The notes beneath the pieces were generated by a model that was not told the DNA's origin, made no database searches, and saw nothing but the letters and a program-made list of their open reading frames with translations. Below are positions 1-42,169 of a stretch of DNA of 42,169 bases, piece after piece (positions within the stretch are counted from its first letter, which is position 1; every line of letters starts with the position of its first letter). Position numbers and translations under genes: made by a program. The stretch is from Acholeplasma sp. Its GTDB lineage: Bacteria > Bacillota_I > Bacilli_A > Acholeplasmatales > Acholeplasmataceae. Location of the stretch: assembly GCA_003605085.1 (NCBI GenBank), contig QZKD01000029.1:1-42169 (forward strand), in the 5' to 3' direction.

Positions 1-396
1 TTGAAGAGCAAATGTTTCTACGCGATCATGAACGCATTCGATATCAGTAAATCCCAAAATCTCATTGAGTCGGTTGAGAAATAGGATACGTTTGTTGAGC
101 GAATCCACAATTGAAATTTTTAGATGTGGATAGACTATTTTTAAAGGTATGCTCGGAAAACCCGCGCCAGAACCCATGTCACATAATGATGTTATTTTCG
201 TTATATCCACCGTTTTTGCTAGTGTTAAAGAATCAAAAAAATGTTTAAAATAAACACCTTCTTCATCCGTAATGGTTGTGAGGTTGGTGATTTTATTATA
301 CTCGATAAGTTCATGATAGTAATCATCAAATAACTTCAGCTGCTTTTCATCAAGTGTCAAATTTAGTAATAACTGGACATGATCTTTAAACGTCAT
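1..396 (-). CDS. rsmG: RsmG 16S rRNA m7G methyltransferase, C-terminus cut by window edge
   Basis: Reading the minus strand from an ATG at 396 gives 132 open codons that run off the window start. The protein has an N-terminal helix region with the [14 protein letters not shown] segment and the SAM-binding motif [15 protein letters not shown], both typical of RsmG (GidB), which methylates N7 of a guanosine in the 530 loop of 16S rRNA using SAM. Only about the first 60% of the usual ~210-240 residues is present. The start overlaps the end of mnmG by 11 bases, which suggests translational coupling. The mnmG-rsmG pairing is common in Bacillota. Family assignment is secure; the missing C-terminus cannot be judged. 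Confidence 0.95.
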
Positions 397-2251
397 GTCG
401 ATCACCATTCGATTCTAAGTAGACGAGTAAAACTGAAATATCGGCTGGATTTACCCCAGAAATACGTGACGCTTGTCCTAGTGTTCTGGGATTAACCTTC
501 ATTAGTTTTTCTCTCGCTTCAGAAGAGATGTTTTTCACTTTATGATAGTTTATCCATTCGGGGATATGCTTGTTTTCGAGTCTTTGCATTTTTTCTGCTT
601 CTCTTAGAGCTTTTTGGATATATCCTTCGTATTTCACTTTGACTTCGAGTTGCTCAATGATATCTTCATTGATATTTTGACCCATGAAGTGACGAACATC
701 TTCAAATCCTATCTCTGGGCGTTTGAGTAAATCGTTCATCGTAATAGCCTCAAAAAGCGGTGCGGATTGTCTTGATTCAAGATAATCATTATTTTCTTTA
801 TTTGGCATGATGCGATAAGTATTCGCTTCTTTGAATAAATTGTCAAACGCTTGTTTCTTAGTTAAAAATGTTTGATATGTCTTTTCATCTACAAGACCTA
901 TTTTATAACCATAATCTCGCAGTCGGATATCGGCATTATCATGTCTTAGCAGAAGGCGATGTTCAGCTCTTGAAGTGAGTAATCTATAGGGATCAAGTAC
1001 ACCTTTGGTGACCAAATCATCAATGAGAACACCAATATATGCTTCATGCCGCTTCAAAATAAGAGGTTCTTTTTCTGCTAGTTTCAAGGAAGCATTAATC
1101 CCTGCTATTAATCCTTGTCCTGCAGCTTCTTCATAACCACTGGTTCCATTGATTTGGCCAGCACAAAAGAGATTTTGAATTTTTTTGGTTTCAAGGGAGG
1201 GATAGAGCTGCATCGGATTGATTGCATCGTATTCAATTGCGTACGCGTATTTAATGATTTTTACATTTTCTAAACCTGGAACGGTGCGAATCATTTTTTC
1301 TTGAACATACCGAGGCATGCTCGATGAAAAACCTTGAACGTACATTTCATCAATTTCCATACTTTCGGGCTCAATAAAGATTTGATGGCGATCTTTGTCA
1401 TGAAAACGCACCACTTTATCTTCAATGGATGGACAATATCTTGGACCTACTCCTTCTACAATACCGCTATACATCGAAGATTCATTAAGATGCAAGTTAA
1501 TAACGCCATGTGTTACAAGTGATGTGTGTGTTAGATAACATAATTCTTGAGGATTATCATCGTAAAATTTCTCATCGAAACTAAACGTATGTTTTATTTC
1601 ATCACCTGGTTGAGGAATCATTTTTCCATAATCAATGCTATCTCTAGCAATACGAGGTGGCGTCCCTGTTTTGAGCCGAATGACTTCAAAGCCTAATTCC
1701 TTTAATTGCTTGCTGATGCCAAATGTTGTGGGATCACCATTGGGTCCACTCATGGTTTTTTCTTGTCCTATGAGAATATTACTTGCTAAATATGTTCCCG
1801 TTGTAAGAATCACAGTTTTGCCATAGATAACTTCTCCGGTATGAAGAATAACTCCCTTGACAGTTTGATCTTCAATCACAAGTTGATCAACAAGGCTTTC
1901 AATTAAATCCAAATTAGGGGTTTCTTTTAGGACACGTAAGATAACTTTTGGGTATTTAAGTTTATCAATTTGTGCACGAAGTGCACGAACAGCGGGGCCT
2001 TTTGAGGCATTGAGCATTTTGATTTGAATTTGTGCTTCGTCTGCGCTTTTAGCCATTTGACCACCCAAAGCATCTATTTCACGAACCACAATTCCTTTCG
2101 CTGGACCTCCAATAGAGGGGTTGCAAGGTAAAGAAGCAACCTTGTTGAGGTTGCCGGTAATCAATACGGTATGTTTTTTCATTCTTGCCATCGAAAGGGC
2201 AGCTTCAACGCCTGCGTGTCCACCACCTACGATGATTCCATCATAAATCAT
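386..2251 (-). CDS. mnmG: MnmG (GidA), tRNA uridine-34 carboxymethylaminomethyl modification enzyme
   Basis: A 621-residue FAD enzyme that works with MnmE to install the (carboxymethyl)aminomethyl group at C5 of wobble uridine 34 in certain tRNAs. Seen directly: the N-terminal FAD-binding glycine motif [15 protein letters not shown], the segment [35 protein letters not shown] split here as [11 protein letters not shown] and [11 protein letters not shown], the [11 protein letters not shown] block with the conserved Cys, and [12 protein letters not shown] near residue 370. Length matches the family (~620-630). It lies 13 bases downstream of tkt and overlaps rsmG, so it probably belongs to one transcript with both. 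No anomaly was seen. Confidence 0.98.
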
Positions 2252-2264
2252 ACATTCACTTCTT

Positions 2265-4217
2265 CTATTTGATGAGTATATTTTTTACATAATCAGCAAA
2301 TTTTTCTTTGGTAAATCCAAAATAATCTAAAGCGACTTCTGCGGGTGCACTGATACCAAATGTATCAAGTGCATAAATGTTTGATGTATATTTGTACCAT
2401 GAAAGACTAGATGCCATTTCTACAGCAATGACTTTAGCTCGCTTAGGTAATACTTCTTTATGATATTTCTTTGTCTGTTTGTCAAAGAGGAAAGATGACG
2501 GCATACTGACCACACGAACATCCTTACCTTCTTGTTTCAGTATATGTTGTGTTTGAATCGCTAAATCAACTTCTGATCCGCTAGCCAGTAATATACCATC
2601 TAAACGTTCGGTTTCTTTAGAGACAATGTATGCACCTTTGGTTAAACCCGCATACGATGTTGTAGAATAGTTGGTGACGTTTTGACGTGTCAAAATGATG
2701 ACTGTAGGGGTTGTTTTTGACTCCATAGCTACTTTCCATGCTGCGAGTGTTTCGTTGGCATCTGCGGGACGAATCACATTGAGATTGGGTATAGCACGCA
2801 ATCCAACAAGTTGTTCAATGGGTTGATGAGTAGGTCCATCTTCACCCACAGCGATTGTATCATGAGAAAATATGAAAATGGATGGAATATGCATGATAGC
2901 TGCAAGACGAATCGCGGGTTTCATATAATCACTAAAAACGAAGAATGCTCCACCAAATACTTTAAGTCCACCATGGAGTACCATGCCGTTTACAACCGCA
3001 CCCATGGCATGTTCACGCACGCCGAAATTGATGTTTCTTGCTAATCGGTTTTCTTTAGAATAATGACCATCAGCACCTTTAGCTTTGGTCGATGCTGTTA
3101 AATCCGCTGATCCACCTATAAGATTTAAATATTGGGCTGATAATTTAGCAATGACTTTCCCACTTATATTTCTTGTAGCATCTTTGGATCCATTTATTTC
3201 ATTTGCAAAAGTCGATAAATCCATCGACTTTTCTGCGAAAAATGAATTGAAGAGTGCATAATCTTCAGGATATATATCTTGATATTGAGCGACCATCTTA
3301 AGCCACTTACGATGTGCACGTTGGCCACGTTGCATGACTTTCTTCTTAAAGTCATCATAGACGTCTTGTGGAACAACAAATGGTTCATATTCCCACTTAA
3401 GATTACTTCTAAGAACATTGGCTTCTTCAAAACCGATCGGTGCACCATGGACTTTGCTGGTTCCTTGACCACTTGTTCCATAACCGATTAAGGTTTTTAT
3501 TTCAATCAAACTTGGTTTATCTGTTTCTTTCTTCGCTTTGTTTATCGCGCGTTGTATTGAAACAAGATCATTTCCATCTTTGACTATTTGATACTGCCAA
3601 CCCATGGCTTCAAATTTTTCTTTATGTGAATCACTGTAAGCTAAAGAAACTTTTCCATCCAATTGAATATCATTAGAGTCGAAGAGCACGATAAGCTTCC
3701 CTAACCCAAGATGACCAGCTAGACTAATGGATTCTAAAGCAACACCTTCCTGTAAGTCACCATCACCGCATATGACATAGGTATAATGATCTACAATTGG
3801 AAATTGTTGTTTATTAAAGCGAGCTGCTAAATGAGTTTCTGCAATCGCCATACCAACCGCGTTGGAAATGCCTTGTCCCAAAGGACCGCTTGTTGTTTCA
3901 ACGCCTTCTGTATGACCATATTCAGGATGTCCTGGAGTATTTCCAATTTGACGGAAATTCTTTAAATCATCCATTGAAATCTTGTACCCTATCAGATGAT
4001 TTATCGCATAAAGTAGCATTGATCCGTGTCCAGCAGAGAGAACGAATCGATCACGATTGAACCACTTGGGGTCTTTGACATCGACATTTAGATTCTGTGT
4101 GAAAAGTTGGTATGCCATAGGTGCAGCACCTAAAACGATACCCGGATGTCCGCTGTTAGCTTTATTGATCGCATCCACACCCAACATGCGAATCGCGTTA
4201 ATTGATCTTTGTTCCAT
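2265..4217 (-). CDS. tkt: Transketolase
   Basis: Thiamine-diphosphate enzyme of the non-oxidative pentose phosphate pathway that moves two-carbon units between sugar phosphates. Seen: NSGHPG near the N-terminus, [10 protein letters not shown], the ThDP motif starting GDGDLQEG with N about 30 residues on, the DLTASTK and [10 protein letters not shown] blocks of the pyrimidine domain, and a C-terminal transketolase domain. The ATG at 4217 is preferred over the ATG at 4229 because the AAAGG sequence abuts the latter, and [10 protein letters not shown] is the usual family start. From 4217 the protein is 650 residues, normal length. The start lies inside the 3' end of the upstream membrane-protein gene, so the two are probably translationally coupled. 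Confidence 0.96.
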
Positions 4218-4875
4218 GGTTTTCTTCATCCTTTGGGCTTACTTCTTCAAAATTTTCTTCCTTTTGAAAATCGATTTGCTCTGCATTGGTTGTTTGTGTG
4301 TCATCGATTGGATTTTCTTCGTTAAACTTAAAATAGTTTTGATAATGATCTTCTTGTGCTTTGACGAGTTCATCGAAACGCTCATTTCCAATAAGGTTCC
4401 GAATTTCATCTTGTGCATTTTTATTCTCTTCACGAACTTTACTATTGACGATTCGACCTTGGACCATGTTCACAATAACGACTAAAACAATCATACCAAG
4501 GAGAATTTGCATCGTATAGTCTTGGAATACATAAACCGCCAATATGGAAACGATTAAGTAAAGAACAAGTGCAGGAATATTGAAAAGTAAATTGAATTTT
4601 TTACTCGTCTTACCCACTTTATCCAAAAAATTTAACCATATCCTATTCACATCTTCTTGATAGAAATCCTCAAGCGCTTCATAGTAGGTCTTTTCGATCA
4701 GTACTCGATAATTTTGTCCATCTGAAGTCCAGACAGCAAAACGTCCTTTGCTTGCGTATTGAAATAGGTACGGTGTGTCATTCATATAATGAAAGTCAAT
4801 CTTTTTACCGTCAATTTCTTGTGAAACAAAGGGTTCACCCGTAAGTTGTTGGTATATTTTTCCATTTAATTTCAT
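4198..4875 (-). CDS. Unknown two-helix membrane protein
   Basis: I do not recognise this 225-residue protein. The first ~90 residues are soluble and rich in aromatic residues (tyrosines around 30-65). Two adjacent hydrophobic helices lie at about 96-117 and 121-139, followed by a charged, glutamate-rich, low-complexity C-terminal tail of about 85 residues. This looks like a small integral membrane protein with both long ends on the same side, probably cytoplasmic. The SD sequence GGAGG lies about 10 bases before the ATG. It is the first gene of a likely transcript continuing into tkt, with which it overlaps. No catalytic motif was seen, and no function is assigned. Confidence 0.8.
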   Translation of the reverse strand: MKLNGKIYQQLTGEPFVSQEIDGKKIDFHYMNDTPYLFQYASKGRFAVWTSDGQNYRVLIEKTYYEALEDFYQEDVNRIWLNFLDKVGKTSKKFNLLFNIPALVLYLIVSILAVYVFQDYTMQILLGMIVLVVIVNMVQGRIVNSKVREENKNAQDEIRNLIGNERFDELVKAQEDHYQNYFKFNEENPIDDTQTTNAEQIDFQKEENFEEVSPKDEENHGTKIN

Positions 4876-4898
4876 GTGTTAAAACCTCCATTATTTTC

Positions 4899-4907
4899 AT
4901 TATATCA
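4899..4907 (-). promoter_or_regulatory. Extended -10 promoter for the membrane protein-tkt-mnmG transcript
   Basis: On the minus strand the sequence reads TGATATAAT, an extended -10 element (TGn plus TATAAT), 24 bases before the ATG at 4875. No good -35 hexamer is present at 16-18 bases, which is typical of extended -10 promoters. It lies just after the 3' end of the SRP RNA. Confidence 0.6.
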
Positions 4908-4943
4908 TCTCTATGATGATTGGTGCGAATATGTGAAACATTG

Positions 4944-5057
4944 AAAATCCCCATCAAGCATCATCATCCACATAATCCATACGCTTATGGCTGCTTCAAT
5001 CAAGACCTGACCAGGTTCACGCACGACTATTGAATGATGATGCTTGATAGGGATTAT
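4944..5057 (-). ncRNA. ffs: Signal recognition particle RNA, small (4.5S-like) type
   Basis: The minus strand folds as one long hairpin. Bases near 5030-5057 (ATCCCTATCAAGCATCATCA-like arm) pair almost perfectly with 4945-4968. The centre carries the conserved domain IV signature GGTCAGG...GAAGCAGCC, the Ffh-binding symmetric and asymmetric loops. It is about 114 nt with no Alu domain, unlike the ~270-nt SRP RNA of Bacillus. It lies directly downstream of tadA, a common neighbour of ffs. The stem is followed by a short T run (TTTTC) that could terminate transcription. The apical loop differs from the usual GGAA form (see findings). Exact ends are estimated from pairing. Confidence 0.92.
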
Positions 5058-5063
5058 CGAATC

Positions 5064-5531
5064 TTATTTATCTCTAAGTTTTTTGAAGAAGTTTTTAACC
5101 ATTGTTCTAGACTCTTCTTCAAGAATGCCTGAATGAACTTCAATCGCATGATTAAAGGGAATATCAAGTAAATGTGTCACGCTATCAACGGCACCCGCCT
5201 TAGAATCTTTGGTGCCATAATGGAGACTTCGAATGCGCGATTGAATCATTGCCCCTGCACACATCGGACACGGCTCCATTGTAACATAGACATCGCAATC
5301 TTCCAAGCGCCAGCTTCCAAGTTTTTTAGCAGCTTTCATCATAGCTATAAATTCAGCATGTGCATGAAACCCCTGCGTGGTTTCACGAAGATTGTGACCT
5401 CTCGCGATAATTTTGTCCTGATAAACCACCACAGCACCGACAGGTACTTCATCTTTTTCGAAAGCTTTTTCAGCTTCGCGAAGGGCGGCTTTCATAAATT
5501 TAACGTGTTTTTGGTTTTCCGGGGACTTCAT
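5064..5531 (-). CDS. tadA: TadA tRNA-specific adenosine deaminase
   Basis: Zinc-dependent deaminase that converts A34 to inosine in tRNA-Arg(ACG). Seen: the EVPVGAVVV strand, the catalytic HAEFIAM motif (zinc His and proton-shuttle Glu), [14 protein letters not shown] (two zinc cysteines), and a C-terminal helix ending [10 protein letters not shown]. The open frame extends upstream to 5612. I chose the ATG at 5531 because it gives 155 residues and the usual short N-terminal helix ([13 protein letters not shown]). An ATG at 5495 (just after the tdk stop) and one at 5564 are alternatives, and none has a strong SD. The gene overlaps tdk by about 30 bases and is followed at once by ffs. Confidence 0.93.
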
Positions 5532-6093
5532 GATAGTGTCTAGATCTTGGTTCATATGATTCATTGGCACCCACAAGAATAGTGGGATCTGAATATTGTG
5601 CGGGCTTTCCATCTATAATTCTTTGCGTGCGAGTTGCAGGTAATCCACTCTTCACACAAATGGCCGTGAGCTTAGTAACAAATTCAGCGCGTGCAAGGAG
5701 TTCTGGCATTGGTCCGAAAGGTTCTCCGCGAAAATCACGATCCAGTCCACCAACAATGACACGAACACCTTTATCCGCGAGGTCTTCGGCAATTTGTACA
5801 ATATCGTGATCAAAGAATTGAACTTCATCGATGACGACAGCATCTGTATCTTCTTTAATATACTTAAGGACCTCAATGCTTTTTCCAACGAGGATGGATG
5901 GTTTTTTACTCAGGTTGTGTGAAACAATTTCTTCCGCTACAGAATAACGTGTGTCGATTTTGGGTTTAAAAACAAGAACATTCTGCTTTGCATATTCAAG
6001 GCGTCGAATACGACGAATGAGTTCTTCAGTTTTCCCAGCAAACATCGGTCCACAGACCACTTCAATAAAACCATTTTTGTATGTGTGATACAT
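5500..6093 (-). CDS. tdk: Thymidine kinase (type II) lacking most zinc ligands
   Basis: Salvage enzyme that phosphorylates thymidine with ATP. Seen: P-loop [11 protein letters not shown] (residues 14-24), the DEVQFFD motif with catalytic Glu90, the [12 protein letters not shown] lasso-side segment, and the substrate loop [11 protein letters not shown]. The family usually has a structural zinc held by four cysteines (CxxC twice). Here the first pair reads CVKS (only Cys146 kept) and the second reads SRHY (Ser184, Tyr187), so three of four ligands are lost. Otherwise length (197) and motifs look intact. An AAGGGG SD lies about 8 bases before the ATG. The 3' end overlaps tadA. Family is certain; the zinc loss is unusual. 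Confidence 0.95.
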
Positions 6094-6122
6094 GATATGA
6101 TCCCCTTTTCCTCGTTATTTTA

Positions 6123-6150
6123 ACAAAAAACGTGATGAATGATCACGTTA
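6123..6150 (-). terminator. Rho-independent terminator after rpmE
   Basis: On the minus strand, the 8-bp stem AACGTGAT/ATCACGTT with a 5-base loop is followed by a T run. It lies between the rpmE stop and the tdk start, so tdk may start separately or receive read-through. Confidence 0.85.
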
Positions 6151-6159
6151 TGAGTTGTC

Positions 6160-6372
6160 TTACTTCTTTTCGTTTAAGCCGTAACGCTTATTAAATTTTT
6201 CAACGCGTCCAGCTGCTTGAACGAAGGTTTGTTGACCTGTGTAGAATGGATGGCAGTTCGAGCAAGTATCAATACGTAGATTATTTGCTGTTGTTCCCAC
6301 TTCAAATTCATGTCCACATGTCGCACATTTCACCTTATTGACGTAAAACTTTGGGTGAATTCCTTGTTTCAT
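6160..6372 (-). CDS. rpmE: 50S ribosomal protein L31, zinc-binding type
   Basis: A 70-residue protein starting [16 protein letters not shown]. Two zinc-ligand pairs are visible: CATC (about residues 19-22) and CSNC (about 38-41), followed by [25 protein letters not shown], the standard L31 core. This is the zinc-containing (C+) form. The ATG at 6372 has a strong SD (AAGGAG, 7 bases upstream); a TTG further upstream at 6423 is in frame but lies in the leader. It has its own consensus promoter and terminator, so it is probably a single-gene transcript. Confidence 0.97.
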
Positions 6373-6425
6373 ATGTTTTCTCCTTCCGCCATGATGTGAT
6401 CCATCATAGTAAGTTTTGCGCAATC

Positions 6426-6454
6426 ATTATATCATTCAATCTTTGAATTATCAA
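6426..6454 (-). promoter_or_regulatory. Sigma-A promoter of rpmE
   Basis: The minus strand reads TTGATA, 17 bases, TATAAT. The predicted start is near 6419, giving a leader of about 47 nt. The leader contains a short inverted repeat (ATGATG/CATCAT) just before the SD, which might affect translation. Confidence 0.85.
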
Positions 6455-6478
6455 GAGATAAATCGATAAAAATATTTC

Positions 6479-6988
6479 CTATTCAGAGGCGGTTTGCCAC
6501 GTGTGCCAAACCGCTAAAAACCTTTGTGCAATCAATCCAGTGACAACACCTGCTGGAATGCTTAAAAATAGCATGACAGGTAAGTATAAAACAATGGCCG
6601 CACTACTGATGACAAAGTATCCACCAACGATTTGACCTATGCAATGAAAGACAGAACCAATCACACTCACACCAAGTACACCAAAGAATTTTGTCTTTTT
6701 GACTAAACCCATCGCTAACACTGCAAAAATCGCACCACTCATACTCATATAGAAGACGGGTCCTAAAAGTTTGCCTGTAAGAAGTGAGACCAACAGCACA
6801 CGAGTCAATGTTAACCATGATGCATCCCTAAATGAATATGCATAAAGTACGACCAAAGTCACCACATTCGCAAAGCCCAACTTAGCTCCAGGAACAGGGA
6901 TGATCGGTATAGCAGATTCGATGATGTTTAGGACAATGGCAATAGCTAAGAAGTTTGCCAATAGAATCATTTTCTTTGTTTTCTTCAT
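6479..6988 (-). CDS. Gx transporter family membrane protein (EetB-like)
   Basis: A 169-residue integral membrane protein with about five hydrophobic helices, starting KKMILLANFLAIAIVLNIIE and including PVPGAKLGFANVVTLVVLYAY. This pattern matches the family often labelled 'heptaprenyl diphosphate synthase component I' or 'Gx transporter', related to ECF-type substrate-binding membrane proteins. Family members often sit beside ApbE and NusG_II genes in Rnf or flavin-based electron-transfer loci, as here. It starts 3 bases after the preceding gene and is last in the Rnf operon. The substrate and exact role are not known from sequence. A function in prenyl synthesis is not supported. Confidence 0.8.
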   Translation of the reverse strand: MKKTKKMILLANFLAIAIVLNIIESAIPIIPVPGAKLGFANVVTLVVLYAYSFRDASWLTLTRVLLVSLLTGKLLGPVFYMSMSGAIFAVLAMGLVKKTKFFGVLGVSVIGSVFHCIGQIVGGYFVISSAAIVLYLPVMLFLSIPAGVVTGLIAQRFLAVWHTWQTASE

Positions 6989-6991
6989 GAA

Positions 6992-7465
6992 TTATATAAT
7001 GAAATCCTCATCGTTATTTCCAAATTCAATACGAACGCGGTTAGGAAGACAAATTAATGGCCATCCGGTGGATTCACCTTCGCGGCTACATATATTGTTT
7101 GGTGATTCCTCTTGAATAATTTGCACACTTCGTTTTCCAAAATCATAACGGATCACAACAATTTGGCGTACACCATTAATGGTATAATCACCTAAAACAG
7201 TAATTGTGTTTTCCTCTTCATCAATGATGGGATAGATATTATCATACGTGTTGGGTACATCCTGATCATAATTTTTAATGACTTGTCCATTGACGAAATC
7301 AATGGTTACTATGGGATCTGATGAAGCTCCATAGTATACATAGGCTACAGATGCATCTTCTTGAAATGCGAATAAACGAAAGGCAAGATAGATTGCCCCA
7401 AGGAAGACAAACAACAAACTTGCCAGCAAAATATCACGTTTTCGCTGAATCATTTGTTGCATCAT
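6992..7465 (-). CDS. NusG domain II-containing membrane-anchored protein (EetA-like)
   Basis: A 157-residue protein with one N-terminal helix (about residues 11-32) and an extracytoplasmic beta domain. The C-terminal signature EESPNNICSREG...WPLICLPNRVRIE, with two conserved cysteines, is typical of the stand-alone NusG_II family. It lacks the NGN and KOW domains of transcription factor NusG, so it is not a transcription factor. The start overlaps the apbE stop by four bases (ATGA). As I recall, the same NusG_II-Gx pair occurs as EetA/EetB in the Listeria extracellular electron-transfer locus. The biochemical role is unknown. Confidence 0.8.
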   Translation of the reverse strand: MMQQMIQRKRDILLASLLFVFLGAIYLAFRLFAFQEDASVAYVYYGASSDPIVTIDFVNGQVIKNYDQDVPNTYDNIYPIIDEEENTITVLGDYTINGVRQIVVIRYDFGKRSVQIIQEESPNNICSREGESTGWPLICLPNRVRIEFGNNDEDFII

Positions 7466-8547
7466 GGGCGTGTATCCTCAAAGACTGTAGACTGCAAAAA
7501 TGTAGAGACAGTCTCATCATAATTAAAGCGAATCACTTCGAGTTGATAGATTTCTTGATATTGATTCATGAATGTTTCAAATTCTGTACTTGGCATTGAA
7601 AAAAGTGCAGTGGAAAAGGCATCAAGCAATCCTGCATCATGGCCCAAAATGGTCACAGTATGATAATATTGCATGGGCATTTTGGTTTTTGGTGAAATGA
7701 TATGATGATAACGCAATCCTTGATAGAGTGCATACTGTTCGTAGTTGCCGCTAGTATTGATTCCGATATTTTGAACATAGATCATGCCATAGGTTCGGTC
7801 GGTAGAACCGGTCTTAACCGGATTCGCAAGCGAGATGTGAAAAAGCCCTGTGTCGCGATTTTGATTCTCTCCAACACTGATCGAGCTGCTTCCAGCACTT
7901 ATGGAAAAATAAGTGACATCATCAGACATTAAGTAGTCATAGGCTAGTTGAGTCGCATATCCTTTGGCAAACGCTCCTAAGTCAATTTTGACATCTTCGT
8001 CAAGCAATCGAATGTAATACTTTCCAGCGTTTTCTGAAAGGATAAACGGTTCTTCAACAATAGCAATACCTTGAATTTGAGCAATGACATTTTCATAGAC
8101 TTCTTGGGGAATTTCATTGAAAATATACCCATCTTCTTCGTTTAAAATGACCTCTTTCCAAGCATCGATAATTTTACCGATGGACACATCAAAATATCCA
8201 TTAGTCATTGTTTTGATTTCCTCTGTGCGAACTAGGAGTTCATAGAGTTCTGGATCGATTTCAATGTCTTCATCAAAAGTTTGATTGATTTCATAGATGT
8301 TTGTCAAGTATGGCGAATCCAAAGATAACCCACCGTAATTATTGGTGAGTTCATGGTATTTTTCATATATGCTTTCGACTGCATCATTGAGTTCATTCGC
8401 TCTTTCTTCATTTTCAACATAGACACTGATGCTAATCATCGTGTCCATATAGTCAAAATACGTAAAGTTATACGCAGTAGATTTATTGCATGCGCTAAGC
8501 GAGATGACCATGAGCAAAGCGATGAATAGTACAAAAAGTTTTTTCAT
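7462..8547 (-). CDS. apbE: ApbE FAD:protein FMN transferase, lipoprotein
   Basis: Transfers FMN from FAD onto a threonine in extracytoplasmic domains of RnfG/RnfD-type proteins. Seen: a lipoprotein signal with lipobox LSAC (Cys20), DTMISISVY early in the mature protein, the central motif DLGAFAKGYATQ, SISAGSSSISVG, TSGNYEQY, and HHIISPKTKMP followed by the metal-site region HDAGLLDAFSTALF. The ATG at 8547 has an AGGG SD 5-6 bases upstream. A TTG 12 bases further up is in frame but is part of the SD region. It lies between rnfB and the NusG_II gene, so it plausibly modifies the RnfG and RnfD proteins of this operon. A weak hairpin separates it from rnfB. Confidence 0.95.
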   Translation of the reverse strand: MKKLFVLFIALLMVISLSACNKSTAYNFTYFDYMDTMISISVYVENEERANELNDAVESIYEKYHELTNNYGGLSLDSPYLTNIYEINQTFDEDIEIDPELYELLVRTEEIKTMTNGYFDVSIGKIIDAWKEVILNEEDGYIFNEIPQEVYENVIAQIQGIAIVEEPFILSENAGKYYIRLLDEDVKIDLGAFAKGYATQLAYDYLMSDDVTYFSISAGSSSISVGENQNRDTGLFHISLANPVKTGSTDRTYGMIYVQNIGINTSGNYEQYALYQGLRYHHIISPKTKMPMQYYHTVTILGHDAGLLDAFSTALFSMPSTEFETFMNQYQEIYQLEVIRFNYDETVSTFLQSTVFEDTRP

Positions 8548-8589
8548 AAAAACCCTCAATTCTTATAAAACATAGATTTCATATAAAGT

Positions 8590-8613
8590 AAAGAAAAGGA
8601 CAATAGATGTCCT
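8590..8613 (-). terminator. Weak hairpin with U-rich tail between rnfB and apbE
   Basis: The minus strand has a 6-bp stem AGGACA/TGTCCT with a 5-base loop, followed by TTTTCTTT. It overlaps the rnfB stop codon. It may partly attenuate transcription so that apbE and the two downstream genes are made in lower amounts than the Rnf subunits. Confidence 0.5.
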
Positions 8614-8932
8614 AAATCTTTACGCCAACGTCTGTTCCGTCTGGATTTGGATGTGTCTTTAAGTATTCTAAAATAGGATTAAAATGCTTATCAACCTTTC
8701 CGGGCTTGCAGCGAGAAAGGTTTTTTACCTCACCGTTTAATATCCCGATAGCGAATGCACGACATCCTGGGGTACCACATGCACCACAGTTATAGTTGGG
8801 AAGTAATTTTTCGACTTCATCAATTCTTGGATCTTCGATGACTTGCAGGTATTTATTTGCTAAGGATAGGATTACCCCTAATACAATACCTAAACCGCCA
8901 AGAACAATAAAGGGAAACAGGGCGTCAATCAT
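8612..8932 (-). CDS. rnfB: RnfB, short form lacking ferredoxin domains
   Basis: A 106-residue protein with an N-terminal membrane helix (about 4-25) and the RnfB four-cysteine Fe-S motif: Cys49, Cys52, Cys57 and Cys75 (CGACGTPGC then C). It then ends in a short charged tail. Canonical RnfB is longer and carries at least two 4Fe-4S ferredoxin-type motifs (CxxCxxCxxxCP) after this region. None is encoded here or in the 50 bases downstream, so this is a genuinely short form rather than a visible frameshift. It overlaps the preceding small gene by 4 bases. Identity as RnfB rests on the motif and on its place after rnfA. The loss affects the expected ferredoxin entry site. Confidence 0.9.
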   Translation of the reverse strand: MIDALFPFIVLGGLGIVLGVILSLANKYLQVIEDPRIDEVEKLLPNYNCGACGTPGCRAFAIGILNGEVKNLSRCKPGKVDKHFNPILEYLKTHPNPDGTDVGVKI

Positions 8933-9138
8933 AATTTGACCTCCTTCATAAATTCGAGTGCATCTTTAAAGTTACATGCTGCACGTCCACTTTTTGTAGA
9001 GCATGTTTCACATGATTGTGCTTCAAGATAAGCTTCTTTGCAAGACTCTGGAATTGCTACTTTTTCATTCAAATACATCGCACCAATGTATAAACCAATA
9101 AATGCAGCGATAATGCCGACAACAATTAGATATTGCAT
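8929..9138 (-). CDS. Small four-cysteine membrane protein in the rnf operon (NqrM-like)
   Basis: A 69-residue protein with one N-terminal helix (about 2-22) and a short cytoplasm- or membrane-side tail holding four cysteines: Cys33, Cys43, Cys46 and Cys55. One helix followed by clustered cysteines resembles NqrM, a small protein needed to mature Na+-NQR and proposed to deliver iron to the site between NqrD and NqrE. RnfA and RnfE are the Rnf counterparts of those subunits. It is tightly coupled, sharing one base with the rnfA stop and overlapping rnfB by four bases. The similarity is in layout only; the cysteine spacing is not identical, so function is inferred. Confidence 0.75.
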   Translation of the reverse strand: MQYLIVVGIIAAFIGLYIGAMYLNEKVAIPESCKEAYLEAQSCETCSTKSGRAACNFKDALEFMKEVKL

Positions 9139-9710
9139 TAGATAATACCCGAGAGTCCCATAAATGCCATCGCCATTAAGCTTGCGGTGACAAATGCGAT
9201 AGGTAAACCCTTCATGGCTTTAGGTACGTTTGCCGTATCCAGGCGAAGACGAATCGCAGTGAATGTAATGATAATGAATGCATAGCCAAGTCCAGATCCT
9301 AATGCATACATGAGTGCTTCTGGATATGATTTGGGGACGCCAACATTGGTGAGTGCAACGCCGAGGACTGCACAGTTGGTGGCGATTAAAGGTAGATAGA
9401 CACCAAGAGCTTTATACAAACTTTGGCTGAAGCGTTTAATCACGAGCTCCGTAAGTTGCACCAGTGATGCAATAACTAAGATGAATGCAATCGTATCGAT
9501 ATAACGAATTTCTAAAGGAATTAACACATAGTAATAAATGGGGTATGTAATGACGGCAGATAGGAAAATGACAGTGATAACAGCAAGTCCCATACCGACC
9601 ACAGATTTCATCTTGGTCGAAACACCAAAGAATGAACATAAACCTAAGAATTGCATCAACACGATATTGTTGATAATCATGGATGAGATTAAGATAGCGA
9701 TTAAGTTCAT
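9138..9710 (-). CDS. rnfA: RnfA, ion-translocating oxidoreductase membrane subunit
   Basis: A 190-residue integral membrane protein with six predicted helices. It shows NNIVLMQFLGLCSFFGVS near the N-terminus (conserved Cys in a half-helix) and YLPLIATNCAVLGVAL in the middle (second conserved Cys). These paired symmetric motifs are the hallmark of RnfA/NqrE, which with RnfE/NqrD binds an intramembrane 2Fe-2S cluster. Length is normal. Its start shares a base with the rnfE stop and its stop shares a base with the next gene start, so translation is fully coupled along the operon. Confidence 0.97.
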   Translation of the reverse strand: MNLIAILISSMIINNIVLMQFLGLCSFFGVSTKMKSVVGMGLAVITVIFLSAVITYPIYYYVLIPLEIRYIDTIAFILVIASLVQLTELVIKRFSQSLYKALGVYLPLIATNCAVLGVALTNVGVPKSYPEALMYALGSGLGYAFIIITFTAIRLRLDTANVPKAMKGLPIAFVTASLMAMAFMGLSGII

Positions 9711-10405
9711 TATTTCTTAACCCCCTTTGCTTGACGTGAAGCTGTGATAGTGGCGAGTATCAGACCAATAGCGATGAATGCTCCAGGAGGTTGTACTAGG
9801 ACTGCAAAGGCATATTTGCCTAATCCTAACCCCTCAAATACGGTATATTCAAAGCCGAGTGGTAATGTTTTTCCTAAAACAATCGCACCTGTGCCCAAGA
9901 ATTCTCTAAAGAATCCAATCATCATCAAGGATATCGCAAACCCCATTCCGACACCAATACCGTCTAAGAATGCTCTTGGAACACTGTTCTTTGAGGCAAA
10001 TGATTCTGCACGTCCAAAGACGACACAGTTGACGGTAATCAGGGCAATAAAGACACCGAGTTCAGTGGCAAGTGCAGGTGCAAATGCATCGACAAGCATC
10101 TTTAAAATGGTGACTTCAGTCGCAATAATAATAACATATATTGGAATACGAACTGTATCTGGGACGATTTTTCGAATCAGTGATACCGATGTATTGGTCA
10201 TCGTTAATACGAGAATGACCAAGATGCCCATCCCGAGTGCACCTTCAAAGCTTGAGGTGACAGCAAGCGCTGGACACAACCCAAGAACCATGACGAAAAT
10301 TCCATTTTCTTTCCAAATACCTTTGGTGAACACTTCCCACAATGAAGGTTCTTTGTCAGCAGCAGGTACAGCTTTTTTTATGGGTGCTTTTTTTGCTTCT
10401 GTCAT
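9710..10405 (-). CDS. rnfE: RnfE, ion-translocating oxidoreductase membrane subunit
   Basis: A 231-residue membrane protein of the RnfE/NqrD family. After a Lys/Ala-rich cytoplasmic N-terminus it has FTKGIWKENGIFVMVLGLCPALAVTS (conserved Cys) and later FIALITVNCVVFGRAESFA (second conserved Cys), the pseudo-symmetric partner of RnfA. PPGAFIAIGL near the C-terminus is also typical. The N-terminal extension is slightly longer than usual. The SD is embedded in the last codons of rnfG1 (GAGGTG then AAC and the stop), so RnfE production depends on the preceding gene being read. Confidence 0.97.
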   Translation of the reverse strand: MTEAKKAPIKKAVPAADKEPSLWEVFTKGIWKENGIFVMVLGLCPALAVTSSFEGALGMGILVILVLTMTNTSVSLIRKIVPDTVRIPIYVIIIATEVTILKMLVDAFAPALATELGVFIALITVNCVVFGRAESFASKNSVPRAFLDGIGVGMGFAISLMMIGFFREFLGTGAIVLGKTLPLGFEYTVFEGLGLGKYAFAVLVQPPGAFIAIGLILATITASRQAKGVKK

Positions 10406-10406
10406 A

Positions 10407-11402
10407 TTAGTTCACCTCTTCTACAAGTGCTTCAATGAGCACATCGACTAAATCTTTGGTATATGTGACTCCAGAGACAAGATCACCTGGATTGGATAAT
10501 GCAGCTGCAAATTCGCTGACTGTCTTACCAATAAGTAAATCAGCATAATTTTGAATCTTGGTTAAACGTGATCCAGCGGTATGTCCGTAGAGCTCTTCAG
10601 GTATGACAACACCGATGACTTGATCATCGACATCGAAGGCAACCTTCAGTGTGATTGTATGACCGGTGACGACTTCTTGACCGTTATCATAATCACCAGC
10701 ACCTGTTAATGTATACACATAACCGATATCAACATTACTTGAGTTCTTCACGATTTCCCTATTGACAACAAGTGCTGTCGGAACGAATGTTTCATCATCA
10801 CTGATGACATATCCTTCTCCATAAAGGGTTACAAGAGGATCATCGACGATTAAATCATAATGAATATCAATCGCTTTTTGAATAATTTCTTGAATGGTTC
10901 CTGTACTATCGGTCGCTGTAGCTCCTGCAGTTAAATCGGCCGCATCATATTCAGGGATATTCCCCACTTCAGCGTATGGAAGCCCTTGATAGTACTGATA
11001 AATATAGTTTTGAATACCCTTAACAGTCCAATCTGATTGAATGAGTTCTACAACTTGGACATGCACATCACCTGCGGGGTCAATAGCAACCCAAAGTTCG
11101 ATCATACCAAACTCATAATCATCACTATATGTGTAACCATTTTTGACTTTTACATTGTAGACGGTACCCAAGAAGGTGTCTCCTGCGTACGCTTCTACTT
11201 TGTAATCCACAATGGCATACCCACCAGAAAGAAGAGCGCGTTCAACATCGGTTTCGTTTCTCAGTTCAATCACACGATCAAATAAGAAATCCTTAGGTTC
11301 TTTGGGAACTATACTTTCGTTAGCTAAGATAAAGATTACAGCAATCACGAGAAGTATTCCCGTATTGATGAGTAACCATGTGTTCTGTTTGCTTAGTCTC
11401 AT
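10407..11402 (-). CDS. rnfG: RnfG paralogue 1 with two FMN-binding domains
   Basis: A 331-residue protein with an N-terminal helix (about 8-27) and two successive FMN-binding domains. The flavinylation motif, Dxx(S/T/A)G(A/V)T with the Thr as FMN acceptor, occurs twice: D156-T162 (DLTAGAT) and D307-T313 (DLVSGVT). Ordinary RnfG is about 200 residues with a single such motif. The second half is clearly similar to the second half of the neighbouring rnfG2 product, sharing GEGY, HTA and GVTYTK-LVDVL, and the same EVN C-terminus. The first domain has diverged more. It probably arose by gene duplication. It should be anchored in the membrane with both domains outside and modified by ApbE. Confidence 0.9.
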   Translation of the reverse strand: MRLSKQNTWLLINTGILLVIAVIFILANESIVPKEPKDFLFDRVIELRNETDVERALLSGGYAIVDYKVEAYAGDTFLGTVYNVKVKNGYTYSDDYEFGMIELWVAIDPAGDVHVQVVELIQSDWTVKGIQNYIYQYYQGLPYAEVGNIPEYDAADLTAGATATDSTGTIQEIIQKAIDIHYDLIVDDPLVTLYGEGYVISDDETFVPTALVVNREIVKNSSNVDIGYVYTLTGAGDYDNGQEVVTGHTITLKVAFDVDDQVIGVVIPEELYGHTAGSRLTKIQNYADLLIGKTVSEFAAALSNPGDLVSGVTYTKDLVDVLIEALVEEVN

Positions 11403-11403
11403 G

Positions 11404-12384
11404 TTAGTTCACCTCATCTAAAAGAGCATTGAGTAAGACATCCACCAAAGTCTTGGTGTATGTAACCCCTGCGGTTATATCCCCTGGATCTTGCATCATC
11501 GATGCAAAGTCCGTTGGGTTTTTACCGATAAATGATTCAGCATACGCTACAATTTTCACCCGATAACTTGCTGTATGATCGTAGGCATCTTCTGGAACAA
11601 AGACATCTAAAACTGTATAATTTTCATCAAAGAGAACTTCCATGCTCAAACCTTTATCTGTCACTAAACCATCATGACCTTCATAGGTGCCTATGCCTGT
11701 CAAATAGTAAACATAACCCACGACTTCATTAGCTGGATTTTTCGCAATCTTCTTATTAGTAATATTGAGTGTTGCGGTAAAAGAAGGATCGTTTTCTAAA
11801 GTGTACCCTTCACCAAAAGATGCTACATAAGGATCTGATGGGACATCGGCAAGGAGTGCATGTGCCGTAGCGATATCATTAAGTAGTGCTCGCACGGTGT
11901 TTAAACTGTTGGTCACGCCTGAGATTAAGTCACCTTGTGGGCTAGCTCCAGCAATCGATGATCCGATGAAGGTTGCAAGATTGGTTCTTGTATCATCAAT
12001 CCCTTTGGTTTGATCGATCGCTAAAATGCTCGCTCCTAAAATTTGACCTTCAGCGCTGACGCTGATGACAAGTGAAATCGAACCGTGTTGATTGAGTCCT
12101 GAAGCAGTATAGATATAACCTACAACAGCACCTGATGCATTTTTACCTTCGACTGCACCAGAAACCGTGGAAGGAACACCATCAATTAAGTCTAGTTTTG
12201 TAAATGTTTGACCTTCAGGAAGGACTTCTTGATACGCTGCGCGTTCTTTTTCTTCTAAGTTGCGCTGGATAATGGGTGCGGTGATTGCATTCATTCCACC
12301 AATCATGAGTCCACATACAATCGCAACAAGTGTCAAAACGGTGGTGTAATGAATCAACGGATTCTTTTCAAAAAAGCTTTTCAT
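11404..12384 (-). CDS. rnfG: RnfG paralogue 2 with two FMN-binding domains
   Basis: A 326-residue protein. The N-terminal helix (about 13-32) and the following TAPIIQRNLEEKERAAYQEVLP segment (TAPIIQRNLEEKE...) are those of standard RnfG, and the first FMN-binding domain ends in DLISGVT (D152-T158). A second FMN-binding domain follows, with GEGYTLENDPSF at its start and DITAGVT (D302-T308). Both Thr residues are predicted to carry covalent FMN. This copy keeps the classical RnfG N-terminus, so it is the likelier ancestral subunit. Its start shares one base with the rnfD stop, and one base separates its stop from the next start. It should pass electrons between RnfD and RnfA/E on the outer face. 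Confidence 0.92.
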   Translation of the reverse strand: MKSFFEKNPLIHYTTVLTLVAIVCGLMIGGMNAITAPIIQRNLEEKERAAYQEVLPEGQTFTKLDLIDGVPSTVSGAVEGKNASGAVVGYIYTASGLNQHGSISLVISVSAEGQILGASILAIDQTKGIDDTRTNLATFIGSSIAGASPQGDLISGVTNSLNTVRALLNDIATAHALLADVPSDPYVASFGEGYTLENDPSFTATLNITNKKIAKNPANEVVGYVYYLTGIGTYEGHDGLVTDKGLSMEVLFDENYTVLDVFVPEDAYDHTASYRVKIVAYAESFIGKNPTDFASMMQDPGDITAGVTYTKTLVDVLLNALLDEVN

Positions 12385-13472
12385 TACGCAGCACCTCCTA
12401 CACCGAAGAATACTACTAAGCTAAAGATAATGAGTAAGACAAGATAACTTGCCACAAAGGCAGGTTTAATTTTATTGGTTGACCATTTCGGATAATCGAT
12501 GAGTGGAACAAACATATTGGCAAATAAAATGGCAAATGCAACCCCTTCAGGATATGCACCAAATAGACGAATCAGTACGACCAGTACGGCGACGAATGCG
12601 CCATAAAGCCAACGTCCTGGACGAGACACCGGTGAAGTGACAGGATCTGTAACCATAAAGACAATACCAAACATCAGTCCACCAGAAAATAATTGGAACA
12701 ATACATATTCTAGTGCCATGTCAGGATAGAGTTTTAATCCAGCAAAGAACATGAGGATGACAAATGTGAGTGCTGTGGATAACATGACACGATAATCTGC
12801 AGAACGACGGATAATCAAGTATGCGGCCCCGATCAAAATCGCTGCTGCACTAATTTCTCCCATCGCTCCAGGAATATTTCCAAAGAATAATTCACCGATG
12901 GTGTAACTATTTAAAACGCCTGGAAACCCTAAACCACTCCGTAGAGTCGTCAGTGCTGTTCCACCTGCGACTAAATCTACACCCACATATGTACCATCAA
13001 ACATACTGGTGATGGCTAAGGCGATAAAAATACGTCCTGCTGCAGCAACGTTAAAGATATTGGAACCAAGTCCGCCAAAAAGCATCTTAGCGACAATAAT
13101 CCCGAATGCAGCACCAACAACAACGGCATAAATGGGGAGTTTACTTGGGACAAGAAGCGCGAATATGACCGCACTCACCGCAGGTGCTGTGATGTTATTA
13201 ATGGTGTAGTCTACGTATCGAGATTTCCATAAATTCCATTTGCCTTCAACTTTTCCTGGCTTATGAGTGATTCCAAAGACTAAAGCTTCTAAACCAATCA
13301 TCACCACAAGTGAGACGAGAATTCTTAAAATTGCATCAAAACCAAAACGATAAATAGCAAACGCAACGACAGGAATCAATGCGATTAACACGTCTGTCAT
13401 CATTCGTTTGGTACTCACATCCTTGCGGACATAGGGGCTTGTTTGTTTAATTGTTTGCATCATCTTCGTCAT
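12384..13472 (-). CDS. rnfD: RnfD, flavinylated membrane subunit
   Basis: A 362-residue integral membrane protein of the RnfD/NqrB family with about nine or ten helices. Seen: SPYVRKDVSTKRMMTDVLIAL at the N-terminus, MLFGGLGSNIFNVAAAGRIF, FFGNIPGAMGE, and MVTDPVTSPVSRPGRWLYG. The FMN attachment site reads DLVAGGT (D166-T172); canonical sites have SGAT, so Ala and Gly replace Ser and Ala while the acceptor Thr is kept. The ATG at 13472 sits only two bases from AGGAGG, so the ATG at 13463 may be the real start. RnfD is the likely ion-channel-forming subunit. Confidence 0.96.
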   Translation of the reverse strand: MTKMMQTIKQTSPYVRKDVSTKRMMTDVLIALIPVVAFAIYRFGFDAILRILVSLVVMIGLEALVFGITHKPGKVEGKWNLWKSRYVDYTINNITAPAVSAVIFALLVPSKLPIYAVVVGAAFGIIVAKMLFGGLGSNIFNVAAAGRIFIALAITSMFDGTYVGVDLVAGGTALTTLRSGLGFPGVLNSYTIGELFFGNIPGAMGEISAAAILIGAAYLIIRRSADYRVMLSTALTFVILMFFAGLKLYPDMALEYVLFQLFSGGLMFGIVFMVTDPVTSPVSRPGRWLYGAFVAVLVVLIRLFGAYPEGVAFAILFANMFVPLIDYPKWSTNKIKPAFVASYLVLLIIFSLVVFFGVGGAA

Positions 13473-13478
13473 TACCTC

Positions 13479-14777
13479 CTATTTCGCAGCGAATCGTTTG
13501 CCCAAACGCATATATTCTGTCAAATGAATCTTTGATGGGCATACAAAGGAACAGAGTCCACATTCGATACACTTGCTTACTTCAAGCGTTTTAAGCATTT
13601 CTTTATCACGTGTCTTGTATGCGTTCATGATTTGAACGGGTTGAATTTCAACTGGGCATGAATAGACACACGATGCACAATGAATACATGGTTCTTCTTT
13701 CTCGATCTTCTCATTAAAAACGATCAAACTGGTCGTCGTATGGGTCATAATCACATCATCTTGTTGGATGTTTGTTCCCATCATGGGTCCACCTAAGATC
13801 ATGACTTTGGGAGTGTCAACATCTTTATAACCACCAGCAAGTTCAATGAGATCGGTGACAAGGGTTCCGATTCTTGCTCTAAAACTCTTGTTTGCAACTC
13901 CATCACCACTGATGGTGAAGAGTCTTTCTAAGACAGGAATATCTTTTTTAACTGCATTATAAATACTTTGAAGCGTCGATACGTTAAAGTTTAAAACTCC
14001 ATATTTGGATAGTAGTTCACCTTGAGGAATCTTGATTCCAAGCGCGTTTTTAATCATTGCAAGTTCCCAACCTTGAGGATAAAAATTCCCTACGGTTGCT
14101 ACAGTGATATCAAAGTCAGTAAATTCTTGAAGTACGAACTTGAGACGTTCTTCAATTTCTTTGTATTTCTTTTTAATCGCGATAACACCACGTTTTGCAC
14201 CTGATGCCTTCATCGCATAAATCAACCCTTTGATGACCTCTCTTGGATAATTCATCATGAGTGAGTAGTCAGCAATTAGATTAGGTTCACATTCAACACC
14301 ATTTGCGATGACAACATCGATAGGATCTTTGGTTTCAAGTTTGATATAGGTAGGAAACGCACTACCACCAAGACCCACAAGACCTGCATCTTTAATGATT
14401 TGAATAAAGTCTTCTTTTGTAAGTGCCTCGATTTCTTGATCAGATCGCTCTTTAATGGATTCATGAAGTTCATATTTCATATCGTTTTTTACGATTAAAC
14501 AGTCGACCATTTTTCCACTATTGTCGATGTGTTTTTCATACCCAACGACTTCACCACTTACAGTCGCGTGCATGGGTTGTTCAAAGAATGCACCTTTTCT
14601 TGTTCCAACAACTTCACCGACTTTAACAAATTGTCCCCCTCTGACGCAGGTGACACCATCGGGACAGCGCTGAGATGTGACGGGATAATAAACATATTCA
14701 GCATCTAAATAGTGAAGTATAGGTAATTCTTTTAGTTGTTTCTTTCCATCAGGGATGAATCGTGTTTTTTCAATCAT
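13479..14777 (-). CDS. rnfC: RnfC, NADH-interacting peripheral subunit
   Basis: A 432-residue cytoplasmic subunit. It has an N-terminal sandwich domain (PVTSQRCPDGVTCVRGGQ region), a Rossmann-like NADH/FMN domain containing GLGGSAFPTYIKL and ANGVECEPNLIADY, an SLBB-type segment, and two C-terminal 4Fe-4S motifs, CIHCASCVYSCP and CIECGLCSFVCP. These are standard for RnfC, which in related complexes binds NAD(H) and passes electrons to the membrane part. Length is typical of short RnfC forms without the long alanine-rich tail. The glyA stop lies two bases upstream, so glyA and the rnf genes are probably co-transcribed. Confidence 0.97.
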   Translation of the reverse strand: MIEKTRFIPDGKKQLKELPILHYLDAEYVYYPVTSQRCPDGVTCVRGGQFVKVGEVVGTRKGAFFEQPMHATVSGEVVGYEKHIDNSGKMVDCLIVKNDMKYELHESIKERSDQEIEALTKEDFIQIIKDAGLVGLGGSAFPTYIKLETKDPIDVVIANGVECEPNLIADYSLMMNYPREVIKGLIYAMKASGAKRGVIAIKKKYKEIEERLKFVLQEFTDFDITVATVGNFYPQGWELAMIKNALGIKIPQGELLSKYGVLNFNVSTLQSIYNAVKKDIPVLERLFTISGDGVANKSFRARIGTLVTDLIELAGGYKDVDTPKVMILGGPMMGTNIQQDDVIMTHTTTSLIVFNEKIEKEEPCIHCASCVYSCPVEIQPVQIMNAYKTRDKEMLKTLEVSKCIECGLCSFVCPSKIHLTEYMRLGKRFAAK

Positions 14778-14779
14778 CG

Positions 14780-16027
14780 CTAGACTTCCTTCCTGTAGAG
14801 TGGGTATTTTTGTGTGAGAAGCGTGACTTCGTTACGAATTTCTTCTAGGATCTCTGGTTCATCTATATGAGATAATGCTCGATCGATCCAATGAGCAATT
14901 TTTTTCATGTCATCTTCTTTAAATCCGCGTGTTGTAACGGCAGGTGTACCTAAGCGAATACCGGACGCATATGCTGGTTTTTCCTTATCGAATGGCACAC
15001 CATTTTTATTGCATGTAATCGAGACTTTACCTAAAAGTCTTTCAGCATCCAATCCAGTGATACCTAGTTTTCCTTTAATATCGATAAGCATCAAGTGATT
15101 ATCTGTTCCGCCACTGACAACACGGTATCCTAGATCCATCATCGCTTTTGCTAAAGCTTGAGCATTTTTCACCACTTGAGTTTGGTAATCGATAAATGCA
15201 GGAGATAAGGCTTCATGAAATGCGACTGCTTTGGCAGCAATCACATGCATGAGGGGACCCCCTTGCATACCAGGGAACACTGCTTTATCAACTTTTTTGG
15301 CGATTTCTTCATCGTTGGTTAAGATTATACCTCCACGTGGTCCACGCAGAGTCTTGTGTGTTGTTGAAGTCACGACATGTGCATAGGGAAGTGGTGAAGG
15401 GTGAAGATTCGCAGCAACTAACCCGGCGATATGTGCCATATCGACTAAAAGATACGCACCTACCTCGTCAGCAATCTCTCTAAAACGCTTAAAATCGATG
15501 ATTCGCGAATAAGCACTTGCTCCAGCAACAATCAGTTTAGGTTGGATCTCTTTCGCGAGTTCTAAAACACGATCATAATCAATTCTCTCTGTTTTCTCAT
15601 CGACACCATAGAAAAAAGATTGGTAGAGTTTACCAGAAAAGTTAAGGTTAAACCCATGGGTCAAATGTCCACCTTCTGCAAGTGACATTCCCAATATTTT
15701 ATCTCCTGGAGTAATCAGTGCCATATAGGCTGCCATATTGGCTTGTGACCCGGAATGGGGTTGTACGTTGACATATTTTGCCCCAAAAAGTGTCTTTAAA
15801 CGTTCTATTGCTAAAGCTTCTATTTCATCAACAAATTCGCAGCCACCATAATAGCGCTTCTTCGGGTAGCCTTCTGCGTATTTGTTGGTCAGAATCGAAC
15901 CTTGAGCATCCAATACTGCTTGTGAAACAAAGTTTTCAGAAGCAATCAATTCGATATGTGCTTCTTGACGATCCTTTTCTTTAAGAATCAAAGCATCGAT
16001 AATTGGATCAATATGTGATAAGTTCAT
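14780..16027 (-). CDS. glyA: Serine hydroxymethyltransferase
   Basis: PLP enzyme that converts serine and tetrahydrofolate to glycine and 5,10-methylene-THF. Seen: the N-terminal [10 protein letters not shown] block, [31 protein letters not shown], the [10 protein letters not shown] segment, and the PLP lysine in [14 protein letters not shown]. Length 415 is standard. A strong SD (GGAGG) lies 6 bases upstream. It is the first gene of the run that continues into rnfC. It provides one-carbon units to the same pool fed by Fhs and FolD further along the window. Confidence 0.98.
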
Positions 16028-16055
16028 TCTGTCCTCCTCGTGATTTCCTTAGGTT

Positions 16056-16084
16056 ATTATAACATAATAAAGCGCAAATGAAAA
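16056..16084 (-). promoter_or_regulatory. Promoter of glyA and the rnf operon
   Basis: The minus strand reads TTTTCA, 17 bases, TATAAT, with TGT just before the -10 (extended -10). The next clear promoters in this direction lie after the operon, so this may drive about 9.5 kb. Confidence 0.7.
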
Positions 16085-16116
16085 GACAGTTTCCAACGAA
16101 TGGAAGACCGTCTTTT
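16078..16116 (-). terminator. Terminator between yebC and glyA
   Basis: A long imperfect hairpin (AAAAGAC/GTCTTTT outer arm, TTCCA/TGGAA inner arm) follows yebC. On the minus strand the stem is followed by a TTTTCATTT tail; the plus strand side is even more T-rich. It overlaps the glyA -35. Confidence 0.55.
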
Positions 16117-16168
16117 GTTTAATTTTTTAGAATAATTAACCTTAATTTTCTTAATTTATAAATCATCT

Positions 16169-16888
16169 TTATAAGGAAACATTGTGATACACGTCTTGAA
16201 CATCATCGAGTTCATTAAGCATATTGATCAATCTTTCGAATTTATCTTTATCTTCAGTATCGTCTAAGGAAGTTTCCATGATGGGTAACCACATGATTTC
16301 TTCGGTATCGTACTCAAGATCAGGTTTACTTTCCGTGAATGCTGTACGAATCGCATTAAAGTTGGTGGCATCACTATAGATTGTGACCCCTTCTTCATCG
16401 GTTTCGATGTCACTCACATCAAGATCATTGAGAACAAGAATCTCTAAAACTTCATCTTCAGTAATTCCTTTTATTGAAAAAACTGCACTGTGTGTGAACT
16501 GATGAATGACTGAACCAGAAATCCCTAGTTTACCACCGGTTTTCGTGAAGCAATTTCTTACTTCAGAGATGGTTCGATTGACATTGTCAGTATAGCATTC
16601 GACAATGAGTTGTGAACTTCCAGGTCCAAAACCTTCATAGCGGACTTGTGTAACATTATCTTCTCCGCCACCTTTAGCTTTATCGATATTACGCTTGATG
16701 ACATCTGCGGGTACTTGTTCTCTTTTTGCCTTTTCAATCATGCGTTTTAAGGTTTGGTTTGTGTCTGGATCAGGACTTCCTGCTTTAGCTGCTAGATAGA
16801 TTTCTCTCCCATATTTTGCATAGAGTTTACTCTTGACAGCGGCTGATTTTGCCATTGCTACTTTACGTACTTCAAATGCTCTTCCCAT
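16169..16888 (-). CDS. YebC/PmpR family protein
   Basis: A 239-residue protein of the YebC (TACO1) family, YeeI-like subgroup, shown by the N-terminus MGRAFEVRKVAMAKSAAVK, the AKAGSPDPDTNQTLKRMIEKAK block, AKGGGEDNVTQVRYEGFGP and NRTISEVRNCFTKTGGKLG. Members have been described as transcriptional regulators or as factors that relieve ribosome stalling; sequence alone does not decide. It lies 14 bases downstream of ppa and is followed by a terminator, so ppa-yebC is likely a two-gene transcript under the riboswitch leader. Confidence 0.93.
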   Translation of the reverse strand: MGRAFEVRKVAMAKSAAVKSKLYAKYGREIYLAAKAGSPDPDTNQTLKRMIEKAKREQVPADVIKRNIDKAKGGGEDNVTQVRYEGFGPGSSQLIVECYTDNVNRTISEVRNCFTKTGGKLGISGSVIHQFTHSAVFSIKGITEDEVLEILVLNDLDVSDIETDEEGVTIYSDATNFNAIRTAFTESKPDLEYDTEEIMWLPIMETSLDDTEDKDKFERLINMLNELDDVQDVYHNVSL

Positions 16889-16902
16889 TTTTAAAACATC
16901 CT

Positions 16903-17433
16903 TTACTTGCTAATTTTTTCGTTATATGTTTTTATGCTTTGTGCAATAATTTTTTGTGCTGCTTCCTTGCCTTCAATATCAAGGATATAGGTCTTTTTAC
17001 CTTCTAGTGATTTATACACTTCAAAGAAGTGACCCATTTCTGTGAGTAAATGCGCGGGTAGTTCACTGATATCTTTGTATTGTGTCAACGATGGATCTCC
17101 AAAAGGAATGGCGATGATTTTTTCATCAATTTCATCGGAATCGATCATCTTCATCACTCCAATAGGATAGCAATGAACCAAACTTAGGGGTTCGATATCT
17201 TCTTGACATAATACCAAGACATCCAGAGGGTCATTATCCCCAGCATACGTTCTTGGTATAAATCCATAGTTTGCTGGATAATGCGTTGAGGTGAATAGGA
17301 TACGATCTAAAATAATCATGCCTGTCTCTTTGTCGAGTTCGTATTTTTTCTTACTACCTTTTGAAATTTCGATACACGCGATAAAGTGATCCGGTTGGAT
17401 ACGCGATGAATCGATATCGTGCCATATATTCAT
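16903..17433 (-). CDS. ppa: Inorganic pyrophosphatase, family I
   Basis: A 176-residue soluble pyrophosphatase. Seen: EISKGSKKKYELDKETG, YPANYGFIPRTYAGDNDPLDVLVL (the metal-binding DxDxxD-type signature), and KVYKSLEGK-like ending in the conserved KTYILDIEGKEAA region. It hydrolyses PPi and pulls forward reactions such as phosphoribosyl transfer, aminoacyl-tRNA synthesis and DNA synthesis. The ATG at 17433 is preceded by AAGGAG about 11 bases upstream. It is the first gene downstream of a promoter, a guanine-type riboswitch and an intrinsic terminator, so purine-responsive control is likely, which I have not seen described for ppa. Confidence 0.97.
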   Translation of the reverse strand: MNIWHDIDSSRIQPDHFIACIEISKGSKKKYELDKETGMIILDRILFTSTHYPANYGFIPRTYAGDNDPLDVLVLCQEDIEPLSLVHCYPIGVMKMIDSDEIDEKIIAIPFGDPSLTQYKDISELPAHLLTEMGHFFEVYKSLEGKKTYILDIEGKEAAQKIIAQSIKTYNEKISK

Positions 17434-17484
17434 GAGATCAGGGCTCCTTTTTTATGTTCATTACCATTTTATCATCTTTGACCC

Positions 17485-17512
17485 GAAAAAAAACACCCAA
17501 AAAGAGGGTGTT
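17485..17512 (-). terminator. Intrinsic terminator at the end of the ppa leader
   Basis: Minus strand: 7-bp stem AACACCC/GGGTGTT with a short loop, followed by a run of eight or nine T. It lies about 50 bases before the ppa start and about 115 bases after the riboswitch aptamer, so it is the likely regulated output of the leader. Confidence 0.85.
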
Positions 17513-17628
17513 CTATAAGAAGAGCCCCATTAGGTATCGTTTCGTTACCTATCCCCTAAGGGTCTTCTTGTTGTATTTAAGTATCCTTTCGGTTACGAAC
17601 TTTAAACAACCCTATCTTAAGTCTAATG
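17513..17628 (-). other. Structured leader RNA segment between purine aptamer and terminator
   Basis: The 116 nt after the aptamer form two further stem-loops on the minus strand. The first pairs AGGGT/ACCCT and GTTGT/ACAAC around a CC-GAAA-GG tetraloop arm (about 17558-17613). The second pairs AAGAAGA/TCTTCTT around an inner TAGGTA/TACCTA arm (about 17514-17569), so the two overlap at ACCC and may be mutually exclusive. The 5' end of the transcript (TGTATTTAA) can also pair with TTAAATACA here. This could be a long expression platform or a second aptamer; I cannot name it. Confidence 0.5.
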
Positions 17629-17694
17629 ATCGTAGTCGCAATCTTTTGGCATTGCGGTAGAGACGTCATCACCATGTGTCATGACTTATACGAT
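17629..17694 (-). promoter_or_regulatory. Purine riboswitch aptamer, guanine type, in the ppa leader
   Basis: On the minus strand the segment matches the xpt-class purine aptamer piece by piece: P1 ATCGTA/TACGAT (perfect), TATAAG, a P2 arm GTCATG-ACATGG-TGATGAC with the kissing-loop ATGG, the J2/3 core GTCTCTACC, a P3 arm GCAAT/ATTGC with loop GCCAAAAG, then GACTACGAT. The base equivalent to position 74 (the C in GACTA) is cytosine, which specifies guanine (or a close relative) rather than adenine. It has its own promoter and precedes an intrinsic terminator and ppa. About 100 nt of additional stem-loops separate aptamer and terminator. Confidence 0.88.
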
Positions 17695-17710
17695 AATTAA
17701 ATACATAAAC

Positions 17711-17739
17711 ATTATAGCAGTCTGATGAGGGGTTGTAAA
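17711..17739 (-). promoter_or_regulatory. Sigma-A promoter of the ppa riboswitch leader
   Basis: The minus strand reads TTTACA, 17 bases, TATAAT, directly after the folD stop codon. The predicted start near 17704 precedes the aptamer by about 10 nt. This shows that the leader is made independently of folD. Confidence 0.88.
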
Positions 17740-17741
17740 GG

Positions 17742-18599
17742 TTAAATTGATGCTTCTTTTGAATGAGAAAGATACAGTTTATAAGTATTCTCAAGAAGGG
17801 CATTAATAGTCATAGGTCCTACCCCTTTGGGTACAGGGGTTATGTATGAGCAAATGTCCTTGACATCATCAAAATCGACATCACCAATGAGTTTGCCTTC
17901 TTCTCTATTGACACCTACGTCAACGACGATCGCCCCTTCTTTCACCATGCCTTTGGTAATGAGGTGCGGTTTTCCTGAGGCGACTACGAGTAGATCAGCT
18001 TGTTTTGTATGAAACGCTAAATCTTTAGTTTGTCTATGACAGACGGTAATGGTTGCGCCTTGATCCATCAAAAGACGTGCAACCGGAAAACCGACGATAT
18101 TCGATCTTCCAACGATGACAGCGTTTAATCCTGAAATCTTGATGTTGTAATGAGCAAGAAGGGTCATAATGCCTTTGGGTGTTGCGGGTTCAATGGTAGG
18201 TCTTTTTTGATAGAGATTTCCCTGATTGATAACATGAAATCCATCGGCATCCTTTTCTTTTCGAATCATGTTGATCAGTACTTCTTCATCTAGGTGTTTG
18301 GGGATGGGTAGTTGTAAAATCATGCCATCCACCGTGGGGTCTTCGTTTAATGATTGAATGAGTGAAGCAACCTCATCATGGGTAATATTTTCATTTAAAT
18401 GATGAAGTTCATGAAGAATTCCTGCAACAGCACATGCTTTACCCTTTCCCTTAACATAGGAAAGTGAAGCCGGATTATCACCGATTAAAATAATCGCAAG
18501 TTTAGGAAGACGCTCACCTCTTTTTTGGTGTTCATCTGTTAAACTTTTAAGTTTTAAGTTTCGTTCATTGGCGACTGCAAAACCATCGAGTAAGATCAT
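17742..18599 (-). CDS. folD: FolD methylene-THF dehydrogenase/methenyl-THF cyclohydrolase
   Basis: A 285-residue bifunctional enzyme interconverting 10-formyl-, methenyl- and methylene-THF with NADP(H). Seen: NPASLSYVKGKGKACAVAGI (catalytic Lys region), GMILQLPIPKHL, KDADGFH, the VGRSNIVGFPVARLL nucleotide-binding segment, VVDVGVN, and the PVPKGVGPMT C-terminal block. The ATG at 18599 is chosen because an AAGGAG SD lies 8 bases upstream; a GTG at 18608 would overlap the SD. It follows fhs with a 5-base gap, so the two should be co-expressed. Confidence 0.97.
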   Translation of the reverse strand: MILLDGFAVANERNLKLKSLTDEHQKRGERLPKLAIILIGDNPASLSYVKGKGKACAVAGILHELHHLNENITHDEVASLIQSLNEDPTVDGMILQLPIPKHLDEEVLINMIRKEKDADGFHVINQGNLYQKRPTIEPATPKGIMTLLAHYNIKISGLNAVIVGRSNIVGFPVARLLMDQGATITVCHRQTKDLAFHTKQADLLVVASGKPHLITKGMVKEGAIVVDVGVNREEGKLIGDVDFDDVKDICSYITPVPKGVGPMTINALLENTYKLYLSHSKEASI

Positions 18600-18604
18600 A
18601 TGGA

Positions 18605-20197
18605 TCACTCCTTATCTGTGACATTACCTTCCGCATCAATCATGATATTTAGCGCACGAGGGGTTTTATTGAGACCTGGCATAACCATAATGCCTTTGGT
18701 CAGTGCGACTAAGAAACCTGCTCCAAGTGAAGGTCTAATCTCTGAGATAGTTAAGGTAAAGGGCTCTGGTAAGCCGTGAACGTTTGGATCTCCTGTGATA
18801 GAAAGAGGTGTTTTTGCCATGCATACGGGTAAGTTCCAACCTAACTTTTCATAACTTTCAAGCTGTGCAGTAGCACGTTTTGAAAAAACAACTTCATTCG
18901 CACCGTAGATATTCTTAGCAATTTTTTCTATTTTTTCTTTTGGTGTATCTTGTGCAGTGTAAATGGGGTTGATGGTTGAAGGCTTTTCAGCGATTTCAAC
19001 AATGATATTAGCAAGATCTACCATGCCTTCGCCACCCTTAGCAAACCCATCGCATAGCGCAATCTTATGACCTTCGGATTTCGCCCAATTCATGATATAC
19101 GCGATTTCATCTTCAACATCATTATAGTAATGATTAACTGCAATAACATATGGTAATCCGATTTGTCTGATATTCGATAAATGTTTCGCAAGAAGTGGTA
19201 ACCCTTGGATCATCGCTTGAAGATCAGGCTGACTGAAGTCTTCTGCACCACCATGGGATTTTAGCGCACGGAGTGTGGTGACAATAACGACCGCATCCAC
19301 GTTCTTACCTAAATGTGGCATTTTGATATCTAGGAATTTTTCCATCCCTAAATCCGCACCAAATCCAGCTTCGGTCACTGCATAGTCGCCGAGTTTTAAG
19401 GCAAGTTTGGTTGCTACAATGGAATTACATCCATGAGCGATATTGGCAAACGGTCCGGCATGAACAAACGTCGGTACACCGTCAATCGTTTGAACCAAAT
19501 TGGGATTAAGTGCATTCTTTAATAACCAAACGAGCGCATCAGCACCACCGAGATCAGAAACAAAAACGGGATTTTGATCTTTATTGTAGCCAATCAAAAT
19601 ATTGTTTATTCTGCGTTTTAAATCCATTAAATCAGTGGAAAGAGCTAAGATTGCCATGATTTCACTCGCTGCAGTAATGACAAAACCATCTTTGCGTTGA
19701 GGTGTTTCAATTTCTCTTAGATTACGATCATTCATATCCATACAACGTTTCCACGTAATGGTTTCTAAATTGAGTTCATTTCCCTGAAACATGTGGTTAT
19801 CAATCAGAGCAGCGAGTAAATTGTTTGCTGCTGTAATCGCGTGAAGGTCACCCGTAAAATGAAGATTGATATCATCTTCAGGAACAACCACAGATTTCCC
19901 ACCACCCGTAGCACCACCTTTAAGACCAAAAACGGGTCCCAATGAAGGTTCACGAAGTGCTAAGATAGGGTGTTTCCCAATATACTTAAGCCCTTGTGTG
20001 AGTCCGATAGAAACTGTTGTTTTTCCTTCACCCGCTGGTGTGGGATTGATCGCGGTGACGAGAATGAGTTTGCCATCCTTTTTTTTCTCTAACCGCTTTA
20101 ATACTTTTAAGTCAATCTTGGCTTTATCAAAGCCATAGGGAATACACTCTTCTGGAGCAACACCCATTTTTTCGCATAATGAAGCAATCTTTTCCAT
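18605..20197 (-). CDS. fhs: Formate-tetrahydrofolate ligase
   Basis: ATP-dependent enzyme that joins formate to THF to give 10-formyl-THF. Seen: the P-loop NPTPAGEGKTTVSIGL, REPSLGPVFGLKGGATGGG, DINLHFTGDLHAI, HAGPFANIAHGCNS, the ADLGMEKFLDIK block, and a C-terminal PSLGAGFLVALTKGIMVMPG. The ATG at 20197 has a GGGAG SD 6 bases upstream; a TTG 18 bases earlier is in frame but unnecessary. At 530 residues it is slightly shorter than many homologues (about 550). It lies downstream of pflB-pflA, whose product formate is its substrate, and upstream of folD. Confidence 0.98.
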   Translation of the reverse strand: MEKIASLCEKMGVAPEECIPYGFDKAKIDLKVLKRLEKKKDGKLILVTAINPTPAGEGKTTVSIGLTQGLKYIGKHPILALREPSLGPVFGLKGGATGGGKSVVVPEDDINLHFTGDLHAITAANNLLAALIDNHMFQGNELNLETITWKRCMDMNDRNLREIETPQRKDGFVITAASEIMAILALSTDLMDLKRRINNILIGYNKDQNPVFVSDLGGADALVWLLKNALNPNLVQTIDGVPTFVHAGPFANIAHGCNSIVATKLALKLGDYAVTEAGFGADLGMEKFLDIKMPHLGKNVDAVVIVTTLRALKSHGGAEDFSQPDLQAMIQGLPLLAKHLSNIRQIGLPYVIAVNHYYNDVEDEIAYIMNWAKSEGHKIALCDGFAKGGEGMVDLANIIVEIAEKPSTINPIYTAQDTPKEKIEKIAKNIYGANEVVFSKRATAQLESYEKLGWNLPVCMAKTPLSITGDPNVHGLPEPFTLTISEIRPSLGAGFLVALTKGIMVMPGLNKTPRALNIMIDAEGNVTDKE

Positions 20198-20214
20198 AAT
20201 TATCTCCCTTGACA

Positions 20215-20246
20215 ATAAAAAAGTATCTCGTATTTAAGATACTTTT
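20215..20246 (-). terminator. Hairpin terminator between pflA and fhs
   Basis: Minus strand: 10-bp stem AAAAGTATCT/AGATACTTTT with an 8-base loop, followed by extra T. It lies between the pflA stop and the fhs SD. No separate fhs promoter is obvious, so partial read-through is likely. Confidence 0.75.
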
Positions 20247-20261
20247 ATTATAGCACATCGA

Positions 20262-21008
20262 TTATTTTTTATAAAGGTAATTCGCCTTCAGGATCCCTTC
20301 AGCAACCCCAATCATTTCTTCAGTTGGCTCTTGAATATGGATGAGTGGATAGCTTAATCCCAGTTCTTTCCACTTCATAATTCCTTTGGTATGATAGGGT
20401 AGAATTTCAATGTTGACTACATTAGTTAGGGTATCAAGAAATGCTCTTAGTTTGACTAAATCTTTTTTATCATCGGTAATCGTAGGAACAAGGACATGAC
20501 GAATAATGACGGATACATTAAGTTCATCTAAATATCTTGCAAACTCTAATACCTGTTCATTGGAACTCCCGGTGAGAACTTCATGTTTCTTAGGATCAAT
20601 ATGCTTAATATCGAGTAAAACCAAATCGGTTACATCCATAAGTTCTTTGAATCTCTTTTGTGCTTTCACATTAAAACAGGCAGCAGATGTATCCAAACAG
20701 GTATGAATACCTCGAAGTTTCGCTTCTTTGAAAAGTTCAATTAAAAAAGGTAATTGAAGCAGGGGTTCCCCACCTGAAACAGTGAGTCCACCTTTTTTAT
20801 AAAAACGTGAATATTTCTGATAATCAGCTAAGATTTCATCCACGGACATCCGCTTGTTTTGTCTCGTACTCCAGGTATCTCTATTATGGCAATATTGACA
20901 TTGAAAAGGACAACCTTGAAGGAAAAGGACATAACGAATGCCCGGACCATCGAATGCACCTAAGGTTTCAATGGAGTGGACGTTTCCAAATTGACTAAAG
21001 TCCTTCAT
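20262..21008 (-). CDS. pflA: Pyruvate formate-lyase-activating enzyme
   Basis: Radical SAM enzyme (248 residues) that installs the glycyl radical in PflB. Seen: [22 protein letters not shown] followed by the cluster motif CPFQCQYC (CxxxCxxC), the GGEPLLQ SAM-binding segment, DTSAACFN, and [11 protein letters not shown]. The start ATG at 21008 lies inside the last codons of pflB (14-base overlap), so translation is coupled. It is followed by a hairpin terminator and then fhs. Family assignment is secure. Confidence 0.97.
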
Positions 21009-23256
21009 GGAACGTTCTGGAGATCACTTCTTTTTTCTGTTCATCTGTCAGATTGGAGAAGTTTACCGCGTATCCAGAGACGCGAATGGTTAAATTGGGA
21101 TATTTTTCAGGATGATGATAGGCATCAATGAGTTTTTCTCTATTAAAGATGTTGACATTTAAGTGATACCCACCACTCATGAAGTAACCATCAAGGATAT
21201 CCACTAAATTTTCTACCTTGATATCGCCTTCATACGTAAATCCATCCGCAGATTCAATCGATGATCCTTTACCTAAAGCTTGTGGAACAAGCGTGAATGT
21301 ATTGGATATCCCGTCTTGACATGATTCACAAGGAATCTTTGAGACAGAAAGCAATGATTTTAAGGCTCCAGATTTATCTCTTCCGTGCATGGGATTCGCA
21401 CCAGGTGCAAACGCTTCTCCCTTGCGGCGACCATCTGGAGTATTTCCAGTTTTTTTACCATAAACGACATTCGATGTAATCGTAAGAACACTCATGGTAG
21501 GTACTGAATCACGGTATGTGTATTGACCTCGAATTTTACTCATAAAGCGTTCAACGACTTCTACAGCGAGAAAATCGACACGGTCATCATTGTTACCATA
21601 GAAGGGAAACTCACCTTCAGTTTTAAAATCAATGATCAGACCTTGTTCATCATAGATGGGGCTGACCTTCGCATATTTAATGGCGGATAATGAGTCTGCA
21701 ACCACCGATAATCCTGCAATACCGGTAGCGAAATTGCGTGTGACTTCAGCATCATGAAGCGCCATTTGGAGACGTTCATAGGCATACTTATCGTGCATAT
21801 AATGAATGATATTGAGTGCACTCACATAAGTTTTTGCTAACCAATCGAGCATCTTATCAAAGCGTTCTAAGACCGTATCATAATCCAAGATATCCGCCTT
21901 AACGACATCCCCAAGGGGACCTACTTGGTCACCAGAAATTTCATCTTTACCCCCATTGAGTGCGTAAAGCAGTGCTTTTGCTAAATTGGCGCGTGCGCCA
22001 AAGAATTGCATTTCATGCCCAATTGACATCGGAGAAACGCAGCATGCAATCCCGTAATCATCGCCATGGGAAGGACGCATTTGTTCATCATTTTCATATT
22101 GAATGGATGAAGTATCGATGGATACTTTCGCACAATAACGTTTGAAGTGTTCAGGAAGTGCATCATGCCAAAGAACCGTTAAGTTGGGTTCAGCAGATGT
22201 TCCTAAATTATAGAGCGTTTGAAGATAGCGATAACTATTTTTCGTGACCCATGAGCGTCCATCGTTGGTGAGTCCTGCTAAAGATTCTGTTACCCATGTT
22301 GGATCACCTGTGAAGAGTTCATTGTATTCAGGTGTTCTTGCAAAACGTACCATTCTGAGTTTCATGATAAAGTGATCGATCATTTCTTGTGCTTCTATTT
22401 CGGTAAGTGTGCCTTCATGAAGATCACGTTCAATATAGATGTCTAAGAAGGTCGCAGTTCTACCTAAACTCATCGCAGCCCCATTTTGTTCTTTTACGGC
22501 AGCTAAATACGCAAAATATGTCCACTGGATAGCTTCTTTCGCATTTTTGGCAGGTTTCGCTAAGTCAAAACCATACGACTTACCCATTTCCTTCAAAAGT
22601 TCTAGTGCTTTAATCTGTTCTTGAATCTCTTCTCGTAAACGAATGTTGTATTCGTTCATAGGGAAACTAAACTTTGTCTTTTCCTTTTTCTTTTGTTCAA
22701 CTAAAAAGTCGATTCCATAAAGGGCAACCCGTCGGTAATCACCAATGATTCTTCCTCGACCATAACCATCCGGAAGACCTGTAATAATTCCAGAACGACG
22801 TGCGCGTCTGATATCCGCATTATAGACATCAAAAACACCCTGATTATGCGTTTTTCTATATTCGGTAAAGACATGCATCAATTCATCATCGATATGATAG
22901 CCGTAGCTTTCCGCTGCCTTAGCGGCTACCTGTATTCCACCATAAGGATGAAAGGCACGCTTAAAGGGCTTGTCTGTTTGAAGACCTACAATGGCTTCAA
23001 GGTCCTTATTCATGTACCCTGGACCATGAGAATTGATGGATGCAACTACGTGTGTATCGAGTTCGATGACACCACCTTTAAGTTTTTCTTCTTCCAAATA
23101 GCCCTTAAACATATCATTGAGTTGAAGACTTGATTCTGTGGGTCCTACCAAAAAGGATGAGTCCCCAAAATACTCTGTATAATTTTTGATCATGAAGTCT
23201 CTGACATCCACTGATGTCATCCAAAGACCTTCATGGAAATTTCGCCATGCAGTCAT
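20995..23256 (-). CDS. pflB: Pyruvate formate-lyase
   Basis: Glycyl radical enzyme (753 residues) that cleaves pyruvate with CoA to acetyl-CoA and formate. Seen: [17 protein letters not shown], the active-site cysteine pair in [13 protein letters not shown], and the radical-bearing glycine in [15 protein letters not shown] near the C-terminus. The ATG at 23256 follows a GGAGG SD by 10 bases and gives the usual MTAWRNF start; an ATG at 23292 upstream is in frame but lies in the leader. The enzyme is oxygen-sensitive, which implies anaerobic growth. It heads the pflB-pflA-fhs-folD run, preceded by a near-consensus cre site. Confidence 0.98.
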
Positions 23257-23303
23257 ATGTTTATATCCTCCGATATCGTTTTTACTCGTCATGTTGCGTC
23301 ATC

Positions 23304-23309
23304 ATTATA
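23304..23309 (-). promoter_or_regulatory. -10 element of the pflB promoter
   Basis: TATAAT on the minus strand, about 48 bases before the pflB ATG. No good -35 hexamer lies at the usual distance, which suggests activator dependence or a weak basal promoter. Confidence 0.6.
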
Positions 23310-23355
23310 TCGAACAAAAATTAAAAATGCTACGAATTCTATAACGGATGAAACA

Positions 23356-23369
23356 TGAAAACGTTTTTG
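23356..23369. promoter_or_regulatory. cre-like palindrome upstream of pflB
   Basis: The plus strand reads TGAAAACGTTTTTG. Compared with the CcpA catabolite-response consensus TGWAARCGYTWWCW it differs at two positions near one end. It is centred about 60 bases upstream of the -10. CcpA control of pfl is known in some Bacillota; here it is inferred from the site only. Confidence 0.5.
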
Positions 23370-23393
23370 ACATATACTGCATATAAAACGTAT

Positions 23394-23414
23394 AAAAAAG
23401 AGGCTTTCGCCTCT
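23394..23414 (-). terminator. Terminator after the aminotransferase gene
   Basis: Minus strand: 6-bp stem AGAGGC/GCCTCT closed by a GAAA tetraloop, followed by a T run. It overlaps the aminotransferase stop codon. Confidence 0.85.
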
Positions 23415-24594
23415 ATAATTGGAGAATAGATTTAATTTTCTGAGGTAGTCCATCGATTTCCTTCAGTGATAAACTACATAAAGCAAATCTAACGCCACCA
23501 CTCATAGGTACTGCAAAGATATGATGCTTGGCTAACATTATATAGTCTTCATCAGGATGTGGTGTGAGGACCACCGTGTAAAATCCACTACGAAACGGAT
23601 GAGTCTTTAATCCTATGGCTTTCGCTTGGGTAATAAATGATTCGCTTCGCTTCTGAACTAAATCATTAATCTTATGTAAGTCAACCTTGAACCGATCATA
23701 GTTTTCTTTGATCGAGAACTTATTGAATAACTCAATGGATGCGGTCGGTGTAGCTGACCACGATCCACGTGCTTCATTGACAAATTTGGGATGAATATCT
23801 TTGATGACTTCTTCTTTTTTTGATAAGTAAATTGCTGCTCCTAAACGTAGACCATATACGCCAAACGTCTTTGAACCACTAAAGGCAATCACGGTGGTGA
23901 CGTGATCAAGAAGCATGGGTAAATACGAGAGCTTCTTACGATTATCTTCTTCGTGAGAGTATTCAAGGTAGGCTAGATCATATAAGAAGATGATGTCATT
24001 ATCCTTATATTGATTCATGATGGAAAGAATGGATTTGAATTCCAATTCAGAAAGCGTAAACCCCGTGGGATTATGACATGGATCATTGATAATGATAATG
24101 ATTCGCTTTTGTTTCTTTGCTAGCTCACCCAATCTTTGGTCAAAGGATTCAAGATCAAAATGATCACCTTTGAATAGATTGTGTTCAAAGATATTGAGTT
24201 TTGCCCGGTCAGCAAATCGCTCATACTGCCACCGGATATTTGAAACAAAAATCGATTCCCCTGGAGTTCCAAACAAAGAAAATACGGATGCAATCGCTCC
24301 ACTTCCCCCTGGTGTTGCACATGCGTTCATGAAAAAACTTTGTTTAATTATCGGTAAATAGCCTTTAAATACCCATGAATAGAGATTATTTTTAAACAGT
24401 GCCCCACCATCCACGGCTGGATATGGAAGCATTTCATCATCGGTCAAGTTTCTAATCGCTTGACTGACGGTAGGCATTCCCCCAATTGCCTTGTTTTCAT
24501 CATAAAACATCCCTATGGATGCATTAATCACATCATCATAGAGTTTAGATGCTTCCAAAGCATCTTTAGAAATCTTCAATATATCGACTGCCAC
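23413..24594 (-). CDS. Class I/II PLP-dependent aminotransferase
   Basis: A fold-type I aminotransferase of about 393 residues. Seen: NACATPGGSGAIA (cofactor phosphate region), NDPCHNPTGFTLSE with the conserved Asn, YDLAYLEYS with the PLP-ring Asp and Tyr, the Schiff-base lysine in SGSKTFGVYGLRLGA, and GGVRFALCSL with the carboxylate-binding Arg. The pattern is closest to the aspartate/aromatic aminotransferase subgroup, but the substrate cannot be fixed from motifs. I prefer the GTG at 24594, which follows GAGGTG by 6 bases, over the GTG at 24603, which overlaps that SD. It is downstream of mfd with 16 bases between, so probably co-transcribed with prs-pth-mfd. Confidence 0.9.
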   Translation of the reverse strand: MAVDILKISKDALEASKLYDDVINASIGMFYDENKAIGGMPTVSQAIRNLTDDEMLPYPAVDGGALFKNNLYSWVFKGYLPIIKQSFFMNACATPGGSGAIASVFSLFGTPGESIFVSNIRWQYERFADRAKLNIFEHNLFKGDHFDLESFDQRLGELAKKQKRIIIIINDPCHNPTGFTLSELEFKSILSIMNQYKDNDIIFLYDLAYLEYSHEEDNRKKLSYLPMLLDHVTTVIAFSGSKTFGVYGLRLGAAIYLSKKEEVIKDIHPKFVNEARGSWSATPTASIELFNKFSIKENYDRFKVDLHKINDLVQKRSESFITQAKAIGLKTHPFRSGFYTVVLTPHPDEDYIMLAKHHIFAVPMSGGVRFALCSLSLKEIDGLPQKIKSILQL

Positions 24595-24610
24595 AACGTT
24601 CACCTCTTCT

Positions 24611-27600
24611 TTAATTATATATGAAGTCGTCTAAAAACAGGTCAAATAAATAGAGCCAGTGTTGCTTTTCAAATTTGGTGACAAGCGTGATATGCACATG
24701 TCCTTTAAGATATCCTAATCTGACTTGTGCGACAAAATCATTCGCTTTTTCGAATAACTTCTTTCCATCAATTTTTTGTGAGGCTTCCATCGATAAGATC
24801 AAAGTGACTTGATTCGCTTCAACTACAGTTTTATATACCCCGATGTGCGATGACAACTTTTTAAATAGTTTTTCGTACATATAGAGAAGTAGATCAGCAT
24901 CAAGTTCTCCAAAACGATCGATAAGTTCCATCTTTAAATCTTCGACATCTTTAATGCGATTGAGTTCAGCAATTCGTTTATGAATTTCAATGCGAACGGA
25001 ATCTTCAGAAACGTAGCTTGGATCGACATGACGCGGTGCGTATACTTCATCTATTTGTACATCTTTAGGTCTTTCGAGGGTGACACCCGTGATGGCTTCT
25101 TCTAAGAGTTTCATGTAGAGTTCTAACCCAACAGAATCAATGAATCCCGACTGTTCAGAACCCAAGATATCACCTGCACCACGAATGGATAAATCACGCA
25201 TAGCAATCTTAAATCCACTGCCAAGGGCGGTAAAATCTTGAATTGCAGATAACCTTTTTTTCGCTTCATCATTGATGTTTTTATGCGCATCATACATTAA
25301 ATACGCATACGCAATGCGATCACTGCGTCCGACACGACCACGAATTTGATAGAGTTGCGATAATCCTAATTGATCTGCATCATGAATGATCAATGTATTC
25401 GTATTGGGAATATCGACTCCTGTTTCGATAATGGTTGTAGATACTAAAACATCATAGGTGTGATCGATAAAATCACTTAGGACATTTTCGAGTTGATCTC
25501 GGTTCATTTTCCCATGCGCATAGGTAATCTTTGCTTCTGGTACGAGTTTTTCTAAACGATGGACCATTCCTTCAATGCCTTGAACTTTGTTGAATAGATA
25601 AAAAACTTGTCCACCTCGTGCGATTTCACGACTGATAGCCTCTTTGATGAGTGCTTCTTGTCTTTCCACGACATACGTTTGTACAGGATAACGATTTCTA
25701 GGGGGTGTTTCAATCATGGAAAGATCTTTTAATCCCATCATCGACATTTGTAACGTTCTTGGAATCGGAGTTGCTGAAAGAGTAAGTGTATCGACATTGA
25801 CTTTTAACTCACGAATTTTCTCTTTGTGCTCTACTCCAAAACGTTGCTCTTCATCGATAATGAGAAGTCCTAAGTCTTTAAACTTCACATCTCCAGATAA
25901 AAGACGATGGGTTCCAATCACAACATCAACAAAACCGCGTTTGAGATGTTCAAGTGTTTCCGTTTGTTTTTTAGGTGTGACAAAACGAGAAAGGAGTGCC
26001 ACATTCGCCCCATATTTTTCAAAACGTTCTTTAAAGGTATAGTAATGTTGTCTTGCCAGTACGGTGGTGGGCACTAAATACAGTACTTGTTTTTGATTCA
26101 TGACCGCCTTAAAGGCAGCACGAAGTGCGACTTCTGTTTTTCCAAATCCCACATCACCACAAATCAAACGATCCATCGGGCGTTCTTTTTCCATGTCGAA
26201 CTTCGTATCGACGATCGCTCTTTGTTGATCTTTAGTCGTTTCATACATGAAATCACGTTCAAACGCTAGCTGCATATCCGTATCTTTATCATACGCATAC
26301 CCAACACTCTTTTCTCTTTGTGCGTAGAGAGCAATCAACCGATCAGATAGATCTTTAATCCGCATTCTGACCTGAGCTTTCGTTTTGGACCATTGCTTCC
26401 CACCCAATTTGGAAAGTTTGGGGTGGATGCCATCATGACTTGAGTATTTCAGTACCATATCAATCTGATCCATCGGTACGTAAAGGGCTTCTTCATTGGC
26501 ATAAATAATATAGAGGTAATCGCGTTTGTCTCCAGAGAGTTCCATCGTTTTTAATCCCATATATTTTCCGATACCAGAATCGTAGTGAACCACAAAATCA
26601 CCAGGAGTTAGATCCTCGATCCGTCTGATCTTCGTCGCTTGATTTAAGACACTTCGGTATTTGATCGCCGGGCGAACGCGATAGGTAAATAAACTTGATT
26701 CATCGACAAAGAACAATTTTTCTTCTTTGAGCATCATTGATCCATAACTTGGTGTGTTTAAAAGATAAAGTCCCGGTTGATCACTGATGGTTTCTTGATA
26801 ATGAATTCCCTTTTGGCTTAAAAAAGATTCCATTTCCTCGAGATAATGCTTTTGGGTAATTGAGACATAGATCCGATATGAGGTCATATCGTGAATATCT
26901 AACGCAAATGCTTGAAGATTAGCTTGATAATTGGGAACGGTCACTACCCCTAAATCAATAGCAGTTAAAGATGAATTAATCCCAAAATTATCAATGGCGA
27001 TATGCGTTCTTTTGAGGTGCTCTTCTAGAGCAATCCGAAATGGAATACTTAAAAAATGATGCCCGTTCATCGTAGTAGCATAGGTCATCAAATCATCCAT
27101 AATACTTTCTTCATTCATCTTCATTTTATGAATATCGACAAAAATCAGATGATAGTTCTTTGCAAAATCGAGCAAGGTTGTTTTTTCAGCATTAAAAAAT
27201 GGGATATATAGGTTTAAACCATCGAGTTTTTTTCTTTGTTCAATCGCTTCGAGATCTAAGTTAAGTTTTTCTTGTTCTCTTTCTGATAGGTTTTTTCCTT
27301 CAAAGAATTTTTTAATTTTATGAAGCGCGTCCTCTTTCATCAAATCAGTATAAAAGAGTTCGTGCATAGGAGCAATCTCGATACTTTCAATCGCAACTTG
27401 TGATCTTTGTGTGTCTACATCAAAGACTTTGATTTGATCAATTTCTTCATCAAAGAAATCCAGACGATAAGGTTGATCATTATTTAAGGTAAATATATCG
27501 ACAATATGCCCACGAACACTAAATTCACCAGGCTTTTCAACCGTGTAAGTACGCTGATATCCACTATAGATTAAGTAAGTGATGAGTTTATCCATCGGAT

Positions 27601-28024
27601 ACAACATACCTTTACTCAGCCTCTTGACGCTCTTTAAATAATCGTCTTTAGTGAGTTGACGCTGCGATAAACCTTGGATGGTGGTGACCACGACAAAAGG
27701 TTTATCCGTCATAAGTTGTTTTAAAGTGAAAAGACGTTCACTTTTAAATTCAGGACTACCTAATGCCATGATGGCGGTCAGTGTTTGATCGGCGGGGTAA
27801 AACAAAACATCCTCGCTATCAAGGATCTGAGAAAGGGTATCATAAGTTTTTTGTGCTTCATAGAGATTAGGTAAAACGATGAAGACCGTTTTCTTGTTCG
27901 TAATAAAATCCATTGCAACCAAATGACTGTTAAAGACATCACTGGATGACTTTAATTCAAGGGTTTCATCAAACCTTTCGATGAGCGCACGTAATCGAGG
28001 CTGTTTTTTCAGTAGTTCAAGCAT
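24611..28024 (-). CDS. mfd: Mfd transcription-repair coupling factor
   Basis: A 1137-residue ATP-dependent translocase that removes RNA polymerase stalled at lesions and recruits UvrA. Domains in order: UvrB-like N-terminal modules (about 1-350), RNAP-interacting CarD-like domain (about 470-540, with DFVVHYDSGIGKYMG), a helicase core with Walker A in CGDVGFGKTEVALRA, DEEQRF, TLSATPIPRTLQMSMMGL and QIRGRVGRSDR, and a C-terminal TRCF domain. Length is normal. An AGGAG SD lies 6 bases upstream. It follows pth as in the Bacillus cluster. Confidence 0.98.
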   Translation of the reverse strand: MLELLKKQPRLRALIERFDETLELKSSSDVFNSHLVAMDFITNKKTVFIVLPNLYEAQKTYDTLSQILDSEDVLFYPADQTLTAIMALGSPEFKSERLFTLKQLMTDKPFVVVTTIQGLSQRQLTKDDYLKSVKRLSKGMLYPMDKLITYLIYSGYQRTYTVEKPGEFSVRGHIVDIFTLNNDQPYRLDFFDEEIDQIKVFDVDTQRSQVAIESIEIAPMHELFYTDLMKEDALHKIKKFFEGKNLSEREQEKLNLDLEAIEQRKKLDGLNLYIPFFNAEKTTLLDFAKNYHLIFVDIHKMKMNEESIMDDLMTYATTMNGHHFLSIPFRIALEEHLKRTHIAIDNFGINSSLTAIDLGVVTVPNYQANLQAFALDIHDMTSYRIYVSITQKHYLEEMESFLSQKGIHYQETISDQPGLYLLNTPSYGSMMLKEEKLFFVDESSLFTYRVRPAIKYRSVLNQATKIRRIEDLTPGDFVVHYDSGIGKYMGLKTMELSGDKRDYLYIIYANEEALYVPMDQIDMVLKYSSHDGIHPKLSKLGGKQWSKTKAQVRMRIKDLSDRLIALYAQREKSVGYAYDKDTDMQLAFERDFMYETTKDQQRAIVDTKFDMEKERPMDRLICGDVGFGKTEVALRAAFKAVMNQKQVLYLVPTTVLARQHYYTFKERFEKYGANVALLSRFVTPKKQTETLEHLKRGFVDVVIGTHRLLSGDVKFKDLGLLIIDEEQRFGVEHKEKIRELKVNVDTLTLSATPIPRTLQMSMMGLKDLSMIETPPRNRYPVQTYVVERQEALIKEAISREIARGGQVFYLFNKVQGIEGMVHRLEKLVPEAKITYAHGKMNRDQLENVLSDFIDHTYDVLVSTTIIETGVDIPNTNTLIIHDADQLGLSQLYQIRGRVGRSDRIAYAYLMYDAHKNINDEAKKRLSAIQDFTALGSGFKIAMRDLSIRGAGDILGSEQSGFIDSVGLELYMKLLEEAITGVTLERPKDVQIDEVYAPRHVDPSYVSEDSVRIEIHKRIAELNRIKDVEDLKMELIDRFGELDADLLLYMYEKLFKKLSSHIGVYKTVVEANQVTLILSMEASQKIDGKKLFEKANDFVAQVRLGYLKGHVHITLVTKFEKQHWLYLFDLFLDDFIYN

Positions 28025-28053
28025 GAAGAACTCCTAGATAGTAAAACCCAAAC

Positions 28054-28623
28054 CTATGTTTGGGTATTGTACTTTGTCATAATATCTGTAAATGGTATAT
28101 CTTTTGCAAAAAGTTCGATAATCTCACTAGATGACTTGATGGCTTTTTGCATCGTGATCAACTCATCTGTCGAAAATTGTCCGAGCACGTACTGATCAAG
28201 AGGGATCTGTGGTTGATTGCTGATGCCAATTCTCACCCGTTTGAATTGTTCACTATGCAATAGACCGATAATATTTTTTAATCCGTTGTGTCCACCATGC
28301 CCACCAGCTTCACGAAGTCTTAATTTACCTGTATCTAAATTGACATCATCGACAATGACTAAAATATCTTCGATGGGTACATTGTAATAATTCATTAATT
28401 TAGAGATCGCTTCACCGGATACGTTCATAAATGTGGAAGGTTTCACCAGCATGATTTTTTTGCCTTCTAAGATGATTTGAGCCACTTCTGCATTAAACTT
28501 TGCATCAAATCGCGCTTGAACACTCATCATCTTAAGGACTTCATCAATCACCATGAAACCGGCATTATGTCTGGTCTTTTGATATTTAAGCCCCGGATTA
28601 CCTAGACCAACAACGAGCTTCAT
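28054..28623 (-). CDS. pth: Peptidyl-tRNA hydrolase
   Basis: A 189-residue enzyme that releases tRNA from drop-off peptidyl-tRNA. Seen: [21 protein letters not shown] with the catalytic His, [13 protein letters not shown], the [27 protein letters not shown] block, and [10 protein letters not shown]. The start ATG overlaps the prs stop by 4 bases (ATGA). The order prs-pth-mfd matches Bacillus except that ctc (rplY) between prs and pth is missing. Confidence 0.98.
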
Positions 28624-29600
28624 ACTTGATTCTCTTTATGGGTGATCTTATCAAATATTTGGCTAATGGGTTCATCTTTGACGATATGGAGAATCGATTG
28701 ACCAAGAAGTGGTCCAATCGAAAGCTGAGTAATTTTGGGAGATGATTTCGTGGGATCTAAGGCGATGGTATCCGTCACAACAATTTCACATATCGGTGAA
28801 TTATCAATACGTTCAATGGCAGGTCCTGAAAAGACCGCATGGGTAGCACACGCATACACCTTGGTAGCCCCAGCTTCAATCAATGCTTCAGCACCAGCAA
28901 CTAAGGTCCCTGCGGTATCGATAATATCATCCACCATGATAGCTACTTTACCCGATACATCCCCAATGATGTTTTGAACTTCCGCTTTATTGGGTTCAGG
29001 ACGTCTTTTATCGATGATGGCAAGCGGTGCATTAAAGATTCTTGCAAAAATTCTGGCCCGTGTCACGCCACCGTGATCCGGTGAGACCACAACGATATTG
29101 GAAAGCTTTTTGGTATACATGAAATAATCAGCAAGAAGGGGAGACGCTGGAAAATTATCAATCGGAATATTGAAGAAACCTTGAATTTGGGCAGCGTGAA
29201 GATCAATACAGATCAATCGGTCAACACCCGCAACTTGAAGCATGTCTGCGACGAGTTTAGCGGTGATGGGTTGACGAGATTTCGCTTTTCTGTCCTGTCT
29301 GGAATATCCGTAATAAGGCATAATCACTGTAATATTTTTCGCAGATGCACGCTTGAGTGCATCGGACATAATGAGCAATTCCATTAAGTGTTCATTGGCA
29401 GGTGCCGATGTGGATTGGACGATAAAAACGTCATTTCCTCTGACACTATCTTCGATGTTTACGGTGATTTCTCCATCGGCAAAACGAACAACTTCCACTG
29501 CACTAATCTCGAGTCCTGCAGCTTTGGCAATTTCTTCTGCCAACGCACGATTCGAGTTCAATGCAAACAGTTTGATTTTCTTTCCGTCTATGATATTCAC
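28620..29600 (-). CDS. prs: Ribose-phosphate pyrophosphokinase (PRPP synthetase)
   Basis: Makes PRPP from ribose-5-phosphate and ATP for purine, pyrimidine, NAD and histidine synthesis. Seen: [38 protein letters not shown], the [21 protein letters not shown] flexible loop ([11 protein letters not shown]...), [11 protein letters not shown], and the PRPP-binding loop [11 protein letters not shown]. The frame is open further upstream, but the GTG at 29600 gives 326 residues and the normal start. AAGGAG lies 11 bases upstream, and the promoter -10 would lie inside any longer form. It has its own promoter after the spoVG terminator. Confidence 0.97.
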
Positions 29601-29633
29601 GATGTTAAACGCTCCTTCTTTTCTCTCGATTTC

Positions 29634-29662
29634 ATTATACATGAAAGCCCCTATGTTTTCAC
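29634..29662 (-). promoter_or_regulatory. Promoter of prs-pth-mfd
   Basis: The minus strand reads GTGAAA, 17 bases, TATAAT. Its position shows that in-frame codons upstream of 29600 are leader, not coding sequence. Confidence 0.75.
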
Positions 29663-29671
29663 GCTTTTCCC

Positions 29672-29710
29672 AAAAAAAAATCTTCTTGCAGCGAGGTGCA
29701 AAAAAGATTT
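29672..29710 (-). terminator. Terminator after spoVG
   Basis: Minus strand: stem AAATCTT...TTGCA/TGCAAGAAGATTT with a small internal mismatch and a CCTCGC loop, followed by nine T. It is a strong intrinsic terminator about 30 bases after the spoVG stop. Confidence 0.88.
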
Positions 29711-29738
29711 TTATCACATCATAATGTTTGTTTCAAGA

Positions 29739-30020
29739 TTATTCTTCTTCTTCGGATACAGGATTGAGTAATGCTTCGTTATAAGCAACAACAATGGCAT
29801 CTTCAATCATTTTACGCATTTCACCATGAATGGGGTGTGCGATATCTCTAAAAGTTCCATTGGGCGTCTTTTTACTTGGCATCGCGACGAAGATGCCGTT
29901 TTCGCCTTCAATGATACGAATGTCATGTACTACAAAACTTTCGTCGAAAGTAATGGTAGCCACACCTCTAAGTCTGCTTTCGCTACTAACAAGTTTTACT
30001 CTCACATCAGTAATCTTCAT
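29739..30020 (-). CDS. spoVG: SpoVG RNA/DNA-binding regulator
   Basis: A 93-residue SpoVG protein: MKITDVRVKLV, GVATITFDESFVVHDIRII, AMPSKKTPNGTFRDIAHPI. SpoVG proteins bind nucleic acid and act as global regulators; presence does not imply sporulation. The ATG at 30020 follows GGAGGG by about 5 bases; an upstream ATG at 30041 is in frame but unneeded. It lies in the expected place between ispE and prs, with purR, yabJ and glmU missing. Confidence 0.96.
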   Translation of the reverse strand: MKITDVRVKLVSSESRLRGVATITFDESFVVHDIRIIEGENGIFVAMPSKKTPNGTFRDIAHPIHGEMRKMIEDAIVVAYNEALLNPVSEEEE

Positions 30021-30055
30021 ATTGCCCTCCAAGACGTCCATGATTTTATACCCAA

Positions 30056-30064
30056 ATTATAGCA
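30056..30064 (-). promoter_or_regulatory. Extended -10 promoter of spoVG
   Basis: The minus strand reads TGCTATAAT, 36 bases before the spoVG ATG. No clear -35 is visible. Confidence 0.65.
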
Positions 30065-30090
30065 TATTTCATACTGTGATTAAACAAAAT

Positions 30091-30912
30091 TTAAGTTTTT
30101 GGTCTTGTTTTAACGGGAATTAACCCTATTTTGGCGATTTTTTCTTCGATTTTGGGTTGATTTTTCTTAAATAAAACGAGAAAGAAGGTGGATCCACTAC
30201 CACTCATCATGACCTCTCGGCTTATCTGCGTTATTTTCTTGTAATAAGACACAAGCTCAGGATAACAAAAGAGGGTGGTTGGGAGCAGTTGGTTAAAGGT
30301 ATGCCGTATCATCTTTTTAAAGCGATGATTGATGTATAAAGCTAAAACTCGTTGGAATTTTTGAGGACGTGGATCGATATGGTGATGTTCAAAAACGACT
30401 TTAGTACTCACAGCAATATCAGGGAAAAATAAATATATAGGAGTATCGGGAAAAGCATCAATAAACAGGAGATGTTCGCCTCTACCATAAACATACGCTG
30501 GTTTATTATAAAGACAAAAAAGTGTATCTGAACCTAACTTTAGAGCTAATACTTCAAGTTCAGGTAGCGATAGATGAAGATCCCATAGTTGATTCAGACC
30601 TCTTAAGGTTGCAGCAATATCGGCAGAACCTCCCGCTAATCCCGCACCGAGTGGTATAGTTTTGTTAAGCGTAATCTTCGCACCTTGCGATACTTGATAG
30701 GTTTCTTTCATTAAATGAGCTGCTTTAATGATCGCATTATCTTTTATCTCTATGTTAGAGATGAGTTCAATGGTCTCATTTGGTTCAAATGAAAGTGTAT
30801 CGTAAAGATCGATTGGAATCATGATCATATTGAGCTCATGATACCCATCATCTCTTTTCTTTACGACATCTAGAGCGAGATTTAATTTAGCATAGGCGCG
30901 TTCTTCAATCAT
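30091..30912 (-). CDS. ispE: IspE, 4-diphosphocytidyl-2-C-methyl-D-erythritol kinase
   Basis: A 273-residue GHMP kinase of the MEP (non-mevalonate) isoprenoid pathway. Seen: AYAKLNLALDVVKKRDDGYHEL at the N-terminus, the ATP-binding glycine loop IPLGAGLAGGSADIAATLR, and the C-terminal MSGSGSTFFLV motif. It is slightly short at the C-terminus compared with many homologues. It overlaps rsmA by 8 bases. Its presence means isoprenoid precursors come from MEP, consistent with undecaprenyl-phosphate use by UppP in this window. Confidence 0.95.
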   Translation of the reverse strand: MIEERAYAKLNLALDVVKKRDDGYHELNMIMIPIDLYDTLSFEPNETIELISNIEIKDNAIIKAAHLMKETYQVSQGAKITLNKTIPLGAGLAGGSADIAATLRGLNQLWDLHLSLPELEVLALKLGSDTLFCLYNKPAYVYGRGEHLLFIDAFPDTPIYLFFPDIAVSTKVVFEHHHIDPRPQKFQRVLALYINHRFKKMIRHTFNQLLPTTLFCYPELVSYYKKITQISREVMMSGSGSTFFLVLFKKNQPKIEEKIAKIGLIPVKTRPKT

Positions 30913-31690
30913 AGGACCACTCCTTGGCTAGCTTGATAAAATCATCAAGACTCAATTTTTCCGCACGAATATCACTCGCATAATCCAAGCGTGACAGATA
31001 GTTAATAATCTCTTCTTTGGGTGTCTGATATCCCTCATAAAGATTATTGATCAAAGTCTTACGTTTCTGCTTGAAGGCATGTTTAACAAAGGTGAGAAAT
31101 CGTTTTTCGTCTAGAGAATTTAATAGCGATTTTTCACGCTTTTCGATACGGATGACCGCACTATCCACATGGGGAACAGGATAGAATAGGTGACGTTTTA
31201 CATCCATCAATTTGTACACATGAGCATGGTATTGTAAGATGACAGATAGCGCATTATAATCCTTCGAATTAGGTGTTGCCACTAAACGATCACAGACCTC
31301 TTTTTGAATCATGAGTGATGCAGTTTTAATGTGGGTATTTTCCAATAACTTAAAGATAATTGTTGTCGTGATATAGTAGGGGACATTAGCAACCACGTGA
31401 TACTCTTGGTTTAGAATCGATAAATCCGCTTCCAAAAAATCTTCATAAAGAATCGTCACATGGGGATACTTGGCGACAATGGGATTGAGGTAAGGTGCAA
31501 GCGATGTATCAATTTCATACGCAATGACTTCACGTGCACGTTCAGCCAAAAATGAAGTTAAAGCCCCTTGTCCTGGACCTACTTCGATGACACATCGATC
31601 TTCAATTTTGGATTCACGAACGATTTTTAGTAAAAGATTTTTATCTCTTAGAAAGTTCTGTCCGTATTTCTTTTTCACTTGATGATTCAT
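30905..31690 (-). CDS. rsmA: RsmA (KsgA) 16S rRNA m6,2A dimethyltransferase
   Basis: Dimethylates two adjacent adenosines near the 3' end of 16S rRNA. Seen: KKYGQNFLRDKNLL, the SAM motif VIEVGPGQGALT, the catalytic NVPYYITT (usual form NLPYYIT), and HVDSAVIRIEKR. The ATG at 31690 follows GGAGG by 6 bases and gives 261 residues with the usual MNHQVKKKYGQNF start. It lies inside the 3' end of rnmV, overlapping it by 50 bases, and overlaps ispE at its own end. Confidence 0.97.
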   Translation of the reverse strand: MNHQVKKKYGQNFLRDKNLLLKIVRESKIEDRCVIEVGPGQGALTSFLAERAREVIAYEIDTSLAPYLNPIVAKYPHVTILYEDFLEADLSILNQEYHVVANVPYYITTTIIFKLLENTHIKTASLMIQKEVCDRLVATPNSKDYNALSVILQYHAHVYKLMDVKRHLFYPVPHVDSAVIRIEKREKSLLNSLDEKRFLTFVKHAFKQKRKTLINNLYEGYQTPKEEIINYLSRLDYASDIRAEKLSLDDFIKLAKEWSYD

Positions 31691-32219
31691 GCAATGCCTC
31701 CAGAACATCTGTGCTTTGAATCGAAAACATATGCAAACGTTTATAGAGCGTTTTACCATTAGGCTGTCCGATGTTTAATCGTTTACAAATCTCCTCACGA
31801 AGCGATTTACTGTATTGCTGACCTATGAGACCTACCTCATGCAAAAAGCTTCGTGTAACATCGCTATTTGATTCATGGTGAACCATTTGGATATGGTTAA
31901 GTGCTTCTAAAATCACGTCTTTTGAGGCATGCTCAATACCCACTTTTTTCCCGTTTTCACTCTTGCCATCCTCGGGCTTAATAAAAGCATGATAGACATG
32001 ATGTAAAGATTTTCCCACCAGTCTACGGATACGTTCACCTGCGTGATCGGGATCGAGAAATAAGATGATGTCATGGGTTTGATCGAGTCTTTTTAGAAGG
32101 GATAAACTCTCAGGATCGATGGCACTTCCATTGGTCTCAATGACAAGTGGTTGATCAAATACACGCTTCAATTTAAATGCATCATTTTTTCCCTCAACGA
32201 CAAAGACAATCGGTCTCAT
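31641..32219 (-). CDS. rnmV: Ribonuclease M5
   Basis: A 192-residue Toprim-domain endonuclease that matures 5S rRNA in Bacillota. Seen: VFVVEGKNDAFKLKRVF (Toprim Glu), IETNGSAI, and FLDPDHAGERIRR (the DxD of Toprim), with a C-terminal RNA-binding part ending ELSKR. The start ATG overlaps the stop of the HD gene by 4 bases. The rnmV-rsmA-ispE order is the Bacillus order with veg missing. Confidence 0.96.
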   Translation of the reverse strand: MRPIVFVVEGKNDAFKLKRVFDQPLVIETNGSAIDPESLSLLKRLDQTHDIILFLDPDHAGERIRRLVGKSLHHVYHAFIKPEDGKSENGKKVGIEHASKDVILEALNHIQMVHHESNSDVTRSFLHEVGLIGQQYSKSLREEICKRLNIGQPNGKTLYKRLHMFSIQSTDVLEALHESSSEKEIRTELSKR

Positions 32220-33421
32220 GGTTTTTGATAGAAAAACTTAGGGTCGGTTTTGGTTCCTGAAAGCATGAGACTTTCGATGATTTTGGATTGCACTTTAAGG
32301 GGGGATACTTTTCCATTTTCAAGCAGGATAAAAATCTGATCACCAAAGTTTTCACCAGAATCATGATATGTACTGTTTTGTACGGTTCGATACGAGGTAA
32401 AATAACGTTTTTCTTCATCCGAGTATGAAGAAACGATCTGTTCAATTTTTTCTCGATTTTCCTCGTTTTGATCCATATACTTCCAAATCTTGCGATTTAA
32501 AAAATCATATGAAAGTTTACGTAAAATGGGATCATTGGACCGTGTAAAACTTGCAATCAATCCATTCATGTAAAAATCATCCATCTGGATATAATTTTCT
32601 AAATCACTAGGATTTTCGATGACTTTTTTCAAAGGTTCAACATTTGATAAGAAGGGATAATCTTGCAGCAATAAATCCTTGACACGCAAATAGATTTTCT
32701 CAAGATTGACTTCATATGCTCGAGCAACGGGATGATAATACACCTGCCAGTACATATGATAACGCGCAATCAAATAGTTTTCGATCGCATGAATCCCTGA
32801 TAATTTAAAGACGACTTGTCCATCGCGAATATAGAGGACACGAATCAATCGATCCACATCGATATGACCATACGCAGCCCCAGTGAAATAGGCATCTCTT
32901 TCAAGGTAGTCGAGTCTATCGACGTCGAGTTGACTTGAAATGAGTTGTTCAATCAATAGGTACTTCTTTTCTTTTCTTAAAATGGATGCGACATCCATAG
33001 CAAACGTGAGATCGATACTATCCAATATACTACGCAATTCTTTATCTTCGACAATTAGTCTCGCACCAATCTTTTCATGATCGACACCAAACACATCTTC
33101 AAATGCGTGAGAATACGCACCGTGTCCGATGTCATGAAGCAGTGCTGCACATAAGAAGAGCAATTGTTTTCTTTCATCGAGTGCACTTTTTATGTCGGGT
33201 ACAGTCAAAAATCGGTTGGCTATTTCATAGACACCCAAACTGTGTGAAAAGCGTGAATGTTCAGCTCCATGAAAGACCATCTGTACTCCAGAGAGTTGAC
33301 GGATCCTTCTTAAGCGTTGAAATAAAAATGAATCGATCAGTCGTTTGATCACTTGATAATCCACATGGATAAACCCATAAAGTGGATCCTTGAATACTTG
33401 TTGTTTTGTAAGCTTATTCAT
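32216..33421 (-). CDS. HD-domain phosphohydrolase (YwfO/dGTPase-like)
   Basis: A 401-residue protein. Seen: DPLYGFIHVDYQVIKRLIDS, then FQRLRRIRQLSGVQMVFHGAEHSRFSHSLG (HGAEHSRFSHSLG) and the metal-binding LLHDIGHGAYSHAFE, with QLDVDRLDYLERDAYFTG. These match the SAMHD1/dGTPase-like HD family as found in Bacillus YwfO, thought to hydrolyse (d)NTPs or related phosphates. The substrate cannot be fixed from sequence. A GGAGG SD lies 7 bases upstream. It is first in a run with rnmV, rsmA and ispE. Confidence 0.9.
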   Translation of the reverse strand: MNKLTKQQVFKDPLYGFIHVDYQVIKRLIDSFLFQRLRRIRQLSGVQMVFHGAEHSRFSHSLGVYEIANRFLTVPDIKSALDERKQLLFLCAALLHDIGHGAYSHAFEDVFGVDHEKIGARLIVEDKELRSILDSIDLTFAMDVASILRKEKKYLLIEQLISSQLDVDRLDYLERDAYFTGAAYGHIDVDRLIRVLYIRDGQVVFKLSGIHAIENYLIARYHMYWQVYYHPVARAYEVNLEKIYLRVKDLLLQDYPFLSNVEPLKKVIENPSDLENYIQMDDFYMNGLIASFTRSNDPILRKLSYDFLNRKIWKYMDQNEENREKIEQIVSSYSDEEKRYFTSYRTVQNSTYHDSGENFGDQIFILLENGKVSPLKVQSKIIESLMLSGTKTDPKFFYQKP

Positions 33422-33436
33422 AGAACCTCCGAGAGG

Positions 33437-33462
33437 TGAAAAAGTGCCTTTACTTAGGCACT
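33437..33462 (-). terminator. Terminator after the pduL-type gene
   Basis: Minus strand: 7-bp stem AGTGCCT/AGGCACT followed by TTTTT. It overlaps the stop codon of the phosphotransacylase gene. Confidence 0.87.
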
Positions 33463-34051
33463 ATTCGTTAATGGTATAGGATTTCACAAGTTCAACTTCA
33501 TCCCCAGTGGAAAGCATAAAGGCACTGCCATCATCGGTATCTAGATGACAATCCAAACGAAATTCGGGATGAACGCGACATAAGACATTATCCAAAATCC
33601 CTGGTTTAATACCAGAAACTTTGATGCTGACTACTTGGCGATCCACGACACCAAATGCTTTTCCTTCTTCAGGAGAAAAATGGATATGGCGATCTGCAAT
33701 AATCACACCTTCGGAAAGTTCAACTTGTCCCTTAGGACCGACTAATGTCGCAGGACCTGAGCCTTTGACATCGCCTGATGAACGCACGGGTGCAACAAAT
33801 TTAAAGCGAATGGCATCACTTTTAGAAATTTCAACTTGAGAAGCTTTTCTAACAGGACCTAAAATTCTAACGCCTGCTAAAACTTTACCATCGGGACTGA
33901 TGACATCGACTTTTTCTTCAGCGGCATATTGTCCTGGTTGACTGAGCTCTTTTAGGACGTGAAGTTCATATCCAGCACCAAATAAGATTTCTAAATGTTC
34001 CTTCGTAACGTGCAAATGACGTCCCGAAATACCCACAGGGATTTTTTTCAT
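33461..34051 (-). CDS. pduL: PduL-type phosphate acyltransferase
   Basis: A 196-residue zinc enzyme interconverting acyl-CoA and acyl-phosphate. Seen: two tandem beta-barrel halves with the metal-binding segments SGRHLHV near the N-terminus and ADRHIHFSPEEG in the middle, then CRVHPEFRLDCHLDTDDGSA. There is no N-terminal microcompartment-targeting helix, and no shell-protein genes occur nearby, so it probably acts free in the cytoplasm as the phosphotransacetylase linking PFL-derived acetyl-CoA to acetyl phosphate and ATP. It has a consensus promoter and its own terminator. Confidence 0.93.
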   Translation of the reverse strand: MKKIPVGISGRHLHVTKEHLEILFGAGYELHVLKELSQPGQYAAEEKVDVISPDGKVLAGVRILGPVRKASQVEISKSDAIRFKFVAPVRSSGDVKGSGPATLVGPKGQVELSEGVIIADRHIHFSPEEGKAFGVVDRQVVSIKVSGIKPGILDNVLCRVHPEFRLDCHLDTDDGSAFMLSTGDEVELVKSYTINE

Positions 34052-34078
34052 GATGAATCCTCCTCTATATACGTAGTG

Positions 34079-34107
34079 ATTATAACATTTTCATGGGTTG
34101 TTTTCAA
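34079..34107 (-). promoter_or_regulatory. Sigma-A promoter of pduL-type gene
   Basis: The minus strand reads TTGAAA, 17 bases, TATAAT, about 28 bases before the start codon. It overlaps the region needed for the divergent HIT gene promoter. Confidence 0.88.
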
Positions 34108-34118
34108 CGACTTTATGA

Positions 34119-34124
34119 TAGAAT
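34119..34124 (+). promoter_or_regulatory. Possible -10 element for the HIT gene
   Basis: TAGAAT on the plus strand, with TTGTTT 15 bases upstream, 24 bases before the ATG at 34148. Spacing is short, so this is a weak call. It lies back to back with the pduL promoter. Confidence 0.4.
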
Positions 34125-34147
34125 AAAGCCAAGAAAGAGGTGTTGCT

Positions 34148-34567
34148 ATGCCAACGATTTTCGCTCGAATTATCCGTCGTGAAATCCCTGCCCATATCGT
34201 CTATGAAGATGACTTAGTCATCGCATTTTTGGATATTTCACAAGCGACCAAAGGTCACACGCTTGTCGTATCTAAAGTGGAGTACCAAAACATATTTGAA
34301 GTTCCAGAAAAAACTGCGAGCCATCTCTTTGGGGTTGCTACAAGACTAGCAAAAGCGATTCAAAAAGCTTTTGGTGCTTCTGCCCTTAATATTCTATCGA
34401 ATAATGGCGAACTTGCTGGACAAACCGTATTTCACTTTCATCTTCACTTGATTCCTCGTTATGAACGTCAAGATGATAATCTCTTTAAATTAAAAAATAA
34501 TCAAGGCAATCTCACAAGCGATGAATATAAAGAAAGAGCCCGTTTGATTAAAGAGGCTCTATCGTAA
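34148..34567 (+). CDS. HIT family nucleotide hydrolase
   Basis: A 139-residue histidine-triad protein. Seen: MPTIFARIIRREIPAHIVYEDD, FLDISQATKGHTLVVSK, NNGELAGQTVFHFHLHLIPRY with the HxHxH catalytic triad motif. Homologues (Hit, HinT) hydrolyse nucleoside phosphoramidates or adenylates; the exact substrate is unknown. An AGAGGTG SD lies 6 bases upstream. It is one of three plus-strand genes here, divergent from pduL and converging on the histidine kinase gene, whose last 20 bases it overlaps. Confidence 0.93.
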   Translation: MPTIFARIIRREIPAHIVYEDDLVIAFLDISQATKGHTLVVSKVEYQNIFEVPEKTASHLFGVATRLAKAIQKAFGASALNILSNNGELAGQTVFHFHLHLIPRYERQDDNLFKLKNNQGNLTSDEYKERARLIKEALS

Positions 34568-35807
34568 AACGGACACCACCCGTCACATTTTCTACTTTAA
34601 GCATCAAATTGAAGTGGGTGCATGTTTTTTGTGCGATACTCATCCCAAGGCCAAACTGACCGTTTTGGCCTTTTTCATAAGGCTTGAAGACATGGTCGAT
34701 AAATTTTTCACTAATCGGTTCACCATCGTTAAAGAAGGTGAGCTTTTTATTTTTTAACTGAATGACAATTTTTGTTTTGGCATAACGTAATCCATTATCG
34801 ATGATATTGGAAAACGCAGTATAGAAGTTTTCTTTGACACCAAAATAAGTCGAATCATCTAAATCGAGGTTAAACTCAATTGAGGTCCGATATTTTTGAT
34901 TATTGACGATATTGATAATTACATCTTTAATTCTGACATTCTCAAATTCTGCCGAGTCTTTTAAATACTCGAGTTTATTGAGTTCAAGAAGTTGTTTCAC
35001 TTTTTGATTCAGTGTCTCTGCTTGTTTGACGATGACTTCAGCTTCTTTGACATCAGAGATGCCATCACCAATGGCTTCGGCATAGGACTGTATGACTGCA
35101 ATTGGTGTTTTAAAGTCATGGGAAATGTTTTGTAGCATTTCTTGTTTGGTTTTATCTGCTGCTTGAATTTCTTGACGCATCTTTTCAATGGCTTTCGCAA
35201 GATCCGTGATTTCATCACTACCATCGATTTCAATGGGTTCTTGATAGTTGTTTCTTCTTAAGACTTGGACTTCTCCTTGAAGTCTCTTAATTCGTTCAAC
35301 GGTGATTCTTGACCACATCAAGATGATGACGTTTCCTAAAAGAACGAGTGCGATAAAACTGACTCTGACTAATAATGAAAATGACGTACCAAAAACCGAT
35401 AGATAATCTTCCGAGGTAAATACGATGATATAGTTATCATTAGGTCTTCGGTCAATACGGAAGTAGTAATCTTCGCCATCAATTTCCACATGGCGGGTTT
35501 GACCTGGCCAGATCGACATCATTTCCACGACATCCAAAGCAGAGTAATGATCATCCAATACACCTAAGTTGCTGCTATGTATCACAATCCCATTGGATGA
35601 AATGATATATCCGTTGTATTCAGAAACAGGTGGGTTTGACAAATTTTGTCTTACATCATTAAGATACGCAGAAAGCTGGACTTCATTTTGAGATGCTCTA
35701 AAGTCAGCAAACACTCGGTTTAAAGCAATCATAAAAACGAGACTCGTCAAGAGTGTCACGATACTAAAGATTAAGTTTAGCTGAGTGGCTAACTTAATTT
35801 CTTTCAT
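34548..35807 (-). CDS. Sensor histidine kinase
   Basis: A 419-residue membrane kinase. It has TM1 (about 9-31), an extracytoplasmic sensor region of about 105 residues, TM2 (about 141-166), a HAMP linker, a HisKA domain with phospho-acceptor His230 in NISHDFKTPI, and an HATPase domain with NIIDNGLRYA, FFNDGEPIS and FGLGMSIAQ. The start overlaps the response regulator stop by 4 bases, so they form a pair. The sensed signal is unknown. Its 3' end overlaps the convergent HIT gene by 20 bases, leaving no space for a terminator. Confidence 0.94.
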   Translation of the reverse strand: MKEIKLATQLNLIFSIVTLLTSLVFMIALNRVFADFRASQNEVQLSAYLNDVRQNLSNPPVSEYNGYIISSNGIVIHSSNLGVLDDHYSALDVVEMMSIWPGQTRHVEIDGEDYYFRIDRRPNDNYIIVFTSEDYLSVFGTSFSLLVRVSFIALVLLGNVIILMWSRITVERIKRLQGEVQVLRRNNYQEPIEIDGSDEITDLAKAIEKMRQEIQAADKTKQEMLQNISHDFKTPIAVIQSYAEAIGDGISDVKEAEVIVKQAETLNQKVKQLLELNKLEYLKDSAEFENVRIKDVIINIVNNQKYRTSIEFNLDLDDSTYFGVKENFYTAFSNIIDNGLRYAKTKIVIQLKNKKLTFFNDGEPISEKFIDHVFKPYEKGQNGQFGLGMSIAQKTCTHFNLMLKVENVTGGVRFTIEPL

Positions 35808-36460
35808 AATAAGCGATATCCATATCCATAAATCGTTTCAATTTTTAATTCAGGCATTTTATGTCTAAGTCTTCTGAGTAAGTCATCGACCACGCGATCA
35901 CTTCCGTAGTAGTTTTCGCCCCAGACATGTTTTAATATATCTTCTCTGGCGAACGCTTGGTTGACATTTTTTAAAAAGAATAACAAGAGTTCAAATTCTT
36001 TATTGGTCAGTTCAATCGAGACTTGACCATCTTTGATTTCACGACGTGTGATATTAATTTCATAAGGTCCATAATGCACAATTTCAGATGTCTCTCTCGC
36101 TTGATGCCGCTTAAGTACTGCTTTGACACGTAAGATCAGTTCTCTTGGAGAATACGGTTTGGCTAGATAATCATCAGAACCTAATTCTAAACCCATAATC
36201 TTGTCTAAATCTTGATCACGTGCTGAAGTAAAGATAACTGCAGCAGGACTATGATGATCTTTAAGCGATTTAATCAAGTCATAGCCACTGATTTCTCCAG
36301 TAAGCATGATGTCTAAAATCCATAAATCGACATCATCATCAATGTGTGCCATCGCGCTTTCACCATCATAAAAAACCGTCGTTTCGAATCCTTCACGGAT
36401 CAAATACTTTCGGATAATTTCAGATAAATCTTTTTCGTCTTCGACGTAATATATTTTCAT
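35804..36460 (-). CDS. OmpR/PhoB-family response regulator
   Basis: A 218-residue regulator. Receiver domain: acidic pocket EDE (7-9), phospho-acceptor Asp50 in LWILDIMLTG, Thr/Ser in FTSARDQ, Lys in AKPYSPREL. C-terminal winged helix: ELTNKEFELLLFFLKNVNQ, REDILKHVWGENYYGSDRVVDDLLRRLRHK split across the domain (for example VVDDLLRRLRHK), ending ETIYGYGYRLL. The ATG at 36460 follows AAAGGTGG by 5 bases; a GTG 9 bases earlier overlaps that SD. The promoter region carries a strong inverted repeat over the start site. Confidence 0.95.
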   Translation of the reverse strand: MKIYYVEDEKDLSEIIRKYLIREGFETTVFYDGESAMAHIDDDVDLWILDIMLTGEISGYDLIKSLKDHHSPAAVIFTSARDQDLDKIMGLELGSDDYLAKPYSPRELILRVKAVLKRHQARETSEIVHYGPYEINITRREIKDGQVSIELTNKEFELLLFFLKNVNQAFAREDILKHVWGENYYGSDRVVDDLLRRLRHKMPELKIETIYGYGYRLL

Positions 36461-36482
36461 AATGACCACCTTTATTTAGTAA

Positions 36483-36508
36483 AATAAGCGTGCGCGAGCA
36501 CACTTATT
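36483..36508. promoter_or_regulatory. Inverted repeat over the transcription start of the two-component operon
   Basis: The plus strand has 11-bp arms AATAAGCGTGC and GCACACTTATT (one mismatch) around GCGA. The -10 element overlaps one arm and the expected start falls inside the repeat, so only part is transcribed. It is a better candidate for a protein-binding operator than for an RNA hairpin. Confidence 0.55.
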
Positions 36509-36514
36509 ATACCA
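36506..36514 (-). promoter_or_regulatory. Extended -10 promoter of the response regulator-kinase operon
   Basis: The minus strand reads TGGTATAAT, 46 bases before the ATG at 36460. No good -35 is visible. Confidence 0.65.
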
Positions 36515-36602
36515 TGGAGACTAAAATAAGAGAGAAAAATGAAGCACCTATAGGATAGCAAAAGAGTATGGGATGTCTATGTTTTTTTTGTGTGAAATGA
36601 TG

Positions 36603-37877
36603 TTATTTGATGACATCAACCTTCATATAGGGGCGTAAGACTTCAGGAATGGTGATGGTTCCATCTGCATTCTGGTAATTTTCGATAATCGCGATCATGG
36701 TTCTACCAACCGCTAACCCTGATCCATTTAAGGTATGAACGTATTCGGTTTTCGCATCTTTGGTACGCTTGAAGCGGATGTTCGCGCGACGTGCTTGATA
36801 GTCTTCTGCATTCGAGATGGATCCAATTTCACGGTAGGTTTGTTGGCCAGGCAACCAGACTTCAATATCATAGGTTTTGGCCATACCAAAACCCATATCA
36901 CCAGTACAGAGGGTGACGACTCGATATGGAAGTCCTAAACGTTTTAAGACTTCTTCAGAATTTAAGAGCATCTTTTCAAGTTCATCATAGGATTCTTCAG
37001 GTTTCGCGAACTTAATCAGTTCCACTTTGTTGAACTGATGTTGACGTAAGATACCTCGTGTATCTCTTCCTGCCGATCCCGCCTCAGAACGAAACGCGGT
37101 GGTATAAGAGACATACTTGATCGGAAGATCACCTTCAATGATTTCATCTCTAAATAGATTAATCGTTGGCACTTCCGCGGTAGGATTTAAATACCAGCTG
37201 TTATCCCCAGCAACGACTTTAAACGCATCATCTTTAAACTTAGGGAACTGTCCGGTCGCATACATGCTTTTCTCATTGACAATATAAGGAGGAATGACCT
37301 CAGTATAGCCATGTTCATGGGCATGAAGATCCATCATCCACTGAATTAAAGAGCGTTCAAGACGAGCACCTAGACCCATATCGACAACAAAACGAGCGCC
37401 TGTGATTTTTGCCGCACGATCAAAATCTAAAATCCCGAGTTTTTCCGATAATTCAATGTGGTCTTTTACTGGAAAATCAAATTGAGGGATCTCTCCCACG
37501 CGTTTGATTTCAAGATTGTCATGATCATCTTTCCCTACGGGAACACTCAAGTTGGGTAAATTGGGGGTGATAGCAAGCAGATATTCAATCTTTTCTTCGA
37601 CTTGTTTTAACTCATCATCTTTACTCTTGATCTCATCGCCCAAATGAGCAACCTCATTTAACACCGGTGTGACATCGAGTTTTTGACGCTTCATTTCGCC
37701 AATCTTCTTGGATGCTTCATTTCGAAGTGCTTTCTTCGCTTCCACATCGATGATGATCGTCTTTCTTTGATTGTATAAATCAACAATCTCATAGAGATAG
37801 GAAAAATCACCATTTCTTGTCGATAGACGCTTCATCACATCCTCGATATTTTCAACGACATAACGTAAATCTAACAT
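36603..37877 (-). CDS. serS: Seryl-tRNA synthetase
   Basis: A 424-residue class II synthetase. It has an N-terminal long coiled coil (about 30-100) that binds the tRNA-Ser variable arm, motif 2 in FRSEAGSAGRDTRGILRQHQF (FRSEAGSAGRDTRG...), TGDMGFGMAKTYDIEVWLP, and motif 3 in NGSGLAVGRTMIAI. Length and motifs are normal. AAGGAGG lies 8 bases before the ATG. It is controlled by an upstream serine T-box leader. Confidence 0.98.
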   Translation of the reverse strand: MLDLRYVVENIEDVMKRLSTRNGDFSYLYEIVDLYNQRKTIIIDVEAKKALRNEASKKIGEMKRQKLDVTPVLNEVAHLGDEIKSKDDELKQVEEKIEYLLAITPNLPNLSVPVGKDDHDNLEIKRVGEIPQFDFPVKDHIELSEKLGILDFDRAAKITGARFVVDMGLGARLERSLIQWMMDLHAHEHGYTEVIPPYIVNEKSMYATGQFPKFKDDAFKVVAGDNSWYLNPTAEVPTINLFRDEIIEGDLPIKYVSYTTAFRSEAGSAGRDTRGILRQHQFNKVELIKFAKPEESYDELEKMLLNSEEVLKRLGLPYRVVTLCTGDMGFGMAKTYDIEVWLPGQQTYREIGSISNAEDYQARRANIRFKRTKDAKTEYVHTLNGSGLAVGRTMIAIIENYQNADGTITIPEVLRPYMKVDVIK

Positions 37878-37892
37878 ATATATTTCCTCCTT

Positions 37893-38085
37893 AAGAATAG
37901 AAAAACGCCCTTAAAAACGCTAAGGACGTATCATACGCGGTGCCACCTTAGTTCTAGAGAATCTCTAGCCCTCAAACATCTTTAACGCAGACTTACGGAC
38001 GGGATTAGCGTCACTAGGAAAGTGGATTTCTATAATGCTTTTTCAAATGCTTGCACCACCCGCATTCTCTCTTGATCAAAGCGTC
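37893..38085 (-). promoter_or_regulatory. Serine T-box riboswitch in the serS leader
   Basis: The minus strand shows Stem I elements (AGAGAGAATGCGGG, then GGTGGTGCAAGC), a specifier region GAAATCCACTTTCCTAGTGA, and the antiterminator bulge TGGCACCGCG within CTAAGGTGGCACCGCG. The likely specifier triplet is UCC (38024-38026), a serine codon, which fits the downstream serS. The leader ends in an intrinsic terminator. Binding of uncharged tRNA-Ser to the TGGCACC bulge is expected to prevent termination. Confidence 0.93.
37899..37929 (-). terminator. T-box-controlled terminator before serS
   Basis: Minus strand: stem CGTCCTTA/TAAGGGCG (with a G-T pair) and a T run after it. The 5' arm is shared with the antiterminator region, as expected for a T-box. 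Confidence 0.9.
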
Positions 38086-38115
38086 ATATACTTTTCTTTC
38101 TTACGTGTTATCTCT

Positions 38116-38144
38116 ATTATAATGGGAAGCTTAATAAAAGTAAA
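38116..38144 (-). promoter_or_regulatory. Promoter of the serS T-box leader
   Basis: The minus strand reads TTTACT, 17 bases, TATAAT, starting only a few bases after the galU stop codon. Confidence 0.82.
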
Positions 38145-38149
38145 GAGAC

Positions 38150-39016
38150 CTATTTGGCTTTCCGGTTGATGAGGGCTTGAAGATCATCTTTGAGTTCTTC
38201 TTTTTGAAGACCAAAATCGAGGATGGCTTCAATATAATCAACTTTATTTCCCACATCATAACGTTTTCCTTGAATATCATAACTGTAGACCTTTTCGGTT
38301 GCCATCAATCTTAAAATCGCATCGGTGAGTTGAATCTCATTACCAGCACCTCGTGTCTGGTTCTTTAGGTAATCAAAGATCCCTGGGGTAAGAATGTATC
38401 TACCCCCAATCGCTGATCGGGATGGTGCTTCTTCGACTTTAGGTTTTTCAATGACGCCTTTAAGTTCCACAATGGGTCCTTTTTGACCGTCTTTAGGGAT
38501 ACATATACCATACTTAGACGTATTTTTTAGCTCAACTTCCATCGTGCCGAGAACCGTGGAGTTTACCTTTTCATAGACATCAACCAGTTGTTTAATCGCA
38601 GGACGATCTTTACCGACATACATATCGTCCCCTAAAAGGACGGCGAAAGGTTCCCCACTCACAAACGCTTCAGCTTGGAGGACGGCATGACCTAAGCCAA
38701 GTTGTTCTCTTTGCCGAATGTAATGGATGTTTGCTCCAACACCGATATTTTTGATCAGTCCATACTCGAAATGTTTATTCTTATTTAAAAGAATGGTTTC
38801 AAGTTCTAGATTGGTGTCAAAATAATCGATAATCGCATTCTTATTGGAACTCACGATGAGTAAGATATCATTAAGCCCACTTTCGACGGCTTCATTCACG
38901 ATATATTCAATCGTCGGATGATCAATGATCGGTAAAAGTTCTTTGGGTAATGCTTTGGTGATGGGTAAGAAGCGTGTGCCGTATCCGGCTGCTGGAATCA
39001 CTGCTTTTCTAATCAT
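38150..39016 (-). CDS. galU: UTP-glucose-1-phosphate uridylyltransferase
   Basis: A 288-residue nucleotidyltransferase making UDP-glucose. Seen: VIPAAGYGTRFLPITKALPKELLPIIDHP (nucleotide-binding GxGTR and the conserved PKELLP lysine), GLGHAVLQAEAFV, FAVLLGDDM, GVIEKPKVEEAPS and GRYILTPGIFDYL. Length is normal. It follows the DUF368 gene with an 8-base overlap. UDP-glucose would feed glycolipids or surface polysaccharides, which fits the neighbouring undecaprenyl-phosphate genes. Confidence 0.97.
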   Translation of the reverse strand: MIRKAVIPAAGYGTRFLPITKALPKELLPIIDHPTIEYIVNEAVESGLNDILLIVSSNKNAIIDYFDTNLELETILLNKNKHFEYGLIKNIGVGANIHYIRQREQLGLGHAVLQAEAFVSGEPFAVLLGDDMYVGKDRPAIKQLVDVYEKVNSTVLGTMEVELKNTSKYGICIPKDGQKGPIVELKGVIEKPKVEEAPSRSAIGGRYILTPGIFDYLKNQTRGAGNEIQLTDAILRLMATEKVYSYDIQGKRYDVGNKVDYIEAILDFGLQKEELKDDLQALINRKAK

Positions 39017-39896
39017 GGGTTCCCTCCGTAATCGTGTCCTTGGTTGCTAAGCGATAGGTTATATAAAATCCTACAATAAAGAGAAGACCTGCACTCACCC
39101 AAGTTACCCACGATTGATTGAAAACATTGTTTTCTGTGGATGTCTGGAGTTCAAATAAAATATTGAACGGTGAGATGAAAATAATCCCTAAAATCGCAAA
39201 ATAGAAATGAACTTTATAATGCTGTAAAATCTGATACATGATTTTCCCTACGATGATCATCCCTGTGATCACACCGATGATCAACATCAGGAGTAGGGGT
39301 AAAAAGTTGATGACTTCTGTGAAATTGCCCGATAAAAGTGCCGCGCCAAAATCATCGACGAATGAAATTAATAAATGAAAATAACCAAGAGCCATCAAAA
39401 GGGTTGCTGCCGAAAGGCCAGGAGTGATTAAGGCAGCTGCCGTAATTAACCCGATCAGAAAGACAACAAGATAATATGTCCAGTCTCCTGAAGTTGCTGT
39501 AGACTCTTGAACAAAGAGGAACAAGACCATAAAGATCATTGAGAATGCCATGACAAGATAGTGGTGCCAGACACGTTTTGATTCTTTGATTTCTTTGGTC
39601 ACACTAGGAATCGCACCTAAGATAAACCCAATAAAAAGAAGGGTGAAGGGAATGGGGAAGTTTTCAAAAAAGACTTTGATAAATAAGAAACCTATCACAT
39701 AACCTAAAATGACACCCACAATGTATTGCCACACGGACAAAATCGCTTGAATGGGGCGTTTCGTGAAGTTATTGAGAGCTGAAATCAGTTCTGTATATAT
39801 TTTAAGGATTGTAGCAACCATCGAACCCGATATTCCTGGTAAGATGCTGCCAAGTCCTACGCATGCGCCTTTAAATATTTTGATAAGATGGTTCAT
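39009..39896 (-). CDS. DUF368 (PopT-type) polyprenyl-phosphate transporter family protein
   Basis: A 295-residue integral membrane protein with about eight or nine helices. The DUF368 signature is clear: an N-terminal FKGACVGLGSILPGISGSMVA and the internal repeat ALITPGLSAATLLMALG. DUF368 proteins have been reported as one of two families that recycle undecaprenyl phosphate across the membrane. The ATG at 39896 follows AAAGGAG by 6 bases; the frame is open to 39929. It overlaps galU and is divergent from uppP, whose product makes undecaprenyl phosphate. Function here is inferred from the family and the neighbour. Confidence 0.88.
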   Translation of the reverse strand: MNHLIKIFKGACVGLGSILPGISGSMVATILKIYTELISALNNFTKRPIQAILSVWQYIVGVILGYVIGFLFIKVFFENFPIPFTLLFIGFILGAIPSVTKEIKESKRVWHHYLVMAFSMIFMVLFLFVQESTATSGDWTYYLVVFLIGLITAAALITPGLSAATLLMALGYFHLLISFVDDFGAALLSGNFTEVINFLPLLLMLIIGVITGMIIVGKIMYQILQHYKVHFYFAILGIIFISPFNILFELQTSTENNVFNQSWVTWVSAGLLFIVGFYITYRLATKDTITEGTHD

Positions 39897-40011
39897 AATG
39901 GCTCCTTTGACTCTATTTTTAGTATACATGATAATCCTTCATTTTGTATGTCAAAAGGATTTCAAAGACATGATAAACTTCAAAATCACCTAGGTTTATC
40001 TTTCCTCTTTA

Positions 40012-40020
40012 TGCTATAAT
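40012..40020 (+). promoter_or_regulatory. Extended -10 promoter of uppP
   Basis: The plus strand reads TGCTATAAT, 15 bases before the ATG at 40036. The leader would be very short (about 9 nt), just enough for the weak SD (GGTGAT). Confidence 0.65.
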
Positions 40021-40035
40021 GATATCGGTGATAAC

Positions 40036-40845
40036 ATGGCAGAATTTATTGAAATCCTTAAATATATTATCCTTGGGATTATTCAAGGAATCACGGAAAT
40101 CTTTCCCATTTCCAGCAGTGGGCATTTAACTCTATTCTCTCATTTCTTTAAGATGGATATGACAGAATTTTCCACCTTTTTAATGATTACTAATACCGGA
40201 TCATTTCTCGCATTGCTCTATTATTTCAAACGCGATGTTGGACAACTTTTCAAAGGTACTTTCTGTTATTTAATCAGAAAAGATGAAACCGGAAAAGAAG
40301 ATTTTATCTATGTGCTTAAATTGGTAATCGCAGTCATTCCAGTAGGAATTGTCGGAATTCTAATCAAAGACTACCTCCCTAATGATTTATTATCGGTAGG
40401 GTTTGCGTTATTGATTACCTCTGGATTACTTTATTATGTCTACCAACAAAGAGATATCCAGTGGAAAAAAGAAATCACTTGGAAAAATGCGTTGGTCGTA
40501 GGAGCTTTCCAGATGTTTGCGATCTTCCCGGGGATTTCTAGAAGTGGAATTACTATTTCTGGTGGATTAACCCAAAAGATTGAACTCAAAAAAGTGTTAC
40601 GCTTCTCGTTTTTGAGTTATTTGGTTATTTCAGTTCCCGTATCTATTTTGGGGCTATATGAAGCATTAACTGCGAGTGAATCCATTCATTATGTGGGTTA
40701 TAGTCTCGCCTTCATTATGAGTTTCATTTTCAGTTTGATCGCCGTTAAATTCTTATATGAGTATGTCAAAGTGAAAAATTTGATTTATTTCTCTGGGTAT
40801 TGTTTAGTCGTTGGGTTACTCGCAATCGTTCTTTATTTCATTTAA
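40036..40845 (+). CDS. uppP: Undecaprenyl-diphosphatase (BacA family)
   Basis: A 269-residue integral membrane phosphatase that converts undecaprenyl diphosphate to undecaprenyl phosphate. Seen: the catalytic QGITEIFPISSSGHL motif near the N-terminus and FPGISRSGITIS in the middle (Ser/Arg phosphate-binding), with about eight helices. Length is normal. It is divergent from the DUF368 gene; the two together would cover dephosphorylation and recycling of the lipid carrier. A bidirectional terminator follows. Confidence 0.97.
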   Translation: MAEFIEILKYIILGIIQGITEIFPISSSGHLTLFSHFFKMDMTEFSTFLMITNTGSFLALLYYFKRDVGQLFKGTFCYLIRKDETGKEDFIYVLKLVIAVIPVGIVGILIKDYLPNDLLSVGFALLITSGLLYYVYQQRDIQWKKEITWKNALVVGAFQMFAIFPGISRSGITISGGLTQKIELKKVLRFSFLSYLVISVPVSILGLYEALTASESIHYVGYSLAFIMSFIFSLIAVKFLYEYVKVKNLIYFSGYCLVVGLLAIVLYFI

Positions 40846-40868
40846 AAAAGGGCCGAGCCCTTTTTTTA
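40846..40868. terminator. Bidirectional terminator between uppP and the 158-aa gene
   Basis: The sequence AAAAAAGGGC-CGA-GCCCTTTTTTT gives a GC stem flanked by A and T runs, so it can work on both strands for the two convergent genes. Confidence 0.9.
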
Positions 40869-41342
40869 ATATCCCATCAGTATTTTTTGATTCAAATCAA
40901 GATTTTCATAGGATTCAATCGCGGTGAAGGTAACATCGCGATTCTTTTTTATGTTCTTCATAATTCCCATAAGTAAATCTTCTTTGGCTGCATAGACCAA
41001 TATCCGTTTACGACCCGTGACTTTTATCGCCAAATCGTATTGATGTTCTACTAAATCTTTATACGTTTCTACATGCTTAGGATTGACGCCTTTATGTCTA
41101 ACATAGAGTTCTAAACTTTCAACTGGAGGTAATGCTTGATCGCTTTGGAGTAGAAAATGTTTCGCATCACTTGCAAGTTGCTGCCTGAAATCAAAGAAAA
41201 CCCAATCGGGATGAATGAAGAAATCTTCACGAGCTTCTAAATGGCCAATATCGAATAAAGAATCTGAGAAATCCATACCTCTTAAAAGTTTTTTGACAAT
41301 GTTTTTGTCATACCCTTGAAATTCCAAATATAAAGCTTTCAT
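40866..41342 (-). CDS. Unknown 158-residue protein
   Basis: I do not recognise this protein. It is soluble, with no signal peptide or membrane helix. It begins MKALYLEFQGYDKNIVKKLL and contains DWVFFDFRQQLASDAKHF (about 47-64) and a C-terminal part KVTGRKRILVYAAKEDLLMGI that looks like an alternating alpha/beta domain. An AGGTGA SD lies 5 bases before the ATG at 41342, and an extended -10 promoter lies upstream. It is a single-gene unit between a bidirectional terminator and a repeat-rich intergenic region. No catalytic signature was found. Confidence 0.8.
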   Translation of the reverse strand: MKALYLEFQGYDKNIVKKLLRGMDFSDSLFDIGHLEAREDFFIHPDWVFFDFRQQLASDAKHFLLQSDQALPPVESLELYVRHKGVNPKHVETYKDLVEHQYDLAIKVTGRKRILVYAAKEDLLMGIMKNIKKNRDVTFTAIESYENLDLNQKILMGY

Positions 41343-41373
41343 CTGATCACCTATGCTTAACGATTCTACTTAC

Positions 41374-41382
41374 ACTATACCA
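41374..41382 (-). promoter_or_regulatory. Extended -10 promoter of the 158-aa gene
   Basis: The minus strand reads TGGTATAGT, 32 bases before the ATG. A perfect 14-bp palindrome at 41403-41416 covers its -35 region. Confidence 0.5.
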
Positions 41383-41402
41383 TGTCAAAATCAGGATGAA
41401 CA

Positions 41403-41416
41403 GGGCGTATACGCCC
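41403..41416. repeat. Perfect palindrome GGGCGTATACGCCC
   Basis: A 14-bp perfect palindrome, GC-rich within an AT-rich intergenic region, placed about 25-38 bases upstream of the -10 of the 158-aa gene. With no loop it is more likely a dimeric protein-binding site than an RNA hairpin. Confidence 0.6.
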
Positions 41417-41443
41417 CATTCGTACATAGATGTTTTGAAAGTG

Positions 41444-41470
41444 ATTTTCATTCATTTTCATAAATTTCAT
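41444..41470 (+). repeat. Three direct repeats phased at about 10 bp upstream of the deaminase gene
   Basis: ATTTTCAT begins at 41444 and again at 41454, and AATTTCAT begins at 41463. The spacing of 10 and 9 bp puts them on one helix face. They lie about 55-85 bases upstream of the deaminase -10. Such repeats suit PhoB/OmpR-type regulators, or intrinsic bending. Confidence 0.5.
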
Positions 41471-41525
41471 CATGAAAACATGTTCGGTTTGAAAAAAACA
41501 TGAAGGACAAATCATCATCTCGCGT

Positions 41526-41531
41526 TATAAT
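41526..41531 (+). promoter_or_regulatory. -10 element for the deaminase gene
   Basis: TATAAT on the plus strand, 44 bases before the ATG at 41575. The -35 region (AGGACA at 16 bases) is poor. Confidence 0.55.
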
Positions 41532-41574
41532 AAAGATAGTGATCCGTTAAAATTTCATCTTTAAGAGGTGCTCT

Positions 41575-42060
41575 ATGAAACATCATGAAGACCATAAGTC
41601 CGTCATGAAACAAGCGATTGAGAAAGCCCGGGAAACCATGAATTTAAATATTGGTGGTCCTTTTGGTGCAGCGATAATTGATCAGAAGGGTGAAGTCATC
41701 GCGGTGGCTTCTAATTCGGTTTTAAAAGATCATGACCCCACAGCGCATGCGGAAATGAATGCCATTCGTATGGCAGGAGAAAAACTTGGGACCCACGATT
41801 TAACCGGGTGTACCATTATCACCACAGCATTTCCCTGTCCGATGTGTTTAGGGGCGATCGTCTGGGCGAACATTCATCATGTCATCTACGGATGCCGTCC
41901 TGAGGATGCGGATGCGATCGGTTTTCGCGATGATGTCATCTATCAACTCCTTAGAGGTGATATGAAACATCAAGATGTGTTATCGTTTGATGAAGAGTTT
42001 CGAAAAGACTGTTTATGTCTTTTTAAGGAGTACAAAGAAAAACAAAAGGAAATCTATTAA
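41575..42060 (+). CDS. Guanine deaminase-like nucleoside/base deaminase
   Basis: A 161-residue cytidine-deaminase-fold enzyme. Seen: NIGGPFGAAIIDQKG, DHDPTAHAEMNAIRMAG (zinc His and catalytic Glu), FPCPMCLGAIVWANI (two zinc cysteines), and a C-terminal region with GFRDDVIY. The IGGPFGA and DPTAHAE forms and the FxDD element resemble Bacillus GuaD (guanine to xanthine) more than TadA, which is present separately. Cytosine or another base remains possible. AAGAGGTG lies about 5 bases before the ATG. It is a plus-strand single gene with an elaborate upstream region. Confidence 0.88.
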   Translation: MKHHEDHKSVMKQAIEKARETMNLNIGGPFGAAIIDQKGEVIAVASNSVLKDHDPTAHAEMNAIRMAGEKLGTHDLTGCTIITTAFPCPMCLGAIVWANIHHVIYGCRPEDADAIGFRDDVIYQLLRGDMKHQDVLSFDEEFRKDCLCLFKEYKEKQKEIY

Positions 42061-42070
42061 AAAGCCAACC

Positions 42071-42096
42071 TGAACAGCCTCTTGTCAAGTAGACAC
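42071..42096. repeat. Putative terminal inverted repeat of an IS3-family element
   Basis: The segment starting TGAACAGCCTC and ending TCAAGTAGACAC begins with TG and lies just outside the transposase stop codon, as IS3-family ends do. The other end is outside the window, so the boundary is an estimate. Confidence 0.55.
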
Positions 42097-42112
42097 GGTA
42101 AATAATATAAAA

Positions 42113-42169
42113 TTAGATAGCCATATGCCTGTATTCTAAAGGTGTATGGCTTTTTAATTTGCGTTGAAT
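42113..42169 (-). mobile_element. IS3-family transposase C-terminus, cut by window edge
   Basis: The minus strand encodes 18 residues, IQRKLKSHTPLEYRHMAI, then TAA. This matches the characteristic end of IS3-family (IS150 group) OrfB transposases, where a YN..RIQ.KLKG.SP.EYR motif closes the DDE domain. The rest of the element continues beyond 42169. Whether it is intact cannot be seen. It sits 53 bases after the deaminase stop, so the insertion did not break a visible gene. Confidence 0.7.

Follow-up and report, generated by a model that had tools for sequence, protein, structure and literature searches.

Why would an Rnf complex carry four flavin domains where the enzymes of Acetobacterium woodii and Clostridium tetanomorphum (structures 9eri and 7zc6) have one RnfG with one FMN? 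This question is raised by a locus of Acholeplasma sp. (contig QZKD01000029.1 of assembly GCA_003605085.1), of which we analysed a stretch of 42,169 nt, hereafter the window, and in which rnfD and rnfE are separated by two tandem RnfG genes, each for a membrane-anchored protein with two FMN_bind-type domains. Multi-flavinylated RnfG is in itself already published, as the main text of Meheust et al. (2021, eLife; PMC8238504) describes RNF clusters in which RnfG contains two or more FMN-binding domains, and proposes for them a second path to extracytosolic acceptors. The locus described here shares this feature, and differs in presenting two consecutive two-domain genes and in belonging to the wall-less Mollicutes; neither Acholeplasma nor Mollicutes nor Tenericutes is mentioned in that main text (PMC8238504). 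A literature search for Acholeplasma with RnfG found only a mention of Acholeplasma among Rnf bearers. Kube et al. are said to have described the Rnf of acholeplasmas in 2014.

The Rnf operon of the window

Subunits C, D, G, E, A, and B of Rnf are all encoded together in the window, on its minus strand, as are the other genes and sites located below. The rnfC gene (13479 to 14777; 432 aa) specifies an NADH/FMN domain and two [4Fe-4S] motifs (TIGR01945, 322.6 bits, cut-off 245.95), and the product of rnfD (12384 to 13472; 362 aa; TIGR01946, 209.8 bits, cut-off 207.05) matches the solved RnfD 7zc6_D with an E of 4.3e-43. They are followed by rnfG1 (11404 to 12384; 326 aa; G1) and, downstream, rnfG2 (10407 to 11402; 331 aa; G2), the latter being the gene that the first-pass annotation had named rnfG1, and then by rnfE (9710 to 10405; 231 aa; TIGR01948, 223.5 bits, cut-off 213.4) and rnfA (9138 to 9710; 190 aa; TIGR01943, 227.2 bits, slightly below the cut-off of 229.3), with all four cysteine ligands of the [2Fe-2S] cluster present (Cys44 and Cys127 of RnfE, Cys25 and Cys113 of RnfA). 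Next come a gene without a name, read from the DNA, for a 69-aa membrane protein with four cysteines (8929 to 9138), and a short rnfB (8612 to 8932; 106 aa) for a membrane helix and one four-Cys cluster domain (PF04060, 45.2 bits; TIGR01944, 60.2 bits, below the cut-off of 68.7). The region continues with apbE, encoding a flavin transferase (7462 to 8559; PF02424, 158.6 bits) whose start looks, by eye, lipoprotein-like, with an adjoining gene for a NusG domain II protein (6992 to 7465; PF07009, 28.1 bits, below the cut-off of 29.6), and with a gene for a PF07456 membrane protein (6479 to 6988; 130.3 bits), which we take to be a possible flavin transporter; the last two genes occupy the same position in many relatives. 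Pfam scans of ten proteins from the operon region revealed no terminal reductase.

The operon encodes an Rnf-type complex, probably ion-coupled, with a multiplied extracytoplasmic flavin subunit. With the complexes of A. woodii and C. tetanomorphum it shares homologues of C, D, G, E, and A, the cysteines of RnfA and RnfE, the flavin threonine of RnfD, and the Fe-S cysteines of RnfC, and it departs from them not only in RnfG but also in RnfB: according to PMC12174285, known RnfB proteins add two to seven C-terminal [4Fe-4S] clusters, of which there are none here.

Flavinylation sites and domain structure of the RnfG proteins

The first-pass annotation assigned two Dxx(S/A)G(A/V)T motifs to each RnfG and one DLVAGGT to RnfD, and all of these are found where it placed them, as are the reading frames: DLISGVT (Thr158; 11911 to 11931) and DITAGVT (Thr308; 11461 to 11481) in G1, DLTAGAT (Thr162; 10917 to 10937) and DLVSGVT (Thr313; 10464 to 10484) in G2, with the two sites of each protein 150–151 residues apart, and DLVAGGT (Thr172; 12957 to 12977) in RnfD. 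Among the 48 window ORFs of at least 100 aa, Dxx[SA]G[AV]T occurs in the two RnfG proteins only, and 20,000 shuffles of each RnfG produced two motifs 0 times and at least one motif 84 and 80 times. The strict flavinylation consensus, as given in PMC12052999, is Dxx[ST]GA[ST], and an A-to-V change in the motif of a fumarate reductase is cited there as resulting in about 50% flavinylation. None of the five sites matches the strict consensus, the four RnfG sites fitting the looser Dxx[SA]G[AV]T, and covalent FMN on all five is therefore a prediction. Thr172 of RnfD aligns with the threonine of the site in the solved C. tetanomorphum RnfD, which is likewise non-strict, and this position is threonine in all 72 aligned Acholeplasmatales RnfD sequences among the matches listed (alignment of the best 80 loci). 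The six nearest loci of the same 2+2 arrangement among the matches listed carry the loose motif at 12/12 of the G1 sites and 10/12 of the G2 sites.

With Pfam FMN_bind alone, neither RnfG has more than a single match, and a sub-threshold one (20.7 bits for G1; 11.4 bits, E 0.52, for G2, with no stretch over the cut-off of 22), the G1 stretch reaching 23 bits in a genome search, and TIGR01947 matches the N-terminal part of G1 with 39.9 bits, below its cut-off of 102. Profile–profile comparison (hhalign), in contrast, resolves two domains in each protein, at about 34–180 and 177–326 in G1 and about 20–186 and 183–331 in G2: the first and second domains of G1 match with 99.4% probability, the two first domains with 97.1%, and the two second domains with 100% (E 8e-50), while alignment A2 against A3, the evidence for rnfG2, gives 100% (E 9e-60). 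Against 40 RnfG sequences from outside the order, the probabilities are 95.5 and 93.3 for the first and second domains of G1, 94.4 for the second domain of G2, and directly only 4.1 for its first. The solved RnfG 7zc6_G matches positions 6–172 of the G1 profile (E 1.9e-19), and Foldseek returned RnfG matches for G1 and no significant match to PDB folds for the G2 model. A PDB profile search with A3 produced, besides an FMN4 domain (E 0.26), a sole match to an efflux pump (E 0.0044) that was judged to be due to chance. Models of the two proteins repeat much the same order of strands and helices twice, with each site just ahead of a long helix and the second at the same place as the first, and in both the N-terminal helix resembles a membrane anchor; the G2 model is the weaker one (mean pLDDT 81, below 50 at residues 32–37 and 159–164, its first site). 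Four homologous FMN_bind-type domains are present, two per RnfG, and this homology bears out the gene and domain duplication originally claimed. With scores close to or under the Pfam cut-off, these domains may be undercounted by a survey of the Meheust type.

RnfG copy number among the Acholeplasmatales

Loci for comparison were gathered by matches to RnfG1 or RnfD of the window, and the resulting 67 are therefore a non-random sample of the order; six of the original 73 (L086, L087, L183, L186, L190, and L191) were left out for not having both RnfD and RnfE. A search for contigs of close relatives with RnfG1 found no relative. Among the matches listed, 57 of 67 loci have at least two RnfG domains, and 32 have the 2+2 arrangement, so the doubling is not confined to this genome; domain totals range from 1 to 10, with three in 15 loci (including L088, whose broken ORFs are tallied as 1+1+1) and a single domain in 10. 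Short RnfB is visible in nine of the latter, the tenth (L056) being counted as RnfB-absent in the domain tally only because its contig ends there; L055 has a split RnfA. A tight link between RnfG multiplication and short RnfB is ruled out by these single-domain loci, and the two processes are therefore uncoupled.

Could the second domains be mainly structural, forming face-to-face pairs of the FMN-bind2 type, with a copy number that drifts by tandem duplication and opens no new electron path? Domains of the FMN-bind2 type, some 160 aa long, are often found in even numbers, and pairing is predicted for them (PMC10979944). The distance between the sites in our proteins, the wide range of copy number, and the loss of a recognisable site in some C-terminal domains (L037, L054) would all be compatible with this reading. 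However, most second domains of the 2+2 loci among the matches listed retain a site, and the totals of three are common, where strict pairing predicts otherwise. We consider a mainly structural role unlikely.

A minimal RnfB and its small neighbour

Among the matches listed, RnfB is a membrane helix with one four-Cys domain, of 94–133 aa, in 54 of 54 loci, and that of the window has no C-terminal ferredoxin-type [4Fe-4S] domains. Truncation by a frameshift is ruled out, both by this uniformity and by the start of apbE 53 bases downstream in the window. The comparison shows, as far as sequence can tell, that RnfB can be reduced to one cluster domain; a literature search found no published account of a short or truncated RnfB.

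The gene for the 69-aa cysteine-rich membrane protein sits between rnfA and rnfB, an arrangement for which the literature search likewise found no published account. Among the matches listed, it has a counterpart in each of the 54 RnfB-bearing loci, and there is no room for it in any of the 13 RnfB-less loci discussed below. Its family weakly matches FeoB_associated, in 12 of 17 members and with an E of 3e-4 at best. NqrM (DUF539) is, according to PMC12174285, a small membrane protein that NQR requires for its intramembrane [2Fe-2S] cluster, and the 69-aa protein resembles it in being a small membrane protein, but without a match to it: PF04400 (NqrM) was found in none of the 17 small proteins among the matches listed (25 of 28 families), and 0 of 6 genomes had it over the cut-off (one E of 0.17, in G014), the latter being a weak negative, as no control genome passed either. 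We regard the protein as a candidate maturation factor for the [2Fe-2S] cluster of RnfA and RnfE.

Relatives without RnfB

An RnfB-less state is found, among the matches listed, in 13 genomes of three genera, including Acholeplasma laidlawii PG-8 and Acholeplasma palmae J233. PF04060 is present genome-wide in 0 of these 13, versus 4 of 4 comparison genomes. Among the matches listed, each of the four [2Fe-2S] cysteine positions of RnfA and RnfE is cysteine in 0/13, whereas outside these genomes both RnfE cysteines are found in 55/55 cases and the two of RnfA in 54 and 55 of 55. The rest is maintained: Thr172 of RnfD and a multidomain RnfG (3 to 6 domains in all) are kept in 13/13, and the eight Fe-S cysteines of RnfC are present in 11 of 11 full-length proteins versus 55 of 56 others among the matches listed, the lone miss being a shortened ORF (L177 and L181 have a partial RnfC, and stand outside both this count and the RnfC+RnfD tree). 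Also kept in all 13 are N138 and D276 of RnfD, which align with like residues of C. tetanomorphum and are taken to be the equivalents of N123 and D249, the riboflavin contacts given for A. woodii RnfD in PMC11889175.

Pyruvate:ferredoxin oxidoreductase is encoded by 0/13 RnfB-less genomes versus 37/38 of those other genomes of the family that have an Rnf-type RnfD (in one case as a fragment below the cut-off), and FeFe hydrogenase by 0/13 versus 35/38; G027 and G108–G111, with weak RnfD matches only, belong to neither set. As short RnfB has been lost along with the ferredoxin enzymes while multidomain RnfG has been kept, it is short RnfB, and not multidomain RnfG, that tracks ferredoxin metabolism. 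An rpoB tree of 27 rows, built without G020 and G024 (long branches) and G025, and sampling 9 of the 13, points to two or more origins of the RnfB-less state (AU p 0.017); a 29-row tree (AU p 8e-5) is confounded because G025, a phytoplasma without Rnf, falls inside the group. The RnfC+RnfD tree, in which 11 of the 13 are placed, agrees with at least two origins, although two events are few, and the test against a single clade is of moderate strength only.

A loss of RnfB and of the RnfA/E ligands with retention of RnfC, RnfD, and RnfG has no published account that our literature search found, and as the definition of RNF given in PMC8238504 requires RnfB, such loci would be missed by it. The nearest parallel is with the unidirectional NQR/RNF-like systems, in which, as outlined in PMC8238504 and PMC10979944, NAD(P)H feeds an extracytosolic flavin domain via an NqrB/RnfD homologue, which is also how the RnfB-less relatives would operate. 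However, those systems have two subunits, with the NAD-binding domain fused to the NqrB/RnfD homologue, whereas here RnfC would feed RnfD (the 362-aa RnfD of the window has PF03116 only, and no fused NAD-binding PF00175), and the RnfB-less relatives, unlike them, still have RnfA and RnfE proteins, devoid of the cluster ligands.

A. laidlawii also has a second locus, Nqr-like and lacking NqrA, whose NqrC has four Pfam FMN_bind stretches.

A possible outlet for electrons

The window organism has both arms. Reduced ferredoxin would enter via the minimal RnfB, and its electrons would cross the membrane by the [2Fe-2S] cluster of RnfA/E to RnfG, and pass on to RnfD, RnfC, and NAD+, as in known Rnf. 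On the outer face, the added FMN_bind domains would provide a side branch through which electrons from RnfC and RnfD (NADH), and here those of ferredoxin as well, would exit to an acceptor beyond the membrane. That the extra domains give the NADH arm an outlet to a candidate extracytoplasmic acceptor, with a direction that sequence does not fix, is a reading to which we give an even chance. It is supported by the four homologous domains with their similarly placed sites, by the presence of apbE in one operon with the RnfG genes, and by the multi-domain NqrC of the second A. laidlawii locus, and the loss of the ferredoxin half in relatives that keep the flavin subunits suggests an exit of electrons to the outside. 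Counting against it are the lack of a terminal reductase among the ten scanned proteins, the departure of all five sites from the strict consensus, and the loci with a single RnfG domain.

Alternatively, the extra flavins may serve internally only, the two RnfG proteins being a fixed wire or buffer between RnfA/E and RnfD that replaces a swinging single domain and involves no external acceptor. In known Rnf and NQR, the single domain of RnfG or NqrC is described as moving between AE/DE and D/B (PMC12174285), and the anchor-like helices of both our proteins would suit a fixed wire. The 13 RnfB-less genomes, however, have nothing to bridge from, and all of them still encode three to six RnfG domains, so a purely internal role appears rather unlikely.

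The original suggestion that the relay may reach an external acceptor, the one we continue to favour, has fared unevenly. The retention of multidomain RnfG without the ferredoxin/[2Fe-2S] arm speaks for it, indirectly, while the physiology of Peloplasma aerotolerans, a cultured relative of the same genus with a 2+2 RnfG locus (L093), speaks against it and for an internal wire: sulfate, nitrate, nitrite, AQDS, arsenate, and ferrihydrite are reported not to stimulate it (PMC11122141). In the same account, thiosulfate and sulfur do stimulate, with only traces of sulfide formed and assimilation viewed by the authors as the main use, and growth is higher with some O2 than in non-reduced O2-free medium, with oxygen use judged insignificant (PMC11122141). 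A wire spanning the cell wall is ruled out, as this relative is described as wall-less (PMC11122141).

Might the complex instead work inward, passing electrons from an external donor (reduced flavin or a partner cell, for example) to NAD+ and using the extra domains for their uptake? Cells that ferment sugars should have NADH in excess, and the Pfam scan of ten proteins showed no donor-side gene, both of which count against an intake. Rnf is described as reversible (PMC12174285), which would permit this direction, but we consider it very improbable.

Conclusions

Multi-flavin RnfG has been known from sequence surveys, and its function has so far been a proposal. In the RnfB-less lineages, nature has deleted one arm of the Rnf circuit, which separates the flavin subunits from ferredoxin oxidation and makes the hypothesis of an alternative outlet directly testable in small wall-less cells; the comparison also brings to light a candidate for a dedicated maturation factor of the unusual intramembrane [2Fe-2S] cluster. 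Judging by its gene content and residues, what is annotated as Rnf in A. laidlawii probably does not function as a normal ferredoxin:NAD+ pump. A more far-reaching reading, offered tentatively and at less than even confidence, is that in two or more Acholeplasma lineages, among them those of A. laidlawii and A. palmae, an Rnf without ferredoxin input, RnfB, or the intramembrane [2Fe-2S] cluster would be a half-complex, an RnfC–RnfD NADH dehydrogenase that discharges to an extracytoplasmic acceptor via a wire of multi-flavin RnfG, and that the window organism, with its minimal RnfB, would represent an intermediate state. Cytochrome-free, flavin-terminated NADH oxidation has long been described for acholeplasma membranes, even if our literature search found, among the papers listed, no text on a flavin-terminated chain in acholeplasmas, and such a half-complex may be its genetic basis.

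Operon organization and the domains of RnfG

The Rnf operon lies on the minus strand, in the order rnfC, rnfD, rnfG1 (11404-12384), rnfG2 (10407-11402), rnfE, rnfA, a small open reading frame, a short rnfB (8612-8932), apbE, a NusG-II-like gene and a gene for a PF07456 membrane protein. The reading frames and coordinates of the first-pass annotation, along with all five of its candidate flavinylation sites (Thr158 and Thr308 in RnfG1, Thr162 and Thr313 in RnfG2, Thr172 in RnfD), were re-derived from the sequence, and all were borne out. Among the 48 window ORFs of at least 100 aa, the motif Dxx(S/A)G(A/V)T used in that annotation is confined to the two RnfG proteins; it is a widened version of the published consensus, Dxx[ST]GA[ST] (PMC12052999), whose strict form is matched by none of the five sites. 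The window also holds a purine riboswitch (17613-17713), a T-box leader (37919-38113) and a small SRP RNA (4952-5046).

The two FMN_bind-type domains claimed for each RnfG are not evident from Pfam alone, whose FMN_bind model gives at most one match per protein, below threshold, in RnfG1 and RnfG2 of the window, a result that would speak for single domains but is overturned by profile-profile comparison, in which the four domains are mutually homologous at 92 to 100% probability (an ApbE control profile, under 1%). In relatives, FMN_bind is matched at E up to 0.1 by 24 of 26 G1-type and 9 of 20 G2-type proteins. Three of the four domains match RnfG from outside Acholeplasmatales at 93-96% probability; the exception is the N-terminal domain of RnfG2 (4%), linked to outside RnfG only via the N-terminal domain of RnfG1. 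The two C-terminal domains are far closer to one another than either is to the N-terminal domains (E 8e-50). A domain HMM also finds two domains in each window RnfG, being seeded with these very domains and hence not independent for the window. RnfG1 matches the solved RnfG 7zc6_G in sequence over the first 172 profile positions (E 1.9e-19), and also by fold. In the predicted models a largely similar order of strands and helices occurs twice per RnfG, each site standing directly ahead of a long helix; the RnfG2 model, of moderate confidence, gave no significant fold match. In a relative's locus (L036, 7922-9899), RnfG1 and RnfG2 have second domains that by eye look nearly alike, a pattern that gene conversion or a recent copying of the domain would leave.

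Spread of RnfG multiplication

The organism of the window is a member of Acholeplasmatales, in the same genus as Peloplasma aerotolerans. A match to RnfG1 is present in 53 of the 61 genomes searched, the window's own among them. The same doubling, which the first-pass annotation had proposed to seek in neighboring genomes, recurs: two RnfG proteins of two domains each are encoded in 32 of the 67 loci having both RnfD and RnfE, with single-domain RnfG in 10. Three of these loci encode single RnfG proteins of 1353-1434 aa with 9 or 10 predicted FMN_bind-type domains (L073, 7897-11958; L074, 3390-7694; L075, 6696-11000), and such giant proteins are also found in L104 and L105. Among the best 80 named loci, multiple domains or multiple RnfG ORFs lie between rnfD and rnfE in eight: L093, L094, L096, L097, L098 and L105, Acholeplasmatales by title, L104 ("uncultured bacterium"), assigned to this order by resemblance, and L121, an Erysipelotrichaceae record. 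An additional 311-aa ORF with two loose motifs was seen in L140, outside the interval scanned for domains. For P. aerotolerans (L093), the Rnf genes are given in PMC11122141 as MDI6452236-38, 40-41 and 43; the two numbers skipped would, by gene order, fit RnfG2 and the small ORF.

Other flavin loci were observed as well. Besides the Rnf genes there is an Nqr-like locus (subunits B, C, D, E and F, with the cluster cysteines of D and E) in L089 (4255-8098) and L192-L196; NqrA scored above cut-off in none of the six genomes searched. Its NqrC in Acholeplasma laidlawii (L192, 7495-9465) has 656 aa and four Pfam FMN_bind stretches, and a relative (L194, 4773-6782) encodes a 669-aa counterpart. The window's own genome encodes small FMN_bind proteins (L090, 2398-3317; L091, 6657-7492) adjoining genes that by eye are flavodoxin-like, and a 297-aa FMN_bind protein with a lipoprotein-like start (L092, 6499-7392), which we take to be PplA-like by architecture and which is possibly a carrier.

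The short RnfB and a small membrane protein

In all 54 RnfB-bearing loci, RnfB consists of a membrane helix and one four-cysteine domain, with all four cysteines, in 94-133 aa (the longer lengths, we think, stem from upstream start choices), whereas known RnfB proteins range from two to seven further clusters, as stated in a 2025 review (PMC12174285). Short RnfB (91-126 aa) is also found outside the order, in L109, L113, L120, L121, L125, L140 and L142, which the RnfC+RnfD tree places alongside Erysipelotrichales-like records. RnfB measures 264-276 aa in four Clostridia loci (L110, L124, L129, L135), 297-348 aa in L123, L132, L137 and L162, and 172 aa in L158; as the RnfB model found none in many further outside-order loci, these lengths are a partial census.

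Between rnfA and rnfB, a previously unlisted gene (8929-9138, minus strand), overlapping the former by one base and the latter by four, encodes a 69-aa membrane protein with four cysteines. All 54 RnfB-bearing loci encode a counterpart, with four or more cysteines in 50, three in L058 and L085, and only a CxxC in L059 and L070; the four cysteines are invariant in 17 aligned sequences (14 from Acholeplasmatales, three from outside). No NqrM match is among the family matches listed, and 12 of the 17 members match FeoB_associated weakly. Since NqrM is described as the maturation protein for the corresponding cluster of NQR (PMC12174285), a comparable role in cluster maturation is a natural guess for the small protein by analogy.

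Loss of the ferredoxin arm

Thirteen genomes from three genera, A. laidlawii PG-8 and A. palmae J233 included, encode half-complexes: RnfB is absent, PF04060 is detected genome-wide in none of the 13 (four of four comparison genomes being positive), and the cluster cysteines of RnfA/E are missing from all 13 at each of four positions. The rnfA-apbE gap in these loci, of -32 to 28 bases, is too short for the small gene. The presence or absence of the 69-aa protein follows that of RnfB and of the cluster cysteines in RnfA/E. RnfC, RnfD (with its Thr in 13 of 13), ApbE and multidomain RnfG are retained. A. brassicae 0502 keeps RnfB. Of 38 other family genomes with Rnf-type RnfD (in a few of which RnfB itself is out of sight, contigs ending there), 37 encode pyruvate:ferredoxin oxidoreductase and 35 encode FeFe hydrogenase; neither enzyme is encoded in any of the 13. 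The half-complex state falls on two branches of the rpoB tree (AU p 0.017; 9 of the 13 sampled), and the RnfC+RnfD tree, including 11, concurs.

A proposed electron outlet

The genomes that lack ferredoxin metabolism have lost the ferredoxin arm but keep the flavin subunits, so the role of the multidomain RnfG proteins most likely lies with the NADH arm and with something beyond that arm. The suggestion of the first-pass annotation, that the extended relay reaches an external acceptor, gains indirect support from this pattern of loss and retention; against it, none of AQDS, ferrihydrite, nitrate, nitrite, arsenate and sulfate stimulated the cultured P. aerotolerans, though thiosulfate and sulfur did (PMC11122141). 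On comparative evidence from sequences, the most economical account would be that the multidomain RnfG proteins form an electron outlet. This agrees with the outlet proposed for multi-flavinylated RNF by Meheust et al. (PMC8238504), to which the comparative evidence is what is added here.
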